From: Catalinimonas alkaloidigena
GTDB lineage: Bacteria; Bacteroidota; Bacteroidia; Cytophagales; Flexibacteraceae
Reading direction: 5' to 3'
Length of the DNA: 64,000 bases
NCBI RefSeq assembly: GCF_900100765.1
Contig: NZ_FNFO01000017.1
Location: forward strand, 1-64,000
Position 1 is the first letter of the stretch. Each line of letters opens with the position of its first letter. Shown piece by piece: positions 1 to 64,000 of the stretch. Made by a program: the position numbers and the translations under genes. A model generated the notes under the pieces. The model had not been told where the DNA came from and made no database searches. It worked only from the letters and a program-made list of their open reading frames with translations.

Positions 1-51
1 CATCGCCACGATGTAGAAAAAGAGCAGGGATATGGTGAAGAGTTGCTTCAT
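1..51 (-). CDS. N-terminus of an exported or membrane protein (partial)
   Basis: Only the first 17 codons lie in the window; the gene runs leftwards off the edge. They read MKQLFTISLLFFYIVAM, a basic start followed by an uninterrupted hydrophobic stretch, as in a Sec signal peptide or a first membrane helix. Nothing further can be said about function. The gene is on the same strand as the dehydratase gene that ends at 182, with a 130-base gap. Confidence 0.5.
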   Translation of the reverse strand, partial: MKQLFTISLLFFYIVAM

Positions 52-181
52 CGGAAGAGACTTCCCGGAGCCGCAAATATAGAGCAGCCCCGGGCGATTC
101 TCCTATTACTTCGGCAAGCTCTTCTTCAGCACCGGTAAATTGTCCGCGCGCTGCCCCAGTCCTGCAAGGCACTGTCAAGTA

Positions 182-1471
182 TTACGCAAAGAACGGCACG
201 CCGGGAGTCGCGTATTTCCTCATGCCCTCTTCGTTGATTTCCACGCCGATGCCCGGCTTTTCGGAGAGCGTGATGAAGCCGTTGTCAACCATGTTGCCGT
301 CGAACGTGACGATTTCTTTGAACATCGGGTCCGTATGGAAATACGTCTGCCATTCGAGGATCAGGAAGTTGGGCACGGAAGCACACACGTGGCACGACGC
401 CATCGCGCCCAGGTACGAGGCCACCATGTGCGGCGCAAACGGCACGTAGTAGAGGTTGGACAAATTGGCAATGCGCTGCCCTTCGCCCAGGCCGCCCACT
501 TTTTGCAGGTCGGGCATGATGATGTCCACCGCCCCAATCTCCAGCAAACGCCGGAACCCGTAAGCGAGGTAGTGGTTCTCGCCAGCGCAAATGGGCGTGC
601 TGGTCTCTTCTGCAATGGCCCGGAACGCCTCCGGATTTTCGGCCGGGATGGGTTCTTCCAGCCACATCAGTTTCAGCGGTTCCAGCATCTTGGCCACCTG
701 CTTACCGGTAATGGCGTCGTAGCGGCCGTGCATGTCCACACAAATGTCGATGTTCGGGCCGACGGCTTTGCGGGCAGCGGCAATCTGGTCGTACATGCGC
801 TGCAACTCCCCGGGGCTGGCCGTCCAGTTGTAGGCGTCGTATTTGTTGGGATCGTTGGCCTGGTCGAGGTCGAACTTTACCGCCGTGAAGCCCATCTTGA
901 CCGCCTCCGATGCACTCTGCGCGAACTGCTCGGGCTTGGGCAGCTTGAACTGATAGAGCGCTGTATCCATGTAGACGCGGATTTTGTCGCGGAACTTCCC
1001 GCCCAATAGTTGGTAGACCGGGACGTTCAGCGCCTTGCCGGCCAGATCCCACAGCGCCGTTTCCACTGCCGAAAGCACCGCCACAAACATGCCCGACTGC
1101 GCCCCTTCGAAAAAGCCCGCCCGCCGGATGTCTTCGAACAAACGGTTGACGTTCAGGGGGCTTTTGCCTTTGATTCGTTCGCCGAACATCTTCACCAGGT
1201 GGTAAGTGCCGGGCGTGGCGTCGACGCCTTCGCCACATCCCCAGATGCCCTGGTTGGTGTAAATCTTCACGAAAAGGCTATGTCCGTTGCGGATGTAGCC
1301 ACACTTGGTCTCGGTGATTTTCAGGTCGGAGGGGGCGGAAGCTTGGGGGGCGTGGTTCACGGCGGTCTCCAGGCCTTGGCCGAAGCTTGCGGTGCTCAGG
1401 CCCAGCGTGCCGAGGGCAGCGCCGCTCAGGGCACTTTTGGTCAGAAACGAACGGCGGGAATGTGTTGTCAT
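182..1471 (-). CDS. Tat-exported mandelate racemase/enolase-superfamily acid-sugar dehydratase
   Basis: A 429-residue protein of the mandelate racemase/muconate lactonizing enzyme family, resembling the galactonate/mannonate-type sugar-acid dehydratases. The N-terminus has a twin-arginine signal (SRRSFL at residues 5-10, then a hydrophobic Ala/Gly/Leu stretch to about 30), so the enzyme probably acts folded in the periplasm. The expected metal ligands are visible: D246 and H248 in VDMHG, E272 in WLEEP, E298 in AGENH; H348 in APHMV is the likely second catalytic base. The D-x-H pair favours acid-sugar dehydratases over racemases. Family enzymes abstract the alpha proton of a sugar acid and eliminate water to give a 2-keto-3-deoxy acid. 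It lies just downstream of an exported RraA-like aldolase gene on the same strand, a plausible next enzyme. Substrate is unknown. Confidence 0.85.
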   Translation of the reverse strand: MTTHSRRSFLTKSALSGAALGTLGLSTASFGQGLETAVNHAPQASAPSDLKITETKCGYIRNGHSLFVKIYTNQGIWGCGEGVDATPGTYHLVKMFGERIKGKSPLNVNRLFEDIRRAGFFEGAQSGMFVAVLSAVETALWDLAGKALNVPVYQLLGGKFRDKIRVYMDTALYQFKLPKPEQFAQSASEAVKMGFTAVKFDLDQANDPNKYDAYNWTASPGELQRMYDQIAAARKAVGPNIDICVDMHGRYDAITGKQVAKMLEPLKLMWLEEPIPAENPEAFRAIAEETSTPICAGENHYLAYGFRRLLEIGAVDIIMPDLQKVGGLGEGQRIANLSNLYYVPFAPHMVASYLGAMASCHVCASVPNFLILEWQTYFHTDPMFKEIVTFDGNMVDNGFITLSEKPGIGVEINEEGMRKYATPGVPFFA

Positions 1472-1552
1472 AGAGGGAGCAGGTGTTTTTTTTGAATAGA
1501 AAGGCGTACGGCCTCTCCGACATACTAAGCAAGCGGCAAAAAGAGGAACGCA

Positions 1553-2506
1553 CTACCAGGTGCGATTTTTCAGGAACTCCTGGATCTGTTCGCGCGGCAC
1601 GGGCAGCTCGTTGATGTGGCTGCTCAACCATTGCGAAAAATCCTTCTCGATGGCGTCGGACCAGCGGTTGTCGATCTCACCGGGCGTGTATTTCTGTTCG
1701 CGCAGCCGTTGGTGCCCGAACATGTCGCGCAGCCGGACGATTTCGGAGGTAGTCACCACTTTTTCGGCCAAGTGTGGCGGAATGAAGATAACGCCACCGT
1801 CGCGCCCCAGCACGACGTCGCCGGGAATGACCATGGCCTGCCCGATACGCGTCGGGGTGTTGATGCCCACCAGCGTGGTGTTCAGGTCGCCGTCCGGGTT
1901 GTTGAGGTGGTGCGACGGGTGGTAGGTGCGGAAGAACGAAGTAAACGAGCCGATTTCTTTCAACCCGTTGATGTCGCGCACGGCGCCATCGTATACAATG
2001 CCGTTGCCCGTTTTGGCGTAGATCGAGTTGCCGAGGTTGTCGCCGATGGTGGGGCCGTCTACATGCGCCCCGAACTGATCCACGACGTACACATCGCCTT
2101 TGACGAGCATGTCAATGGGCCACGCGTTCTGCGACTTCACACGCTTGTCGCGGTTGTGTCCGCGGTCGTCGATCACACGGTGCACGTCGGGGCGGCCGGG
2201 CATAAACGTCGCCGTAACGGCCCGCCCCACCAGCACACTATCGGGGTTGATGCACATCCATCCGTCGTCGTACTGGTGCTTGTAATTTTCGCCTTTCAGC
2301 ACCGCCCAGGCTTCTTCCAGGGTCACGCCTTTCATCCGCTCCAGAAGCGCATCCGGCACTTTGGGGCGGCCGTCGGGGAAACGCTCGCCTTTCCATTCGG
2401 GCGTCAGGAAAATCAGTTCTGCTTTGGAAATCTGCTGCCCGGCCACGGGCAACGCAAGGCCCACGAGCAGCAGGCCCAAAAGCCACAATCGGGAGGGGAA
2501 AAACAT
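1553..2506 (-). CDS. Exported RraA/HMG-aldolase family protein
   Basis: A 317-residue protein of the RraA-like (dimethylmenaquinone methyltransferase-like) fold. I take the start at 2506 rather than 2578 because it begins exactly with a Sec signal peptide (MFFPSRLWLLGLLLVG...VAGQQ). The catalytic D-X20-R-D signature of class II pyruvate aldolases is complete: D156 in GDNLGN and R177-D178 in GAVRDINGL, with exactly 20 residues between. Such enzymes cleave 4-hydroxy-4-methyl-2-oxoglutarate-like 2-keto acids or decarboxylate oxaloacetate. Export of an RraA-type enzyme is unusual; its neighbour is a Tat-exported sugar-acid dehydratase, so the two could act in series in the periplasm (inference). 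The substrate cannot be read from the sequence. Confidence 0.8.
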   Translation of the reverse strand: MFFPSRLWLLGLLLVGLALPVAGQQISKAELIFLTPEWKGERFPDGRPKVPDALLERMKGVTLEEAWAVLKGENYKHQYDDGWMCINPDSVLVGRAVTATFMPGRPDVHRVIDDRGHNRDKRVKSQNAWPIDMLVKGDVYVVDQFGAHVDGPTIGDNLGNSIYAKTGNGIVYDGAVRDINGLKEIGSFTSFFRTYHPSHHLNNPDGDLNTTLVGINTPTRIGQAMVIPGDVVLGRDGGVIFIPPHLAEKVVTTSEIVRLRDMFGHQRLREQKYTPGEIDNRWSDAIEKDFSQWLSSHINELPVPREQIQEFLKNRTW

Positions 2507-2618
2507 GGTGTACAGGGTTGTAGGTTTTGGCAATACTGTAAAGAGAGCCTCCCCCCTTGCCGCATACTGAGAAAACAAAAAGTTATCCTCCGCGAGCCGC
2601 GAACGTGCGCCACTCCCC

Positions 2619-3080
2619 TCACAGTTGCCGTAACACGCGAAGTAGCTCGGCTGCCGTCAGCGCGCCGGGATGCTGGAACACGATTTCGTACTGCGGATTG
2701 AGCATCACCACCGTAGGATACGTTACCGTGCCGTCAACCTCGGCCAGTGTGGCGGCCAGGTCGTGGAGGCCGGTGTCCTGCCCCGTGGGCCGAAAAGCGT
2801 AGGTAGTGCCTTTGAAATGAACAGGTTCGCGTTGCTCGGCGTCGAGTTCCACGAAGTAAAAGCGTTGGTTTAGCTGCCAGATCACCTCTGGGTCACGCAG
2901 CGTGGTCTGACGCATCAGGGCACAGTACCGGCACCACGACGTGGTGACCAGCACCACCACCGGCCGGGGTTGTTGCATGGCGCTGTCGAGCTGCGCGAAC
3001 GCCAGCCGCTCCAGGGACTGCGCCCGGCTACTGCCCACCGCCCCCCACAGCCCGACCAGGGCAAAGGCCAGCCATCGCAT
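2619..3080 (-). CDS. Exported thioredoxin-fold protein
   Basis: A 153-residue thioredoxin-like protein with a Sec signal peptide (MRWLAFALVGLWGAVGSSRAQ) and a CxxC active site in the context SWCRYCALM, typical of periplasmic thiol:disulfide proteins of the DUF255/thioredoxin_7 type. The start at 3080 is preferred over 3095 because its ATG overlaps the stop of the upstream TonB-receptor gene as TAATG, indicating translational coupling, and because the signal peptide starts there. The cis-Pro region appears as GTVTYPTVV. Linkage to an outer-membrane receptor rich in plug-domain cysteines suggests a role in keeping that receptor or its cargo reduced; this is inference. Confidence 0.8.
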   Translation of the reverse strand: MRWLAFALVGLWGAVGSSRAQSLERLAFAQLDSAMQQPRPVVVLVTTSWCRYCALMRQTTLRDPEVIWQLNQRFYFVELDAEQREPVHFKGTTYAFRPTGQDTGLHDLAATLAEVDGTVTYPTVVMLNPQYEIVFQHPGALTAAELLRVLRQL

Positions 3081-5395
3081 TACCGCAGTGTCCATCGTAC
3101 TCCCAGAAATCCACGGATGCCCTGGTTCGGCGCATAGACGTACGACGGATCAAACGTCAGTGCGTACGGATTCTCGGCCGTCGGCCTAACCTGTCCCTCG
3201 CTGTCAAACTGCACCCCTCGGTCGAAGGGGTCGTGGGCGCGGGCAATGAGGAAAGCGCTGTTGCGGTTCGGCGTCCAGTTCAGCAGGTTTTTCACCCCAC
3301 CGTACAGCTCCACCCGTTTGCCCAACGGTTTGCTCAGTTGGATGTTCTGAATGCTCCAGACCGGCGATTTGTCCGGCCGCGGGTCCAGTTCGCCCAACAC
3401 CGGCAGCCGCATGGGACCGTACAGGTTACCGGTATAGTCGACCGTTAGGTTCCAGGGCCGAAGGGTATACGACACCGTCCAGGTGCCCATCCACCGTTCG
3501 GTCAGGAGTTGCCGCTGCCGCACCAGCGCCCCCTGTTCGTTGGTCGTCAGGGTCGACACGTCCATCAGCGTGCCGCCCGCCAGTAACTTCAGTCCGTTGT
3601 TCAGCACTACGTCGGCGTTCAGCGAGAGCCCCACCGATTCGGCATGGCCGCGCAGGTTCCGGTACACAATTTTGTTTGGGTCGGTCAGGTAGTCGGGCAG
3701 AATCTTGTTGTTGAAGTAGGTATACCAGCCCGTCAGGTCCAGCCCGATGGCGTGCCCGTTGGCGGTGTAGAGGTGTTTAACATAGTTCAGGTTGACGTTG
3801 TAGGTGCGCTCCGGCCGCAGATCTCCCTCGATTACGACCTGCCGCGCCCCGGTCAGCGCGGCATGATCTTCCGTGAAGAGGTTCACCACGCGGTAGCCCG
3901 TCCCGGCATTGAGGCGCAGGACGTTCTGGGGCGCAAAGGTCCATTTGTACGCCAGGCGGGGCGTAACGATGTGCCCGTGCACGGAATTGTAATCGTAGCG
4001 TGCACCCAGGAGGAGTTTCTGTTCGGGCGAGATCGTCAGTTCATCCTGCACAAAAACGCCGGGCAGGGCAATGCGATCCGGCTGGTTCCGAACGGTCGTA
4101 TCGCCGTCCCAGGCGGCAAACGTGGCCGTAGCGGGCGTGTTGTCGTCGTAGAAGGTATAGCGAAAGGCCATGCCGGTCAGCAGGCTATGGTGCCCCATTT
4201 CTTTGTCCCACAACAACTGCCCGAAGGCAATGCGCTGGCTCGCTCGGTAGGGCGTGGTGCCGTAGTACGAATTTTGCTGGTGGTCGTTGTACGAAAACCA
4301 CAGGTTCAGCTTTTCGCGCACCGGCAACTGGTAATTCCCGATCAGCTCCCAGCGGCTGGTGTAAATGCTTTCGCCGTAGTAGGTATCGCCCCCCCGGTAG
4401 GCGGGCGTCCACTGCATTTCGCCGCCCCAGCGGTCTTCGTAGAAGTAGCGCGCCGCCAGACTCGCCAGTCGGTGCTCTTTCCGCTGCAGGCTCCACTTGT
4501 TGAACAAGGAAATGCGGTGTTGCAGCGTCACGTCCGTAAAATTGTCGCCGTTCCGGTCCATCGGTACCTGGTAGTTGTAGTAGTTTATCCCCGCCAGCGC
4601 ATCCACCTTGTTGCCCAGCTGATAGCGATAGCCCAGGTCGGCGTTAACTTCTGCCCAGGACGTCCCGAACACGTCGGCGGTGAACAGGGGCGCGTTCGCA
4701 GGTTTTTTGGTGATGATGTTGATTAGCCCCCCTACAGCTTCGGAACCGTAGAGTGACGAGGCCGGACCTTTCACAACTTCGATGCGTTCGACCAGACTGT
4801 TCGGAATGCCCGACAGCCCATAGACGGATGACAAGCTACTGACGATGGGCATGCCGTCGATCATCACCATGGTGTAAGGCCCTTCCAGCCCGTTGATGTG
4901 AATATCGCCCGTGTTGCAGATGTTGCAGTTGAGCTGGGGCCGCACCCCGTTCACGTTCTGCAACGCATCGAAGAGGTTGGGCGTGGGATTTTTCCGGAAA
5001 AATTGCGGGGTGTACACTTCGACCGGAACGGGACTTTCCATCTTGGAGACTTCTTTCATCGTGCCCGTCACTACCACTTCGTTCAGCGTCGACTGCGTTT
5101 CGTTCATCGTTGCGTCCAGCCAAAGAGCGTTTGTGTCCTGCACCTGCACACGGCGCAGCACCGTTTCGTAGCCAATGGCCGACATCCGCACCGTGTACGT
5201 GCCGAAGGGGATGTTGTTGATGAGAAAACGGCCGTCGGCATCGGTACTGTTGCCGTAGGTGGTGCCTTCCAGCCCGACGTTGACAAACTCAAGGGGCTGG
5301 CCCGCCGACGTGATGCGACCCCGGAGCTGGCCCGTTTGGGCTACGGCCGCGCAGGTCGCCAGTAAGGTGAGTAAAATCGTATAGAATGAGGGCAT
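3080..5395 (-). CDS. TonB-dependent outer membrane receptor
   Basis: A 771-residue outer-membrane receptor. Order: Sec signal (to about residue 20), a carboxypeptidase-regulatory-like domain (GQLRGRITSAGQPLEFVNV... to about 105) as in many Bacteroidota receptors, a TonB plug (about 115-225) with the motifs NGLEGPYTMVMIDG and VEVVKGPASSLYGSEAVGG, then a beta-barrel to the C-terminus. The plug carries a C-x2-C pair (NCNICNTG). The family imports iron chelates, haem, cobalamin and similar ligands using TonB energy. I chose the start at 5395; the longer 5422 start would put the upstream palindrome (5438-5459) only 15 bases from the codon. The palindrome looks like a DtxR-type metal-repressor box, so an iron or other metal cargo is likely. 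It is co-transcribed with a thioredoxin-fold gene. Confidence 0.92.
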   Translation of the reverse strand: MPSFYTILLTLLATCAAVAQTGQLRGRITSAGQPLEFVNVGLEGTTYGNSTDADGRFLINNIPFGTYTVRMSAIGYETVLRRVQVQDTNALWLDATMNETQSTLNEVVVTGTMKEVSKMESPVPVEVYTPQFFRKNPTPNLFDALQNVNGVRPQLNCNICNTGDIHINGLEGPYTMVMIDGMPIVSSLSSVYGLSGIPNSLVERIEVVKGPASSLYGSEAVGGLINIITKKPANAPLFTADVFGTSWAEVNADLGYRYQLGNKVDALAGINYYNYQVPMDRNGDNFTDVTLQHRISLFNKWSLQRKEHRLASLAARYFYEDRWGGEMQWTPAYRGGDTYYGESIYTSRWELIGNYQLPVREKLNLWFSYNDHQQNSYYGTTPYRASQRIAFGQLLWDKEMGHHSLLTGMAFRYTFYDDNTPATATFAAWDGDTTVRNQPDRIALPGVFVQDELTISPEQKLLLGARYDYNSVHGHIVTPRLAYKWTFAPQNVLRLNAGTGYRVVNLFTEDHAALTGARQVVIEGDLRPERTYNVNLNYVKHLYTANGHAIGLDLTGWYTYFNNKILPDYLTDPNKIVYRNLRGHAESVGLSLNADVVLNNGLKLLAGGTLMDVSTLTTNEQGALVRQRQLLTERWMGTWTVSYTLRPWNLTVDYTGNLYGPMRLPVLGELDPRPDKSPVWSIQNIQLSKPLGKRVELYGGVKNLLNWTPNRNSAFLIARAHDPFDRGVQFDSEGQVRPTAENPYALTFDPSYVYAPNQGIRGFLGVRWTLR

Positions 5396-5437
5396 CGTAT
5401 GCAAGATCAAGTTCAATAACACTGCAAGCTAAACAAT

Positions 5438-5459
5438 ATTTTTAGATTAATCTAAAAAT
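5438..5459. promoter_or_regulatory. 22-bp perfect palindrome, DtxR-type operator candidate
   Basis: A perfect palindrome with core TTTAGATTAATCTAAA lies 42 bases upstream of the TonB-receptor start. The half-site TTAGA/TCTAA resembles the TTAGGxTA half-sites of DtxR/IdeR-type metal repressors. Position over the expected promoter fits repression by metal. The assignment to a regulator family is inference; the palindrome itself is seen directly. Confidence 0.5.
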
Positions 5460-5552
5460 TAAAACTAGTCGATCAAATTAACGAAACTATCCCTCAAAAA
5501 GTTTTATCTCGATTCGCAAAAAACGCTCGTCCATTTCTCGCTCGTGTGCATG

Positions 5553-5591
5553 AAAAAATCCGCTGCCCGACCCGAAAGCCGAACAGCGGAT
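5553..5591 (-). terminator. Intrinsic terminator of the DinB-like gene
   Basis: Read on the minus strand, the arms ATCCGCTG and CAGCGGAT (5584-5591 and 5558-5565) flank an 18-base loop, and the second arm runs into six T residues. It lies 27 bases past the stop of the gene ending at 5618. Confidence 0.7.
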
Positions 5592-5617
5592 CCTGTGCCT
5601 TGTTACGCGAACGCTTG

Positions 5618-6115
5618 TTAGAAAGAAGGATCGTCGGCACTAGGGCCGTAGCTTCCCGGAATGGGAATGTCGAGCAACCGCAGGTAGACGCCCAACTGCG
5701 CCCGGTGGTGCACAATCTGGCTGTACGTGGTGCGAATAAAGTCGCTTTTCGACGAACTGCTGTAGACCTGATCACCCTCCCGGAGTATCCAGTTTTCGGA
5801 CAGCCGGGCTTCGTTCGCTTCGGCCAGCTGCTCCCGCCCCTCGGCGAGCGATCGCTCGAAATAGTCGAGCAGTTCGCGGTGGTTGCGTATCGGCATCGGT
5901 GTGTAGGGACTGGCCGCAAAGTCGAGTTCGGGGGTGTTGAGCACCAGAGAAACCCACCCCGGCAACTCGGCAATGTGCGTTGCCAATTGCCGCACGGTCA
6001 TGCTTTTCGGGTGGGGCTGCCAATCGTATTTGTCGTCCGGCACGCGATCCAGCATTTTCCGGGTGGTTTGGGCCTCTCGGTCCATTTCGTCAAGAAGCAT
6101 CGGGATAATAGACAT
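5618..6115 (-). CDS. DinB-like four-helix-bundle metalloenzyme family protein
   Basis: A 165-residue cytoplasmic protein of the DinB/YfiT-like superfamily: four-helix bundles that usually bind a metal through three histidines and include thiol-dependent transferases. Seen here are MTVRQLATHIAELPGW (first histidine, about residue 47) and a C-terminal HHRAQLGVYLRLLDIP motif with the last metal histidines and the characteristic 'PGSYGPS' ending. Length matches the family. It is monocistronic, with its own terminator downstream and a divergent trehalase gene upstream. The precise reaction is unknown. Confidence 0.8.
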   Translation of the reverse strand: MSIIPMLLDEMDREAQTTRKMLDRVPDDKYDWQPHPKSMTVRQLATHIAELPGWVSLVLNTPELDFAASPYTPMPIRNHRELLDYFERSLAEGREQLAEANEARLSENWILREGDQVYSSSSKSDFIRTTYSQIVHHRAQLGVYLRLLDIPIPGSYGPSADDPSF

Positions 6116-6310
6116 GGGATAAAAGATTTTGATGTGCTACAAAGAACGCGCGCCGGCCTGACAGCCCTATGTCAGTAGGCGCTACAGCCGTTGCGAAAAA
6201 TTTCGCTTTCCTTCTCGGCTGGGGCACCGCTTCGGTTACAGCGCAATGGGGCTACGCCAACTCGTTTTTGTCAAATCCTCGTATATTTTGCCGGGAACCC
6301 ACATCAACCT

Positions 6311-7906
6311 ATGCAACACCACCTCTTCCGAACGCTCGTTTTCTGGCTGTTCAGCCTGTCGTTACTCGTCGCCCAGCCGTCCGAAATCCGCATCAACTCT
6401 TCGGCCGATCTGTACAGCGATTTGTTCAATGCCGTGCAGATGTCGCGCATTTTTCCCGACTCCAAAACCTTTGCCGATGCCATTCCGAAAGAAGATCCCG
6501 AACAGATTCGGTTGGCGTACCAGCGCATGCGCCGTCAGCCCGATTTCAGCCTGCTGCAGTTTGTTAACCGCTACTTCATCGTCCCGGAGGTGCGTGCTTC
6601 CGACTTTACGACCGACACGTCTCGGTCGGTGCAGGCGCACATCAACGCCCTTTGGCCGGTGCTGACGCGCAAGCCGGACTCGCAACAGGGGTCGTGGCAA
6701 CAGGGGGGCTCGCTCATTCCGCTGCCGCACGAGTACGTGGTGCCGGGCGGGCGTTTCCGCGAAGTTTATTACTGGGACAGCTACTTTACGATGCTAGGGC
6801 TGCAAGCGTCGGGGCGCGAAGACCTGATCCGCTCCATGCTTGACAACTTCGCATACCTGATCAAAACGGTGGGCTTTATTCCCAACGGCAACCGCACGTA
6901 CTACCGGGGGCGTTCGCAGCCGCCTTTTTTTGCCGCGATGGTCCGGCTGCTGGCCGCGTCGGAGGGCGATAGTGTGCTGCTGCGCTACCTTTCGCCGCTC
7001 GAAACAGAGTACCAGTTCTGGATGGACGGACGCGACCGCCTCACCGCCGCCGCCCCGGCCTACCGCCGCGTGGTGCGGATCAACGATACGCAGGTGCTGA
7101 ATCGTTACTGGGACGATTACCCCGCTCCACGTCCCGAATCGTACCGGGAAGATGTGCTGCTGGCGCGCGAAGTGGGTGGCGATTCGCTGCAACTCTGGCG
7201 CGACCTGCGGGCTGGTGCCGAGAGTGGCTGGGACTTCAGCAGCCGTTGGTTTCGCGATCACCAGCACCTGGCGACGATTCATACGACCGAGATTTTGCCG
7301 GTTGACCTGAATGCCCTCCTGTACAACCTGGAAATGACGCTGGCCCGTGCCCACCAACTGGCCGGCCATGCGGAAGAGCGCGAGTTCTACCTTAAGCAGG
7401 CCCAGCTTCGCTCCGAAGCGGTGCGCCAATATTTCTGGCACGAAGACCAGGGCGTCTTTCTGGACTACGATTTTGTGGCCGGGCAACCCACAGGTGTAAT
7501 CTCGGCCGCCACGCTCTACCCGCTTTTTTTCGGCATGGTTACGTCGCGTCAGGCGCGCGCCGTGGCGAAAATTGTGCGCCGTTCGCTGCTGCAACCGGGG
7601 GGCGTGCTGACGACCGTCAACCGAACGGGGCAGCAGTGGGATGCACCCAACGGCTGGGCTCCCCTGCAGTGGATTGCCATCCGAGGGCTGGAGCACTACG
7701 GCGAACAGGCCCTGGCCGATCGCATCCGCACAGGCTGGACCAGCCTGAACGTGAAGGTGTATGAACAGACGGGCAAGCTGGTCGAAAAATACAACCTGCT
7801 CGACACCGGCCTGGAAGCGGGCGGCGGCGAGTACCCGTTGCAGGACGGGTTCGGTTGGACAAACGGGGTGCTGCTGCGCTTGTTGGAGGATCAGGAAAAG
7901 CGGTAG
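6311..7906 (+). CDS. treA: Exported alpha,alpha-trehalase (GH37)
   Basis: A 531-residue glycoside hydrolase family 37 trehalase that splits trehalose into two glucoses. Both family signatures are visible: PGGRFREVYYWDSYF near residue 148 and QWDAPNGWAPLQW near residue 439; the glycine-rich GLEAGGGEYPLQDGFGWTNG segment near the C-terminus is also typical. The start at 6311 begins with a Sec signal peptide (MQHHLFRTLVFWLFSLSLLVAQ), whereas the open frame upstream to 6191 does not look coding. The enzyme should therefore be periplasmic, like E. coli TreA. A cytosolic trehalose-phosphatase gene lies about 4 kb away, but there is no obvious co-transcription. Confidence 0.93.
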   Translation: MQHHLFRTLVFWLFSLSLLVAQPSEIRINSSADLYSDLFNAVQMSRIFPDSKTFADAIPKEDPEQIRLAYQRMRRQPDFSLLQFVNRYFIVPEVRASDFTTDTSRSVQAHINALWPVLTRKPDSQQGSWQQGGSLIPLPHEYVVPGGRFREVYYWDSYFTMLGLQASGREDLIRSMLDNFAYLIKTVGFIPNGNRTYYRGRSQPPFFAAMVRLLAASEGDSVLLRYLSPLETEYQFWMDGRDRLTAAAPAYRRVVRINDTQVLNRYWDDYPAPRPESYREDVLLAREVGGDSLQLWRDLRAGAESGWDFSSRWFRDHQHLATIHTTEILPVDLNALLYNLEMTLARAHQLAGHAEEREFYLKQAQLRSEAVRQYFWHEDQGVFLDYDFVAGQPTGVISAATLYPLFFGMVTSRQARAVAKIVRRSLLQPGGVLTTVNRTGQQWDAPNGWAPLQWIAIRGLEHYGEQALADRIRTGWTSLNVKVYEQTGKLVEKYNLLDTGLEAGGGEYPLQDGFGWTNGVLLRLLEDQEKR

Positions 7907-8053
7907 AACGCAGATAAACCTGGCATGGACGTATAGGAGCAACTTCAGGTAGCAACTCCGTTGCGCCATCGCGCCGAAAGCGCATTCGCTACTACGCTGA
8001 CCATCGGCACTCATTCACCTTTGCACCGCGCAAGCCGCTGGCGTCCTCAACCG

Positions 8054-9361
8054 TTAGCTTGCCGGACGCTTGACGGGAATGACGCTGAGGGGCTGGAGCG
8101 CCGCCGTTTGCTGGCAGAAATCCGTGTACGTGTATTGATACAGCCCGTCTTTCCCGATCATGATCAGCAGATCGTCGTAGGCGATCACGTCATAGGCATC
8201 CATGCCGGTGAGGTGTTGAACCAGCTCCAGTTGCTCCGGATCGGTCGTTTTGAACGTCTTCAACCCGTCGGTCCCTTCACAAATGAACAAGTTGCACCCG
8301 TCGATGCTCAGGCCGTGCGGGTTGGTCATCGGGTAGGTTTTCAGAAGCGTCGGGTTGCTGGGCTTCCGCACGTCGATCACCATGAGCTGATCCGTCCAGG
8401 CCCCTACCCCGCACAGTGAACCGGAGCGGAGCGTCACATACGCATAGTCGTCCTGGACCACCACGGGGTCGCAACTCAGGACGTGCGGGTACTGACCGAG
8501 CTGGACAGGCTGGCGGGGATCGCTGTTGTCGTAGATGTACATCCCGAACGAGGAACCGAGGTACAGCATGTCCTTATAAGCAAAAATCGTCTCCACGCCA
8601 AACCCCACGTTGAGGACCGGACCCGGCACCGGCGTGGTGGGAGTAGAAACGTCGTACAGACGCATGTCGGAGGGGCCCACCGTGTAGAGGTACCGGTCGT
8701 ATTGAGCAAAGCGCGCCATCGAGCCCGCCACCCCGACCTGAGGCGCCGCGCCGCTGCTCGAATAAGCTTTAGTATTGGCAAAGCCGCCGAACAGCACGAT
8801 AATTCCATCGCCTTCCCGCCAGCCCTGCCCGTTGTTCCACGGCGCCTCCTGGCAGTCGCTCAGCTTGACCTGTTCGGTTTCCTGCCAGTCCGAGATGAAA
8901 AGCGTGGAGTCGGTACCGGCCCAGTTGTAATTATGTGCAAACACGTTAGGAATGCGTTCGGTGACGCGGGCCGCCAGCGGATCGGTCAGGTCGATGGCCA
9001 CCAGGTCCACGTAGTTGTCGGCGTAGAGGATGCCGTCGCGCAGCGCCATGTCGACATTCCCGGGAATGGCCAGAAACTTCAGGTTCACCGGCCGCTGCGG
9101 ATCTTTGTTATCGAAAATGTGCAGCCCTTCGTGCAGCTCGTTCACCAGCAGGTAATCGCCATACCGGTAGATTTTGCCGGGCTCATGCAGGTCGCGCGGG
9201 GCTTCGTAGCCGATGCTGGTTTTCAGGTCGGCCGCCATCGTGAAAACGGGTTCGTATACCGTGTAGGTCGTGGTGGATTCGCACACGTCGGTGCAGGCTT
9301 GCAGGAGCGGCAGCAGCACAACAAGTCCGCTCAAAAGCGCAGAAGTAGAGGAGTGTTTCAT
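8054..9361 (-). CDS. LVIVD-repeat lipoprotein (copy B)
   Basis: A 435-residue surface or periplasmic lipoprotein: signal peptide with lipobox LLQAC, then a conserved stretch (CTDVCES, IGYEAPRDL) and LVIVD-type beta-propeller repeats such as GDYLLVNELHEGLHIFDN, ILYADNYVDLVAIDL and DAYDVIAYDDLLIMIG. It is a clear paralogue of the protein encoded at 10721-12046; the two share the N-terminal Cys pair, PHGL-x-IDGC and the C-terminal DAYDVIAYDDLLIMIG block almost word for word. LVIVD repeats have no assigned enzymatic function. It is the last gene of a four-gene exported cassette, 89 bases after the preceding gene. Confidence 0.85.
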   Translation of the reverse strand: MKHSSTSALLSGLVVLLPLLQACTDVCESTTTYTVYEPVFTMAADLKTSIGYEAPRDLHEPGKIYRYGDYLLVNELHEGLHIFDNKDPQRPVNLKFLAIPGNVDMALRDGILYADNYVDLVAIDLTDPLAARVTERIPNVFAHNYNWAGTDSTLFISDWQETEQVKLSDCQEAPWNNGQGWREGDGIIVLFGGFANTKAYSSSGAAPQVGVAGSMARFAQYDRYLYTVGPSDMRLYDVSTPTTPVPGPVLNVGFGVETIFAYKDMLYLGSSFGMYIYDNSDPRQPVQLGQYPHVLSCDPVVVQDDYAYVTLRSGSLCGVGAWTDQLMVIDVRKPSNPTLLKTYPMTNPHGLSIDGCNLFICEGTDGLKTFKTTDPEQLELVQHLTGMDAYDVIAYDDLLIMIGKDGLYQYTYTDFCQQTAALQPLSVIPVKRPAS

Positions 9362-9450
9362 GGCGGTAAGGAAAAGCGGTATGCATCAGAAAGACGCAAC
9401 TCGGAGCCGAAAGGCAGCATCGTGCCGAACAAATAATTCAGGGACGGTTG

Positions 9451-10197
9451 CTACAGGCTGAAGCCAATGCCGAACTGAAGCCGACGGAAGGTCATGCGCT
9501 GCTCACTGCGATATCTCCATCCCGACTCGATCAGGCTGGCTTCCTGCCACTGAAAGCCCACGCGGGTCAGCAGTGCCGCTTTTCCCAGGTACACTTTGTA
9601 CGACACGGCGGGATTGAACAAAACGCCGCCCTGGTAATCTCGGCTGAAGCCATCGGTCTCGGTGTTGTTGCTAAACGCCGCCGCGCCATAGCCCACTTCC
9701 ACGCTGTAGGCCAGCATATGACGGCCGGGCCAGAGGTTGCCCTTCGCCCCGACGGTGAGGGGCAGCAACGCCTCCAGCGGGTACGCGTCGATCCCGATGC
9801 CCACACCGGGCACAAACCGGGGATGCAGTCGATAGCCGTTGAAGGTGCGGATCGAAAACTGCACGTCGGCTTCGTACCCCGTAGCGGGCCAAGCCACATG
9901 GCGGCGGTTGGCCTGCACACCGATCCAGGTTTCGTGGTAAAACCCCCGCAGGCTGGCGTAAGGTCGCAACCGATCCGCATCGACGCTCGCTACGTCGTCG
10001 TTAGGAAAAATCCATAAACTTCCGTCCTGGGTGCGGAGGCGCAATTGCCCTTCGTCGTGGGTAGAAAGCACTTTGCCGTGCAGCACCGAGCCGTTCTTCA
10101 GCATGACGATCTGCTGCCCCACGAGGGGAAGCGAAAGAAAGAACAGGGCCAGGAACCCAATGCGGGTGAGCATTCGAAACGAGCAGACGTGCTTCAT
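9451..10197 (-). CDS. Exported protein of unknown function, probable outer-membrane barrel
   Basis: A 248-residue protein of unrecognised family. The start at 10197 gives MKHVCSFRMLTRIGFLALFFLSLPLVGQQ, a signal peptide; a start at the internal Met (10173) is also possible. The first 50 mature residues (IVMLKNGSVLHGKVL...DGSLWIFPNDDVASVDAD) look like the small beta domain found before many Bacteroidota envelope proteins. The rest alternates polar and aromatic residues (GYGAAAFSN, GVLFNPAVSYKVYLGKAALLTRVGFQWQ) and ends in RRLQFGIGFSL, a C-terminal pattern typical of beta-barrels. It sits between the two LVIVD lipoprotein genes in one transcriptional direction. Confidence 0.65.
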   Translation of the reverse strand: MKHVCSFRMLTRIGFLALFFLSLPLVGQQIVMLKNGSVLHGKVLSTHDEGQLRLRTQDGSLWIFPNDDVASVDADRLRPYASLRGFYHETWIGVQANRRHVAWPATGYEADVQFSIRTFNGYRLHPRFVPGVGIGIDAYPLEALLPLTVGAKGNLWPGRHMLAYSVEVGYGAAAFSNNTETDGFSRDYQGGVLFNPAVSYKVYLGKAALLTRVGFQWQEASLIESGWRYRSEQRMTFRRLQFGIGFSL

Positions 10198-10268
10198 GGA
10201 AAGTAGGGGGTTGAACGAAAAACTCCGCCGAAGCGGAGCTTTTCCAGACAAAGGAATCAAACAGGTAT

Positions 10269-10709
10269 TCAGTTCGTGCGGCCGTCGGCAGAGCGGCGTA
10301 CGTAAGTGCTGGCCGGTCCGTCGTAGGCGCGCTCGTCAATGACCAGGGTATCGGCGGCCGGGAAGCGGAGGGTCCGGGTGGACTCATCGGCAAAAACCAA
10401 GGTGTATTCCACCTGCCCCGCCAAGGTATCGGTCCGCAGCGCATAGCCTTTTGTTTCTTCTACGGCACCGTCCCGCAGGCGCTGGAACGTTCCTCCGGCT
10501 TCAAACACCAGCGTCTCTGTAAAGCCGGCAGTAGCAGGAGTCACGGGAGTCGGGTTGGGCATCATGCCCCCGACCGATTCCACCCACGTCCATTGCCCGA
10601 CCAGCGAGGGCGGGCCGCTTTCGCGCTGCACCTCGGGTTCAGAAGGTTGACAGGCCGCACACAACAGCCCCAACGAAAGCAAAAGAATGGATTTAGAAAA
10701 GAGGGTCAT
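10269..10709 (-). CDS. Small lipoprotein, lipocalin-like
   Basis: A 146-residue lipoprotein. The start at 10709 gives a signal peptide ending in lipobox LLCAACQPS. The mature part (SLVGQWTWVES...FTETLVFEAGGTFQRLRDG...YTLVFADESTRTLRF...DTLVIDERAYDGPASTYVR) has the short beta-strand pattern of lipocalin-like or META-type domains that begin with 'L-x-G-x-W'. The ligand is unknown. Only 11 bases separate it from the upstream LVIVD gene, so they are surely co-transcribed. Confidence 0.7.
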   Translation of the reverse strand: MTLFSKSILLLSLGLLCAACQPSEPEVQRESGPPSLVGQWTWVESVGGMMPNPTPVTPATAGFTETLVFEAGGTFQRLRDGAVEETKGYALRTDTLAGQVEYTLVFADESTRTLRFPAADTLVIDERAYDGPASTYVRRSADGRTN

Positions 10710-10720
10710 CTTGGTACAAG

Positions 10721-12046
10721 TTAAATGGTAGGACGGTAGATGGGCGTCGTGCTCAGCAGCTCCACTTGTGCTTCGGCGTCGCACATGTTGTTGTAACGGT
10801 ACTGGTAAATGCCGTCCTGGCCGATCATGATCAGCAAGTCATCGTAAGCGATCACATCGTAGGCATCTATTCCTGGAAATTCGGCCACGGGCGTGATGTC
10901 GAGCGGATTTTCCGCATTAAAGGCCTTCAGGCCGTCCGCACCATCGCAGATGAACAGGCCGCACCCGTCGATGCCCAGGCCGTGCGGATTGGTCATCGGG
11001 TACGTTTTCAGGAGTGTCGGATTAGTCAGGTCGCGGATGTCCAGCACGTCGAGCTGGTTGGCGTATCCGTTGCATTCGGTGCCGTTCCGCAGGGTCACGT
11101 AGGCAAAATCCCCCTGCACCACCACCGGATCGCAGCTCTGCACATGCGCAAATCGGGAAAGTTGTTGTGGCGAAGCCGGGTCGGCGTTGTCGTAGATGTA
11201 CAGGCCGTTCTGCGAACCAATAAAGAGCTTGTTGCCGTACGGGAACAGCGTTTCGATGCCCCACCCTACGTAAATTTCGCCCGTGGCCTGAGGCGACGCG
11301 GGGGTGCTGATGTCGAACAAGGCGAGGTTGCTGCTGTTGATGGCGTAGAGGTAATGATCGTACTGGGCAAAACGCGACATCGACCCGCCAATGCCGACAG
11401 GCGGTGCAGCACTGCTGCCTAGGGCCGAGTTGGCAGTGGCGCTCATCATCCGGCCGTCGGCGGCGTAGTTGATGGTGCCGCACCAGCCTCCGTACCAGAT
11501 GACCGGCTGGGACTGGCAGTCACCTTTTTCTACTTTTTCGGTCTCGACCCATTCGGTCAGGACCTGCTGGACCGCATTGCCTTGCGCATCCACAGCCGCA
11601 AAGACCTGGTACTGTTCCACAAAGGCGCTCTCGATGCGGCCCACTTCGCGGGCGTTTAACGGATCGGAAATGTCGAAGGCCACCAGATCGATGTAGTTGT
11701 CGGCATACAGCACGTCGTCGCGCACCAATATGTCCACATTCCCCGGAATTTTCAGAAACCGGAGGTTGACCGGACGGCGCGGATCTTTATTGTCCAGAAT
11801 GTGAATGCCCTCGTTGGGCTCGTTCACCAAGAGGTAATCACCGTAACGGAAGATTTTGCCCGGCGTTTCGATTTTATGCGGTGCCTCGTAGCCGATGCTA
11901 TTTTTAAACTCTTCGCGCTGGGTGTAGACGGCCTCGTAGGTCGTGTAGGTATTCGTACGCTCGCACGTATCGGTGCAGGCTTGCAGCAACGGTAGCGCCA
12001 AGGCCAGGAGCCCGATGCGTCCGGAGAGGGAATAAAGTTTTTTCAT
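10721..12046 (-). CDS. LVIVD-repeat lipoprotein (copy A)
   Basis: A 441-residue lipoprotein, first gene of a four-gene exported cassette. The start at 12046 gives signal MKKLYSLSGRIGLLALAL and lipobox LLQACTDTC. Then come LVIVD-type repeats: GDYLLVNEPNEGIHILDN, VLYADNYIDLVAFDI, FAYVTLRNGTECNG and DAYDVIAYDDLLIMIG. It is closely similar to the protein at 8054-9361. It differs from copy B by a longer insertion around residues 165-225 (VLTEWVETEKVEKGDCQSQPVI...). LVIVD repeats form beta-propeller-like surface structures; the partner or ligand is unknown. Confidence 0.85.
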   Translation of the reverse strand: MKKLYSLSGRIGLLALALPLLQACTDTCERTNTYTTYEAVYTQREEFKNSIGYEAPHKIETPGKIFRYGDYLLVNEPNEGIHILDNKDPRRPVNLRFLKIPGNVDILVRDDVLYADNYIDLVAFDISDPLNAREVGRIESAFVEQYQVFAAVDAQGNAVQQVLTEWVETEKVEKGDCQSQPVIWYGGWCGTINYAADGRMMSATANSALGSSAAPPVGIGGSMSRFAQYDHYLYAINSSNLALFDISTPASPQATGEIYVGWGIETLFPYGNKLFIGSQNGLYIYDNADPASPQQLSRFAHVQSCDPVVVQGDFAYVTLRNGTECNGYANQLDVLDIRDLTNPTLLKTYPMTNPHGLGIDGCGLFICDGADGLKAFNAENPLDITPVAEFPGIDAYDVIAYDDLLIMIGQDGIYQYRYNNMCDAEAQVELLSTTPIYRPTI

Positions 12047-12167
12047 GGAGCGTCTTGTTAGCTGGTTACAGACAAGACGGAGCAAGGCACAAAAATGCGG
12101 CTTGGCCTTCCGAATATTCTTTCTCCGTAAAGTAATATTCGTCGGTGTTGGCGGGCAGCTCTACGAA

Positions 12168-12200
12168 AAAGCGGCCGCTCGTTGACGATACAGCCGCTTT
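12168..12200 (-). terminator. Intrinsic terminator of otsB
   Basis: On the minus strand AAAGCGGC (12193-12200) pairs with GCCGCTTT (12168-12175) across a 17-base loop and continues into a run of five T. It lies about 30 bases after the otsB stop codon. Confidence 0.6.
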
Positions 12201-12230
12201 AGTATGAATGCGTTATGATGACAATGCTCT

Positions 12231-13037
12231 TTACGAATGTGAAGTAGCCGTCTGTTCGACTTCTTCCAGCACCAATTGCAGGAATCTGCCTACTTCGTCG
12301 ACGTCGTGCAAGCCATACTGGGCCGCCGTTTCGTGGCCGTGGTCGCCGACCAGTACGGTGATGCCCCAGTCGCGCATCTCGCGGAAGGCGTCTTCGTCGG
12401 TCAGGTCATCGCCCAGGTACACCGGTAGCATCTCTTCCGGCGAAAGTTCCAGCGTATCGACCAGCCAGCGAATCGACTTTCCTTTGTGCCAGTCGTAGTT
12501 GGGTTTCAGCTCCACAATGCCTTTGCCACCCGCAGGTTTCAGGGTTTCGTGGCGCTGGGCCGCCTGCTCGGCTTCCTGCTTTACCCGTTCCTGTTGCTCA
12601 GGCGCTACCTGCCGGTAATGGACCGCAATGGCGTATTTTTTCCGTTCCACCTGCGCGCCCGGCACGTCGGCCAGCGCATCGCGCAGTTCTTGCTCGGCAG
12701 CGTCGAGGGCGGGCAGCGCATCGATGCCGGCGTGGTGCTGTTCTTCCAACTCAGGGCCTTTGATGTCGAACCCGTGGCTTCCTACGTAAATCAGTTCGGG
12801 TAAATCCACCTTATCGGCCACGTTGGCCCGGTCGCGTCCACTGACAATGATCAGCATGCGCTGCGAGGCAATGCGGTCCAGCAAACGACGCATGGTCTCC
12901 GACAACAGGGCTTTTTCCGGGTCGGGCACGATGGGCGTCAGCGTTCCGTCGTAGTCGAGAAAGAGGGCAATTTGACGATTTCCGAATTGCGCTTTAATCT
13001 CGTCGAAATGGTCAAGCGCGGAAGGAAGTTGTGGCAT
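12231..13037 (-). CDS. otsB: Trehalose-6-phosphate phosphatase
   Basis: A 268-residue HAD-superfamily phosphatase that dephosphorylates trehalose-6-phosphate. Seen: motif I DYDGT at residues 28-32 with the nucleophile D28, motif II IIVSGRD near 66, SHGFDIKGP near 92, a cap region, and motif IV YLGDDLTDEDAF near 225. Length matches stand-alone OtsB. No trehalose-6-phosphate synthase (OtsA) is seen beside it; in many Bacteroidota OtsA and OtsB are fused or adjacent, so OtsA must be elsewhere or absent. Its own terminator follows. Confidence 0.9.
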   Translation of the reverse strand: MPQLPSALDHFDEIKAQFGNRQIALFLDYDGTLTPIVPDPEKALLSETMRRLLDRIASQRMLIIVSGRDRANVADKVDLPELIYVGSHGFDIKGPELEEQHHAGIDALPALDAAEQELRDALADVPGAQVERKKYAIAVHYRQVAPEQQERVKQEAEQAAQRHETLKPAGGKGIVELKPNYDWHKGKSIRWLVDTLELSPEEMLPVYLGDDLTDEDAFREMRDWGITVLVGDHGHETAAQYGLHDVDEVGRFLQLVLEEVEQTATSHS

Positions 13038-13201
13038 CAGGGAACAGAATTTAGATCGAATGAGAGTAGCCTCTACCCATTTTTACGGGCGACAGCCGGA
13101 AAAGATTGGACGTACGTACAGGTAAAAATGAGAAATAGGGCGGACAATCGCCAGTCGGGTGGGGCTTCGTCCGGGCGGACAAATTTTAAATCTTAGCTAT
13201 T

Positions 13202-14518
13202 TCACTGACTTACAATGAGATACATCAACCCGGCAGCAAACAGCGTATTCATCAGATTGACCGTATGGTTGCTCAGGTAGCCGTGCCGCTGCAGTGTGGC
13301 CCCCAATACGGAGTCGACGGCGTTGCCCAGTACCCCGGCCAGCCCCACTCCCGCCGCCACTGGCCACGCGTGCGTAAGGCCAAACGCCACCGCCAGCAGC
13401 AGACTTCCTGCAGCGCCCAGCAGCGTACCTTCCAGGCTGATGGCGCCGTCGCGCCCGCGCAGATCGGGTCGAAACGTGAGGATGTTCACGTAATGCCTTC
13501 CGTACACATTGCCCAGCTCCGAGGCCAACGTATCGGCCGTGGCAGAAGCCAGACTCCCCGCCTGCATGGCCTGCCAGAGGGTAGCCTGCGCCGGAAACCA
13601 CCAGGCCATCAGTCCGCATACGGCTGCTACCCCGCCGTTCGCGACAGCATTGCGCACCGAGCGCTGCCCCCGGTTGGCTTCCGCCACGCCCAGTCGTTCT
13701 TTCTGCGCCAGTCGCCAGCGCGAGGCACCCGACCCCAGCACGAAAAAGAGCAGCAACAGGAACAGCCCCGTCCAGCCGCCACCCATAAAAATGGCTACGG
13801 CCACTCCCCACCCGGTCAAGCCACCCACCAGGTCCATTCGTTTGGACACCACGGCGCTCGCCGCCGCCAGCCCTACAGCCCCGAGGGCCCAGCCTACGCC
13901 GACCGGCGCAGCCCATTGTTCCGCCGGAGGCAACTCTACGACCAAGTAGGCCACCGTCGCGGCCACCAGCGGCACCACAAGGTTATCGTTTAGACTGTCG
14001 GCTACCGATTCGGCTAGGGCGGCGCTACCGATGGCCCACAGCAGGACAATGGCCCAGGCATGTTCAGTCAGGGGAGATAACGTTTCGGCGGGCAGCAGAT
14101 GCAAAAGTCCAGCCGTTCCCAGCCCTCCGGCCAGGCAAAACGCGAGCGATCCTTCCCAGGTTTTGTGACGATTCCAGGGAAGCGGATGCCGCCCGAACCG
14201 ACGACCGATCAGCGTAGCACACCCATCGCCAAACGCCATGGCCCCCCACCCGACGGCCAGGAACACCTGTTGTCGGAAAAAAATCAGAGAGAGCAGTAGC
14301 AGAATGGCCGGATAGGCCAACAGGCCAATAGAAAAGCCCCGTTGACGGTCGGCGGGTCGCTCTAGCGCCCGCTGCGTAAGCCGAGGTAGCGCAATAAGGT
14401 TAAACGCCAGCGCCAGCAGACACGCCGCGCTGATCCCAAGAGGGGAAAGCCGCCCGATCAGGCACGCAAATCCTACCATGCCGATGTGGACGACTTTCCG
14501 CCAGGTTTCCGGGTGCAT
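13202..14518 (-). CDS. Two-domain membrane prenol kinase: phytol-kinase-like domain fused to DUF92
   Basis: A 438-residue integral membrane protein made of two families usually encoded separately. Residues 1-190 resemble CTP-dependent phytol/dolichol kinases and CDP-diglyceride synthetases: GDGCATLIGRRFGRHPLPW at 97-115 followed by HKTWEGS at 118-124, among several membrane segments. Residues 200-438 are a DUF92/TMEM19-like domain, with SATADTLASELG at 325-336 and GNAVDSVLGATLQRHG at 398-413. In plants and cyanobacteria VTE5-type enzymes phosphorylate phytol and VTE6 (DUF92) adds the second phosphate, so one polypeptide could carry out both steps on a polyprenol or phytol. That combined role is inference. 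Confidence 0.8.
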   Translation of the reverse strand: MHPETWRKVVHIGMVGFACLIGRLSPLGISAACLLALAFNLIALPRLTQRALERPADRQRGFSIGLLAYPAILLLLSLIFFRQQVFLAVGWGAMAFGDGCATLIGRRFGRHPLPWNRHKTWEGSLAFCLAGGLGTAGLLHLLPAETLSPLTEHAWAIVLLWAIGSAALAESVADSLNDNLVVPLVAATVAYLVVELPPAEQWAAPVGVGWALGAVGLAAASAVVSKRMDLVGGLTGWGVAVAIFMGGGWTGLFLLLLFFVLGSGASRWRLAQKERLGVAEANRGQRSVRNAVANGGVAAVCGLMAWWFPAQATLWQAMQAGSLASATADTLASELGNVYGRHYVNILTFRPDLRGRDGAISLEGTLLGAAGSLLLAVAFGLTHAWPVAAGVGLAGVLGNAVDSVLGATLQRHGYLSNHTVNLMNTLFAAGLMYLIVSQ

Positions 14519-14553
14519 GGGGTAAAGCTACAAACTCCCCCCCGATGCATTTC

Positions 14554-14829
14554 CTAAAACTGGGTATCGTGGTTGGTTTGCTGCCGTTCGCGCGTTTGCG
14601 CTTCGCGCCGCTCTTCGCGGGCCACGGCCTCGCGGTTGCGCAGATTCTCGTTCCGGTCGGTGGCCGGTGTGGCATCGCGCACGTTTGCCTGCCCCCAGGC
14701 GTCGTCGGCGCGCCGTTCGGCCGGCGATTCGGTTTTACGCTTCATGGCCCGAAAGCCGATATAAATTCCCAGGGCCAGAAAAACGATCAGTCCGATCAAA
14801 AAGCCGCCTGTGATCCAAAGAAGTGTCAT
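14554..14829 (-). CDS. Small membrane-anchored protein with charged tail
   Basis: A 91-residue protein of unknown function. Residues 3-27 form one transmembrane helix (LLWITGGFLIGLIVFLALGI), followed by a strongly charged, Arg/Glu/Gln-rich low-complexity tail (ADDAWGQANVRDA, REAVAREERREAQTRERQQ) predicted to be disordered or helical in the cytoplasm. It lies 35 bases upstream of the kinase-fusion gene on the same strand and is probably in the same transcript. Confidence 0.6.
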   Translation of the reverse strand: MTLLWITGGFLIGLIVFLALGIYIGFRAMKRKTESPAERRADDAWGQANVRDATPATDRNENLRNREAVAREERREAQTRERQQTNHDTQF

Positions 14830-14926
14830 GATTCTAAAAGTTTAAGTCAAAAAAATAGAGGTAAACAACTGACCTCCAGTTAGGTATATAAACGGGTGTC
14901 GTCCATTCCCGTTGTGCAAAAAGGCC

Positions 14927-14934
14927 TACTTTTG
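14927..14934 (+). promoter_or_regulatory. Bacteroidota -7 element close to a start codon
   Basis: TACTTTTG matches the Bacteroidota -7 consensus TAnnTTTG and ends only four bases before the ATG of the YiiX-like gene at 14939. If used, the transcript would be almost leaderless. The -33 TTTG element is not convincing. Confidence 0.4.
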
Positions 14935-14938
14935 CCGC

Positions 14939-15610
14939 ATGTACCGTTTCTGCTTCCTCTGCGGCCTTCTTTTGTGGACCACGGGTGTGTGGGCGCAGGC
15001 CGCCTTCCAACCCCGGCCCGGCGATTTGTTGTTCCAGGACCTGGACTGCGGTCCGCTGTGCGACGCCATCGAAACCGTTACGGAAGGCGTGGCGGGCGCC
15101 AACTTCTCGCACGTCGGCATTGTTTCGTCGGTAGAGGGCGAAGATGTCTGGGTAACAGAAGCGGTTTCGGCGGGAGTAAAACGGACCCGACTGGCCGATT
15201 TTCTGGCGCGCAGCCACGACGCCGAAGGCCATCCCAAGGTGCTGGTCGGTCGGTTGAAACCGGCGTATCAAGCGCTGATCCCCGCCGCTCTGGCGCAGTT
15301 GCCCCGGTACGAGGGTAAGCCGTATGACGGCGTGTATCGCATGGACGACAGTACGTACTACTGCTCTGAGTTGGTGTACGCCATTTTCTTACCGGAGAGT
15401 CCACAGCCGCTGTTTTCCGTGCAACCCATGACGTTCAACGATCCGGCCACCGGGCAGCCTTTCCCGGCCTGGGTCGACTATTACCAGCAACTCGGGTTGC
15501 CCATTCCGGAAGGCGAACCGGGCCTCAACCCCGGCAGCGTTTCCCGTGCCGAGGCGCTTGAAATTGTGCACGCCTACGGACGCCCCAGCGGCTGGCAACC
15601 GCTAAAATAA
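14939..15610 (+). CDS. Exported YiiX/YebB-like permuted papain-fold hydrolase
   Basis: A 223-residue protein of the YiiX-type permuted NlpC/P60 superfamily (amidase or lipid-hydrolase fold). A Sec signal (MYRFCFLCGLLLWTTGVWAQ) supports the start at 14939; the frame is open to 14912 but the extra residues are not signal-like. The domain begins with RPGDLLFQDLDCGPLC, has the catalytic histidine in FSHVGIVSS (about residue 59) and the catalytic cysteine in YYCSELVYAIF (about residue 142), the order expected in permuted members. It probably acts on envelope peptides or lipids. Its 3' end overlaps by nine bases the 3' end of the convergent acetyltransferase gene. Confidence 0.8.
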   Translation: MYRFCFLCGLLLWTTGVWAQAAFQPRPGDLLFQDLDCGPLCDAIETVTEGVAGANFSHVGIVSSVEGEDVWVTEAVSAGVKRTRLADFLARSHDAEGHPKVLVGRLKPAYQALIPAALAQLPRYEGKPYDGVYRMDDSTYYCSELVYAIFLPESPQPLFSVQPMTFNDPATGQPFPAWVDYYQQLGLPIPEGEPGLNPGSVSRAEALEIVHAYGRPSGWQPLK

Positions 15611-16612
15611 GGTCGGAATAAAGTCAGGTGGGCGGCGTCTGCGCGTAGGTGTAGACGTCCAGCGCGTAGCGAACGCCCGTGGTTTCGCCGAAGGGAATAG
15701 CTTTTCGAAGTGCATACCGACTTTCTCCAGCACCCGAATCGAAGCATCGTTCGCCCGCAGGGCTCTGCCCACCACGCGCGTCAGTCCCAGCATTTCGAAG
15801 CCATAGGTCAGGCAGGCCCGGGCCGCTTCGGTGGCGTAGCCTTGCCCCCAGGCGTGGCGGTAAAACCGGTACCCCAGGTCGGTCTCGCCCAACTCCGGCA
15901 GGTATTTCAGCCCACACCAGCCCAGGTATTCGCCGGTTTCGCGGCGGAGCACCGTCCAGCGGCCGTACCCGTAGGGCCGATACGTCGTTTCAGAATAATG
16001 CTCCAGGAAGGCACGCGCTTCCCGAAAGCTGCTGAATGCGGTGTCGCCGGTGTAACGCATCACGTCCGGGTCCTGATTCAAGGCGTAAAAGTCGGTGGCA
16101 TCGGCCAGCGTGAAGGGAAAAAGCAACAAGCGGCGGGTCTCCAGCATGGGTGGGGGTACCGAAACCTCCATCCGGTAATTGCGGAACCACTGGCCGCGGA
16201 CTTCTACCTGTTGCGCCTGCACCACCCGAAAACCCATCGACTCGAATACCGGACGCGCCGTAATGCTGGCTTCGGTCGTCACGCGCGCGAGGCGTTGCGC
16301 AGCGGCGTGGTGCAACAACCGGCCAAGGAGCCGACTGGCGATTCCGTTCCCCTGATGGTCGGCATGGACAAACAAAACATCCAGATAGCCTTCCGCCGTC
16401 AACGAAGCCATCCCGGTGAGTTGTCCCCCCTGTTCCGTAACCAGAAAATGGTGTTGGGTAAGTCGCTCCTGCCACCGGTCCACGTTTTCACTGCCGGCCG
16501 CCCAGGCCGCTACCTGCGCCGCGTCGTAATGGCGGATGCTGACGTTTCGCACCGTATGGGCGAAGAGGGTGGTAACGGCCGGAAGGTCGGCCAGGGTAGC
16601 ACGGCGTATCAT
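15602..16612 (-). CDS. Double GNAT acetyltransferase with a 3' frameshift
   Basis: Two acetyltransferase domains in one frame. Residues 1-155 are a complete GNAT (YLDVLFVHADHQGNGIASRLLGRLL holds the acetyl-CoA loop; FESMGF follows). Residues 160 onwards are a RimJ/RimL-type GNAT (ETRRLLLFPF, GWCGLKYLPELGETDLGYRF, WGQGYATEAARACL, RVLEKVGMHFEK). After EKVGMHFEK the frame turns to an Arg/Pro-rich tail ending at 15602. The neighbouring frame instead continues the family ending perfectly (KAIPFGETTGVRYALDVYTY, stop at 15624-15626). One base added in the short T run at 15702-15705 would join them. The gene is either frameshifted near its end, or the assembled base is missing. Substrates are unknown. 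Confidence 0.7.
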   Translation of the reverse strand: MIRRATLADLPAVTTLFAHTVRNVSIRHYDAAQVAAWAAGSENVDRWQERLTQHHFLVTEQGGQLTGMASLTAEGYLDVLFVHADHQGNGIASRLLGRLLHHAAAQRLARVTTEASITARPVFESMGFRVVQAQQVEVRGQWFRNYRMEVSVPPPMLETRRLLLFPFTLADATDFYALNQDPDVMRYTGDTAFSSFREARAFLEHYSETTYRPYGYGRWTVLRRETGEYLGWCGLKYLPELGETDLGYRFYRHAWGQGYATEAARACLTYGFEMLGLTRVVGRALRANDASIRVLEKVGMHFEKLFPSAKPRAFATRWTSTPTRRRRPPDFIPTLF

Positions 16613-16660
16613 ACAAACAAGAATCGTAGGCGGAACACGCCGGGCAAGCCTGCGGCTCGG

Positions 16661-17437
16661 TTACTGCACCAGGTAGTTTTTTACGCGCTTCAGGTTGAGC
16701 TTGATGTTATCGCGCAGCGAAAGCACTTCGTCGCCTCCCATAAAGATGGACTCTTTATCTACGGGCATGTCCGGCAACGCGTCGCCGGCTTCCACAATGC
16801 TGTGGTAACAATTCATCGTCAGCTTGCCGCGCGTTGTGCTTTCGCCGAAAACCGCGTAGCTGGCGCGCGTGACGTAGAGGGCATGAGACTCTGGCAAGAG
16901 CACTTTCTTTTTCATGTCGTCCATCACCTTGGCATTGGGAATGTCGTCGGCAAACTGCTCGAACAGGTGGCGAATCACCTTCACCCGGACAAACTGATGA
17001 ATCCAGATCTGCTCGTAATTCTTCCGCCGCAGGTACACCTGCCCCGACACGGCCTTCAACCGCTCCCGCCGCAGGCCGACGCCGTCGAGCATGCTCCGGC
17101 ACCGGCAAAACAACAACCCGTCGCTTTTGACGGTGGGCAAAATCATGTCGTTCATGAGCTGCCGAATGGCGGGCACGTCCAGCCAGACCGGGTACTTGTC
17201 GTCGATGCACCAGTAAATCCACTCGTCGTCAGGAAGGTCCTGCAACAAGGCCGTAACCGTACCTCGAATGTCTTTCGGAGCCTCGATGTAGTCGTGCCGG
17301 GCGTCGTTCTCTCCCGCCAGTTGCTGGTAAGGAATACGGAACTGAAACGGATGGTCGGGCCAGAGAAAATTGTATTTGTGGATCATGTGATCCGTTAAAT
17401 GCCGATACTTATCGTATGTCAGAACGACTGCTTTCAT
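16661..17437 (-). CDS. Conserved protein of unknown function, possibly glycosyltransferase-like
   Basis: A 258-residue cytoplasmic protein that I cannot place in a named family with confidence. It begins MKAVVLTYDKYRHLTDHMIHKYNFLWPDHPF, a strand-loop-helix start reminiscent of GT-A glycosyltransferases that respond to 'turn to, look at' patterns. A central DDEWIYWCIDDKYPVWL (about residues 70-86) has the acidic DD after a hydrophobic strand expected at a nucleotide-sugar and metal site. Later parts (GLRRERLKAVSGQVYLRRKNYEQIWIHQFVRV, SYAVFGESTTRGKLTMNCY) are consistent with an acceptor region. No signal peptide or membrane segment. Monocistronic. Confidence 0.5.
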   Translation of the reverse strand: MKAVVLTYDKYRHLTDHMIHKYNFLWPDHPFQFRIPYQQLAGENDARHDYIEAPKDIRGTVTALLQDLPDDEWIYWCIDDKYPVWLDVPAIRQLMNDMILPTVKSDGLLFCRCRSMLDGVGLRRERLKAVSGQVYLRRKNYEQIWIHQFVRVKVIRHLFEQFADDIPNAKVMDDMKKKVLLPESHALYVTRASYAVFGESTTRGKLTMNCYHSIVEAGDALPDMPVDKESIFMGGDEVLSLRDNIKLNLKRVKNYLVQ

Positions 17438-17774
17438 GGAAACACTAGCTGGTAAATCGAGTAGGGAGAAGATCGGGCAGTGGTGGGCAGAGGGTCTTTT
17501 CCAAAAGCTCCTAACGCGGTGATTTCCATTCTGTTACAACTAAATAGCGAAATTCGTGCGCGGCTCCGTCAAGTTATCCGAAGACTCTTGTTTTATCTTT
17601 TCATAGTGCCAGCGCAGGGGGGCGCATCAGGGCGCCGTACGGGAGGCCCCGCTTCCCGGCAACTGCCCGGCTTTTGAGGCCATCCGGGTTTAAAATGTTA
17701 CGCCCTGTTTTATTTGGATCGTACTGAATAAAGTTCCTATTTACTCTACCATTCATAAACCTAGTTACCCGAAC
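17438..17774. other. Intergenic region between divergent genes, nothing recognised
   Basis: This 337-base gap separates the start of the GT-like gene (minus) from the desaturase gene (plus), so it must hold two promoters. The left 150 bases are mixed, the middle (17605-17690) is GC-rich with runs of G and C that could fold locally, and the last 80 bases before the desaturase are AT-rich. I see no convincing coding sequence, known RNA or clear operator. Confidence 0.4.
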
Positions 17775-18839
17775 ATGAGATCTTTCCAGGGAATTACTGA
17801 TCCGAGGGAAGCGACACCACCCGCCACCCGGCTGGATTTCTTTTTTCTGTCCCTCATGCGCGACCCGCGCGATCTGCCGTTTGTTCATCTGACTCTGAAA
17901 ATCTGCCTCACCATCGTGCCGCTGGGCATTCTCCTGTTTATGCCGTGGCTGACCGGCCTCGCCTGGTGGGGCGTGGCACTGCTCTACTTTTACCTGAATA
18001 ATCTGGTGTTTAAAGGGCCGTTCGGACTGATGCTGCACTGCACCAGCCACCGCCCCTGGTTCAAGAAAGAATACGATTGGCTGAATTACTTTTTGCCGTG
18101 GATCGTGAGTCCGTTTTTCGGCCAGACGCCCGAAACGTACTTTGGACACCACATCGGCATGCACCACCCGGAAAACAACCTGGACGAGGACAAAAGCACG
18201 ACGATGTATTACCAGCGCGATAGTTTCCGGGGCTTTTTGAAGTACTTCGGGCTCTTTATGGCCGTTGGCTTCGTCGATCTGTTTAGCTACCTGAAAGCCA
18301 AGAACCGCAGCCGGTTGGCCTACAAAGCGCTGGCTGGCGAACTAAGCTTTTTTCTGTTGTGCATCGGTCTGGCGTTTGTGAGCCTCAAAGCCACGATCGT
18401 GGTGTTTTTGCTGCCGTTTTTCATCTTCCGGTTTATCGCCATGCTGGGCAACTGGGCGCAGCACGCTTTTGTCGACGCCCGCGATCCGGGCAATGCCTAC
18501 AAAAACAGCGTTACCTGCATCAACGTCCGCTACAACCACAAATGCTGGAACGACGGCTACCACATCGGGCACCACATTCGCCCCGCTCTGCACTGGACGC
18601 AACATCCGGATTTCTTCCTGAAACATCTGGACGAATATGCCGAAAACCAGGCGCTGGTCTTCGAAGGGCTGGACTTCGGACGCATTTTTATTTTGCTGAT
18701 GCGCAAACGCTACGACACGCTGGCCAGCCACCTTGTCAACGTGCACGACGCCTTCGAGAACGACGAAGAAGTGATCGCACTGATGAAACGGCGCTGCCAG
18801 CGCATCCCCCGCCCCGAAGCGCGCGAACTGGTACATTAA
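17775..18839 (+). CDS. Membrane fatty acid desaturase family protein
   Basis: A 354-residue integral membrane di-iron desaturase/hydroxylase-type protein. Histidine clusters are present: H88-x3-H92 (HCTSH), HHIGMHH at 125-131, and GYHIGHH at 261-267, with further candidates at H230 and H255. Hydrophobic segments lie at about 40-80, 153-172, 187-228. The family introduces double bonds or hydroxyls into acyl chains or related lipids using O2 and an electron donor. It is monocistronic; a strong hairpin follows before the convergent uvrA gene. The exact substrate (acyl lipid, carotenoid or sphingoid) cannot be told. Confidence 0.85.
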   Translation: MRSFQGITDPREATPPATRLDFFFLSLMRDPRDLPFVHLTLKICLTIVPLGILLFMPWLTGLAWWGVALLYFYLNNLVFKGPFGLMLHCTSHRPWFKKEYDWLNYFLPWIVSPFFGQTPETYFGHHIGMHHPENNLDEDKSTTMYYQRDSFRGFLKYFGLFMAVGFVDLFSYLKAKNRSRLAYKALAGELSFFLLCIGLAFVSLKATIVVFLLPFFIFRFIAMLGNWAQHAFVDARDPGNAYKNSVTCINVRYNHKCWNDGYHIGHHIRPALHWTQHPDFFLKHLDEYAENQALVFEGLDFGRIFILLMRKRYDTLASHLVNVHDAFENDEEVIALMKRRCQRIPRPEARELVH

Positions 18840-18852
18840 CCTACCCGCCTTC

Positions 18853-18895
18853 AAAGCAAAAGCCGGCCCTACGTCGTAAGGTCGGCTTTTGCTTT
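18853..18895. terminator. Bidirectional terminator between desaturase and uvrA
   Basis: AAAGCAAAAGCCG and CGGCTTTTGCTTT form a 13-bp perfect stem around a 17-base loop. The A- and T-rich stem ends give it terminator character on both strands, and it lies between two convergent genes (stops at 18839 and 18939). Confidence 0.75.
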
Positions 18896-18938
18896 CTGGC
18901 CTCCGCGCCAGCACCAGGCACATGCGTGGGAACCGCTG

Positions 18939-21842
18939 TTACGCCTGGCCCAGCTCCAGTTTCAGGAACTTGCCGGTATAGCTTTCGGCAGCGTTGGCAA
19001 TTTTTTCGGGCGCGCCTTCGACCACGATGGTGCCACCGCCCGCACCGCCTTCCGGCCCCAAGTCGATTACGTGGTCGCAGACCTTAATCACGTCCAGGTT
19101 GTGTTCGATGATCAGTACCGTATTGCCCCGGTCGGCGAGCTTGTTCAGCACGTCGAGCAGGTGCTGGATGTCCGAAAAATGAAGGCCCGTGGTCGGTTCG
19201 TCGAGGATGTAGAGCGTCTGCCCGGTATCGCGTCGCGAGAGTTCGGTCGCCAGTTTCACGCGCTGCGCTTCCCCGCCCGACAGGGTCGTGGCGTGTTGCC
19301 CGAGGGTGATGTAGCCGAGGCCCACTTCGTGCAGGGTCTGGATTTTCCGGAGGATTTTCGGCTGGTTTTCGAAGAATTCCACGGCCTGTTCTACCGTCAT
19401 GTCGAGCACGTCGGCGATGGACTTGCCTTTGAACCGCACTTCCAGCGTTTCGCGGTTGTAGCGCTTGCCTTTGCAGGTTTCGCACGGCACGTGGACGTTC
19501 GGCAGAAAGTCCATTTCAATGAGTTTCATGCCCGCCCCTTCGCAGGTTTCGCAGCGACCGCCCTTCACGTTGAACGAGAAACGGCCCGGTTTGTAGCCCC
19601 GGATCTTGGCCTCGGGCAAGGAAGAAAACAGCGCCCGGATGTCGGTAAACACGCCGGTGTAGGTCGCCGGGTTGGAACGCGGCGTCCGCCCAATGGGCGA
19701 CTGGTCCACTTCGATAACTTTGTCCAGATGCTCCAGGCCCTTCACCGACTTGTACGGCAGTGGGTCGCGCTTCGCGTGGAAGAAGTGCTGGTTCAGGATG
19801 GGGTAGAGCGTATCGTGCACGAGCGACGATTTGCCCGAACCGGAGACGCCCGTGACGGCGGTCATCTTACCTAAGGGCAGCGTAAACGTGACGTTCTTCA
19901 GGTTGTGGCCCTTCGCACCTTTGATCACCAGCTTTTTGCCATTGCCTTTGCGACGTTCGGCCGGCACGGCGATTTCGCGCTGGCCGTTCAGGTAGCGCGC
20001 CGTGAGGCTCTGCTGCTGGAGAAACTCCTGGGGCGTGCCCTGTGCCACGACGTGCCCCCCGTGCCGCCCGGCACCCGGCCCGATGTCGACCAGGTAGTCG
20101 CAGGCCAGCATCATGTCTTTGTCGTGCTCTACCACGATCACCGTATTGCCCAGATCGCGCAGGTCCTGCAAGGCTTTGATCAGCTTCACGTTGTCGCGCT
20201 GGTGCAGCCCGATGCTCGGTTCGTCGAGGATGTACAACACGCCGACCAATTGGGTGCCGATCTGCGTCGCCAGACGAATGCGTTGCGCCTCTCCGCCCGA
20301 CAAGGTACGGAGCGGACGGTCCAGATCAAGGTACTCCAGGCCCACGTCGATCAGGAAGCCGATGCGCTTCCTGATTTCTTTCAGCACTTCCGAAGCGATG
20401 CGGCGCTGGCGGTCGTCGAGGCGATCTTCCAGCCCTACGAACCACGCGGCCAAGTCGGAAATGTCGAGTTGCGCCAGTTCGGCGATGTTTTTTCCGTCGA
20501 TCAGAAAATGGAGCGACTCTTTCTTCAGGCGCGCGCCCTGGCAGTCGGGGCACGTCTTGATGCTCGTAAAATCGCGCACCCAGTCGCGAATCTTGTCCGA
20601 TTCCGAGTCCTGCTGCTTTTGCAGAAAGGAGATGATGCCGTCGAACTGAATGTGCCACGACGTGCCGGGATATTTCTTGGAGGGCACCGGAATAGCCTCG
20701 TCGGTCCCGTGCAGAATCGCCTTCATCAGCTCCTTCGGAAACTGCTCGATGGGCGTCGACAGGCTCAGTTTGTAGCGCTTCAACAGCGTCTGCAATTGTT
20801 TGAAGATCCAGATGTCGCGGTATTCGCCCAGCGGCGCAATGCCCCCCCGGCTGATGCTGAGCGTGGGATCGGGAATGATGGAATCTTCCGTAATTTCTTC
20901 GATCTGCCCCAGGCCGTTGCAGGTCGGGCAGGCCCCGTAGGGGGAGTTGAACGAGAACAGGTTCGGCGCGGGCTCGTCGTACGACAGGCCCGATTTCGGG
21001 TCGGTCAGGAACTTGGACAGCGTCTGCACATTGTCGTCGCCATCGAGCGTCATGATGATGCCCTTGCCGTGGTTCAGCGCCGTGTTGACCGACTGCGCAA
21101 TGCGGAAGCGATCTGCCTCACGCACCACCACCCGGTCGATCACGATCTCAATGTCGTGCACCTTGTAGCGGTCCACCTGCATTTTCGGGACCAGCTCCTG
21201 CACCTCGCCGTCGACGCGCACCTTCGTGAAGCCGCTCTTGCGCAACTGCTGAAACAGTTCGCGGTAGTGGCCCTTTCGGCCCTTAACCACCGGGGCCAGA
21301 AGCGTCAGCTTCTGTCCGTCGAGCGTCTCCATAATGTGGTTGATGATCTGGTCTTCCGACCGCTTCACCATGCGCTCGCCCGTCAGGTACGAAAACGCTT
21401 CGCCCGCCCGCGCAAACAGCAGACGCATAAAATCGTAAATCTCCGTCGTGGTGCCGACCGTCGAGCGGGGGTTACGCGACGTGGTTTTCTGTTCGATGGA
21501 GATGACCGGACTCAGGCCGTTGATCTTGTCGACGTCGGGCCGTTCCATGTCGCCGATGAACGACCGCGCGTAGGCCGAAAAACTCTCCATGTAGCGGCGC
21601 TGTCCCTCGGCGTAGACAGTGTCGAAGGCCAGCGACGACTTGCCGCTGCCGCTGATCCCCGTAATCACCACGAGGCGGTTCCGCGGAATGGTCAGGTCGA
21701 TGTTTTTCAGGTTGTGTTCGCGCGCGCCATAAATCTCGATCGACTCGTGGCCGGTGGCATCAGAAACAGAAGAAGTCGTGCCGTTTTGGGGCAGCGTGGT
21801 GGTGGTGTGGTCAGGTGCGGAAACGTCGTTTTTCAGCAGCAT
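18939..21842 (-). CDS. uvrA: Excinuclease ABC subunit A
   Basis: A 967-residue UvrA, the damage-recognition ATPase of nucleotide excision repair. Two ABC ATPase modules are visible: Walker A GISGSGKSS at 63-71 with a later LSGGEAQRIRLA signature and LDEPSIGLH Walker B, and a second GVSGSGKSS with LSGGEAQRVKLA and LDEPTTGLH. Zinc ligands are present in CPTCNGLG, CPDCQGARL and the CETCEGAG...CETCKGKRY module. The N-terminus carries about 30 extra Thr/Ser/Asp-rich residues before the conserved IEIYGAREHNLKNI, slightly longer than typical. UvrB and UvrC are not in the window. Confidence 0.97.
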   Translation of the reverse strand: MLLKNDVSAPDHTTTTLPQNGTTSSVSDATGHESIEIYGAREHNLKNIDLTIPRNRLVVITGISGSGKSSLAFDTVYAEGQRRYMESFSAYARSFIGDMERPDVDKINGLSPVISIEQKTTSRNPRSTVGTTTEIYDFMRLLFARAGEAFSYLTGERMVKRSEDQIINHIMETLDGQKLTLLAPVVKGRKGHYRELFQQLRKSGFTKVRVDGEVQELVPKMQVDRYKVHDIEIVIDRVVVREADRFRIAQSVNTALNHGKGIIMTLDGDDNVQTLSKFLTDPKSGLSYDEPAPNLFSFNSPYGACPTCNGLGQIEEITEDSIIPDPTLSISRGGIAPLGEYRDIWIFKQLQTLLKRYKLSLSTPIEQFPKELMKAILHGTDEAIPVPSKKYPGTSWHIQFDGIISFLQKQQDSESDKIRDWVRDFTSIKTCPDCQGARLKKESLHFLIDGKNIAELAQLDISDLAAWFVGLEDRLDDRQRRIASEVLKEIRKRIGFLIDVGLEYLDLDRPLRTLSGGEAQRIRLATQIGTQLVGVLYILDEPSIGLHQRDNVKLIKALQDLRDLGNTVIVVEHDKDMMLACDYLVDIGPGAGRHGGHVVAQGTPQEFLQQQSLTARYLNGQREIAVPAERRKGNGKKLVIKGAKGHNLKNVTFTLPLGKMTAVTGVSGSGKSSLVHDTLYPILNQHFFHAKRDPLPYKSVKGLEHLDKVIEVDQSPIGRTPRSNPATYTGVFTDIRALFSSLPEAKIRGYKPGRFSFNVKGGRCETCEGAGMKLIEMDFLPNVHVPCETCKGKRYNRETLEVRFKGKSIADVLDMTVEQAVEFFENQPKILRKIQTLHEVGLGYITLGQHATTLSGGEAQRVKLATELSRRDTGQTLYILDEPTTGLHFSDIQHLLDVLNKLADRGNTVLIIEHNLDVIKVCDHVIDLGPEGGAGGGTIVVEGAPEKIANAAESYTGKFLKLELGQA

Positions 21843-22084
21843 TCAGGATACAAACAGTGGGAGACTAACTAGGTACGGAAAAAGTCCCGGAAAGAGACAA
21901 GTATAAACAGAAAAAGTAAGGCACAGGTTCGGGAAAAACCAAGATTTGCTGACGAAGGGCAACCCGAAAAGACTGAACCGGATTTTCACCCGATTGAAGT
22001 CGCTTTTCCGAAAATCTCCTGGTTGTGATGGGGTTAAGCTATTTTGAGTGAAGTGAAGAAAAGACGTTATGTTCGTTCGACACG

Positions 22085-22849
22085 ATGGACAAGAAAGCAA
22101 AGGAAGAGTTCTGGTTCATGGAGCGGTTTCTCGATTTATGCCCCGCCTTTCCGAAAGGCGAACTGCGTAAGCTGGCTCCTACGGAAGAGCCTCCCGATTT
22201 TCAATTTCTTGTGAGTGAGACACAGCGACGTTGGGGAATTGAACTTACACAACTCCACAACGAACCCTATGGCCACGACAAATTCTCGCAGAAGCAACGT
22301 CATGAAATGGAGGAGGAAATCGTACGACGTGCGGAGAAGCTGTTTCTGGATAACATGAATCTCCCTATGAATGTAACTGTCAGCTTTAGACGAAGTGCAA
22401 ACTTCCCCAAACGAGAATGGGATGCCGTAGGAAGCGAGATAGCAAAGATTGTTCTTAAAGGTATTCTTGGCCATAACCTCAATGAATCTTTCCTCTTTTC
22501 AGTCGAGCATCCCTTGCCAGCTTATTTGTATGATATTCGAGGGTACTTTATACCAAGCATTACAGAGTCTGTTTGGTATAACAGTATGAGTAAGGCTGTT
22601 CCAGACCCCAAGCCTGACCAAATTCTAGACATCATTAGGTCGAAAGAGCGAAAGATTGCCAATTACAAGGTTCAGTACCATCGTAAATGTCTTCTCATTG
22701 TAGAAGGCATGGTTCCCTATTCGTGGTTTGATGATTTTTCAGAAATCAGAGACATGGTGATACCCACGTTATTTGATCACGTGTACATTTTGCACACCAG
22801 TGACGGAAGAACGCCTATTTCTGAACTGACTGTAAAACGTCCTGAGTGA
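22085..22849 (+). CDS. AT-rich orphan gene, possible PD-(D/E)xK-like nuclease
   Basis: A 254-residue soluble protein of unrecognised family. Its base composition is visibly richer in A and T than the genes on either side, suggesting acquisition by transfer. Residues 36-57 (PPDFQFLVSETQRRWGIELTQL) show the pattern of the PD-(D/E)xK nuclease fold: P37-D38, then a beta-strand ending in E53-L-T, although the usual lysine is replaced. A helix rich in Glu/Arg follows (HEMEEEIVRRAEKLFLDN). Later, YKVQYHRKCLLIVEG and FDHVYILHTSDGR look like core strands. It lies alone between divergent uvrA and a transporter gene. Function is unknown; the nuclease idea is weak. Confidence 0.55.
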   Translation: MDKKAKEEFWFMERFLDLCPAFPKGELRKLAPTEEPPDFQFLVSETQRRWGIELTQLHNEPYGHDKFSQKQRHEMEEEIVRRAEKLFLDNMNLPMNVTVSFRRSANFPKREWDAVGSEIAKIVLKGILGHNLNESFLFSVEHPLPAYLYDIRGYFIPSITESVWYNSMSKAVPDPKPDQILDIIRSKERKIANYKVQYHRKCLLIVEGMVPYSWFDDFSEIRDMVIPTLFDHVYILHTSDGRTPISELTVKRPE

Positions 22850-22938
22850 CGCGATAAACCCTTCTTTACCAACCCAATCTGCTTTCTGCCCGTTGCTTAC
22901 ACCAAGCTTCGGTATACTTTCTTACTTTTTGTTGGTCT

Positions 22939-24033
22939 ATGGACGCCTCTCTCCGCAACTTCGGGCGGAAGCTCGGTTTACTGTTCTTGATTGCCGTCGC
23001 CCTCCTGGCGATTCAGTTTCTGACCCACGAACTGTTGCTGCTGTTTGCGGCCATCATGCTCGCGATTCTCTGGCGCGGTACGGCCCGGTGGCTGCACGCC
23101 AAAACCCGAGTGCCGGTCGGGTGGGCGCTGGCGCTGACCATTCTGGTGCAGTTTGGTGTGATCGCCGGGTTGATCGCGCTGCTGGCCCCGAACGTGGCCG
23201 AACAGGTCAGCCAGTTGTCGGACCGGCTACCGCAGATCGTCGACGAAGTGAAAAGCGCCGCCCAGTCGTCGTCGGTCGGCCAAATGCTCTGGAAACAACT
23301 GCCCGATAGTTCTGAATGGCTGGGGGGCGATTCGCAGCAGATCACGCAGCGTGTATTCAGTTTCTTTACCCTCACACTGGGGGCTGTGTTCGACGTGGTG
23401 ATCATCGTCGTACTCGCGACTTTTCTGGCCATCGATCCGCTGCTGTACGTCCGGGGCTTCCTGCGGCTCATCCCGACGGAACAACGGCCCCGCGCGGCGC
23501 AGGTGTTGATTACGCTGAACATCACGCTGTTCCGGTGGTTTATCGGCAAGATTCTCGACATGACGAGCGTCGGCATCATGACGGCCATCGGGTTGTGGGC
23601 ACTCGGCATGCCGCTGGTGCTCACGCTTTCGCTGATTGCCTTCTTCTTCTCGTTCGTGCCCAACCTCGGGCCGCTGCTGTCGGCCGTGCCGCCGGTGCTG
23701 CTCGCGTTTGTGCAGAGCCCCTCCATGGCGTTGTACGTCGCTCTGCTCTACCTGGGCATCCAGGCCTTCGAGAGCTACCTGATTACCCCGAATATCCAGA
23801 AGCACGCCATCCAGATGCCCCCGGTACTGCTGCTGGCCGTGCAGGTCTTTTTCGCCAAACTACTGGGGGCACTAGGGTTGCTGCTCTCCACACCCATTCT
23901 CGCCACGGTGATGATTTTGGTCAAGATGTTGTACGTGAAAGGAACGCTGGGCGACCAACACCTGGACGTGGCATTCGAGGAAGAAGCTGCCCGGCGCAGC
24001 CACGCGCTGCTTCCGGAAGAACCCTCTGCCTGA
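22939..24033 (+). CDS. AI-2E/PerM family membrane transporter
   Basis: A 364-residue polytopic membrane protein of the AI-2E (PerM/YdiK/TqsA-like) family. Seen: two N-terminal helices (residues 13-45), a third after TRVPVGWALALTILVQFGVIAGLIALLAP, an amphipathic region with LPQIVDEVK, then paired C-terminal helices including the family motif MPLVLTLSLIAFFFSFVPNLGPLLSAVPPVLLA and IQKHAIQMPPVLLLAVQVFFAKLLG. Members export autoinducer-2 or act as Na+/H+-type or efflux carriers; the substrate here is not known. A near-consensus TTACTTTTTG lies just before the start. Confidence 0.85.
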   Translation: MDASLRNFGRKLGLLFLIAVALLAIQFLTHELLLLFAAIMLAILWRGTARWLHAKTRVPVGWALALTILVQFGVIAGLIALLAPNVAEQVSQLSDRLPQIVDEVKSAAQSSSVGQMLWKQLPDSSEWLGGDSQQITQRVFSFFTLTLGAVFDVVIIVVLATFLAIDPLLYVRGFLRLIPTEQRPRAAQVLITLNITLFRWFIGKILDMTSVGIMTAIGLWALGMPLVLTLSLIAFFFSFVPNLGPLLSAVPPVLLAFVQSPSMALYVALLYLGIQAFESYLITPNIQKHAIQMPPVLLLAVQVFFAKLLGALGLLLSTPILATVMILVKMLYVKGTLGDQHLDVAFEEEAARRSHALLPEEPSA

Positions 24034-24050
24034 TCTTTTGCCAATCGTAT

Positions 24051-24419
24051 TTAATCGGCGGCGTGACTCGGCTCGGCCTCGGAAATTTGCATGGGAAACG
24101 CGTCCCGCGCCCGCTCAACCAGCTGTCGGTCGTGCCAGGACGTTTCCGGCTCCAGGGCCAGGTACTGTTCCACCGAAAGGCCCAGTTCTGCCGCGCGCAA
24201 CTCGTGGAAGCGGCTTGGATCTGGTCCAGTGTGGTCTGATATGCTTCGTAGGAAGTGCCCCGGTCGGCTTTGAGCGAGAATACGGCCGTCTGCGGACTCT
24301 CCCGACAACTCAGGTTCATTCCCACGGTTGGACAGAAACCGCCTGACGCGGTCGTGCAATTCCGCCACCTCCGGGCGTTCGACACACAACCTTGCGCATT
24401 TCTTCCCGCCGCCGTTCAT
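24051..24419 (-). pseudogene. Decayed exbD/TolR C-terminal fragment
   Basis: On the minus strand this stretch encodes the C-terminal half of a Bacteroidota-type ExbD/TolR protein, broken by two compensating single-base shifts. The first frame gives VAELHDRVRRFLSNRGNEPEL; the next frame continues with QTAVFSLKADRGTSYEAYQ and TTLDQIQAA; then the first frame resumes with FHELRAAELGLSVEQYLAL and ends in FPMQISEAEPSHAAD. The segments are collinear with the ExbD pattern 'V-S-L-x-x-D-R-G-T-x-Y' and the family ending 'P-x-x-I-S-E-A-E-P'. The N-terminal membrane anchor is missing; the sequence runs into the promoter region of the MFS gene. It is best read as a relic; no intact exbB or tolR is nearby. 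Confidence 0.7.
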
Positions 24420-24445
24420 CGTATTACCTTCCTGGTTATCTTCAG

Positions 24446-25669
24446 ATGTCTATGCAGCCTACCCTTGCCCGTTCGTTCCGTCTCTATCGCGATGCCTACG
24501 TGGGTCATCCCAAAGAAATCTGGGCGCTGGCCGTCCTGACGTTCCTGAACCGGGTGGGCACGATGGTGCTGCCGTTTCTCAGCGTCTACCTCACCACCGT
24601 GCTGGGCTTTTCGCTGCGGGAGGCCGGTCTGCTGGCGTCGGCGTTCGGGCTGGGTTCGCTGGGCGGCGCTTTCTTCGGTGGGCGGCTGAGCGACCGCTGG
24701 GGGCCGCTGACGGTGATTATGCTGAGCCTCTCGGTCGGTGGCGGTCTGCTGATCGCCCTGCAGTTTGCCACGCGGTTCCCGACGCTGTTTCTCCTGATTT
24801 TCCTGGCGTCGCTGTTCGGAGAGGCGTACCGCCCGGCCATGAGCGCCGCTGTGGGCAATTACGTCCCTTCGTCGGAAACCGGGCGTTCCATGGCGTTTTT
24901 GCGGCTCGCCATCAATCTGGGCATGAGCGCCGCCCCGGCCATCGGGGGATTGGTGGCGACCACCATCGGATACGACGGCCTGTTCTGGATCGACGGACTG
25001 ACGTGCCTGACCGCCTCTGTTTTCCTGTGGTTTACGTCGCGCCGCTGGACCAGGCCGCTGCCGGACCCATCGGACACGTCCGATCCTGAGGCCACGGGTC
25101 GTCCGCCGTACCGCAACGGGGCGTATCTTCTTTTTGTGCTGGGGACATTTCTGGTGGCGTTCGGCTTTCTGCAGTGGTTCCATACGGTGCCGGTGTTCCT
25201 CAAAAATGCGTGGGGACTGAACGAACGTTCCATCGGGCTGCTGCTGGCCGTCAGTAGCGCCCTCGTGGTGGTGATCGAAATGCCGCTCATTCACGTCCTG
25301 GAAAAAGCCGGAGTCCGGAAGGGAGCGCTGTTGTCGGGCATGGTGCTGATCGCGGCGGCCTACCTCGTCTATCTGCTTCCTCCGGCGCTGGCGCTCGGGT
25401 ATGTCGCCGTGACGCTCCTGACGCTGGGCGAGATTCTGTACCTCCCCTTCAACAACGCGCTGCCGCTGACCCTGAGTCCCAAAACCCGACGGGGCGACTA
25501 CATGGCGTGGTACTACATGGCCTGGTCGGTCGCCAACATCGCGACGCCCCTCGTGGGCCTTACGCTGGCCGACGCCCTCGGCTTTTCGTTCTTGTGGATG
25601 ATCTTGGCGCTGGCCATCGGCATCAGTTTCGTGCTGCTTCTGCTGCTGGCCCCGCGCCTGAAGTTGTAG
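24446..25669 (+). CDS. MFS transporter
   Basis: A 407-residue major facilitator with about 12 membrane helices. The intracellular loop after helix 2 has the MFS signature GGRLSDRWGPL. The start at 24446 (or 24452) is preferred over the open frame from 24392, whose extra residues lie in the exbD relic. Conserved features resemble the drug/metabolite efflux group (helix 5: NLGMSAAPAIGGLVAT). The substrate is unknown. The nucleoside hydrolase gene follows 33 bases later in the same direction, so the two may form a transcript, but a functional link is not established. Confidence 0.88.
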   Translation: MSMQPTLARSFRLYRDAYVGHPKEIWALAVLTFLNRVGTMVLPFLSVYLTTVLGFSLREAGLLASAFGLGSLGGAFFGGRLSDRWGPLTVIMLSLSVGGGLLIALQFATRFPTLFLLIFLASLFGEAYRPAMSAAVGNYVPSSETGRSMAFLRLAINLGMSAAPAIGGLVATTIGYDGLFWIDGLTCLTASVFLWFTSRRWTRPLPDPSDTSDPEATGRPPYRNGAYLLFVLGTFLVAFGFLQWFHTVPVFLKNAWGLNERSIGLLLAVSSALVVVIEMPLIHVLEKAGVRKGALLSGMVLIAAAYLVYLLPPALALGYVAVTLLTLGEILYLPFNNALPLTLSPKTRRGDYMAWYYMAWSVANIATPLVGLTLADALGFSFLWMILALAIGISFVLLLLLAPRLKL

Positions 25670-25702
25670 GCTGCCAAAAAGAATTTCCTACCTTCACCCG
25701 CG

Positions 25703-26632
25703 ATGAAGAAAAAGCTTTGGATGGACCACGACGGGGCCATCGACGACCTGCTGTCGCAACTCCTGGTGCTGACCATGCCCGATGTGGACCTGATTGGCCT
25801 CTCGATTACCCCGGCCGATTGTTTTCTGGAACCCGCGCTGGAATCGGCCTACAAACTGCTGCACCTGATGGACCGGACAGAGGTGCCCATGGGTCGCGGC
25901 GAATCCTATGGAGTCAATGCCTTCCCCGACGCCTGGCGTGCCCGCCCCGAGTGCGTCAACGCCCTGCCGATGCTGATCAACCTGCCCTCGCCCCCCGATC
26001 CGTATCAGTACCCGTCGGCCCCTGACCTGATGATCGATACCCTGCGCGCGTCCGATACCCCGGTCACGGTGCTGATGACCGGCCCCTGTTCTAACCTGAC
26101 GCTTGCGCTGGAACGCGCCCCCGATCTGGTGGAAAAGATCGACGAGGTGATTTGGATGGCGGGCGCGTTTCGCACGCAGGGGAACGTGCTGGCGTTTCAG
26201 CACAACGGCACCGCCGAATGGAACGTGTACTGGGACCCCGTCTCGGCTCAGAAACTCCTGACCTACGGACTGCCTCTGGTATTCGTTGCGCTGGATGCCA
26301 CCAACCACGTGCCCGTCCACAAAACGTTTCTGCAACAACTGGCCCGGCAGGCGGACCACCGGCTTTCCAACCTGGCAGGGCAACTGTGGGCCCTGACGAT
26401 CGACACGATCCCGAGCTATCACTACACGTATTTTATGTGGGACATGCTGGCGACCAGCTACCTCGCCCTGCCGCAGGCCTTCACCACCGAGGCCATCCGC
26501 GCCACCATCAGTACCCGCCCACCCAACGCCGGTCAGACGCGGCTCGATCCGAACGGCGTTCCGGCAACGCTGGTCACCGACGTAGACAAGGCCCTTTTCT
26601 ACGACTATCTCTTGCAACAGTTCCGGGCATAA
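25703..26632 (+). CDS. Nucleoside hydrolase (IUNH family)
   Basis: A 309-residue calcium-dependent N-ribohydrolase of the inosine/uridine-preferring family. The N-terminal Ca-site motif D-x-D-x3-DD is present as D8-H-D10-GAI-D14-D15. Also seen: VLMTGPCSNLTLAL (the third aspartate-region loop), VIWMAGAF, and YFMWDMLATSYLA, where the C-terminal aspartate D in MWDML completes metal binding. The family removes the base from ribonucleosides during salvage. No signal peptide. It follows an MFS transporter gene at 33 bases, which might carry nucleosides (inference). Confidence 0.88.
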   Translation: MKKKLWMDHDGAIDDLLSQLLVLTMPDVDLIGLSITPADCFLEPALESAYKLLHLMDRTEVPMGRGESYGVNAFPDAWRARPECVNALPMLINLPSPPDPYQYPSAPDLMIDTLRASDTPVTVLMTGPCSNLTLALERAPDLVEKIDEVIWMAGAFRTQGNVLAFQHNGTAEWNVYWDPVSAQKLLTYGLPLVFVALDATNHVPVHKTFLQQLARQADHRLSNLAGQLWALTIDTIPSYHYTYFMWDMLATSYLALPQAFTTEAIRATISTRPPNAGQTRLDPNGVPATLVTDVDKALFYDYLLQQFRA

Positions 26633-26892
26633 TTTCTCACAGCTCCGTCGCTACTTGCTTGATAATCTGCTAATTAAAGCGTTACTTGTTGTTCTATTCC
26701 CGGCTTCGCGTCCGTAAGAAGCTGCACTCCGCCTGAGCAAGTCGTGCTCAGGTCCACCCAACTCACGCCGGTGAGGGACACCCCTCCCCGACTTTCGCCT
26801 TCGCTGGTTGCCTTTTCACAGCCTCTTCGCTCCGAAGACGCGAATCGCGTGCGTGATCCTCTCTTCTTTCTTTCCGCCCAACCTCCTGTCCC

Positions 26893-28608
26893 ATGTCCGT
26901 CAAAACCTTTCTTTTCCTCTGTTCGCTGGGCCTTGCGCTGCTAGCGCTGTCCCTTCCCAAGACTCCTGAAACTCCTCTGTCCAGCGCACCGCGTCTCGAC
27001 ATCGGCACACACCAGACGCCCATCACCACCACCTCGAAAGCGGCACAACGCTTCTTCGACCAGGGGCTGGTGCTGACGTACGGCTTTAATCATCGGGAAG
27101 CGATCCGCTCGTACCGGGAAGCGCTCAAACACGACTCGACCTGTGCCATGGCCTACTGGGGCATTGGGTACGCGCTGGGGCCGAACATCAACGCCGCGAT
27201 GGACGATGCCGACGTCGCCGAAGCGTATGCGGCCGTACAACAGGCGCAGCGCTACCAAGCCCACGTACAGCCCTGGGAACGCGCCATGATTCGGGCTTTG
27301 GCCCAGCGGTATGCGCCGGAACCACAGGCCGACCGCGCGGCACTCGATCGCGCCTACGCCGACGCTATGGCCACGGCCTACCGCCAGTTTTCCGACCACG
27401 CCGACGTGGCTTCCGTCTACGCAGAATCGTTGATGGACTTGCATCCGTGGGACTTCTGGCATGCGGACGGTACGCCCCAACCCTGGACGCCTCACCTCCT
27501 GGAGGTGCTGGAACACGTACTGGCACAAGCGCCCGACCATCCGCAGGCCAACCACCTCTACATCCACGCCACAGAAGCCTCGCCGCATCCCGAGCGGGCG
27601 ATGGCCTCTGCCCAGCGGCTGGCAACGCTGGTGCCGAGCTCGGGGCATCTGGTCCACATGCCTTCGCACACCTACATTCGCACCGGCGACTACCACCTGG
27701 GGTCGGTTACCAACGAAGCTGCTGCTCAAGTCGACAGCGCTTATCTGGCCGCCTGCAATGCCCAGGGGATTTACCCGCTGGCTTACTACCCGCACAATTA
27801 CCACTTTCTTGTGGCGACGGCCACGCTGGAAGGACGTGGGCGGACTGCCCTGGAAGCGGCCCTGCACGTCGCCGAGCACGCCGACCTGGAACTGATGACC
27901 GACCCGGGCTGGGCCACGTTGCAACATTATTACGCCATTCCCTACTACACGCTGGTGAAGTTCGCGCAGTGGGACGCCATTCTGCACCTCACTGCACCGG
28001 GTCGCAATCTGGTGTACCCGAACCTGATCTGGCACTATGCCCGGGGCATGGCCCTGGCCGGTAAACAGCGCCTCGACGAAGCGCGCGCAGAATTAGCCAA
28101 GGTGCGGCAACTGGCACACGACAGCACGATGCAGAAAATGACCATCTGGGACATCAACCGTGTGGCTGACCTGACCGGCATTGCGGAGCGTGTACTGGAA
28201 GCGGACGTGCTACAACGGCAAGGCCACGATGTCCAGGCCATTGCGCTGCTGCGCGAAGCCGTCGCGCTGGAAGACGCCCTGGCCTACAACGAACCGCCCG
28301 ACTGGTTTTTCTCGGTGCGCCATCACCTGGGGCCGGTTCTGTTGAAAAGCGGACGATACGCCGAAGCCGAACAGGTCTACCGGGAAGACCTGCGCACCTA
28401 TCCCAAAAATGGCTGGGCCCTGAACGGGCTGTTACGCAGTTTACAACAACAGGAAAAACAGGCAGAGGCCCAAACCGTAAAGGTGCAGTTGCAGCAAGCC
28501 TGGCAGTGGGCTGATGTGACCTTGGTAGACTCACGGCTGCTTGAGCCGGTGCCGAGGCTCCTGGCCGATGCCCGTCTCGATTCGGTGATGTGCCAGCCGT
28601 GGCGCTAA
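26893..28608 (+). CDS. Exported TPR-repeat protein
   Basis: A 571-residue tetratricopeptide-repeat protein with an N-terminal signal or membrane anchor (MSVKTFLFLCSLGLALLALSL). The first repeat (AAQRFFDQGLVLTYGFNHREAIRSYREALKHDSTCAMAYWGIGYALG) is the conserved core of a widespread family of unknown role. A histidine-rich middle (DHPQANHLYIHATEASPHPERA, HLVHMPSHTYIRTGDYHLG) is a strongly conserved region of this family and could bind a metal or haem. Further repeats run to the C-terminus (YAEAEQVYREDLRTYPKNGWALNGLLRSL). It is monocistronic, ending in a hairpin shared with the convergent DUF6249 gene. Confidence 0.8.
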   Translation: MSVKTFLFLCSLGLALLALSLPKTPETPLSSAPRLDIGTHQTPITTTSKAAQRFFDQGLVLTYGFNHREAIRSYREALKHDSTCAMAYWGIGYALGPNINAAMDDADVAEAYAAVQQAQRYQAHVQPWERAMIRALAQRYAPEPQADRAALDRAYADAMATAYRQFSDHADVASVYAESLMDLHPWDFWHADGTPQPWTPHLLEVLEHVLAQAPDHPQANHLYIHATEASPHPERAMASAQRLATLVPSSGHLVHMPSHTYIRTGDYHLGSVTNEAAAQVDSAYLAACNAQGIYPLAYYPHNYHFLVATATLEGRGRTALEAALHVAEHADLELMTDPGWATLQHYYAIPYYTLVKFAQWDAILHLTAPGRNLVYPNLIWHYARGMALAGKQRLDEARAELAKVRQLAHDSTMQKMTIWDINRVADLTGIAERVLEADVLQRQGHDVQAIALLREAVALEDALAYNEPPDWFFSVRHHLGPVLLKSGRYAEAEQVYREDLRTYPKNGWALNGLLRSLQQQEKQAEAQTVKVQLQQAWQWADVTLVDSRLLEPVPRLLADARLDSVMCQPWR

Positions 28609-28630
28609 CCATGAGCGTCTCAAAACCAAT

Positions 28631-28660
28631 GTGGCCCGTTCCTGTGCAGGGACGGGCCAC
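28631..28660. terminator. Hairpin between convergent genes, likely bidirectional terminator
   Basis: GTGGCCCGT pairs with ACGGGCCAC in a nine-bp GC-rich stem around a 12-base loop, 22 bases after the TPR gene stop and 22 bases from the DUF6249 gene stop. There is no long T run on either side. Confidence 0.5.
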
Positions 28661-28682
28661 GTTCTGTGAAGTTTCGGTTGCG

Positions 28683-29048
28683 TCAGGGATGCGTCTTTTG
28701 CAATTCGGCTTCTCTTTCTTTTTCTTTCCGCTCCAGAATCCGGTAGGCCAGCAACAGGCCGACACCACCGCCCAGGAACAGCATCGCCGGGTAGATCACG
28801 TCGCCGTCCAGGTTCAGGAGGCTTTCGAACAGGTCGGCCAGAATTAGGCCCACCCCGATGCCAATCGCCAGAAGGGCGAAGCGTAGCGTATTGCTGTTGT
28901 TCGCAGGGCGATGCAGGTTCGGCTCCATGCCCCGTTCGATCATCGCCAGGCGCTCGCTGTTTTCGAATCTGCGTACGTTGATAATGACGATGAACGTTCC
29001 GATGACGGCAGAGATCGGAATCAGGAGGGCAAGTATTTTCTCGTTCAT
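28683..29048 (-). CDS. DUF6249 membrane protein
   Basis: A 121-residue membrane protein. I use the start at 29048 (MNEKILALLIPISAVIGTFIVIINVRRFEN) because residues encoded further upstream overlap the promoter region and do not look coding. Features: helix 1 at about 5-25, the conserved RRFENSERLAMIERGMEPNL segment, helices at about 52-72 and 82-105 and a charged tail. In Bacteroidota this small family is often found beside an RNA polymerase ECF sigma factor, as here (divergent, 129 bases away). A role linked to that sigma factor is inferred, not shown. Confidence 0.75.
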   Translation of the reverse strand: MNEKILALLIPISAVIGTFIVIINVRRFENSERLAMIERGMEPNLHRPANNSNTLRFALLAIGIGVGLILADLFESLLNLDGDVIYPAMLFLGGGVGLLLAYRILERKEKEREAELQKTHP

Positions 29049-29177
29049 GAGTTTGTGTAGTTGGGTTTCTGCAAGCTTTGATGGCAGAAAGCGCAGGCGG
29101 GTTACGGGGCAGGCAAAAAAAATTTTATTTTGTTCAGCCCGTAACCTGATCGCCCCCGCACGCATCCAAGCCCGTAC

Positions 29178-29744
29178 ATGCATTCTGATCCTGATCTAGC
29201 GCTTGTTGACCGGATTCTGGCGGGCGACACTTCGGCCTTTCACGAGCTGATGGATCGCCACAAGCGGTACGTCTTTACGGTGGCCTTCCGCATTCTGAAC
29301 CAGCGCGAAGAGGCCGAAGAGGCGGCACAGGATGCGTTCGTCAAGGCGCTGAGCGCGCTGGAAACCTTCAACCGGGACGCCAAGTTTTCGACGTGGCTGT
29401 ACCGGATTACCTGCAATGCTGCCCTGGCCCGACGCCGGAAAAAACGACTGACGACGCAGTCGATCGACGATCCGCAGTTCTACCACCTGCCCGACGAAGG
29501 CGGCCCCGCCGAGTGGCAGCAGGCCGAACGACGTAAGTTCGTGCAGCAGGCGTTGCAGCAGCTTCCGCCCGACGACGTGATGGTACTGACGCTGTTTTAT
29601 TTTCAGGAACGTTCACTGGAAGAGATGGCCGAGACGACGGGCATCGTCGAAAACACGCTGAAGATCAAACTGTTCCGCGCACGCAAGCGGTTTGCCAAAG
29701 AACTCAATCTATTGTTGAAAGAAGAAACGAAGGAGTTGCTATGA
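29178..29744 (+). CDS. ECF-type RNA polymerase sigma factor
   Basis: A 188-residue sigma-70 family (extracytoplasmic-function) factor. Region 2 spans about residues 20-85 (FTVAFRILNQREEAEEAAQDAFVKAL, then FSTWLYRITCNAAL), and region 4 about 120-178 (LQQLPPDDVMVLTLFYFQERSLEEMAETTGI...TLKIKLFRARKRF). Region 3 is absent, as expected. It overlaps the next gene by four bases (ATGA), the arrangement of sigma/anti-sigma pairs. It likely directs transcription of an envelope or stress response. Targets are unknown. Confidence 0.9.
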   Translation: MHSDPDLALVDRILAGDTSAFHELMDRHKRYVFTVAFRILNQREEAEEAAQDAFVKALSALETFNRDAKFSTWLYRITCNAALARRRKKRLTTQSIDDPQFYHLPDEGGPAEWQQAERRKFVQQALQQLPPDDVMVLTLFYFQERSLEEMAETTGIVENTLKIKLFRARKRFAKELNLLLKEETKELL

Positions 29745-30253
29745 TTTCGGACGAAGAACTGATGGCGCTGATGCGCTACGTAGACGGCGAATGCACCGAC
29801 GAAGAGGCCACGGCCATTCGCGCGCAGCTCGCCCACGATCCCGCCTACCGCAGGGCCTACAACGAAGTGCGACAGGCCGACGAGGCGCTGGCCGCCTTAC
29901 CGCTGCTGGAGCCTTCGACCGGATTCAATTTCCGTGTACTCAACCAGCTCAAGGCAGAGCCGCACAAAGCCGTGTCGCCGATTTCGCTCCGCAAACGCTT
30001 GCTGCACATCAGTGGGATCGCCATTTTTCTGCTGGTGTTGCCGTCGGTACTTCTCCTGCTCAGCAGTGGGCAGAATCCGGTGCTGATCCTCGATGGGTCG
30101 TGGCTGCCTGCCGTGGGCGATCGCCAGGCGCAGGTGGCCCTGGGGCCTTACCTCCAGCCGCTTCTGTTCGTCAACGGCCTGCTCACGCTTCTGCTGTTCG
30201 ACCGGGGGGTTTTGCAACCGTGGTTTCGGCAACGGCATCAACCGCCCGCCTGA
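29741..30253 (+). CDS. Membrane anti-sigma factor (predicted)
   Basis: A 170-residue protein starting four bases within the sigma-factor gene (ATGA), so the two are translationally coupled. The N-terminal 60 residues (MISDEELMALMRYVDGECTDEEATAIRAQLAHDP...) have the helical anti-sigma-domain pattern but lack the HxxxCxxC zinc motif. Two membrane segments follow (about residues 88-106 and 138-155), giving a topology with a short periplasmic loop between them. The role as anti-sigma is inferred from gene order, topology and domain pattern. Confidence 0.75.
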   Translation: MISDEELMALMRYVDGECTDEEATAIRAQLAHDPAYRRAYNEVRQADEALAALPLLEPSTGFNFRVLNQLKAEPHKAVSPISLRKRLLHISGIAIFLLVLPSVLLLLSSGQNPVLILDGSWLPAVGDRQAQVALGPYLQPLLFVNGLLTLLLFDRGVLQPWFRQRHQPPA

Positions 30254-30403
30254 TAAAGGCGTTCAGCATGACAGTGGATTTTTCGTCTCAAGCGAGGTAT
30301 CTTTTGGCATCAACGTCCCTCTTCTTGAAATTCCTCAAAGATTGTTTCAGAAGAGAATAAGATTTTCCCTAAGGTCGAAATACCAAGAAGGCAGGTGGCC
30401 AGA

Positions 30404-31954
30404 CTACTGCTCGCCGATTTGTTCGTAACTGAACTTGATTTTTTCGAGTTGCAGGGCCAGTTGGTCCAGCCCGTCGTGCACGTCGCGGAGGTTGGCTTCA
30501 ACTACGTCGGCCAGTTCGGCATCGACAAACAGGTTGTCGCGAAGGCCGTTTAGTTCCCCCGGGGCTTCGTGCCGGACTTTTTCTTTCTGGGTATCGATGT
30601 ACGCCTGCAGCTTCTCGATGCGCTCCTGCCAGTAGGATTGCAGCAGCGGATGCGGCTTTTTGTAGATGATCTCGACCTTCTCTTCTTTCGTCGTACGGAG
30701 GCGAAAATCGTAACTGCGCGAGTTGTAAAAAACAATCAGCGTATGCGGGTCCTGGCCTTTGCGGGCGCGCACCCGATTCGTCAAGTTAGCGCCGGCGTCG
30801 TACAAATTCACGGTACTCTCTTCATCCACACCGAGGCGATCGAACTCGGAGCGTTTCATCCGGTTGCCGTCAAAGTACTGTTCCATGTTCAGGACTTCGT
30901 AGTACTCACGGTCGACGGGTTGGAGTTTGTCCACCAACTTCACGTTCCGGATGCGGGTTTCGTCCCGTACTTCCGTCTCCAGGTCGCGGACTTCCTGCCG
31001 AAGGGGCGTCAGGTTCAGGGCCAGCGTGTAGCCGTGCTTGCGAATCACTTCCGCCACGATTTCCTGCGCCGTCTCCCGTTGGTCGGGATGGTTCCAGAGG
31101 CAATGCGCCACCAGAAAACAGTCCATCAGGTCCACGTTCGGGCGGCCGTTCAGAAACGCGGACGTGCGCAGCAGCCGCACCATTTTCTTCCAGCGCCGGT
31201 CGTAAACCTCGAAGCGAAACTGAGCTTCGCCGCTCTGGTCGTACTGTTCCGTCTTTAACTTGATGAGTTGCAGCGTATTGACCACTTCGGCGGGTACGTC
31301 GATCCGGTCGATGGCCTGGTTCCACTGCACCAGTTCCTCTTCGTTGATTTTGTCTTCGTCGGCAATGGAATCGGCGTAGAGGTCGGTGGTGTCGGTAATC
31401 ATCTGCACGAAATTCCCCGCCGTCTGGATCTCCCGGATCAGGTACCGCACCAGGAACCGGTCCCAGAGCGCTTCCAGTCCTTGTCCGTAGGCGGGCAGCT
31501 CGTTCGAGGCGGCAATAATGCCTTTCACGTTCACCCGCACTTCCTGCTCGCCGTTGCGGTATATTTTCTCGTTCAGGACGGTCAACAGCGCATTCTGAAT
31601 GGAAGGCCCCGCTTTCCAGAGTTCGTCCAGGAATACAATGCTGGCGCCGGGCAGGTATTTTTCCGTAAGACGCTCGTACTTGTCTTCGTCCTTGAGTTTT
31701 TTGATCGACACCGGCCCGAACACCTCGTCGGGGGTCGAGAAGCGGTTCATCAGGTACTCGAACGAGGTGCCACCGAGGAAGGCAAATTTGAGTTTCCGCG
31801 CGATCAGACTTTTGGCCACACCCGGGGGGCCGAGCAGAAACAGGCTTTCGCCCGCCACCGCCGTCAGCAACGACAGCCGGATGGCCTCTTCTTTTTCGTA
31901 CACGCCCGTGCTGAGGCGTTCCAGAATGCGTCGTATTTTGGCTTGAATGTTCAC
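30404..31954 (-). CDS. MoxR-family AAA+ ATPase, RavA-type
   Basis: A 516-residue MoxR/RavA AAA+ ATPase. Walker A is GPPGVAKSL (about residues 41-49), Walker B IVFLDELWK (about 106-114), followed by a sensor region IIAASNELP and arginine fingers in LWDRFLVRYL. The C-terminal half has the helical RavA lid and a discoid-like domain, with a long charged coiled-coil (QSYWQERIEKLQAYIDTQKEKV...) near the end. RavA works with the von Willebrand factor A protein ViaA as a chaperone of metal-enzyme or respiratory complexes. No viaA-like gene lies beside it: downstream is an unrelated sigma locus and upstream an AT-rich islet. Confidence 0.85.
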   Translation of the reverse strand: MNIQAKIRRILERLSTGVYEKEEAIRLSLLTAVAGESLFLLGPPGVAKSLIARKLKFAFLGGTSFEYLMNRFSTPDEVFGPVSIKKLKDEDKYERLTEKYLPGASIVFLDELWKAGPSIQNALLTVLNEKIYRNGEQEVRVNVKGIIAASNELPAYGQGLEALWDRFLVRYLIREIQTAGNFVQMITDTTDLYADSIADEDKINEEELVQWNQAIDRIDVPAEVVNTLQLIKLKTEQYDQSGEAQFRFEVYDRRWKKMVRLLRTSAFLNGRPNVDLMDCFLVAHCLWNHPDQRETAQEIVAEVIRKHGYTLALNLTPLRQEVRDLETEVRDETRIRNVKLVDKLQPVDREYYEVLNMEQYFDGNRMKRSEFDRLGVDEESTVNLYDAGANLTNRVRARKGQDPHTLIVFYNSRSYDFRLRTTKEEKVEIIYKKPHPLLQSYWQERIEKLQAYIDTQKEKVRHEAPGELNGLRDNLFVDAELADVVEANLRDVHDGLDQLALQLEKIKFSYEQIGEQ

Positions 31955-32025
31955 AGATCTCGCTTACGTAACCAGGAACGCAAAGGATTGTTTACCCGCC
32001 TCTTTCGTTCGGAGGGTGTCAGGAC

Positions 32026-32511
32026 CTACCCTATAGTGGGTCGGTCGATTTCTCGCTTTGCCTCCAGGTACACTTCGTTTATGTCTGATTCCAACGCTGA
32101 ACAGACTTGTATATCGGTTGGGTAGCGTTGTAATTCTTTGAAGAACGTTCGATTGATCAGACGCCATACCATGAAAATTCTGCCATCACGCGCGAATTTG
32201 TATCCATCAAAATCATCGGTAAACGTTGAATCACTTAGTTTGTAATGCGCGTTCGCTTCCCGTTCTCGCGTGAGTCGTTCGTAGAGTTCAGGTTTAGCCC
32301 TTGGGAAATAAGCGAAGGAAAGTGCTGGAGCCTGAAGAAGTTCTTCGACAAGGCGCAGCAGATATCCTTCTAGAAAAATAAGGTCTTCCTTTGTACCATA
32401 GTACTGATTCTCAATCCATAGCTTCCCGAACCCCATCTTCCTTTTTCGCTCAACGAGGTCATCAGAAAACTCAAATTCTATGGCAAATTTCGCCTTATCG
32501 CCTACGATCAT
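32026..32511 (-). CDS. Imm42-like immunity protein
   Basis: A 161-residue protein starting MIVGDKAKFAIEFEFSDD, the typical opening of Imm42-family immunity proteins of polymorphic toxin systems, followed by GFGKLWIENQYYGTKEDLIFLEGYLLRLVEELL, in the place of the family's 'W-x-x-G-x-x-x-F-W-I-N-G' part. The start at 32511 is set by that opening and overlaps the end of the upstream gene by 17 bases. The gene is AT-richer than neighbours. Immunity proteins normally follow their toxin gene directly; none is recognisable here, only small membrane or exported genes. The family assignment is by pattern and should be treated as tentative. Confidence 0.55.
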   Translation of the reverse strand: MIVGDKAKFAIEFEFSDDLVERKRKMGFGKLWIENQYYGTKEDLIFLEGYLLRLVEELLQAPALSFAYFPRAKPELYERLTREREANAHYKLSDSTFTDDFDGYKFARDGRIFMVWRLINRTFFKELQRYPTDIQVCSALESDINEVYLEAKREIDRPTIG

Positions 32512-32755
32512 ATTTGGGTCCGCGTAGCGCTCTGTACAGTACATACAAGGCCAACCCGGCCGATAGCAACAGGATGGCCGGACTGACCAAGGATAAGAAA
32601 GGTAAAGAACTCGAGACATGCCACCCCGGAATCACCGATGTATGAATACCGATGCCTCCCAAGCCTTGCACCGCTTCATACCAGGCTAGTACGTTGATTC
32701 CCAGTGAAATCAGGAAAAGATTTCGCTTTTGCCGGTCGGTCAGTTTCCGCCACAT
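32495..32755 (-). CDS. Small two-helix membrane protein
   Basis: An 86-residue protein with two predicted membrane helices (about residues 12-28 and 50-73) and a basic C-terminus (RALRGPKYDRRR). It overlaps the start of the Imm42-like gene by 17 bases, which argues for translational coupling. No family recognised. It is compositionally intermediate between the AT-rich islet and the chromosome. Possibly part of the same acquired unit. Confidence 0.6.
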   Translation of the reverse strand: MWRKLTDRQKRNLFLISLGINVLAWYEAVQGLGGIGIHTSVIPGWHVSSSLPFLSLVSPAILLLSAGLALYVLYRALRGPKYDRRR

Positions 32756-32812
32756 CGCTGTTTATCTTATATTCTCTCTCTCACTTCGCCAGGATGCGCG
32801 GTGCTCTGTAGT

Positions 32813-33559
32813 TTATTTCTTCCCCACAGGTACTGTTCCGCTCATCCATTCTTTTACCTGAAGTTCTGCGCCCGGCATCATTGCCATTTGCTTGCTATCC
32901 ATATCAATGACACAAAACGCTAGAATATGGAAACCAGTCTTATTGTACTCATTGGCTGTATCGCCCTCTTCCATCTCAGACACATATCCTAAAAGCCTCA
33001 CTACGTTTCCTTCTTTTTCATATTCGCTATTCACGAGAGAGGCGACCCAGAGGGTGTTCCCCCCTTCGAGTCTTACCTGATAATAGGGTTTATTTCCATG
33101 CACCGCATGGACTTTGGATACGAGTCCATTAAAGGCAACGATTTCGCCTTTTAGTTTTTTGATTTTTCTTACGTCTTTCCCTTCAAAATTTGTCGGGCAA
33201 GGAGTGCTATTCCCCTTAGATGCGTCAGCCACAGAGGTTTCGACCTCAGCTTGCAGTACGGCTCTGATTTTTGCGCAATTGCTATTCAGAGCAGGGATTA
33301 TTCCATTTTTCACTTTCTCTAAAGCGCCTTGCTGCGTCAACAGCTTGTGTTCTGTTGAATCGACCAGGCTAAAAATTTGATAAAATTCTTGATCGTAACA
33401 CCTATCAAATTCAGGTTTTATTTCTGAATAAGAGCTTACGTCATCTTTGATGCAGTCGCAAATCCTGTCGGCAATCTTGCTCGTGATCGTTTCAAGACTC
33501 TGACAAAATCCAGTCACACTGAGTAAGGTCAATACCAGGGTCGTTGTTATGCGTCTCAT
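32813..33559 (-). CDS. Exported protein of unknown function, AT-rich
   Basis: A 248-residue protein. The start at 33559 gives a clear Sec signal (MRRITTTLVLTLLSVTGFCQ); earlier codons to 33703 do not look coding. The mature N-terminal part (ITSKIADRICDCIKDDV...) is the Cys-containing helical pattern seen in many small Bacteroidota exported proteins, with C-x-C at about 34-36. The C-terminal half (IKKLKGEIVAFNGLVSKVHAVHGNKPYYQVRLEGGNTLWVASLVN) looks like an OB-type beta domain. The gene is AT-richer than the genome average by eye. Function unknown. Confidence 0.6.
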   Translation of the reverse strand: MRRITTTLVLTLLSVTGFCQSLETITSKIADRICDCIKDDVSSYSEIKPEFDRCYDQEFYQIFSLVDSTEHKLLTQQGALEKVKNGIIPALNSNCAKIRAVLQAEVETSVADASKGNSTPCPTNFEGKDVRKIKKLKGEIVAFNGLVSKVHAVHGNKPYYQVRLEGGNTLWVASLVNSEYEKEGNVVRLLGYVSEMEEGDTANEYNKTGFHILAFCVIDMDSKQMAMMPGAELQVKEWMSGTVPVGKK

Positions 33560-33612
33560 TTTCAAATTACTAACCCACGTTTCGTTCATGAAGTACATCG
33601 CCGGAGAGAAGG

Positions 33613-34026
33613 TTACGATTTCCGGTATAGTGTGACAAGGCGTTTCCCTTTGATGAGTATCAACATTATTGAAATCACGATTGGCCCAACCGCAAGCAAC
33701 CATTCCCCCGGCTCCTTCATGGTTATGATCCAGTTCCAGGCTTGTGATCCGCCTTCTCCTGTAATGAATATCACAACACCCAAGACTCCCAGGAATAAAA
33801 AGGCAAGGTTCACTGCTTCGCTTTTTGCTTCTTTATTTTGGCTCAGGTTCATGACCAGTCCGACATAACCACATATCCCAAAAAGCATGGCTACCAAGGG
33901 GATTAAGTCATCAAAATAGAAATCGAACACGATGTTGAGGATTCCATGCACACTCATCAGCAGAAAAAGTGTGGAGGGGAGCAATGCCGCTATCGTCAAA
34001 AGAATACTTATGGTTTCTTTTTTCAT
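33613..34026 (-). CDS. Four-helix membrane protein of unknown function
   Basis: A 137-residue integral membrane protein with four predicted helices (about residues 8-28, 43-62, 72-90 and 107-124), starting MKKETISILLTIAALLPS. Cysteine, glycine and charged residues between helices do not form a motif I recognise. It is AT-rich like the gene downstream, 53 bases away on the same strand, and likely belongs to the same islet. Confidence 0.6.
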   Translation of the reverse strand: MKKETISILLTIAALLPSTLFLLMSVHGILNIVFDFYFDDLIPLVAMLFGICGYVGLVMNLSQNKEAKSEAVNLAFLFLGVLGVVIFITGEGGSQAWNWIITMKEPGEWLLAVGPIVISIMLILIKGKRLVTLYRKS

Positions 34027-34148
34027 CCTTTACTCTGGCCCATTTGTGCAGTGCTGATGTCTGACCGTGACGGGTGGCTACGTAGACGCCCTTGACCGGA
34101 AAAGCCTCTTCTGCTCTTCATTACCCTTCCCGCTACCTCACCATACGT

Positions 34149-35783
34149 CTACCGCGACTCCCACTCTTCCGGCGCGAAGTCTTTAAAGGTCTGGCTGAGT
34201 TGTTTGTCGGTTGCTTTTTTCTTGGTTGTCCAGCCCGCATCCAGTTCCAGCGCCACGACGCCTTTCAGGCTGAGGGCACTGCGCAGATCGTCACGGTCTT
34301 TGGCGAAATCGGCCCAGCGGCGACTGGAGCGCAGCGCGTATTTCCGGGCGAAGGCGTCGCCGCGGGCCTGCAGATCGTTCCGCTTTTCGATCACGTAGTT
34401 CAGGCGGTCGAGCAGGTCTTTCGTGGATTTACCGATCACTTCGGTGGCCTCCAGTGTGCCCATGGTCATGACGGTTGTGCCGCCGATGGTCGAGACGACT
34501 TTTTTGGTCGGGTCGGGAATGGATTCGATGACCGGCGTAACGCCCGTTACGGCACCCAGCGACGCGTTGGCAATCGAGCGGTTCTTTTTGCCGCGCTTGG
34601 CGGTGCGGAAGTCTTTTTTGAGGCGTTCTTCCACCTCCTGCAATTGCTCCAGCATCTCCCAGGTGCGGACCAGCATGGTACGGTAGTCGGTGTAAAGTTT
34701 CCGGTCGAGGGCCTCTTCGTTCACCGCATTCTGGATCGTAAACTCGATGGTAAGTTCTTCTCGCTTCCGCGATTTGTCGAGCGCAAAGAACGTAGCCTCA
34801 AAGGTCAGCGAGTCGAGCGGGTCCTGCACAAAATCGTAGTTGGGGGTCCAGATGAACTCGTACTGGTTGTCGGTATTGCGCACCAGCGCATCTTTCGGAA
34901 AGTTCGGCTGGTTGGTCACGAAGTCGAACGCCTGGATGTCGTCGTCGCCGTTCGGGTCCGAGAGGTAAAATTTGAGGTTGATCGTGACGTCTTCTTTTGA
35001 ACTGACGCGGGTGGATTTCGGTGCCACCGAGATGGAAGGCGGCAGGTCCATTTGCGTAGCGGCCAGCTTCAGCGTGCCTTGGGTCCGGGCCTTGGCGGGC
35101 TGGTCTTCCACGTAGAATTCCATTTCGATGGGTTCGCGTTTCAGCGCGTTGAACTGCGTGATGGACGGCCTCCAGCTCACCTCTCCCTGGGCCGAGAGCT
35201 TCATGCCTTCGGGCATTTTCGTCGGAATCGGCACGAACACAATGGGGTCTTCGTCTTCGTCGTAGACTGTACCGGCCTCAATCTGGTAGGTATTCTGAGT
35301 ATTGTACTGTACGTAGAACGGCTTCAGCTCGCCCGCCACGGGGGAACGATTGGTATGTTTTACGACGATTTCGGCTTTTTTCACCACCTTTTCGTCGTTG
35401 GCGTTCCGGACTTCGAACAGCAGCGGAAACGCCTTTTCTTCTTCCAGCCGCCCCACCAGATCGTAGCCGGGCGTCCAGGTGAAATGGCCCGCCGAGTCGA
35501 GTTGAACGCCAGGTTGCGTGCCTTCGACCAGCCGGAACGTGTAAGGTGCCTGCCCTTGGGCTTTCACGTCGAACGAAAGCGTTTCGCCTTCGGCCACGGG
35601 TTCCAGCTCGGGTAACAGAAGATCCAGCTCCGGCGTGGGCGGGGTGTCGTGAGCCGAGTCGGCGGGGGGGGGTGTACTGGCGGAAAGGGTATCCGGGAGG
35701 ATTTCGGGTTCCTGCGTTTGCGCCCAAAGCCCACAGGCGGGCAGCATCCCCCCGAGGATCAGGCTAAGAATCCATTTTCTCAT
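34149..35783 (-). CDS. Exported Ig-like (He_PIG/cadherin-like) repeat protein
   Basis: A 544-residue exported protein. The start at 35783 gives signal MRKWILSLILGGMLPACGLWAQ. Three beta-sandwich repeats of the putative-Ig (dystroglycan/He_PIG) type follow: about 50-145 (GETLSFDVKAQGQAPYTFRL ... DSAGHFTWTPGYDLVG), 150-245 (GEVSWRPS), and 250-350 (NQYEFIWTPNYDFVQ). The last 200 residues are different: a helical, coiled-coil-like stretch (LVRTWEMLEQLQEVEERLKKDF), then a Gly/Thr/Val-rich segment (STIGGTTVMTMGTLEATEVIG) that could insert in a membrane, and a charged tail. The role is unknown; surface adhesion or a cell-envelope anchor is possible. Confidence 0.7.
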   Translation of the reverse strand: MRKWILSLILGGMLPACGLWAQTQEPEILPDTLSASTPPPADSAHDTPPTPELDLLLPELEPVAEGETLSFDVKAQGQAPYTFRLVEGTQPGVQLDSAGHFTWTPGYDLVGRLEEEKAFPLLFEVRNANDEKVVKKAEIVVKHTNRSPVAGELKPFYVQYNTQNTYQIEAGTVYDEDEDPIVFVPIPTKMPEGMKLSAQGEVSWRPSITQFNALKREPIEMEFYVEDQPAKARTQGTLKLAATQMDLPPSISVAPKSTRVSSKEDVTINLKFYLSDPNGDDDIQAFDFVTNQPNFPKDALVRNTDNQYEFIWTPNYDFVQDPLDSLTFEATFFALDKSRKREELTIEFTIQNAVNEEALDRKLYTDYRTMLVRTWEMLEQLQEVEERLKKDFRTAKRGKKNRSIANASLGAVTGVTPVIESIPDPTKKVVSTIGGTTVMTMGTLEATEVIGKSTKDLLDRLNYVIEKRNDLQARGDAFARKYALRSSRRWADFAKDRDDLRSALSLKGVVALELDAGWTTKKKATDKQLSQTFKDFAPEEWESR

Positions 35784-35917
35784 CGTATTTCGTTGACTCT
35801 GCGATACAGACACTTCCTGGCAAAGCTCCGTTACCGCCAACGACAAAGATACAGCGGCATTTTACCCGTGCAACCCAAGCCGTCCGGAAACCGAAGCTTC
35901 AGCAAGTAAGAAAAGAA

Positions 35918-37135
35918 TCAGTCGAAATACTGTCGATAGCGCGTGGTTTGCGAGTAAACGTTTTTGAGCATCGCGCGCGTGGGATCGTCGAGTGGCTGGT
36001 GGCGGCGGCCCATCACGTGCTCCACCATGTCCAGAAACTTGTCGAGCCGGTAAAGCGAAAAGCCGGTGCCCGGTCCTTCCGGATTCGCCCACGAGAACGA
36101 AGGGACAAATTTACCAGGATATCCCGCACCAAAAATATTGGCTCCGATGCCGACCACTGTTCCGGTGTTGAACATGGTGTTGATCCCGGCTTTGGAGTGA
36201 TCGCCCATGATCAGGCCACAAAACTGCAGGCCGGCGTCCTCGAAGCGCTCGTCGGGGTAGCTCCAGACTTTGACGTTGCCGTAATTATTCTTCAGGTTCG
36301 AGGTGTTGGTATCGGCCCCCAGGTTGCACCACTCGCCCAGCACGGTGTTGCCGATGAAACCGTCGTGCGATTTGTTGCTGTTGGCAAAGAGTACCGAGTT
36401 GTTGATCTCCCCTCCCGCTTTGCAATACGGCCCCACGGTGGTGCCGCCCCGAATTTTTGCCGCAAAACTCACGGCTGCGCCCTCGCCCATGGCAAACGGC
36501 CCGCGGATGATGGCTCCTTCGTGGATCTGCGCATCGCGGCCCAGGTAGATCGGCCCTGGCTCGGCATTGAGAATTGCGGCTTTGATCTGCACACCCGGCT
36601 CCAGAAACACCTGATCGGGATGGTAGACGATGGTATGCGGGTCGGCAATGGGTGCAGAGCGGCGCCCGGCGGTCAGCAAGGCAAAATCGGCGGCGATCTC
36701 GTCGCCATTTCGTTGAAAAATGTGCCAAACCTTACGGATCACCGTGACGGGCGGAACGTGGGTACGCACGGTCCAGCCTTGCCGGTCGCCACGCAAAAGG
36801 GCTTCGACCTGCGCCCGGGTGCCGTGGGCAGCCAGCACCACGCCCTCTTGCACCAGCGCTTCGTGCGGGGCAAGCGAGCCGAGCGCCTGTAGCAGCGACG
36901 GATGCGCGCAAACCGCTCCGTTCAGAAAACAGGCCAGGGCCTCGGCCGCCAGCGTGAAAGGATACAGTTTTTGCAGGTAAGGCTGAGTCAAGTGCCCACA
37001 GGCCTCGCCCAAGTGCCGCTCCCACTTTTCGTGCAGGGTCAGAATGCCCACCCTGACGCCACTCACCGGCCGCGTGTAGGTCAGCGGCAGCAGCGACGGG
37101 CGGATCACCGGATCGTCAAAGATTACATACTGCAT
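35918..37135 (-). CDS. GlmU-family sugar nucleotidyltransferase/acetyltransferase
   Basis: A 405-residue protein of the Bacteroidota-type alternative GlmU group (putative UDP-GlcNAc diphosphorylase/glucosamine-1-phosphate acetyltransferase). The N-terminal third (MQYVIFDDPVIRPSLLPLTYTRPVSGVRVGILTLHEKWE) is a divergent nucleotidyltransferase-like domain. The C-terminal part is a left-handed beta-helix of hexapeptide repeats (IYLGRDAQIHEGAIIRGPFAMGEGAAV, GIGANIFGAGYPGKFVP) with the conserved NNSVLFANSNKSHDGFIG segment. The protein probably supplies UDP-GlcNAc-type precursors for the envelope. It lies directly after rpmE, separated by that gene's terminator. Confidence 0.85.
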   Translation of the reverse strand: MQYVIFDDPVIRPSLLPLTYTRPVSGVRVGILTLHEKWERHLGEACGHLTQPYLQKLYPFTLAAEALACFLNGAVCAHPSLLQALGSLAPHEALVQEGVVLAAHGTRAQVEALLRGDRQGWTVRTHVPPVTVIRKVWHIFQRNGDEIAADFALLTAGRRSAPIADPHTIVYHPDQVFLEPGVQIKAAILNAEPGPIYLGRDAQIHEGAIIRGPFAMGEGAAVSFAAKIRGGTTVGPYCKAGGEINNSVLFANSNKSHDGFIGNTVLGEWCNLGADTNTSNLKNNYGNVKVWSYPDERFEDAGLQFCGLIMGDHSKAGINTMFNTGTVVGIGANIFGAGYPGKFVPSFSWANPEGPGTGFSLYRLDKFLDMVEHVMGRRHQPLDDPTRAMLKNVYSQTTRYRQYFD

Positions 37136-37146
37136 AGGGGAGAAAC

Positions 37147-37182
37147 AAAAAAAGCCTCCACGATGCGCATCGGGAGACTTTT
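37147..37182 (-). terminator. Intrinsic terminator of rpmE
   Basis: On the minus strand AAAGTCTCC-CGATGC folds back on GCATCG-TGGAGGCTTT, with the inner palindrome CGATGCGCATCG at its tip, then a run of seven T. It separates the L31 gene from the GlmU-like gene that starts just 12 bases later. Confidence 0.6.
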
Positions 37183-37201
37183 GCTACATATTCTTGTAGA
37201 A

Positions 37202-37447
37202 TTATCCTTTTCTGTACCGACGGTTGAATTTTTCCACCCGTCCGGCCGTATCCACGAATAGTTTTTTACCCGTGTAGAAAGGATGCGATGCCGAAGAAAC
37301 CTCCACTTTGACAAGCGGATAGGTTTGTCCGTCTTCCCACTCGACGGTTTCGTCAGTTTGAATGGTGGAGCGCGTCATAAATTTGAAATCGCTCTGCATA
37401 TCCCAAAAAACCACAGGACGGTAGTTGGGGTGAATATCTTTTTTCAT
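37202..37447 (-). CDS. rpmE2: 50S ribosomal protein L31 type B
   Basis: An 81-residue L31. It begins [16 protein letters not shown] and ends [27 protein letters not shown], the type-B pattern. The four zinc-binding cysteines of type A L31 are absent, so this version does not need zinc and is the form that elsewhere is used under zinc limitation; with no second copy in the window one cannot tell if it is the only L31. A well-formed Bacteroidota promoter lies upstream at 37481-37512. Confidence 0.95.
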
Positions 37448-37480
37448 AAGTCTGCCGGATAAGATTCACTGAACGGGCGG

Positions 37481-37512
37481 CAAAGTTAGCAAATCCCGAT
37501 TAGTCTTCCAAC
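37481..37512 (-). promoter_or_regulatory. Bacteroidota-type promoter of rpmE2
   Basis: Read on the minus strand: GTTG (37509-37512, a -33 element with one mismatch to TTTG), a 20-base spacer, and TAACTTTG (37481-37488, a perfect TAnnTTTG -7 element). The start codon lies 33 bases downstream of the -7 element. Confidence 0.6.
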
Positions 37513-37583
37513 GTGCCCCTCGGATAAATACTTTTTTAATAAATCCATAACCCTAAGCAGCACATTTCCTTGCTTTTCCGTCG

Positions 37584-37636
37584 TTACTATTGAGGCGCAA
37601 AAAGTACACTCCGGTGGGTAAGCGCCTCAATAGTAA
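37584..37636. repeat. 15-bp perfect inverted repeat upstream of PRTase operon
   Basis: TTACTATTGAGGCGC (37584-37598) is repeated as its exact reverse complement at 37622-37636, with 23 bases between. The right arm lies next to the predicted -7 element TACCTTTG at 37651-37658, so it is placed as an operator and would not be in the transcript. There is no T run as in a terminator. Confidence 0.6.
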
Positions 37637-37650
37637 TCAGATAATCCTTC

Positions 37651-37658
37651 TACCTTTG
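37651..37658 (+). promoter_or_regulatory. -7 element of the PRTase operon
   Basis: TACCTTTG is a perfect match to the Bacteroidota TAnnTTTG -7 element, 18 bases before the ATG at 37677. The -33 position falls over the right arm of the inverted repeat. Confidence 0.45.
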
Positions 37659-37676
37659 CCACCGCGCAGCTTGGTT

Positions 37677-38081
37677 ATGAAGAACATATACAAGTCCGGC
37701 CTGTTTTTTTGCCTGCTCATTACGCTCCTTGCCGCTTGGAGGTCGCCAGCTCGGGTCAACCAATTTACCGCATCTTACTACAACGAAGGCGTTCGTCTGG
37801 ACTGGAGTCTTGCCGAAAACGATGTCAGTCAATTTGAACTGCACCGGAAAGATGACGACGATCAGACCTATTCTAAGGTGACCAACGTGTCGCCCAACCT
37901 TTCGGGGCAATACCATTACCTGGACAAGGGCTTGTACGAAGACGAGCTTTTTCTGAACGAACTGGAATACCGCCTCACGGCCATTCACGATTCCAGTCAG
38001 GTTTTTTACTATACTACCATTTCCAGTGCTCCGACGGCTTTTGAACGGTCGTGGGACAGCATTAAATCCATGTTTCGTTAA
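37677..38081 (+). CDS. Exported protein with fibronectin-like fold (predicted)
   Basis: A 134-residue protein. The start at 37677 gives MKNIYKSGLFFCLLITLLAAWRSPA, a signal peptide. The rest (VNQFTASYYNEGVRLDWSLAENDVSQFELHRKDDDDQTYSKVTNV...EYRLTAIHDSSQVFYYTTIS) has the strand pattern and 'D-W-x-x-x-E-x-x-V-x-x-F-E-L-x-R' core of fibronectin type III-like modules in Bacteroidota secretion-related proteins. Its stop codon overlaps the next start as TAATG, so it is coupled to the phosphoribosyltransferase gene. Confidence 0.65.
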   Translation: MKNIYKSGLFFCLLITLLAAWRSPARVNQFTASYYNEGVRLDWSLAENDVSQFELHRKDDDDQTYSKVTNVSPNLSGQYHYLDKGLYEDELFLNELEYRLTAIHDSSQVFYYTTISSAPTAFERSWDSIKSMFR

Positions 38082-38593
38082 TGACGCCTTCTACCGTACA
38101 CCGCCTGCTGGGCCACCGTCAGACGCTCGACAAAATTCGCCGCATCGCCTACGAGATTTACGAGCATAATTATACGGAAGAACGCATTGTGCTGGCGGGC
38201 ATCCGCGGCAACGGCTATCCGCTGGCCCAGATGCTGGCGCAAAATCTGCTGGAAATTTCGCCCCTTCAGCCGATAGTGGCCCAATTGTCGCTCGACAAAG
38301 ACGCACCGCTGGAAAGTGACATTACGCTCGACATCAACCCGAAGGAGATCGAAGGGTGTTGCATTGTGCTGGTCGACGACGTGCTGAACACAGGCCGTAC
38401 GCTGGCGTACAGCCTCCATCCGTTCCTAGATTTCCATCCGCTGAAAAAGATTCAGGTAGCGGTGTTGGTAGACCGGGGGCATAAGAAATTTCCCGTGGCA
38501 CCCGATTTTGTCGGCTATACGCTCTCGACTACCCTGCAGGAACACATCGACGTTCGCCTGGAAGAGAACGATTTCGGTGTTTACCTGAAATAG
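38081..38593 (+). CDS. Phosphoribosyltransferase, PyrR-like
   Basis: A 170-residue type I phosphoribosyltransferase. The PRPP-binding loop VLVDDVLNTGRTL is at residues 97-109, and the hood/flexible-loop ERIVLAGIRGNGYPLAQ at 35-51. The ending DRGHKKFPVAPDFVGYTLSTTLQEHIDVRLEENDFGVYL corresponds to PyrR proteins (DRGHRELPIxxDYVG). PyrR-like enzymes carry uracil phosphoribosyltransferase activity and in some bacteria control pyr operons; RNA control cannot be asserted here. The start codon overlaps the stop of the upstream gene by one base (TAATG). Confidence 0.8.
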   Translation: MTPSTVHRLLGHRQTLDKIRRIAYEIYEHNYTEERIVLAGIRGNGYPLAQMLAQNLLEISPLQPIVAQLSLDKDAPLESDITLDINPKEIEGCCIVLVDDVLNTGRTLAYSLHPFLDFHPLKKIQVAVLVDRGHKKFPVAPDFVGYTLSTTLQEHIDVRLEENDFGVYLK

Positions 38594-38673
38594 GCATCGG
38601 CCTCGACCAATCCGAAAAGAAATTCCACAAAACGGTTCGGTGACCGAAAATTTATCGACCTTTAGCTTCAGCT

Positions 38674-40782
38674 ATGGGATGGGCACCTTATTCGTTCGTA
38701 CGGATTGCCATTTTTTTTGCGCTCGGCATCCTGCTGGGTATGTACCTGGACGCGCCCTGGTACGTAGGGGCCGCCGTCACGGCAATTGCCTTAATCACCT
38801 ATTGCGCACTTCTCTTTGGCCTTAACAAAACCCAGCGACTCGACTACCGCGGTGGGTTGGGCCTGGCAGGATTGGTCGCCGTTGCCGGCGTGGGGATGAT
38901 CCGTCTCCATCAGACCACCGCCCTCAACACCCCGCAGCACCTTTTCCATCGCTACGCGCAGGTAGAAGCTTACGAAGTCGTCCTTAATGCACCGCCCCGC
39001 CACTTCCCGACGTATACACGTGCAGAAGTACAGGTGCCCCGCGTGCGTACGGAAGGGCAATGGCAGGCGACGGAAGGCAAACTGCTGTTGTACCTGCCGG
39101 CCGACTCGGCCGCGCGCAGTCTGGTGTACGGCGACGTGCTGCTGGTAAACGGCACTCCCGATACCTTGCGCCCCCCGATGAACCCCGATGCGTTCGACTT
39201 CCGGGCGTGGCTGCATCAGAAACAGATTCTGCTCGAAGGGCGGGCACGCGAAAGCGAGTGGCTGCGGATGGGCTATGCGCCCCCTCATCGGCTTCTGGCC
39301 TGGGCCGACCACGCCCGGCGCAGTGCGGCACAACAAATTTTGCGTTACTTCCCCCATCGCGAGTCGGCCATCATCGCCCAGGCCCTGATTCTGGGCGTGC
39401 GCGACGAGCTCAGTTCTTCGTTGCGCGCGCGCTATGCCGCCGCCGGGGTCATGCACGTACTGGCGGTCTCCGGCCTGCACGTCGGCATCATCTACGAAGC
39501 GCTCCTGCTGGCGCTGGGTTTGCTGTTCCGGCCCTGGCGGGAGACCAAACGGTTCGAAAAACTTTCGGTCGCTTTTGCACTTTTGCTGCTCTGGCTTTAC
39601 GCGTTTCTGACCGGACTGACGCCGTCGGTGCTGCGGGCGACGGTGATGTTCTCGGTATTTGGGATCGGTTCGTTGCTCGGTCGCAAGGCACTTTCGTACA
39701 ACAAATGGGCTTTTTCGGCCTTTCTGCTGCTGTTTTTCAACCCCTGGTGGCTGGTCGACGTGGGGTTCCAGCTTTCGTTTCTAGCGGTGCTGGGCATTCT
39801 TTATCTGTACGACGACATTAATGCGCTGGTCGCGCCGCGCTTCCGAACCACGCAGTACCTCTGGAAAATGGTGTCGGTGACCACGGCCGCCCAGCTGGCC
39901 ACCTTTCCGCTGTCGCTGTACTACTTCCACCAGTTTCCACCCTATTTTCTGCTGGCCAACCTGGTTGTGCTCCCGCTGGTGAGCATTCTGGTGGTGCCGG
40001 GCCTGTTGGTTTTCCTGTTCATCGCGTGGGTGCCGCTGCTGGCACCGGCAGGAGGCTGGGTTCTCAGCTATCTTATTGTAGGTATGAATCACCTGCTGGA
40101 CTGGCTCAACTTACTTCCCGGGGCGGTGCAAGAAGGAATTTTCCTGTCGCCCGCCATGCTGGTGCTGCTGTATGCCCTCATTGTATTGCTCCTGGCCTTC
40201 ATCGCGCGCCGCGAAATGCGCTGGTTGACCAGCGCCATGGCGATGTTGCTGCTCCTGTGCGGCCTGTGGGTGTACCGCGCCTGGGAACGAGCCCACCAGT
40301 CGCGCGTGGAGTGGTACAGCTTCCCGTACCATACGGCCCTGGGAGTGATGCGCGGGCAACACGCGTTGCTGATCGCCGACTCGACGTTGCTGCAACGCCC
40401 CGGCACCCTCCACTACCAACTCGACGACCATTTTTACAACTGCGGCATCCGGCGCACCGACACGCTGACGTGGCAGGAGGCAACTGACCGGGGGCTTCTG
40501 CGCCCGACCGAAGCGGGGCCGTTGCTCGTCTGGCAAGGCGAAACGTTTCTGCTGGCCCAAAATCCCTACGCCACGCTGGCCGACTCGGCGGCAGTAGATT
40601 ACCTGGTCGTGACCCGGAGGGTGGCCTGGCAGTGGGAGCGGTTTTCCACACAACTTCGCTTTCGCCATCTTCTCCTGAGCGGCACCTACACATTTCCGCG
40701 TCAGACGCCGCTGTACGAGCCTGCCTTGCAGGCCCACGACCTCTCCCGGCAGGGGGCCTGGCTGCACGAGCCGCGCGAATGA
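38674..40782 (+). CDS. ComEC/Rec2 family DNA-transport membrane protein
   Basis: A 702-residue multi-helix membrane protein. It has the ComEC core: an N-terminal DUF4131-like region (about 60-190), then competence motif VMHVLAVSGLHVGIIYEALLL (about 250-270) and helices with LTGLTPSVLRATVMFSVF and FQLSFLAVLGILYL. The C-terminal metallo-beta-lactamase domain found in Gram-positive ComEC is missing, common in Bacteroidota. The end (SRVEWYSFPYHTALGVMRGQHALLIAD) is a short remnant-like domain. ComEC forms the inner-membrane channel for transforming DNA; a helix-hairpin-helix protein is encoded 5.5 kb downstream. Confidence 0.88.
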   Translation: MGWAPYSFVRIAIFFALGILLGMYLDAPWYVGAAVTAIALITYCALLFGLNKTQRLDYRGGLGLAGLVAVAGVGMIRLHQTTALNTPQHLFHRYAQVEAYEVVLNAPPRHFPTYTRAEVQVPRVRTEGQWQATEGKLLLYLPADSAARSLVYGDVLLVNGTPDTLRPPMNPDAFDFRAWLHQKQILLEGRARESEWLRMGYAPPHRLLAWADHARRSAAQQILRYFPHRESAIIAQALILGVRDELSSSLRARYAAAGVMHVLAVSGLHVGIIYEALLLALGLLFRPWRETKRFEKLSVAFALLLLWLYAFLTGLTPSVLRATVMFSVFGIGSLLGRKALSYNKWAFSAFLLLFFNPWWLVDVGFQLSFLAVLGILYLYDDINALVAPRFRTTQYLWKMVSVTTAAQLATFPLSLYYFHQFPPYFLLANLVVLPLVSILVVPGLLVFLFIAWVPLLAPAGGWVLSYLIVGMNHLLDWLNLLPGAVQEGIFLSPAMLVLLYALIVLLLAFIARREMRWLTSAMAMLLLLCGLWVYRAWERAHQSRVEWYSFPYHTALGVMRGQHALLIADSTLLQRPGTLHYQLDDHFYNCGIRRTDTLTWQEATDRGLLRPTEAGPLLVWQGETFLLAQNPYATLADSAAVDYLVVTRRVAWQWERFSTQLRFRHLLLSGTYTFPRQTPLYEPALQAHDLSRQGAWLHEPRE

Positions 40783-40960
40783 TGCCGCTTTTCCGGCCGA
40801 TCCCGTACTTTTACAGACGGAAATCCGCGCTTTTGAGCCCACACCCGGGGCGACGCTTCCCGGTGCGCCGGAAAGATCCGTCACACATCGGTCACTGCGC
40901 CCGCGCGATTCCCGTACTTTACGAAGAACTGGCCCCAGGCTTTTCAGTAACCTACAACGC

Positions 40961-41437
40961 ATGAAACAAGAAAAACTGGTGATCGGACGTGTGGACTGCA
41001 TCGACTTGCCGGAAATGAACGTCGAAAACGTGCTGGCGAAAGTCGATACCGGTGCCTACACTTCCTCGATCCACTGTTCGGAGATCCACCTTTCGGAACG
41101 TGACGGCCGCCCGCTTCTCTGTTTTCACATCCTCGACGAGCGGCACACCGACCTGGAAACACGCGAGTTTCAAACCGAAAAGTTTGAACAGAAAGTCATC
41201 AAAAATTCGTTCGGTCAATCGGAAGAGCGCTACATCATCACCACGGTGGTGCGCATTTTCGACCGGGAGTTCGAGACGGCGTTCTCACTCTCGAACCGGG
41301 CCGACATGCGCTACCCCATTTTGCTGGGGCGCAAGTTTCTGAATAAGCAATTTGTGGTCGACACTGCCCGAAAAAACGTCTCTTACAAACGCAAACTCAA
41401 AGCGGCGGAACGCAGCCGTGCGAAAGCTAACCGCTGA
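40961..41437 (+). CDS. RimK-associated retropepsin-like 'zinc protease' family protein
   Basis: A 158-residue protein of the PF05618-type family (annotated as ATP-dependent zinc protease, fold of retroviral aspartic proteases). The single active-site-like motif is AKVDTGAYTSSIH (D29-T30-G31). Other conserved parts are LCFHILDERH..., RYIITTVVRIFDREFETAFSLSNRADMRYPILLGRKFL. In many bacteria this family is encoded next to RimK-type ATP-grasp ligase genes; no rimK is visible here. The function is not firmly known. HemC follows 8 bases later, so the two may share a transcript. Confidence 0.8.
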   Translation: MKQEKLVIGRVDCIDLPEMNVENVLAKVDTGAYTSSIHCSEIHLSERDGRPLLCFHILDERHTDLETREFQTEKFEQKVIKNSFGQSEERYIITTVVRIFDREFETAFSLSNRADMRYPILLGRKFLNKQFVVDTARKNVSYKRKLKAAERSRAKANR

Positions 41438-41445
41438 TTTCTCTT

Positions 41446-42378
41446 ATGCAAACCATTCGTATCGGCACCCGTGGCAGCCAACTGGCCCTCTGGCAGGCGC
41501 ATCACGTCGCCGACCTCCTGCGCGACGCGGGACTCGCGCCCGAGATTGTGACCATCGAAACCAAGGGTGATAAAATTCTGGACGTGTCGCTCGCTAAAAT
41601 CGGCAGCAAAGGCGTGTTTACGCAAGAACTGGAAGACGGACTGCGCGACGGTTCCATCGACATTGCCGTCCACAGCGCCAAAGACATGCCCTCGCAACTT
41701 CCCGACGATCTGGAACTGATCGCGTTTACGGAACGCGAGCTGGCTGGCGACGTGCTGGTCAGCGCCCTGCCCGACGTGCGGCTGGACGACCCAAGCCGTC
41801 GGCTGGTGGTGGGCACCTCGTCTACGCGCCGCCGCGCCATTCTGCGTCGCTTTTACCCTCACGTAACGCTCGTCGACATGCGGGGGAATTTACAAACGCG
41901 CATGCGCAAAATGGCTGAAGGCCAATGCGAGGCCCTGTTGCTGGCCTATGCTGGCGTCCACCGCATGGGTTACGACGACCACATCGCCGAGATGCTGCCC
42001 CTCGACCCGTTTACGCCCGCCGTGGGGCAAGGCAGCGTAACAATCGAAGCGGCCACCACGCTGGACGCTACCGTGCGGGAACAAATCCGGCAGGCCGTTA
42101 ACCATCCGGCTACCGAAACGTGCCTGCGCGCCGAGCGTGCCTTTCTGCGGCGATTGCAGGGCGGTTGCAGCATTCCCGTATTCGGGATGGCGCGGTGGGA
42201 CGAAAACCAGATTGTGCTTTCTGGCGGCATCGTCAGCCTGGAGGGCGACGAGTTTTTGCGGGAAGAGGCACAGGAGGCGCCACAAGCCGCCGAAGCCCTG
42301 GGCATTCGCGTGGCAGAACGGCTTTTGGCGCGCGGAGCGGACCGGATCTTACGCCAGATTCGCCATTCGCTTTCCTGA
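41446..42378 (+). CDS. hemC: Hydroxymethylbilane synthase (porphobilinogen deaminase)
   Basis: A 310-residue HemC that joins four porphobilinogens to hydroxymethylbilane in haem biosynthesis. Seen: RIGTRGSQLALWQA at 5-18, VHSAKDMPSQLPDDL at 75-89 with the catalytic aspartate D80, GTSSTRRRAILR at 123-134, and the dipyrromethane cofactor cysteine C241 in RLQGGCSIPV. Length matches the family. Other hem genes are not adjacent. Confidence 0.95.
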   Translation: MQTIRIGTRGSQLALWQAHHVADLLRDAGLAPEIVTIETKGDKILDVSLAKIGSKGVFTQELEDGLRDGSIDIAVHSAKDMPSQLPDDLELIAFTERELAGDVLVSALPDVRLDDPSRRLVVGTSSTRRRAILRRFYPHVTLVDMRGNLQTRMRKMAEGQCEALLLAYAGVHRMGYDDHIAEMLPLDPFTPAVGQGSVTIEAATTLDATVREQIRQAVNHPATETCLRAERAFLRRLQGGCSIPVFGMARWDENQIVLSGGIVSLEGDEFLREEAQEAPQAAEALGIRVAERLLARGADRILRQIRHSLS

Positions 42379-42425
42379 TGTTTTCGGGCAATCCGTTACT
42401 TTAGCATCCTGATTAACAACCTTCT

Positions 42426-43061
42426 ATGCGACGAATTCTCGTAATCGTGGCGCTTTTCGCGCTTTGTACTTCCTGCAGCAGTCTCTTCTCCCGGCAAAAG
42501 AAAGAGGAGGTGGTCACCATCAAAACACGTTTGGGCGACATCCACCTCATTCTGTTTGACGACACGCCGCAGCACAAAGACAACTTTCTGAAACTGGCGC
42601 GCACAGGCTTTTACGACGGCACGACCTTTCACCGGGTGATCGACGATTTCATGATCCAGGGCGGTGATCCCAATACCAAAGACGCCAATCCTGACAACGA
42701 CGGAACGGGCGGACCGGATTACAAACTCAACGCCGAAATTCGTTCGAACCACAGGCACATCCAGGGAGCCATAGCGGCCGCACGCCAGGGCGACAACGTC
42801 AACCCAGATCGCATGTCGAGCGGTTCACAGTTCTACATCGTCGAGAAAATCGACGGCACGCCCTTTCTCGACAACAAGTACACCGTCTTCGGACAGGTGA
42901 TCGGCGGTATGGAGGTGGTGGAAAAGATCGCCGAAGTTCCCAAAGACCGACGCGACCGCCCCACCGAAGACGTGAAGATGGAATTGGAAGTGAACAAAAT
43001 GAGCCACAAGGCCATGGAGAAAAAGTTCGGCTACATCTTTCCGGAAGACGAGAAGAAGTAG
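42426..43061 (+). CDS. Cyclophilin-type peptidyl-prolyl isomerase lipoprotein
   Basis: A 211-residue lipoprotein of the cyclophilin family: lipobox FALCTSCSS, then TRLGDIHLILFDDTPQHKDNF, FHRVIDDFMIQGGDP (the catalytic Arg/Phe/Gln set), GSGSQFYIVEKIDGTPFLDNKYTVFGQVIGGMEVV. It catalyses cis-trans isomerisation of Xaa-Pro bonds in envelope proteins. It ends in a lysine-rich tail. A terminator-like hairpin follows at 43157. Confidence 0.9.
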   Translation: MRRILVIVALFALCTSCSSLFSRQKKEEVVTIKTRLGDIHLILFDDTPQHKDNFLKLARTGFYDGTTFHRVIDDFMIQGGDPNTKDANPDNDGTGGPDYKLNAEIRSNHRHIQGAIAAARQGDNVNPDRMSSGSQFYIVEKIDGTPFLDNKYTVFGQVIGGMEVVEKIAEVPKDRRDRPTEDVKMELEVNKMSHKAMEKKFGYIFPEDEKK

Positions 43062-43098
43062 TTCATCCGGTTCGTTTTAGATTCTGTTTTCGTTGACG

Positions 43099-43131
43099 CC
43101 ACGGGAAGCCATCGCCAGCACCACGGGAAGC
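43099..43131. repeat. Tandem 11-bp direct repeat upstream of the RmlD-like gene
   Basis: CCACGGGAAGC occurs at 43099-43109 and again at 43121-43131, spaced 22 bases centre to centre, two helical turns. This is the geometry of a dimeric activator site; no regulator can be named. Confidence 0.35.
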
Positions 43132-43156
43132 GCTTTCGCCGTACGCAATGGACATC

Positions 43157-43186
43157 AAAGCCGCGCTTGTAAGCAAAGGCTTTTTT
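43157..43186 (+). terminator. Intrinsic terminator after the cyclophilin gene
   Basis: AAAGCC-GC-GCTT pairs with AAGC-AAA-GGCTTT around a two-base loop and runs into a series of T. It is 96 bases past the cyclophilin stop and 25 bases before the next start. Confidence 0.5.
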
Positions 43187-43210
43187 ATAAGTAATTGATA
43201 ACTCCCTCCC

Positions 43211-44128
43211 ATGAAAAAAGTACTGATCACCGGAGCCAACGGTCTGCTGGGCCAAAAACTGGTGCGGTTGCTTTCTGAAACCGGTAATTACCACACCATC
43301 GCTACGTCGCGCGGCGAAAGCCGCCTTTCGGAAGCCTTGCCCCGCGTGACGTATCAGGCGCTCGACATCACCGACCGGACGGCCGTGCTGGCCCTGTTCG
43401 ACGAGCAACAGCCCGATTATGTGGTCAATACCGCCGCCATGACCAACGTCGATCAGTGTGAAAGTGACCGGGAAGGGTGCATCGCGCTCAACGTGGACGC
43501 GGTTGCGTACCTGATTGAAGGCTGCCAGAAGCACAACGCGTTTCTGCTGCACCTGTCGACCGATTTTATCTTTGATGGCGAAGCGGGTCCGTACGACGAA
43601 ACCGCCACGCCTAATCCGCTCAGTTTCTACGGCCAAAGCAAGTGGGATGCGGAGAAGTTGGTAGAAGCCAGCGGGTTGCGCTGGGCCATTGGCCGAACCG
43701 TGCTGGTGTATGGCTTAGTGCCGCAGATGAGCCGGTCCAACATTGTGCTGTGGGTGAAGAAAAGCCTGGAAGACGGCAAAGACATTCACGTGGTGGACGA
43801 CCAATGGCGCACGCCGACGCTGGCCGAAGACTTGGCTCAGGGCTGTGAACTGATTCTGCGCCACGACGCAACCGGCATTTTTCACCTGTCGGGCGACGAA
43901 CTGATGACGCCCTACGAGCTGGCACTCCGCACGGCACGGGCGTTCGGTCTCAACGAAGCGCTCATTCACCAGACCGACGGTTCCCGTTTTACACAACCTG
44001 CCAAACGGCCGCCCCGCACCGGATTCATTCTGGACAAAGCCAAGTCGCAGCTTGCGTATCGCCCGCATTCGTTTGAAGCGGGACTGCACCTGCTCGAACA
44101 GCAACTCACCGGGAAAGCGGTGATCTGA
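43211..44128 (+). CDS. RmlD-like dTDP-4-dehydrorhamnose reductase family protein
   Basis: A 305-residue extended short-chain reductase. The Rossmann motif is LITGANGLLGQKL (residues 5-17), the catalytic Tyr-x3-Lys is YGQSK after a STDFIFDGEAGPYDE element, and the RmlD-type tail is YRPHSFEAGLHLL. Family members reduce dTDP-4-dehydro-L-rhamnose or related nucleotide sugars. Neighbours are not rhamnose genes, so the substrate is uncertain. Confidence 0.85.
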   Translation: MKKVLITGANGLLGQKLVRLLSETGNYHTIATSRGESRLSEALPRVTYQALDITDRTAVLALFDEQQPDYVVNTAAMTNVDQCESDREGCIALNVDAVAYLIEGCQKHNAFLLHLSTDFIFDGEAGPYDETATPNPLSFYGQSKWDAEKLVEASGLRWAIGRTVLVYGLVPQMSRSNIVLWVKKSLEDGKDIHVVDDQWRTPTLAEDLAQGCELILRHDATGIFHLSGDELMTPYELALRTARAFGLNEALIHQTDGSRFTQPAKRPPRTGFILDKAKSQLAYRPHSFEAGLHLLEQQLTGKAVI

Positions 44129-44187
44129 TAGAACAATTTTCGCGTTTCGTCGTAGGGAAACGTGTACCTTTCGGTCAAAAGCCCGCT

Positions 44188-45144
44188 TTGCTCCGTTCAC
44201 TTTTACGATCGATCCGACAGTGGGGAGGCTTCACCCAACGACAAGCGCGCGGCACGCTGGCGCTGTTGCTCATCATGGTCGTATGCGTAGGAATCATGGC
44301 CTGGAGCAATCACTTCTGGTCCGTGCCCGACGAAGTAATTTCGGAAGCCGACCGACACCAGCTCGATAGCCTGGTGGCCGTGCTGAACCGACCGAAAGAA
44401 GCAACCGCCCCGACGACACGCCAACGATCCGTCCGGCGTCCGTTGGCGCTGTTTCCCTTCAATCCCAATACCCTTTCGGCCGACTCGCTGCAACTGCTGG
44501 GATTTCCGGGATGGCTGGCCCGGCGCACAATCAATTACCGCTCGAAAGGTGGGCAGTTTCGCATCAAAAGCGACCTGAAACGCCTCTACGATTTTCCCGA
44601 TACGCTCTACACGCGGCTGTACGCTTACATCGACCTGCCCGAAAGACGCGACCAGCCGACAGCCTCGACCGAAACGAAATACGAGGCCCGACCGACACGC
44701 GATTTTGAGCGGTCGACGCAACCGTTGTCCGAACCGCTGACGGCGTTCGACCTGAATACGGCCGACACCACGCAACTCCAGAAAGTGCGCGGCATCGGGC
44801 ACGTCCTCTCGAACCGGATTGTGCGGTTCCGCACCGTGATGGGTGGGTTTGTCAGTCTGGATCAGATGAACGAAGTCTGGGGGTTATCGGATGAGGCACG
44901 CGCAGAACTGCTTCGCTACGCGCGCATCGCGCCCGATTTCCGGCCCCGTCCCCTTCTGATCAACCGGGCACCGGCCGACTCGCTGGCCCGTCACCCGTAC
45001 ATTCACAAGGGGCTGGCGCGCGTCATTGTCAGCTACCGCGAACAGCACGGCCCTTACCGGCATGTGGAAGACCTGCGCAATATCCGCATTCTGAAAGAAG
45101 AAGAGTACCTGAAACTTGTTCCCTACGTGTCCGTAGAGGAATAA
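44188..45144 (+). CDS. Membrane-anchored helix-hairpin-helix protein (ComEA-like)
   Basis: A 318-residue protein. No in-frame ATG precedes the first membrane segment (TLALLLIMVVCVGIMAW, about 23-39), so I use TTG at 44188; a start further back cannot be ruled out as the frame stays open. Periplasmic part: three helix-hairpin-helix modules, about 88-150 (NPNTLSADSLQLLGFPGWLARRTINYRSKGG), 184-235 (DLNTADTTQLQKVRGIGHVLSNRIVRFRTVMGG) and 255-310 (HPYIHKGLARVIVSYREQHGPYRHVEDL). This resembles ComEA-type DNA receptors; a ComEC gene is upstream. Confidence 0.8.
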   Translation: MLRSLLRSIRQWGGFTQRQARGTLALLLIMVVCVGIMAWSNHFWSVPDEVISEADRHQLDSLVAVLNRPKEATAPTTRQRSVRRPLALFPFNPNTLSADSLQLLGFPGWLARRTINYRSKGGQFRIKSDLKRLYDFPDTLYTRLYAYIDLPERRDQPTASTETKYEARPTRDFERSTQPLSEPLTAFDLNTADTTQLQKVRGIGHVLSNRIVRFRTVMGGFVSLDQMNEVWGLSDEARAELLRYARIAPDFRPRPLLINRAPADSLARHPYIHKGLARVIVSYREQHGPYRHVEDLRNIRILKEEEYLKLVPYVSVEE

Positions 45145-45260
45145 TTGCACGCACGCCGCGTACCTCCCCGTCGCAGGAAATCTTTCAAAAAGAAGTATTT
45201 TGCAAATCCGTACGTGTAGATCAGGTGCAAAGCCCGGTCTGCGCTCATTCTGTTTCAGTT

Positions 45261-45722
45261 ATGGCAAAAGATAAAATAGAAGCTCAGGTCAGCATCAAGA
45301 ACCGGAAAGCCTCTTTCGAATACGAATTTCTGGATACTTACACCGCGGGTATCCAACTCAAGGGAACGGAAATCAAGTCGATCCGGCAATCGAAGGTCAA
45401 CATGCAGGACGCGCACTGCGTGTTCAACGGCGACGAATTGTTTGTGGTCAATCTGCACATCTCTCCCTACACCGAAGGCACGCACTACAACCACGAGCCC
45501 AGGCGGCAGCGCAAGCTACTGCTCAAACGTACGGAACTGCGCCGCCTGCACGAGCGGGTGGAAGAAAAAGGGCTGACCATTGTGCCGACGCGCCTGTTCA
45601 TCAACGACCGAGGGCTGGCCAAACTCAACATTGCGCTGGCGCGTGGTAAGAAGCTGTACGACAAGCGGGAATCGATCAAAGAACGCGATACGCAACGCGA
45701 GCTGGACCGGATGCGCTTCTAA
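45261..45722 (+). CDS. smpB: SsrA-binding protein
   Basis: A 153-residue SmpB, the partner of tmRNA in trans-translation. The start at 45261 is the ATG before AKDKIEAQVSIKNRKASFEY; the frame is open upstream but not conserved. Features: EFLDTYTAGIQLKGTEIKSIRQSKVNMQDA, AHCVFNGDELFVVNLHISPY, and the lysine-rich C-terminal tail KKLYDKRESIKERD. No tmRNA gene was seen in the window. Confidence 0.95.
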   Translation: MAKDKIEAQVSIKNRKASFEYEFLDTYTAGIQLKGTEIKSIRQSKVNMQDAHCVFNGDELFVVNLHISPYTEGTHYNHEPRRQRKLLLKRTELRRLHERVEEKGLTIVPTRLFINDRGLAKLNIALARGKKLYDKRESIKERDTQRELDRMRF

Positions 45723-45859
45723 ACCAGCACCTTAAGTACCACAATTCTGCGGCTGTTTTTTCTTTCTCCCTCTATTTATTACACTTTCTGCCAGCGCGTA
45801 CGATTGGGCAATACACGCCCCGTCTGTAAGTTAACAGCCCACATTGTCCCCCTTCCCGC

Positions 45860-46648
45860 ATGTCCATTACCGGAATTTGTCAGCATAGCTTGGCGGCTGT
45901 CAAAGCAGAGCCTTCACACCAAAGTGAGCTGGTCACCCAGCTCTTGTTCGGGGAGTGTTACGAAGTAATTTCGGCCGATCTGGGAGGCGACTGGCTGCGT
46001 GTGCGCACCGCCTTCGAGGGGTACGAAGGGTGGGTCCATACACAGCAACATGCACCGTATCCGGCCCGTGAATACAAGTTTCTGACCACCCATACGCCTA
46101 CGTTTGTAGCCGATCCTGTGGCTTGCCTGCGTTCGGGCGATCGTTGCTTTCCCGTGGTGGCCGGAAGCATCCTGCCGTTCTACGATGCGGGCAAAGCCAA
46201 AGTGGGCGACCAAACGTTTTATTATGCGGGGCAGGTGCAACGGGCCGAAGCGCCGGGGACGTGGGACGTGCTTTCGCAAACGGCCCTCTCTTATCTGAAA
46301 GCGCCTTACCTCTGGGGTGGACGCTCCCACTTCGGCATCGACTGCTCAGGTTTCACACAACAGATTTTTCGGCGGTGTGGCTATACCCTGCCACGCGACG
46401 CCTGGCAACAGACTGCCTGCGGGACGCTCGTCGAGACGTGCGCCCTGGCCCAGCCCGGCGATCTGGCCTTTTTTCACAACGACGCCGGCCGCGTTACGCA
46501 CGTAGGGGTGGTCTGGACCGAAGGGATGATACTGCACGCCCACGGCGAAGTTCGTTTCGATCGGCTGGAAGAGACGGGGCTCTACCACCTGGAACGCCGC
46601 CGCGTTACGCACAAGTTAAATTCGGTAAAAAGAATCTTGCGCGTTTGA
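45860..46648 (+). CDS. NlpC/P60 (C40) cell-wall hydrolase with SH3 domain
   Basis: A 262-residue murein endopeptidase-type protein. Residues 15-120 are an SH3-like region (LVTQLLFGECYEVISADLGGDWLRVRT), and residues 140-262 the NlpC/P60 domain with catalytic C162 in GIDCSGF, H214 in THVGVVW and H226/H228 in HAHGEV. It cuts gamma-D-Glu-diaminopimelate bonds in peptidoglycan stem peptides. No signal peptide is obvious at this start, so export is not established. A 20-bp palindrome follows the stop codon. Confidence 0.88.
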   Translation: MSITGICQHSLAAVKAEPSHQSELVTQLLFGECYEVISADLGGDWLRVRTAFEGYEGWVHTQQHAPYPAREYKFLTTHTPTFVADPVACLRSGDRCFPVVAGSILPFYDAGKAKVGDQTFYYAGQVQRAEAPGTWDVLSQTALSYLKAPYLWGGRSHFGIDCSGFTQQIFRRCGYTLPRDAWQQTACGTLVETCALAQPGDLAFFHNDAGRVTHVGVVWTEGMILHAHGEVRFDRLEETGLYHLERRRVTHKLNSVKRILRV

Positions 46649-46654
46649 AGAAAC

Positions 46655-46674
46655 AAAATTACGTACGTAATTTT
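46655..46674. promoter_or_regulatory. 20-bp perfect palindrome before the HNH gene
   Basis: AAAATTACGTACGTAATTTT is an exact palindrome between the NlpC/P60 stop (46648) and the HNH start (46714). It is followed by an imperfect AGAAACGCAAACGTTTTCT pattern. A terminator with this stem would be weak, so an operator is more likely. Confidence 0.45.
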
Positions 46675-46713
46675 ACTAGAAACGCAAACGTTTTCTTGTA
46701 AAATCCGAACTCT

Positions 46714-47232
46714 ATGGGTAGAAAAGTGCTAGTGCTTAACCAGGACTACACGGCCCTGAGTATCTGCAACGTACCGAAGGCATTTTTGCTGGTGTACATG
46801 GAGAAAGCCGAACTGATTTCGGAGGCGAAAGATGCGGTGCTGCGGACCGTCAACCGTGCGTATCCGATGCCTTCTATCATCCGGCTGAACCAGTACGTCA
46901 ACATTCCTTACAGGGGCAGCGTGATGCTCAGCCGCCAGAACGTATTCAAACGCGACAACTACACCTGTCAGTACTGCGGCTCTCACAAAGATCTGACGAT
47001 CGATCACGTGATTCCGCGTTCGCGCCAGGGGAAATCGTCGTGGGACAACCTGGTGACGGCCTGTAAACAATGTAACTCCCGCAAAGGCGACAGCACGCCG
47101 GAAGAGGCCATGATGCCCCTGCGCCAGGTACCGTTCAAACCGTCGTTCGTCGTATTTCTCCGCGACTTTTCCGGCAGAATCGACGACAGTTGGTTGCTCT
47201 ACCTGGGTCAGCGTCGGAAATACCGGGCCTAA
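46714..47232 (+). CDS. HNH endonuclease
   Basis: A 172-residue HNH-family nuclease of the type common in Bacteroidota (MGRKVLVLNQDYTALSICNVPKAFLLVYMEKAELI). The HNH core is NYTCQYCGSHKDLTIDHVIPRSRQGKSSWDNLVTACKQCNSRKGD, with two CxxC zinc knuckles and catalytic D-H in IDHVIPRS. It is not part of a visible restriction system or phage. A strong terminator overlaps its stop codon. Biological role is unknown. Confidence 0.88.
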   Translation: MGRKVLVLNQDYTALSICNVPKAFLLVYMEKAELISEAKDAVLRTVNRAYPMPSIIRLNQYVNIPYRGSVMLSRQNVFKRDNYTCQYCGSHKDLTIDHVIPRSRQGKSSWDNLVTACKQCNSRKGDSTPEEAMMPLRQVPFKPSFVVFLRDFSGRIDDSWLLYLGQRRKYRA

Positions 47233-47265
47233 AGTCCTCAGCAAGCGATACTGAGGACTTTTTTT
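47231..47265. terminator. Bidirectional terminator between HNH and kdsA genes
   Basis: AAAGTCCTCAG and CTGAGGACTTT form an 11-bp perfect stem around nine bases, followed by T residues on the plus strand and, for the minus strand, by A-rich sequence whose complement is T-rich. The stem begins inside the HNH stop codon. Confidence 0.8.
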
Positions 47266-47298
47266 GTGTCTACGGTTCCCGAACCGGGTTAACTCGGC

Positions 47299-48123
47299 TT
47301 AGTGTGCGACCTCGTGGGAAATGGCTCCCCGGATGCGGATCAGCTGCAGCAACAGGCCTTCGAGGCGGTCGAGGTGGAGCATGTTTGCCCCGTCCGAAAG
47401 CGCTTCGCCGGGGCGGGGATGTGTTTCGATGAACAGCCCATCGGCCCCAACGGCAATCGCGGCTTTGGCAATGGTTCCGATCAGGTCGGGTTGCCCGCCC
47501 GTGACACCGGACGTCTGGTTCGGACGTTGCAGCGAGTGGGTGCAATCCATTACAACCGGCACGCCGATCTCTTTCATGTCGACGATGTTGCGGAAGTCGA
47601 CGACCAGATCAGAGTAGCCAAACGAATTGCCACGCTCCGTCAGGATCACCGTAGCCTCGCTCGTCTGCCGGATTTTGTCGACGGCGAAGCGCATGGACGC
47701 TCCCGAGACAAACTGCCCTTTTTTGACGTTGACGACTTTGCCCGTGGCCCCGGCTGCCAGCAGAAGTTCGGTCTGCCGACACAAAAACGCCGGAATTTGC
47801 AACACGTCGACATAGGGAGCGGCCAGGGCAGCTTCGCTCGCTTCGTGGATGTCGGTCACCACCGGCACCTCAAAATACTGCCCCGCCTCGCGCAGAATTT
47901 CCAGTGCCGTCTCGTCGCCAATGCCTGTAAACGAGTCGAGGCGCGTCCGGTTGGCCTTGCGGTACGACGCCTTCAGAATCCACGGAATTGCCAGCCGGTC
48001 GGTGATGGTTTTGAGCCGTTCGGCCACTTCAAACACCAGGTCACGACTTTCGACCACACAGGGGCCCGCCATCAGGAAAAAATTGCCCGAATCGGTATGT
48101 TTCAGGTTAGAGAGGTGTAGCAT
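47299..48123 (-). CDS. kdsA: 2-dehydro-3-deoxyphosphooctonate aldolase (KDO-8-phosphate synthase)
   Basis: A 274-residue KdsA joining phosphoenolpyruvate and arabinose 5-phosphate to make KDO-8-phosphate for lipopolysaccharide. The start at 48123 gives the family opening MLHLSNLKHTDSGNFFLMAGPCVVES. Also seen: ILKASYRKANRTR, VVTDIHEASEA, DVLQIPAFLCRQTELLLAAGATGKVVNVKKGQF, GNSFGY and VVMDCTHSLQRPNQTSG. A terminator lies downstream. Partner kds genes are not adjacent. Confidence 0.95.
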   Translation of the reverse strand: MLHLSNLKHTDSGNFFLMAGPCVVESRDLVFEVAERLKTITDRLAIPWILKASYRKANRTRLDSFTGIGDETALEILREAGQYFEVPVVTDIHEASEAALAAPYVDVLQIPAFLCRQTELLLAAGATGKVVNVKKGQFVSGASMRFAVDKIRQTSEATVILTERGNSFGYSDLVVDFRNIVDMKEIGVPVVMDCTHSLQRPNQTSGVTGGQPDLIGTIAKAAIAVGADGLFIETHPRPGEALSDGANMLHLDRLEGLLLQLIRIRGAISHEVAH

Positions 48124-48249
48124 AAGGGAGAAGTTTGATTCAACCGCGGCAAAGGTAAGCGAACCCGTGGGCCCGGAAAGCCTCGGAGAACGTTCTTTAT
48201 TCGTGCACAAATGGGTACTTTTAGCCCCATTTTACCATTTCACAGTCTT

Positions 48250-49896
48250 ATGAACTTTTTCAGCAAGGCCCCCCGCCCCCTTCTTCTGCTGTTTTTTCTT
48301 CTGGTAACCGCTGTGGCCTCGGCTCAACCCGCACAACCGCCTCGGCTCGTGGTAGGCGTCGTAGTCGATCAGATGCGCGCCGATTACCTCCGCCGGTTTG
48401 CCCCCCTGTTTGGAGAAGACGGATTCAAGCGGCTGATGCGCGACGGCTACGAATTTCGCAATACGCACTACAACCACATTCCGACCTACACCGGCCCGGG
48501 CCACGCGTCCGTCTATGCCGGCGCACCGCCCGCCCAGCACGGCATCGTCGCCAACGACTGGTACCAGCGCGAAATCGGGCGTACGCTCAACTGCGTAGAA
48601 GACACCACGGTGACGGCCGTGGGAGGAGATCCGAGCGAAGGTCAGGTCTCACCGGCCAATCTGCTGGCCACCACCATCACCGACGAGCTGCGCCTCGCCA
48701 CTAATTACCGGGGAAAAGTCGTGGGCGTTTCCCTGAAAAACCGGGGTGCGGTGCTGCCGGCCGGTCACGCTCCCAACGGTGCGTACTGGTACGACGGCAC
48801 GACCGGCAACTTCATCACCAGCACGTACTACACCCCAAAATTACCCGCCTGGGTCGACGCCTTCAACCAACGGAAACTGGCCGACCAGTACATGAACCAA
48901 ACGTGGGGCTTGCTGGCCGCCCAGGAACACTACCTGGCCGGCAACGACGACGACGCCCCGTACGAGATGCTGTACAAAGGCGCAAAAAAGTCCGTGATGC
49001 CCTATAACCTCAAAAAGCTCCGCAAAGACAACGGCAACCTGGCGGGCCTGTACGTCACTCCGTTCGGCAACACGATTGTGGCAGAAATGGCGAAAGCCGC
49101 CGTAGCCGGAGAACAGTTGGGGCAAGACGACGTGCCCGATTTCCTGGCGGTGAGCTTCTCGTCGACCGACTACGTGGGGCATTACTACGGACCGCAGTCG
49201 CTGGAACTGGAAGATACCTACGCGCGCCTCGACCGCGACCTGGCCGACTTACTGCACTACCTGGACGAAACCGTAGGCGAAGATCACTACACGTTGTTCC
49301 TGACCGCCGACCATGCCGCCATCGACAATCCGCGCTACTTGCAGGAGCGCCACTTCCCCAGTGGCTTTGTCGACTACGACGCCATGACCGACAGCCTCCA
49401 GAACTTCCTCCGTGCCCGTTTCGACGCGGCCGAAGCCTTACTTTCGATCAGCAACGACCAGATTTACCTGGACCGTGCTTTCTGGAACCAACAGGAAACG
49501 TCGCTGGCCGAAGTGCAAGCCGCTCTGGTCGACTACCTCTCCGGTTGGGAGGGCGTTCGTGCCGTTTTCACCGGGCCGCAAATGTTGTATCAGGAATATA
49601 CCGAAGGCCAGCCCGCCATGCTACAGAACGGCTACTTCTACAAGCGCTCGGGCGATCTGCTGGTGCTGCTCCAACCCGGCTGGCTCGGCAAGCTCAACAT
49701 TGCAACGACCCACGGCTCCGGCTACACCTACGATACCCACGTGCCGCTGCTCTGGTACGGGGCCGGTGTACCGTCGGGCGCCACCGTGCGGCATTGCACC
49801 ATCTACGACATTGCCCCGACACTTTCGCTACGCCTGGGCACCAAGCCGCCGTCGGCCGCCATCGGCCTACCGCTGGAAGAGTTGTTTAGAAAGTAA
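48250..49896 (+). CDS. PafA-type alkaline phosphatase family protein
   Basis: A 548-residue exported phosphatase of the alkaline phosphatase superfamily, type common in Bacteroidota (PafA-like). The start at 48250 gives a signal MNFFSKAPRPLLLLFFLLVTAVASAQ. Metal and nucleophile motifs: VVGVVVDQMRADYL (D at about 40), the nucleophile threonine in TYTGPGHASVYAG (about 81), DFLAVSFSSTDYVGHYYGP and LFLTADHAAIDNPRYL, then IATTHGSGYTYDTHVPLLWYGAGVP (final metal His). It probably releases phosphate from organic phosphomonoesters in the periplasm. No phosphate-box is recognised upstream; TACTTTTA at 48220-48227 is a near-consensus -7 element. Confidence 0.9.
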   Translation: MNFFSKAPRPLLLLFFLLVTAVASAQPAQPPRLVVGVVVDQMRADYLRRFAPLFGEDGFKRLMRDGYEFRNTHYNHIPTYTGPGHASVYAGAPPAQHGIVANDWYQREIGRTLNCVEDTTVTAVGGDPSEGQVSPANLLATTITDELRLATNYRGKVVGVSLKNRGAVLPAGHAPNGAYWYDGTTGNFITSTYYTPKLPAWVDAFNQRKLADQYMNQTWGLLAAQEHYLAGNDDDAPYEMLYKGAKKSVMPYNLKKLRKDNGNLAGLYVTPFGNTIVAEMAKAAVAGEQLGQDDVPDFLAVSFSSTDYVGHYYGPQSLELEDTYARLDRDLADLLHYLDETVGEDHYTLFLTADHAAIDNPRYLQERHFPSGFVDYDAMTDSLQNFLRARFDAAEALLSISNDQIYLDRAFWNQQETSLAEVQAALVDYLSGWEGVRAVFTGPQMLYQEYTEGQPAMLQNGYFYKRSGDLLVLLQPGWLGKLNIATTHGSGYTYDTHVPLLWYGAGVPSGATVRHCTIYDIAPTLSLRLGTKPPSAAIGLPLEELFRK

Positions 49897-49943
49897 GTCG
49901 GGAGCCAATCACCGCGTTTGGTGGCAATAAGGCTTCGTGTAAA

Positions 49944-50323
49944 ATGACTATTGAACCTTCAGATGCTTGGTTGCTTCAAGCAAGCTTTCACACGGAGAGC
50001 AAAGGCCAAGGGTTAAAATTGATTGACTTGATAGCATACGTCGATTATGTAAATCATGCTATCATGACTTTCTATGAAGTTGAACAAGGGCTGAAAAATT
50101 GATTGTGCTCGGATTGGTGAAAGAAGGTGGAGGCCGCCTGAACACAACCGCTTCATGCAAGGCGTGGTGGAACCAGAAATTCGCTAGCCAGCAACGGGCG
50201 TATGTGTTGACAGCACTTCAGCTCATTGCATTGTTCCTGAAAAATTCAGTCAAGGAATCGACTAAAGTTCACACGAACGAAGAGCTATTTGATAAAGCTG
50301 TAAAAGATTATTTAGAGAGGTAA
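49944..50323 (+). pseudogene. Frameshifted gene of a helical, winged-helix-like family
   Basis: Two in-line frames read as one protein: 49944-50102 gives MTIEPSDAWLLQASFHTES...LKLIDLIAYVDYVNHAIMTFYEVEQGLKN, and 50099-50323 continues LIVLGLVKEGGGRLNTTASCKAWWNQKF...NEELFDKAVKDYLER. Adding one A to the A run at 50094-50098 would give GLKKLIVLGLVKEGGGRL without a break. The pattern (D-x-W-L-L-x-A, D-x-I-A-x-x-D-Y-x-N-H-A-I, then E-x-x-x-G-L-x-K-L-x-x-x-G-L-V-x-E) recalls a small family with a wing-like DNA-binding fold, which I cannot name. The region is AT-richer than its surroundings. Confidence 0.55.
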
Positions 50324-50448
50324 AATGCGATGAAAAGTAGCCTCACTATGACCAAGCGGTATCTCGCAGAAAGAAGTAAAACCGACGGTAAATTTCGTGC
50401 AACAACGCATGACAGGTCCGTGCCTGTGACTTCCCCCCCTCACATCCT

Positions 50449-51357
50449 CTACTTCTTACTCCGAAATTCGGTGGGTGAGACGCCTTCTTGTTGTTTAAAG
50501 ACCCGGCTGAAGTAGCTCACGTTGCTATAACCCACTTCCATCCCGATTTCGCTGACGGAACGGTCGGGGTCGCAGAGCAGCTGCTTGGCTTTGCGAAGTC
50601 GCTCCTGCGTGACAAATTCCATGGGCGTCAGGCCCAGTTCGTTTTTGAAGCTGCGGTAGAAGTGCGGGGCGCTCATGCAGGCCTGTTCGCTGATCTGCTC
50701 TACCGACAGGGTTTCGTGCAGGTGGCTCCGGACGTACTCGACCGCCCAGGCCAGCCGGTGCGAGGTGGCTTTTTGCGCAGCCCGTTCTACCAGCATTTCC
50801 CGTGCCTGCGTCTGGAGCAGACGCACGATCAGCTCGCGCAGCATCTGCCGTGTAAACAGCTCGCGGGCGGGGTGCTCTTCCCGAAACAGCGACACCAACC
50901 GCAGCAGCGTCTGGTACAAGCCTTCGTCGTTCGAAAAGTGGAAATTGGGGTGATCCATCTCCCAGGTCTCGCCCGTCTCGGCGCGGGGGTAAAATTCGTT
51001 GAGCAGCACCAGCGTCTCGCGGATCAGATCGCCCGACAGCGCCAAGGCCAGGCAACGCGTCGGATTTTCGGCCGTGGCCTCCGGAAAGTCGATGTACATG
51101 GGACCGCCCGCCGGCATCACGAGCGACTGCCCCGGAAAAAATTCAAAGGCGGGTTCGCCCTCCAGATGCATCACTTTTTTGCCCGTGACCATGCTGGTCA
51201 GCACCGGAGCATCGAACCGAAGCGAGACCCACTCGGCATACTGCTGCGTATCGTAGATGTTAAGCTCGGCCTGGCTGGTGGCGAAACAACGGCGATTTTC
51301 CACGAGCGTATCGAGGGCAGGATGCCGCAGATCGGTAAGGGTTTTAAGGCTGCTCAT
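50449..51357 (-). CDS. AraC-family transcriptional regulator
   Basis: A 302-residue AraC-type regulator. The start at 51357 (MSSLKTLTDLRHPALDTLVENRRCF) fits the AraC_N domain (residues 1-165, with VLTSMVTGKKVMHLEGEPAFEFFPGQSLVMPAGG). The C-terminal helix-turn-helix pair is at about 200-298 (LSVEQISEQACMSAPHFYRSFKNELGLTPMEFV and SVSEIGMEVGYSNVSYFSRVFKQQEGVSPTEFR). The gene is divergent from the aldehyde dehydrogenase gene, 135 bases apart, so it likely controls it, as in other AraC_N/aldehyde gene pairs. The inducer is unknown. Confidence 0.88.
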   Translation of the reverse strand: MSSLKTLTDLRHPALDTLVENRRCFATSQAELNIYDTQQYAEWVSLRFDAPVLTSMVTGKKVMHLEGEPAFEFFPGQSLVMPAGGPMYIDFPEATAENPTRCLALALSGDLIRETLVLLNEFYPRAETGETWEMDHPNFHFSNDEGLYQTLLRLVSLFREEHPARELFTRQMLRELIVRLLQTQAREMLVERAAQKATSHRLAWAVEYVRSHLHETLSVEQISEQACMSAPHFYRSFKNELGLTPMEFVTQERLRKAKQLLCDPDRSVSEIGMEVGYSNVSYFSRVFKQQEGVSPTEFRSKK

Positions 51358-51455
51358 GTGCTGGAGAGAGTTAGGTAGGTGGCTCCAAACAGAATGATAG
51401 AATCCTGCCAAAGGAGGATAGGATGTGTCAACCAATCTAACGAAATAATCTCGAT

Positions 51456-51467
51456 AATGCATGCATT
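51456..51467. promoter_or_regulatory. 12-bp palindrome between araC-type and aldehyde dehydrogenase genes
   Basis: AATGCATGCATT is a perfect palindrome in the 135-base divergent gap, 26 bases before the dehydrogenase start. It is a candidate operator; AraC proteins more often use direct repeats, so the link to this regulator is uncertain. Confidence 0.3.
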
Positions 51468-51492
51468 GTTTCACCAAAAACACCTACTACCA

Positions 51493-53028
51493 ATGGCACA
51501 CGACACCATGGAGGCGCCCAGCAAAACGCTCAAGGAACGCCCTAGTTTCAAAGAAAAGTACGATAACTACATCGGTGGAAAATTTGTAGCCCCGGTCAAC
51601 GGCGAATATTTCGACAACCCCTCTCCCATCGACGGGAAAGCCTTTACCAAAATCGCCCGCTCGCAGAAGGAAGACATTGAACTGGCGCTGGATGCCGCCC
51701 ACAAGGCGTTTCCGCAGTGGAGCCGCACCTCGGCCACGGAGCGGTCGAACATGCTGCTGAAGATCGCCGACGTCATGGAGCAGAACCTGGATCTGCTGGC
51801 CCGCATCGAAACGGTCGACAACGGTAAGCCCATCCGCGAAACCTCGGGGGCGGACATTCCGCTCTGCATCGACCACTTTCGTTATTACGCGGGTGTGATC
51901 CGTGCCGAAGAGGGTTCCATCAGCGAACTGGACATGAACACCATTTCCATCAACGTGAAGGAACCGCTGGGCGTGGTCGGGCAGATCATCCCGTGGAACT
52001 TCCCGCTGCTGATGGCTTCCTGGAAAATGGCCCCCGCCCTGGCCGCCGGCAACTGCGTAGTGCTGAAGCCCGCCGAGCAAACGCCGGTGAGCATTCTGGT
52101 GCTGATGGAGTTGATTCAGGGCATTCTGCCCGATGGGGTCATGAACGTTGTCACCGGCTTTGGCCCCGAAGCGGGTAAACCCCTGGCCTCGTCGAAACGG
52201 ATCGCGAAAGTGGCTTTTACCGGAGAGACGACCACCGGGCGACTGATCATGCAGTACGCGTCGGAGAACCTGATTCCGATCACGATGGAGTTGGGCGGCA
52301 AGTCGCCGAACCTCTTTTTCCCCAGCGTGATGGACGCCGACGACGAGTTCTTCGAGAAAACGCTGGAAGGTGCCACCATGTTCGCCTTTAATCAGGGCGA
52401 GGTCTGCACCTGTCCGTCGCGGATTCTGGTGCACGAAAAGATTTACGACAAGTTTATGGAACGGGTCATCGACCGCGTGAAAACCAAAGTGAAGATCGGC
52501 AACCCGCTCGACATGGAAACCACGATGGGCGCGCAGGCCTCGAACGATCAGTTCGAAAAAATTCTTTCGTATTTCGACATTGGCCGGAAAGAAGGGGCCG
52601 AAGTGCTGACTGGCGGGCAGGCCAAACGCATCAACAGCGGACTGGAAAACGGGTATTACGTCGAACCTACGCTGCTGAAGGGCCACAACAAAATGCGCGT
52701 TTTCCAGGAAGAGATTTTTGGACCGGTGGCCTCGGTCACCACGTTTAAAAACACGGAAGAGGCGCTTGCCCTGGCCAATGACACACTCTACGGCCTCGGC
52801 GCTGGCGTCTGGACCCGCGACATGCACGAAGGCTATACCGTGCCGCGTGCCATTCAGGCCGGGCGCGTCTGGGTCAACTGCTACCACCTCTATCCGGCCC
52901 ATGCGCCGTTCGGTGGGTACAAAAAATCAGGTTTCGGGCGGGAAACCCACCTGATGATGCTGGATCATTACCGGCAAAACAAGAACATGCTGATTTCTTA
53001 CAATAAGAATCAGGCTGGTTTATTCTAG
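51493..53028 (+). CDS. Aldehyde dehydrogenase (acetaldehyde-type)
   Basis: A 511-residue NAD(P)+-dependent aldehyde dehydrogenase. The start at 51493 gives [32 protein letters not shown]. Motifs: [34 protein letters not shown] (cofactor site), [25 protein letters not shown], catalytic Glu in [12 protein letters not shown] and catalytic Cys in [12 protein letters not shown], the sequence variant of ExaC/acetaldehyde dehydrogenase II-type enzymes. A DUF779 gene, a known neighbour of such enzymes, is 270 bases downstream. The AraC-type regulator is divergent. Confidence 0.92.
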
Positions 53029-53046
53029 TGGTATGTCTGAACAACG

Positions 53047-53083
53047 ACCGTCAGGAGGCTATGGGTTTCCTGACGGTTTTTTT
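53047..53083 (+). terminator. Intrinsic terminator of the aldehyde dehydrogenase gene
   Basis: ACCGTCAGGA and TCCTGACGGT form a 10-bp stem around a short loop, followed by seven T residues, beginning 19 bases after the stop codon. Confidence 0.85.
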
Positions 53084-53094
53084 GTTGCATCGGC

Positions 53095-53277
53095 TCAACG
53101 GCGCAGGAGAAGCAACGCGAGTCCCAGGACCGTCGTGACCAGAATGACTCCCCAGATGAGCCATTCTTTGAGCCGGTGTGGCGGGAAAGGCAGGTTGCCT
53201 TCTGAGTTGACCCACATGCCCGCAAAGGCATAGAGTGCGACCAGCAGACAGGCAATTCCTAGTTTATTTTTGACCAT
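53095..53277 (-). CDS. Small membrane protein (60 aa)
   Basis: A 60-residue protein starting MVKNKLGIACLLVALYAFAGMW with two hydrophobic helices (about 5-22 and 38-58), ending LLLLRR. The start at 53277 fits the first helix; longer reading to 53382 runs into the divergent DUF779 gene. Only 18 bases separate its start from that of the DUF779 gene, so their promoters must overlap. Family not recognised. Confidence 0.55.
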   Translation of the reverse strand: MVKNKLGIACLLVALYAFAGMWVNSEGNLPFPPHRLKEWLIWGVILVTTVLGLALLLLRR

Positions 53278-53295
53278 ATAAAACGAAATACGGTA

Positions 53296-53676
53296 ATGGA
53301 AGCAGCACGGATCGACATCACGCCCAAAGCAACCCAGGTAGTAGATCAACTTCGTGAAAAACACGGAGCGCTGATGTTCCACCAGAGTGGTGGCTGTTGC
53401 GACGGCTCTTCACCCATGTGCTTCGAGAAGGGCGATTTTCGCATCGGCGAAAGCGACGTTTGGCTCGGTGCGGTGCATGGATGCGATTTTTACATGTCGG
53501 AAGACCAGTTCGAATACTGGAAACACACCCACCTGACAATCGACGTTACGCCGGGGCGGGGAGCCAGTTTTTCCCTGGAAATTCCGTTGGGAGTACGTTT
53601 CTTGATCCGCTCCCGGTTGTTTACGGACGAGGAAACAAAGCACCTCACGCCGGTTCACCAGGGTGAACATAACTAA
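53296..53676 (+). CDS. DUF779 family protein
   Basis: A 126-residue protein of DUF779. The conserved motif HGALMFHQSGGCCDGSSPMCFEKGDFRIGESDVWLG is at about 24-59, including the double cysteine CC and a later Cys. The family is usually encoded beside acetaldehyde dehydrogenases and is here two genes away from one on the same strand. Its biochemical role is not established; the cysteines suggest metal or thiol chemistry in aldehyde handling (inference). Confidence 0.85.
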   Translation: MEAARIDITPKATQVVDQLREKHGALMFHQSGGCCDGSSPMCFEKGDFRIGESDVWLGAVHGCDFYMSEDQFEYWKHTHLTIDVTPGRGASFSLEIPLGVRFLIRSRLFTDEETKHLTPVHQGEHN

Positions 53677-53678
53677 AA

Positions 53679-53708
53679 AAAGGCTGTCAATGTTTATTGA
53701 CAGCCTTT
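53679..53708. terminator. Hairpin between DUF779 and xylA, terminator of xylA
   Basis: AAAGGCTGTCAA and TTGACAGCCTTT form a 12-bp stem around six bases. On the minus strand it is followed by a run of T (complement of the A run 53674-53680), so it best serves the minus-strand xylA; it could also stop plus-strand transcription. Confidence 0.8.
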
Positions 53709-53727
53709 AAACGATCGGAAGACGATC

Positions 53728-55056
53728 TTAAATACACTGTAGGATCAAATTTTCGTAGAGCTCCTGCTTGCCGCTGATCTGCTTCGGCTCGCCGTTCTGG
53801 CGGCCCAGCTCACCCAGCGCTTCGAACGTCAGTTCACCCTTCTCGAATTTCGCGCCGTCGCCGCCGTCGAACGAAGCATAGCGTTCCTGGCGCATCTTCA
53901 TGAAGTTGGTTTTGGTCATGAGCTTATCGGCAATCAACAGGCCCCGGGCGAAGGCATCCATGCCGCCGATGTGCGCGATGAACAGATCTTCCAGGTCGGT
54001 CGAATTGCGGCGCAGTTTGGCGTCGAAGTTCACACCGCCGGTCTGGAAACCACCTGCACCCAAAATCACCAGCATCACCTCGGTCAGTTCAAACAGATCG
54101 ACCGGAAACTGGTCGGTATCCCAGCCGTTCTGGTAATCGCCCCGGTTGGCGTCGATGCTACCGAGCATGCCCGCATCGGCCGCGACCTGCAGTTCGTGCT
54201 GGAACGTGTGACTGGCCAGCGTGGCGTGGTTCGCTTCGACGTTGATTTTAAAGTCTTTCTCCAGGCCGTACTGACGCAGGAAACCGATCACCGTGGCCGA
54301 ATCGAAGTCGTACTGGTGCTTGGTCGGCTCCATCGGTTTCGGCTCGATGTAGAATGTCCCCTGGAAGCCCTGTTTGCGGGCGTAATCGCGCGCCAGGCTC
54401 AGGAAACGTCCCAGGTGATCGACCTCACGTTTCATGTTCGTGTTGAGCAGTGACATGTACCCTTCGCGGCCGCCCCAGAACGTATAGCCAGCGCCGCCCA
54501 GCTCGATGGTCGCGTCGATGGCCTGCTTGACTTGCGTCGCGGCGTGCGCCACCACACCGAAATCGGGGTTAGTCGCCGCACCGTTCATGTAGCGCGGATG
54601 CGAGAACAAGTTGGCCGTTCCCCACAACAATTTCACGCCCGAAGCCTGCTGCTTTTCCTTGGCGTAGTCGACAATCTTGCGGAAGCGCTTTTCCGACTCG
54701 GCCAGGGTATCGGCTTCGTCGACCAGGTCGTAGTCGTGAAAACAGTAGAAAGGCGCGCCCAGCTTGGTGAAGAATTCAAACGCGGCGTCCATTTTGTCTT
54801 TGGCCTGTTGCACGGCATCGGTGGCCTGCAGCCACGGGAAATGCTTGGTGCCCGGACCGAAGGGGTCGCCCCCTGTATTGCAGAAGCTGTGCCAGTAGGC
54901 CACGGCGAAACGGAAATGGTCGCGCATGGTTTTGCCGGCGATTTGCTTGTCGGCGTCGTAAAATTTGTAGGCTAGCGGATTGTCCGAGTCAGGTCCTTCG
55001 TAACCGATGGTTCCAATGCCCGGGAAGTACTCTTTGTCTCCAATGATTGGCTTCAT
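53728..55056 (-). CDS. xylA: Xylose isomerase
   Basis: A 442-residue class II xylose isomerase converting D-xylose to D-xylulose (also glucose to fructose). Catalytic and metal motifs: [10 protein letters not shown] (His/Asp of the hydride-shift site), [51 protein letters not shown] (metal Glu), [17 protein letters not shown], and [11 protein letters not shown]. Length fits class II. No xylulokinase or xylose transporter adjoins; it is monocistronic with a strong terminator. Confidence 0.95.
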
Positions 55057-55146
55057 ACGTGGTGTTTGCTATTTTGTACAGGGATGTGAGAGATAGTATG
55101 CTCGAAAAGTGGAAAGCAAGGTACAACCCTTCTTTCTTTGGTGCAT

Positions 55147-55154
55147 CAAATATA
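55147..55154 (-). promoter_or_regulatory. -7 element candidate for xylA
   Basis: On the minus strand this reads TATATTTG, a perfect TAnnTTTG, 90 bases upstream of the xylA start. No good -33 element at the expected spacing; treated as tentative. Confidence 0.3.
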
Positions 55155-55226
55155 GAGTTTTTCCTAAAAAAGGCTCCTGTATCGGTTGAAATCGCACTTT
55201 CTCTAAAACTGTTTTCTTTTTCATAT

Positions 55227-55706
55227 ATGATGGAAGAACCCCAACGCATTGCCGACCAGCTGTACCGGGCCTACGAAGGCGACGCCTGGCACGGCCCTTC
55301 GGTCTTCGCCCTGTTGCACGAGGTGCACGCTACACAAGCCACCACGCATCCTCTGCCGCAGACCCACAGCATCTGGGAGATTGTCCTGCACCTGATTACC
55401 TGGAATGATGTGATTGTTCGCCGCCTGCAAGGCGAAGCCTGCGATCCGACACCGCAAGAAGACTGGCCGCCGGTCCCGGAGCCGCAGGAGACGGCTTGGC
55501 AGCAGACGAAAGAACACCTTCTGCAAAGTTACCGGAGGCTCCATCGGGCCGTGTTGCAACTTCCGTCTGGGCACCTTGAGGCCACTACGCCCGGCAAGCC
55601 CTACGCGAACTACGTGCTGCTGCACGGTGCCCTTCAGCACGCCCTCTACCACGCGGGCCAAGTGGCGCTGTTGCGCAAAGCCGCAGTACATGAAGGGGAT
55701 GGCTGA
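55227..55706 (+). CDS. DinB-like four-helix-bundle family protein (second copy)
   Basis: A 159-residue DinB-superfamily protein. The start at 55227 or 55230 (two adjacent ATGs) gives MMEEPQRIADQLYRAYEGDAWHGPSVFALL. Histidines expected for metal binding: HSIWEIVLHLITWND (about 50-64, matching the family's first metal His) and GALQHALYHAGQVALLRK (about 133-150, the C-terminal His pair). It is only distantly similar to the DinB protein at 5618-6115. The function is unknown. PurB follows 65 bases later. Confidence 0.8.
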   Translation: MMEEPQRIADQLYRAYEGDAWHGPSVFALLHEVHATQATTHPLPQTHSIWEIVLHLITWNDVIVRRLQGEACDPTPQEDWPPVPEPQETAWQQTKEHLLQSYRRLHRAVLQLPSGHLEATTPGKPYANYVLLHGALQHALYHAGQVALLRKAAVHEGDG

Positions 55707-55756
55707 TGCCGGGCATCATTCCCGCAATTCGGTGCTCACCTCTCCGATGGGTTTAC

Positions 55757-55764
55757 TATTTTTG
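55757..55764 (+). promoter_or_regulatory. -7 element before purB
   Basis: TATTTTTG is a perfect TAnnTTTG match, ending seven bases before the purB ATG (55772). If used, it would give an almost leaderless message, like the YiiX-like gene. -33 element not convincing. Confidence 0.35.
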
Positions 55765-55771
55765 TGCCCCC

Positions 55772-57130
55772 ATGAAACAACTTGATGCGCTCACCGCTAT
55801 CGCGCCGGTGGATGGCCGATACCGGTCGCAAACCGAGTCCCTGGCCGCTTATTTTTCAGAGTTTGGCCTGATCCATTACCGGGTTCGGGTCGAAGTAGAG
55901 TACTTCCTGGCCCTGTGCCGCCTGCCGTTGCCGCAACTCCAGGATTTTCCGACCGAGAAGTACGACGCTCTACAAGAAATTTATACGGCATTTTCAACGG
56001 ACGACGCCCGGCGCATCAAGGAACTGGAGCGCACCACGAACCACGACGTAAAAGCCGTAGAGTATTTTTTGCGTGAGCGGTGGGAAGCCCTGGGGTTAAG
56101 CGCCTACCAGGAATTTATTCACTTCGGCCTGACGTCGCAGGACATCAACAACACGGCGATTCCGCTGTCGTTGCGCGATGCGCACGCGGAAGTGTTGCAA
56201 CCTGCCCTACAAGCGACGATCGATCTGCTGGAGGCACTGGCCGATCAGTGGCGCGATGTGCCCATGCTGGCCCGTACACACGGCCAACCTGCTTCGCCCA
56301 CCCGGCTGGGGAAAGAGCTCCGCGTCTTCACTGCGCGACTGCGACACCAACTTGCTACGCTGGAGGCCGTGCCCTTCGCGGCTAAGTTCGGCGGTGCCAC
56401 CGGCAACTTCAACGCCCACGCGGTGGCTTATCCGCAGGTCAACTGGCCCGCGTTTGCCAACCAATTTGTGGGAGCATTGGGCCTACAGCGCAGTTTCCCT
56501 ACCACACAAATCGAGCATTACGACCACCTGGCGGCGTATTGCGATGCCTGGCGGCGGATCGATACCATTCTGATCGACCTGGATCGGGACGTCTGGCAGT
56601 ACATTTCACTCGGGTATTTCAAACAGAAGCTGAGAGCCGGTGAGGTAGGTTCGTCGGCCATGCCCCACAAAGTGAACCCCATCGATTTTGAAAATTCGGA
56701 GGGCAACCTGGGCATCGCCAATGCGCTCCTGGAGCATTTTGCCGCCAAGTTGCCCATCTCCCGCCTGCAGCGCGACCTGACCGACTCGACCGTGCTGCGC
56801 AACCTGGGCGTGCCTCTGGCGCACGTGCTGATCGCCCTGCGTTCGTTGCAGAAAGGTCTCAACAAGCTGGAGCTACACCCGCAGCGCATCGAAAGCGACC
56901 TGACCGAAAATTTTGTGGTTGTGGCAGAAGCGCTGCAAACCATCCTGCGTCGCGAGAATTACCCCCACCCCTACGAGGCGCTGCGTTCTCTGACCCGCAC
57001 CAACGAGGTGATTGATGCGGCGGCGTTTCATCGGTTCATCGACCAACTGGAGGTATCTGAGGCTGTAAAAGCGGAGATGAAAGCCATTACGCCCTTCAAC
57101 TACACGGGCGTAGACGACAGCCTATCCTAA
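55772..57130 (+). CDS. purB: Adenylosuccinate lyase
   Basis: A 452-residue PurB of the fumarase/aspartase superfamily, acting twice in purine synthesis (SAICAR to AICAR, adenylosuccinate to AMP). The start at 55772 gives MKQLDALTAIAPVDGRYRSQTESLAAYFSEFGLIHYRV. Motifs: TNHDVKAVEYFLRERW, FIHFGLTSQDINNTAIPL, MLARTHGQPASPTRLGKEL, FGGATGNFNAH, and the signature loop GSSAMPHKVNPIDFENSEGNLG. Length normal. Other pur genes are not adjacent. Confidence 0.95.
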   Translation: MKQLDALTAIAPVDGRYRSQTESLAAYFSEFGLIHYRVRVEVEYFLALCRLPLPQLQDFPTEKYDALQEIYTAFSTDDARRIKELERTTNHDVKAVEYFLRERWEALGLSAYQEFIHFGLTSQDINNTAIPLSLRDAHAEVLQPALQATIDLLEALADQWRDVPMLARTHGQPASPTRLGKELRVFTARLRHQLATLEAVPFAAKFGGATGNFNAHAVAYPQVNWPAFANQFVGALGLQRSFPTTQIEHYDHLAAYCDAWRRIDTILIDLDRDVWQYISLGYFKQKLRAGEVGSSAMPHKVNPIDFENSEGNLGIANALLEHFAAKLPISRLQRDLTDSTVLRNLGVPLAHVLIALRSLQKGLNKLELHPQRIESDLTENFVVVAEALQTILRRENYPHPYEALRSLTRTNEVIDAAAFHRFIDQLEVSEAVKAEMKAITPFNYTGVDDSLS

Positions 57131-57210
57131 CCCGCGGATTTGCCGTATACAGCATCGGGTCGAATGCGGCCCGATTTTCTGTATACACTTAAACCCTCCC
57201 TTTTCATACA

Positions 57211-58023
57211 ATGGCAACTCCCGCAGTTCAGGCGCGCATCACACGCTTCATCATTGCGCTTGTGGTGGCCGTAATTTCCCTGATCGGGTATTACAGCACG
57301 ACGCAATACAATCCCGTAACGGAAGAAAAACAGCACGTCAACATGACCGCCCAGCAAGAGATTGCAATGGGACTTCAGGCGGTTCCGCAAATGACACAGC
57401 AATACGGCGGTCTTTACCCTGACCAACAGGCACAAGCCCTGGTCGATCAGGTCGGCAACAAAATCGTGCAATCTACCGCCGCCCGCGACACGCCCTATGA
57501 GTTCGAGTTCCACCTGCTGGCCGATGAACAAACGGTCAACGCCTTTGCGCTACCCGGCGGACAGGTGTTCATCACTGCCGCGTTGATGAAACAATTCAGC
57601 ACCGAAGACCAACTGGCGGGTGTGCTGGGGCACGAGATCGGCCACGTAGTAGCCCGTCATTCGGCGGAGCACATTGCCAAAGCGCGCCTGACGCAGGGCC
57701 TGACGGGCGCAGCGGTAATCGCCTCGTACGACCCCAGCCGCCCCAGCACCATGCGCACAGCCGCCGTGGCCGCAATGATCGGGCAGTTGGTCAACATGAA
57801 GTACGGACGCGACGACGAATTGGAATCCGACCGACTGGGCGTGCGGTTCATGGCGGAGTCGGGCTACGACCCAAACGCCATGATTCAAGTCATGGAGATT
57901 CTGGCAAAATCGGCCGGGGGCGCACGGCAACCCGAATTTTTCAGCACTCACCCCAATCCGCAAAATCGCATCGCGCAGATCAGAGAGGCCATTCAGGAAT
58001 ACGGCTATACGCTGAATCAGTAA
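57211..58023 (+). CDS. M48-family zinc metallopeptidase
   Basis: A 270-residue HEXXH peptidase. One N-terminal membrane anchor (about 12-29). The zinc motif HEIGH is at residues 141-145, with the third ligand Glu in DDELESDRLGVRFM. The rest follows the BepA/M48 pattern: NAFALPGGQVFITAALMKQFSTEDQLAGVLGHEIGHVVARHSAEH, VNMKYGRD, STHPNPQNRI. In other bacteria M48 periplasmic proteases monitor outer-membrane proteins. Its end is two bases from the convergent gene. Confidence 0.9.
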   Translation: MATPAVQARITRFIIALVVAVISLIGYYSTTQYNPVTEEKQHVNMTAQQEIAMGLQAVPQMTQQYGGLYPDQQAQALVDQVGNKIVQSTAARDTPYEFEFHLLADEQTVNAFALPGGQVFITAALMKQFSTEDQLAGVLGHEIGHVVARHSAEHIAKARLTQGLTGAAVIASYDPSRPSTMRTAAVAAMIGQLVNMKYGRDDELESDRLGVRFMAESGYDPNAMIQVMEILAKSAGGARQPEFFSTHPNPQNRIAQIREAIQEYGYTLNQ

Positions 58024-58025
58024 CT

Positions 58026-58547
58026 TTATTCGGAAGCAATAGCTTCTTTTGGCAAGGGGGACTCGTCGAGTTCCCCTTGTTCGTTTACCACCGGCGACAA
58101 ACCTTCTTCGGGCAGAGCGCCCATAAAATCACCCGACCCCACCCGGCACTGTTTGATGCGTTTCCGAACGCGGCACGACCAAAACGGCCCGTTCCGAAAA
58201 GTCAGCAAAATCCGGTTGCCCATGTTGCTGAAAAAAGCGTACAGATCCGCATCACCATTCTCGTCGGGCAGCGCGATTACGTACTCAAAGCCCAGTTTCC
58301 GGGTATATTCTTCCACGCATTTGTTGCCGTACAGCACCTTGTGCGGTTTGTACTTTACAATTTGTAGAATGCGGGTTTTCTTGGCTTTCCGCTTGACGTT
58401 GTTGTCGCTCCACACGCTGCGGGTATTGGGCGTCTCGTGCGGATATTTCTTCTTCTTTCTGTGTTTAGTCTGGGCCATGGTAACGGCAGGTGCCATCAAT
58501 AGCCCAGTCAGCACAATCAAGAAAAAAAGTCGAAGGAACCTTCCCAT
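58026..58547 (-). CDS. Exported protein of unknown function
   Basis: A 173-residue protein. The start at 58547 gives a signal MGRFLRLFFLIVLTGLLMAPAVTMAQ, better than the 58568 start. The mature part starts with a very basic stretch (TKHRKKKKYPHETPNTRSVWSD), followed by a mixed alpha/beta region (RILQIVKYKPHKVLYGNKCVEEYTRKLGFEYVIALPDENG) containing two cysteines and a C-terminal acidic tail. No family recognised. Confidence 0.65.
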   Translation of the reverse strand: MGRFLRLFFLIVLTGLLMAPAVTMAQTKHRKKKKYPHETPNTRSVWSDNNVKRKAKKTRILQIVKYKPHKVLYGNKCVEEYTRKLGFEYVIALPDENGDADLYAFFSNMGNRILLTFRNGPFWSCRVRKRIKQCRVGSGDFMGALPEEGLSPVVNEQGELDESPLPKEAIASE

Positions 58548-58695
58548 AACATCACATACAACATTCACAGTAACAGCGGCTTACCCTACAGTTTCTGTCC
58601 CTTCTTCCAGGGAAACCGCATTCGGTAACTAACCGGAACCGAGTTCAATTTCGTTTCTACGCGACAAACGAATCGATTCCGGTGCAATTGTATAG

Positions 58696-60180
58696 CTATC
58701 GATTTACTTCGTAGATAATCTTTTGATTTTCAGCAAAATCGTACAGCGTAAGCCGCCGCAAATTATAATAGCTGAGCCAAAAATCACGCAGGGCGGTCAC
58801 ATACGCACGGCGGGCCTGGTCCTTTTCCTGTTGTGCGATGTTCAGATCCGTAATGCCGATTTTGCCGATGACGTACCGATTCTTGGTGATCTCAAAGCGT
58901 TTTTGCCCGATTTCGTCGGCTTTGATGGCGACTTCCAGCTGTTGACGGGTAATGCGGAAGCGTGCTACGGCCAAGACAACCGCTTGCTCAAAATTCTGCT
59001 GCTCTTGCGTGATGTCAGTGTCGACTACCTTCTGGTTGGCGGCAGCCCGCTGAATTTCGGAGCGGGTACGACCCCAGTTCAGGATCGGAATCTGAAAGCC
59101 TACGCGTAACCGCTGTTGGTTCTGCGGATCGACGTACAAATCAGGCACGGTAGAGGCTTGTTGCGTCAAGCCATACGAAGCATAGACGTCAGCATTCAGG
59201 CCATTGTTCCCCCGCGCCTGCGCCACGTCGCGCTCAGCTTCCAGGATACGCCGCTGGAAGCCAATCACGTCCGGATGGTTGGTCTGCGCTTCGGCCAGCG
59301 CTGTCGCTTCGTTCACGTCGAACAGCGGAATTTCGATGGGCTCCGCCAATACGATGGATTCAATGCCGGTCAGCCCCAGGTAATTTGCAAGCGCCTGCTG
59401 CCCCACCCGCACGTCCAGCTCCGATTGCGTCACCTCCTGGTTCGAGCGCATCAGGCTCAGTTCCAGTTGCAACAGATCATTCTCGGCTATTTTCCCCAGG
59501 TTGAAACGCCCCTGCGCAATCTGAAAGAGCGTATCGCTGTTGGCTTTGTTCTTTCGGGCGATGTCGAGCGCAATTTGTGCCACCAGCAAATCGAAGTAGC
59601 GTGACGTTGCTTCGACCGCAATGTCTTCCATCTGGCTGGAGTACTGACGCTGTGCCTCCTGAAACCGTAAGGGTTCGATACGCCGGTCCCAACGCAACGG
59701 ATTGAACTGAAATAAGGGTTGCAACAGGCCGATGCTCGCCGGGTTGGCGTTGTATCCCACCGTGTTCCGTTGGAAATTATCGACTCGCCCAATGGTCGAT
59801 TGCAGAAACACCTGCCCTCCGGTCAGGCCAATGTTCTGGCTTAGGGAGAGTTGCAGCGACGAGTTGGAACGCGCCACCTTCCGGATTTCCAGATCGCCAT
59901 CGGGTTGCTGCACCGGCTCAAACTGGTTGCTGAGGTCGGGTAGAGTGCCGCTCAGCGTAAGTTGCGGCAAGTAGTTCGACTGGTACGTGCGGTACTGCCA
60001 GTACTGGTTCAGGTAAAAGTTATCGTTGCGAAAGGAGGCCGGCGACTCGTTGCGCGCTAGTCGCACTACTTCCTCCAGCGTCAGGTACCGATCAATTTCC
60101 GGCGGATCGTTTTGGGGCTGAGCGATAAGAACGTGACTAAGAAAACATAGCAGAGGTGAAAGGAGGGAGAGTTTATTCAT
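58696..60180 (-). CDS. TolC-family outer-membrane efflux channel
   Basis: A 494-residue outer-membrane efflux protein. The start at 60180 gives signal MNKLSLLSPLLCFLSHVLIAQ. It has the TolC fold pattern: paired long helices and short strands, e.g. YLTLEEVVRLARNESP at the start, LDIARKNKANSDTLFQIAQGRFNLGKIAENDLLQLELSL (helix) and the repeat-related LEVAIKADEIGQKRFEITKNRYVIGKIGITDLNIAQQE. It is the last gene of an operon with an adaptor and a permease, overlapping the permease gene by eight bases. Likely the outer-membrane exit of a tripartite ABC exporter. Confidence 0.9.
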   Translation of the reverse strand: MNKLSLLSPLLCFLSHVLIAQPQNDPPEIDRYLTLEEVVRLARNESPASFRNDNFYLNQYWQYRTYQSNYLPQLTLSGTLPDLSNQFEPVQQPDGDLEIRKVARSNSSLQLSLSQNIGLTGGQVFLQSTIGRVDNFQRNTVGYNANPASIGLLQPLFQFNPLRWDRRIEPLRFQEAQRQYSSQMEDIAVEATSRYFDLLVAQIALDIARKNKANSDTLFQIAQGRFNLGKIAENDLLQLELSLMRSNQEVTQSELDVRVGQQALANYLGLTGIESIVLAEPIEIPLFDVNEATALAEAQTNHPDVIGFQRRILEAERDVAQARGNNGLNADVYASYGLTQQASTVPDLYVDPQNQQRLRVGFQIPILNWGRTRSEIQRAAANQKVVDTDITQEQQNFEQAVVLAVARFRITRQQLEVAIKADEIGQKRFEITKNRYVIGKIGITDLNIAQQEKDQARRAYVTALRDFWLSYYNLRRLTLYDFAENQKIIYEVNR

Positions 60181-61501
60181 AGCGAAGAGAGGTGATCGGA
60201 TCTTGTTGGGCCGCACGCCGGGCGGGAGCAATGCCAAAAATGAGGCCCACGGTCGCCGCTACGCCAAACGAAAGAATGACCGATGCCGGCGATACGATGG
60301 TAGGAATGTCGGCCACCGAAGCGATGGTGTAGGCCAGCACGATGCCCAGGATGACGCCGATCAACCCGCCAGAAAGCGAGATAAGTGTGGCTTCTACCAA
60401 AAATTGCAGGACGATGTCTTCTTTCCGCGCGCCCAGCGAAAGCCTCAGGCCGATCTCGCGAATCCGCTCCAGTACCGACGCCAGCATGATGTTCATGATG
60501 CCAATGCCTCCGACCAGCAGCGAAATGCCGGCAATGGCGCCGAGCACCAGGTTAAAAATGTCTTTGGTTCGCTGCTGTTGCTTCAGCAGCAGCTCGGGGA
60601 TGGTAATTTCGTAGTCGATCACGTCGTAATGCCGCCGGGCTAACATGCGGGAAATGACCTCGGCGTAGGGCGTTAGCACGTCGGTATCGGCCACTTTCAC
60701 TACCAGTCGGTCCAACTGGTGATAATTGGTAGCAGATTTTTGCTCCTGCGATTCGCCTCCCTGGCGGGCGGCCTTCTGCAACATGGCTTGTGTTACCAGC
60801 GCCCGGTTTTCGTAACGGATCAGCATCGTCTGAATGGGGATGTATACATCCATGTTGAAGTCGCGGATGCCCAGGCGCGAGACACTGTTGTTGGCCACCG
60901 TGCGTTCTTCCAGGACCCCAACAATGCGCATCCAGTGTGCGCCGCATTTGAGGTACTTCCCAACCGGATTGGTCTGGCTGAAAAATCGTGTCCGGATGCT
61001 TTTTCCAATGATGCAGACCTGTTCGCCGCGCTCCATCTGCCGCTCGTTAAACATGCTGCCCTCTTCCAGGCTAAAATTGTAGATGTCGAAATAATCGGGC
61101 GTGACGCCTACCACTTTGGTGGAACGCCGCATGCCACCGTGCACGACCGAAGTCTCCAGTTGGATTTCCGGACTTACGGCTTCGATTTCGGGCAGAATGT
61201 CTAGAATGCTCCGGGCATCGAGCAATGTGAGGCCCGGCGAAAATTTGCGCGGCTTGGCTACCTCCGTCGCGGTGACCTCCTCTTCTTCCTGCTCGACGAC
61301 GGGGGCAATCACGATGTTGTTAACGCCCACTAGCTTGATCTGCTCCAGAATTTCCTGCTGCGCGCCTTTGCCCACCGCCATCATGGCAATGACAGCGGCC
61401 ACCCCGAAAATGATGCCCAGGGCGGTCAGTCCCGCGCGCAATTTATTCGCCAGAATGGCTTCCAGCGCAATAAAAACATTAGCGAGGTAGCGCTGCCACA
61501 T
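60173..61501 (-). CDS. MacB/FtsX-type ABC transporter permease
   Basis: A 442-residue permease with the MacB layout: one N-terminal helix (about 18-44), a large periplasmic domain (about 45-300) and three C-terminal helices with ERIREIGLRLSLGARKEDIVLQFLVEATLISLSGG. The ATPase domain is absent from this polypeptide and from the neighbouring genes. The start overlaps the adaptor stop by one base (TAATG), so it is translationally coupled. Family permeases transmit force from the ATPase to the adaptor; the exported substrate is unknown. Confidence 0.9.
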   Translation of the reverse strand: MWQRYLANVFIALEAILANKLRAGLTALGIIFGVAAVIAMMAVGKGAQQEILEQIKLVGVNNIVIAPVVEQEEEEVTATEVAKPRKFSPGLTLLDARSILDILPEIEAVSPEIQLETSVVHGGMRRSTKVVGVTPDYFDIYNFSLEEGSMFNERQMERGEQVCIIGKSIRTRFFSQTNPVGKYLKCGAHWMRIVGVLEERTVANNSVSRLGIRDFNMDVYIPIQTMLIRYENRALVTQAMLQKAARQGGESQEQKSATNYHQLDRLVVKVADTDVLTPYAEVISRMLARRHYDVIDYEITIPELLLKQQQRTKDIFNLVLGAIAGISLLVGGIGIMNIMLASVLERIREIGLRLSLGARKEDIVLQFLVEATLISLSGGLIGVILGIVLAYTIASVADIPTIVSPASVILSFGVAATVGLIFGIAPARRAAQQDPITSLRYE

Positions 61502-62778
61502 TAGTCTTCCGTTTTCGAAACCAGTTGCTTGTCTTCCAGCATCACCAGATTCGCTTTGTCGGCACCCTGTGGCTGCGACAGGTAGACCTGATCGTTCTCG
61601 GTCAGGCCCTGTTGGACTATGGCTTCGTTCTCGTTGGTCAGGCCAACCAACACCTGCTGGCGAACCAGGCCTATGGACGTTTTCTTGAAAACGTAACTAA
61701 TGGAATCGCCCTGGCTGTGGAGGCACTCGAGCGGAATGTGCAGCACACCATCGTATTTTCCGGCAACGATCTGATTGCTGGTAGTCATGGCCGGACGCAG
61801 GGTGGTGTCCGACTCGTTGATCTCGATGGTCACCTCAAACACCTTAGCATCGGCGTTAGGACGCTGTTCCCCTACATTGGCGACACTGATAACTTTCCCA
61901 GTCAGCTTTTTATCCGGAAAAGCATCCAGTCCAATCCGGACCTTCTGCTGGTTCTGGATCTTGCGGATGTCGACTTCGTTTACGTACGTGCGGGAAATCA
62001 TAGACGTCAGGTCTGGCAGGGTGGCTACTGTCGGGTCCCAGGCACCCACCGCCGATCCCACTTTCCGCTTCTCGCCATTCCACTCGCGTACGTAAATCAC
62101 CATGCCCCCTTCCGGTGCGTGGATTGTAAACTCGCCCATCACACTCTTGAGCATATTCAGACTTCCCTGGACCTGATTCAGGCTAGCCTGCACTTCCTGC
62201 ATTTTGGCGATCGCCTGATTGCGTTTGATGCGGTAGTTTTCACGTGCTTGTTCGTACTCACGCTGTGCCTTTTCTTTGCTGATTTCGGCCTGTCGAATGG
62301 TAGCTGGAGGTTCGTATTTGGACTGTTGCAGTTCCAGATCGCGCTCCTGCACGGCGAAGCGCAGATTTTCCACATTGTCGCGGGCTTCGCGCAATGTCAG
62401 GGAAGTATCGAGTCGTGTTTGGGTGTATTGCGCCTCAATTTTTTGGAGTTCGGTCTCGGCCTCGCGGATTTTGTTGCCGATTTCGGAGCGGTCCAGCGCT
62501 CCGATCTGATCTCCCTTTTTCACCACGGTTCCTTCGGGCACCAGTTGCTCGATCTTGGTATTCCAGATGCCGATGGCGCGCATGGCGGCCGGTCCCTGGA
62601 TGTTCACCGAATTTTTAGCCTCCAGTTCGCCAGTGGCGGTGACCACAATTTCGAACTGGCCCTTGGTGACGGGTACCAGTACTTCACTTTCGGCCGAGGA
62701 GGTAGTGCGGGTCAGTAGCCAGATCAATCCCAAAAGGACGACCAGCCCGACTCCTCCCCAAAGGAACGGTTTTTTCAT
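61501..62778 (-). CDS. HlyD/MacA-type periplasmic adaptor protein
   Basis: A 425-residue membrane-fusion adaptor. The start at 62778 gives a signal anchor MKKPFLWGGVGLVVLLGLIWLL. It has a barrel-sandwich (lipoyl-like) domain (ATGELEAKNSVNIQGPAAMRAIGIW...), a long coiled-coil hairpin (about residues 100-200, TELQKIEAQYTQTRLD...REYEQARENYRIKRNQAIAKMQEVQ), a beta-barrel domain (IRKIQNQQKVRIGLDAFPDKKLTGKVISV) and the membrane-proximal domain. First gene of an adaptor-permease-TolC operon, one-base overlap with the permease gene. Confidence 0.9.
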   Translation of the reverse strand: MKKPFLWGGVGLVVLLGLIWLLTRTTSSAESEVLVPVTKGQFEIVVTATGELEAKNSVNIQGPAAMRAIGIWNTKIEQLVPEGTVVKKGDQIGALDRSEIGNKIREAETELQKIEAQYTQTRLDTSLTLREARDNVENLRFAVQERDLELQQSKYEPPATIRQAEISKEKAQREYEQARENYRIKRNQAIAKMQEVQASLNQVQGSLNMLKSVMGEFTIHAPEGGMVIYVREWNGEKRKVGSAVGAWDPTVATLPDLTSMISRTYVNEVDIRKIQNQQKVRIGLDAFPDKKLTGKVISVANVGEQRPNADAKVFEVTIEINESDTTLRPAMTTSNQIVAGKYDGVLHIPLECLHSQGDSISYVFKKTSIGLVRQQVLVGLTNENEAIVQQGLTENDQVYLSQPQGADKANLVMLEDKQLVSKTED

Positions 62779-62854
62779 AGCTGTAAGAGAAACGATATTC
62801 GTCGCGGAGAAAGTATGAAATAACCCGCTGAAATTCAAATCGTTATTAGCAACC

Positions 62855-63802
62855 TTAAATCCGTTCGGCCACGATGTAGTCGGTCTTACGGTTGTTACTT
62901 TGGGTAATCATCTCGCCGAGAAAGCCCGCCAGGAACAGTTGCATCCCTGCGATGATGGCGACCAGCGATAAGAAGAAGATGGGTTGGTCGACCACCTCGC
63001 GTTTATGAACGCCGAGAAATTTCTCGAAACTCAGCCAGAACGCGATGGCGAAGCCGATCATAAAAAACAGGGTGCCCAACGAGCCGAAAAAGTGCATTGG
63101 GCGCTTTTTGAACCGCGTTACAAACATGACCGACAGCAGATCCAAAAAGCCGTAGACAAAGCGCTGCCAGCCGAATTTGGTGCTGCCGTACTTGCGGGCA
63201 CGGTGTTCGACTACTTTTTCGCCGATGCGCCCAAACCCGTTCCATTTCGCGATGACGGGAATGTAGCGGTGCATTTCGCCGTACAGGTCGATGCTTTTGA
63301 CTACCTGGTGCCGGTAGGCTTTCAAGCCACAGTTAAAGTCATGGAGCCGAATGCCTGACATCCAGCTTGTGACACGGTTGAAAAACTTGGACGGAACGGT
63401 TTTGGAGATGGGATCGTAACGCTTTTTCTTCCAGCCCGAAATCAGGTCGTACCCTTCTTTGCGGATCAGGCGGTACAACTCCGGAATTTCGTCGGGGCTG
63501 TCCTGCAAATCGGCATCCATCGTGATGACCACTTGCCCCTGTGCATGGTGAAAGCCCGTATCGAGCGCGGCCGATTTCCCGTAATTATGGTTAAGACGCA
63601 GCGCCCGAATCCGGGAATTTTCGCGGGCCAATTCCTGAATTACTGCCCAGGAGCGATCGTTGCTGCCGTCGTCAACAAGAATAGTTTCGTACGAAAAGCG
63701 GTTCTCCACCATGACCCGGTGGATCCAGGACGTTAGTTCAGGAAGAGACTCTTCTTCGTTGTATAGCGGTACGACAACCGAAATATCCAGCGTTTGATCC
63801 AT
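62855..63802 (-). CDS. GT2 glycosyltransferase with C-terminal membrane helices (DPM1/GtrB-like)
   Basis: A 315-residue polyisoprenyl-phosphate-type glycosyltransferase. GT-A core: VVVPLYNEEESL, ILVDDGSNDRSW (nucleotide site), ALDTGFHHAQGQVVITMDADLQDSP (the DxD-like metal motif), KYGSTKFGWQRFVYGFLDL. Two C-terminal membrane helices (about residues 240-260 and 272-295) anchor it in the inner membrane. Members transfer a sugar to undecaprenyl or similar phosphate. It is followed upstream by a DUF4199 gene on the same strand. Confidence 0.9.
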   Translation of the reverse strand: MDQTLDISVVVPLYNEEESLPELTSWIHRVMVENRFSYETILVDDGSNDRSWAVIQELARENSRIRALRLNHNYGKSAALDTGFHHAQGQVVITMDADLQDSPDEIPELYRLIRKEGYDLISGWKKKRYDPISKTVPSKFFNRVTSWMSGIRLHDFNCGLKAYRHQVVKSIDLYGEMHRYIPVIAKWNGFGRIGEKVVEHRARKYGSTKFGWQRFVYGFLDLLSVMFVTRFKKRPMHFFGSLGTLFFMIGFAIAFWLSFEKFLGVHKREVVDQPIFFLSLVAIIAGMQLFLAGFLGEMITQSNNRKTDYIVAERI

Positions 63803-63813
63803 TCAATGATTAA

Positions 63814-64000
63814 CTAAAAAAAGGACGCTCCTTCTTCATGATGGCCGAGACAATGAGCGCAATGATGAGTCCGAAGATCACCATCATCAATATGCCCATA
63901 ATGGCAATGCCCCCGGGCGAGGTGAAGACACCCGCAAAACTCATGGCTTGCTCAATCTCGGCATCGGACATACCCCGATCTTCCATTTGCGTAATTTGAA
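63814..64000 (-). CDS. DUF4199 family membrane protein, C-terminal part
   Basis: Only the last 61 codons lie in the window. They read ...QITQMEDRGMSDAEIEQAMSFAGVFTSPGGIAIMGILMMVIFGLIIALIVSAIMKKERPFF, with the typical DUF4199 closing membrane helix and the Lys/Pro tail. In Bacteroidota DUF4199 genes often sit just upstream of a GT2 gene, as here (12 bases away). Function unknown. Confidence 0.75.

What the first reader, a model, noticed from the sequence alone, without database searches (positions are those of the whole stretch)
13202..14518. Phytol-kinase-like and DUF92 (VTE6-like) domains fused in one protein
Plant and cyanobacterial VTE5 and VTE6 act in series to make phytyl diphosphate from phytol; here both domain types are in one polypeptide in a non-phototroph. 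It could salvage prenols in two steps. Function in Bacteroidota is not known to me.
Basis: partly seen in the sequence, partly recalled or inferred. Interest (0 to 1): 0.6.

Follow-up and report, generated by a model that had tools for sequence, protein, structure and literature searches.

The report
Fused two-step prenol kinase candidate
One membrane protein joins two related enzyme halves that, judged by their relatives, probably add two phosphates in a row to a fatty isoprenoid alcohol; this fusion is real but old, common in bacteria and already described in an archaeon, so it is an untested salvage enzyme rather than a surprise.

Summary
One open frame (13202-14518, minus strand, 438 aa) has an N-half (1 to about 205) of the CdsA/dolichol-kinase fold and a C-half that is a clear DUF92 (PF01940, E 3e-47). 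The N-half has no Pfam hit of its own. It is placed by profile-profile comparison with CdsA (probability 97%, E 4e-11), by structure (its top three rows are TmCdsA and CarS), and by motifs kept across 27 relatives. Both halves keep their conserved acidic and lysine residues.

Best reading: a bifunctional CTP-dependent prenol kinase plus prenyl-phosphate kinase, as in the VTE5-VTE6 pair. The fold and pairing are shown here. The reactions and substrate are inferred. A VTE5-specific match could not be tested.

The fusion is not unusual. About 60 of 247 sampled Acidobacteriota carry a full-length match, and well over 100 of 395 sampled genomes of the window's phylum carry the same order of domains. 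A 2015 paper describes a Sec59-like plus DUF92 fusion in Methanosarcina and predicts a role in isoprenoid metabolism. In the window's own order the fusion is rare (2 of 194), and standalone DUF92 prevails, often with no detectable N-half in the genome. New member of a known kind; interest 0.22.

The parts
13202..14518 (-). Fused gene, 438 aa: N-terminal CdsA/dolichol-kinase-superfamily domain plus C-terminal DUF92 (VTE6-like) domain
13904..14518 (-). N-half, residues 1 to about 205; invariant in 27 relatives: R7, H11, G65, P70, D98, A101, G105, K119, G123, E170, D178, N179, P183
13202..13882 (-). DUF92 half, residues 213-438; invariant in 45 relatives: K273, R286, N294, D329, E334, G336, G358, G364, D402, S403, G406, N417, N421
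14554..14829 (-). Possible small 91-aa membrane protein 35 bases upstream on the same strand; membership in the unit is only a possibility
   Evidence: open frame only
12231..13037 (-). Trehalose-phosphatase (otsB-like) gene downstream on the same strand, 164 bases away; not thought to be part of the function

Best explanation
A bifunctional integral-membrane lipid kinase for isoprenoid-alcohol salvage. Shown: two complete CdsA-fold domains in one chain, each keeping the conserved acidic and basic residues of its family, conserved together in distant relatives. Inferred: the N-half transfers the gamma-phosphate of CTP (or another NTP) to a prenol, and the DUF92 half adds the second phosphate to the prenyl monophosphate, giving a prenyl diphosphate usable by UbiA-type prenyltransferases such as MenA, which this genome encodes. 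Most likely substrates are C15-C20 prenols (farnesol, geranylgeraniol, perhaps environmental phytol); the choice among them is a guess.
For: DUF92 at E 3e-47. N-half to CdsA: probability 97.2%, E 4.2e-11; DUF92 half to CdsA: probability 86%, E 4.9e-6; the two halves to each other: E 1.2e-4, probability 56%. Models: whole protein pLDDT 94.9, pTM 0.89; N-half pLDDT 93. N-half best rows TmCdsA and CarS, Z 9.4, 9.2, 8.3, next unrelated 7.2; DUF92-half best rows CarS Z 6.9 and TmCdsA Z 6.3. Motifs are invariant in full-length relatives from several phyla. N- and C-half tree distances agree over 34 fused proteins, Spearman 0.88, so the halves have travelled together. Literature: VTE5 and VTE6 act in series and prefer CTP (PMC9782597); fused archaeal relatives were predicted to act in isoprenoid metabolism at a step needing a kinase (PMC5898192). 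The genome has MenA, CtaB and other UbiA proteins and a geranylgeranyl-reductase-family protein that could use or modify such products.
Against: No biochemical data for any bacterial fused protein were found. The N-half matches no curated kinase model and could not be compared with authentic VTE5. No isoprenoid gene is a conserved neighbour. Many Cytophagales keep DUF92 without a detectable N-half in the genome, so DUF92 cannot always depend on this salvage partner. De novo prenyl diphosphate synthesis presumably exists, so the need for salvage is not shown. Z scores under about 13 for helical bundles are not decisive alone (note).
Confidence: 0.6

Rival explanations
1. A long-chain polyprenol enzyme: the N-half phosphorylates undecaprenol-like or dolichol-like lipids for carrier-lipid recycling, and the DUF92 half makes or handles the diphosphate form.
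For: The N-half is as close to the Sec59 type as to anything tested. Archaeal DUF92 genes sit beside uppS (PMC5898192). In several Holophagae the fused gene follows an LptD-like gene, and in a set of the long-fused loci a gene of the size of the neighbour typed as TolQ in one of them follows, both envelope settings.
Against: Those neighbours differ between lineages. Carrier-lipid recycling needs the monophosphate, so a second kinase would be wasteful. VTE6, the one characterised DUF92 protein, acts on phytyl phosphate (PMC9782597).
Confidence: 0.2
2. One or both halves are nucleotidyl transferases of CdsA or CarS chemistry (forming CDP-lipids) rather than kinases.
For: Both halves' best solved relatives are CdsA and CarS, and the N-half profile aligns with CdsA.
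Against: The own genome has a separate ordinary CdsA. Kinases of the dolichol/phytol type are known to share this superfamily (PMC5088576; PMC5898192), and VTE6 is a DUF92 kinase.
Confidence: 0.1
3. The N-half is a decaying or structural remnant and only the DUF92 half is active.
For: Standalone DUF92 proteins are nested among fused ones, suggesting that the N-half is dispensable and lost repeatedly.
Against: The N-half of this protein keeps every residue that is invariant in 27 relatives, and its tree distances track those of the C-half.
Confidence: 0.07

Closest known systems
Sec59-like plus DUF92 fusion of Methanosarcina (Mbar_A3310, arCOG02245; PMC5898192)
   Same: Same domain order; both halves assigned to the cytidylyltransferase superfamily with the two aspartates conserved; predicted role in isoprenoid metabolism.
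   Different: Archaeal; not aligned with the window protein here.
Plant and cyanobacterial VTE5 (phytol kinase) and VTE6 (phytyl-phosphate kinase)
   Same: DUF92 half is in the VTE6 family (PF01940/COG1836); N-half has the same superfamily type and, from memory, a similar GD...A...G / K(S,T)..G motif.
   Different: Separate polypeptides in plants; phototrophic setting. VTE5 sequences could not be fetched for a direct test.
Compact fused proteins of Acidobacteriota and Kapaibacteria (e.g. Sulfidibacter corallicola L088, Acanthopleuribacter pedis L093, Kapaibacterium L092)
   Same: Full-length end-to-end relatives, 445-457 aa, 45-50% identity.
   Different: Only the neighbouring genes.
Long fused proteins (about 520-545 aa) widespread in other classes of the window's phylum
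   Same: Same domain order and the same invariant residues.
   Different: Extra N-terminal helix, longer DUF92 C-terminal loop, separate clade.

Membership tests
DUF92 / COG1836 (VTE6 family) | Match to PF01940 above the curated cut-off over the whole domain | tested here: met
   161.4 bits against 27.5, profile 4-251 of 251
DUF92 / COG1836 (VTE6 family) | Conserved D..(S)E.G, S(L)EGT, DS..G and N..VN residues | tested here: met
   D329, E334, G336, E363-G364, D402-S403, N417, N421
DUF92 / COG1836 (VTE6 family) | Prenyl-phosphate kinase activity | not testable with these tools
   needs an assay
CdsA / dolichol kinase superfamily (N-half) | Sequence-profile relation to CTP_transf_1 proteins | tested here: met
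   hhalign probability 97.2%, E 4.2e-11 with CdsA; direct PF01148 hit absent in the window protein but present in a standalone relative, E 2.2e-7
CdsA / dolichol kinase superfamily (N-half) | Shared fold with solved members | tested here: met
   TmCdsA Z 9.4 (171 residues, 5.8 A) and CarS Z 8.3 (100 residues, 2.6 A), top three rows; Z of this size is suggestive, not decisive, alone
VTE5 phytol kinase (N-half) | Closer to authentic VTE5 than to dolichol kinases or CdsA | not testable with these tools
   no VTE5, FOLK or DOLK sequence was obtainable from the held collections
VTE5 phytol kinase (N-half) | Phytol, farnesol or geranylgeraniol kinase activity with CTP | not testable with these tools
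   needs an assay
Sec59-DUF92 fused architecture | Kinase-type CdsA-fold domain N-terminal to DUF92 in one frame | tested here: met

The most novel reading that the evidence does not exclude
The fused protein is a complete two-step prenol-salvage enzyme (prenol to prenyl diphosphate in one chain) used by many non-photosynthetic bacteria, and the standalone DUF92 proteins of related genomes, which lack any detectable first kinase, have been rededicated to another phosphorylated isoprenoid. A single-chain enzyme would contradict the working consensus that salvage takes two independent enzymes.
Probability: 0.35. Interest if true: 0.45.

Novelty: new member of a known kind. Interest (0 to 1): 0.22.

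Why it matters
Few prenol and prenyl-phosphate kinases have been identified, almost all from phototrophs or parasites (PMC9782597). A single chain holding both candidate activities, available from many cultured bacteria, would be a convenient way to test the two-step salvage route outside photosynthesis and could serve as a tool for making prenyl diphosphates from alcohols. As a genomic observation it is ordinary.

Tried and rejected
A Pfam/NCBIfam name for the N-half: none at E<=1. Sequence search of solved structures with the protein and with profiles: no meaningful hit. Foldseek on both models gave no significant E-value; in the whole-model comparison the N-half matched only MATE/MurJ-type rows, which I took as chance helical arrangements because the separate N-half model gave CdsA and CarS first. 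The first genome-contig scan with the single protein found nothing; the alignment found 80 loci. A conserved isoprenoid neighbourhood was looked for and not found. The idea that the sister DUF92 in L099 is a broken fusion was checked: it is a standalone gene right after glutamine synthetase with no N-half remnant. Open papers for a statement on bacterial VTE5-VTE6 fusions: none found; the VTE6 discovery paper (vom Dorp 2015) is not held and may mention them.

Full report
What is there. The frame at 13202-14518 lies on the minus strand and encodes 438 residues without interruption. Residues 216-429 are DUF92 (PF01940, E 3.2e-47). Residues 1 to about 205 match no Pfam or NCBIfam model at E<=1. 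Both halves are membrane domains: the AlphaFold2 model of the whole protein has mean pLDDT 94.9 and pTM 0.89, with about seven long helices in each half.

What the N-half is. Ten N-halves of fused relatives were aligned (A3). In the order-wide search that profile found, besides fused proteins, standalone 220-230 aa proteins and, more weakly, 280-310 aa frames; those tested are CdsA (PF01148 E 2e-60 and 3e-55), and one standalone protein hits PF01148 at 2e-7. Profile-profile comparison of 27 N-halves (A7) with 12 CdsA proteins gave probability 97.2% and E 4.2e-11, with GDGCATLIGRRFG and KTWEGS lying on the CdsA motifs. The N-half folded alone (pLDDT 93) has TmCdsA (Z 9.4 and 9.2) and CarS (Z 8.3, 2.6 A over 100 residues) as its first three rows, above the next row at 7.2. 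Invariant over 27 sequences: R7, H11, G65, P70, D98, A101, G105, K119, G123, E170, D178, N179, P183. These lines together place it in the CdsA/dolichol-kinase superfamily. They do not show that it is a VTE5.

What the C-half is. DUF92 by curated model. Its structural first rows are CarS (Z 6.9) and TmCdsA (Z 6.3), and its profile aligns with CdsA at probability 86%, E 4.9e-6. The two halves align with each other at E 1.2e-4, probability 56%, as expected if they are distant copies of one fold. Catalytic-type residues D329, E334, D402, N417 and N421 are invariant.

How common the fusion is. In the family none of 10 other sampled genomes has the gene. In the order (Cytophagales, inferred because one order genome, G559, matches the contig position of the named Flexithrix dorotheae record) 25 of 194 genomes have DUF92, and only the window and G442 have it fused. 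Elsewhere in the phylum a longer fused form (about 520-545 aa) is widespread: 226 of 395 sampled genomes have DUF92, and well over 100 of the listed places match both halves in one frame (counted by eye from the listing). Named compact relatives come from Acidobacteriota, Kapaibacteria and scattered Bacteroidota MAGs, 40-52% identical end to end. In Acidobacteriota about 60 of 247 sampled genomes have a full-length match (counted by eye).

History. In a DUF92 tree of 62 sequences, standalone proteins are nested among fused ones and at least six changes are forced by well-supported branches. The window's nearest DUF92 is a standalone one (L099), which sits after glutamine synthetase with no N-half remnant. 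Among 34 fused proteins, N-half and C-half tree distances agree (Spearman 0.88). The simplest reading is an old fusion and repeated loss of the N-half in Bacteroidota; since the trees are unrooted, sampling is uneven and one row has a long branch, repeated gain is not excluded. Several DUF92-bearing Cytophagales (for example f3 g8 and Flexithrix) have no N-half match in the genome, others carry both parts on different contigs, and family f67 has N-halves without DUF92.

Context. The gene is followed at 164 bases by a trehalose-phosphatase gene and preceded at 35 bases by a possible 91-aa membrane protein. Neighbours in relatives differ: LptD-like in Holophagae, TolQ in one long-fused locus (with genes of that size at the same place in others), enolase, asparaginase, tRNA-guanine transglycosylase. 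Context therefore gives no substrate. The genome has one CdsA, one DUF92, MenA, CtaB, further UbiA proteins including EboC, a geranylgeranyl-reductase-family protein above its cut-off, and no type II reaction-centre protein.

Function. Known: VTE5 and FOLK are prenol kinases and VTE6 a phytyl-phosphate kinase, preferring CTP; few other such genes have been identified, and the stated consensus is two separate enzymes (PMC9782597; PMC10849223). A 2015 survey describes an N-terminal Sec59-like domain fused to the DUF92 domain in Methanosarcina barkeri and suggests a kinase step in isoprenoid biosynthesis (PMC5898192). By analogy the window protein most likely turns a prenol into its diphosphate in two steps. 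Confidence: both halves in the CdsA superfamily, about 0.97; N-half a lipid-alcohol kinase, about 0.8; C-half a prenyl-phosphate kinase, about 0.7; C15-C20 substrate, about 0.5; the combination as stated, 0.6.

Verdict. Its interpretation is reasonable but the biochemical label 'phytol kinase' is untested, and the fusion is widespread and already on record. New member of a known kind.

Noticed in passing
window 14554-14829 (-): A 91-aa frame with one N-terminal hydrophobic helix and a charged tail lies 35 bases upstream of the fused gene on the same strand and may be co-transcribed.
   Followed up: partly
window 8054-9361 (-) and 10721-12085 (-): Two related secreted beta-propeller-type proteins with LVIVD repeats near each other; only the second passes the Pfam cut-off.
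   Followed up: no
window 15602-16612 (-): A protein made of two different GNAT acetyltransferase domains in one chain.
   Followed up: no
Cytophagales genomes such as Flexithrix dorotheae (L102) and Hymenobacter (L098, L103): DUF92 occurs alone; in the order-wide search G559 (the apparent Flexithrix genome) and the genomes of f3 g8 show no N-half-type kinase, so the source of its presumed prenyl-phosphate substrate is unclear.
   Followed up: partly
G000:C10:258793-262383 (L186, L191): In the same genome a type III polyketide synthase-like gene, an unusual UbiA-family prenyltransferase and a geranylgeranyl-reductase-like flavoprotein lie within about 4 kb, which looks like a small prenylated-polyketide cluster.
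   Followed up: no
L088, L089, L090, L093, L094: In Holophagae the fused gene directly follows a conserved pair of genes, of which the one tested matches LptD_2.
   Followed up: partly
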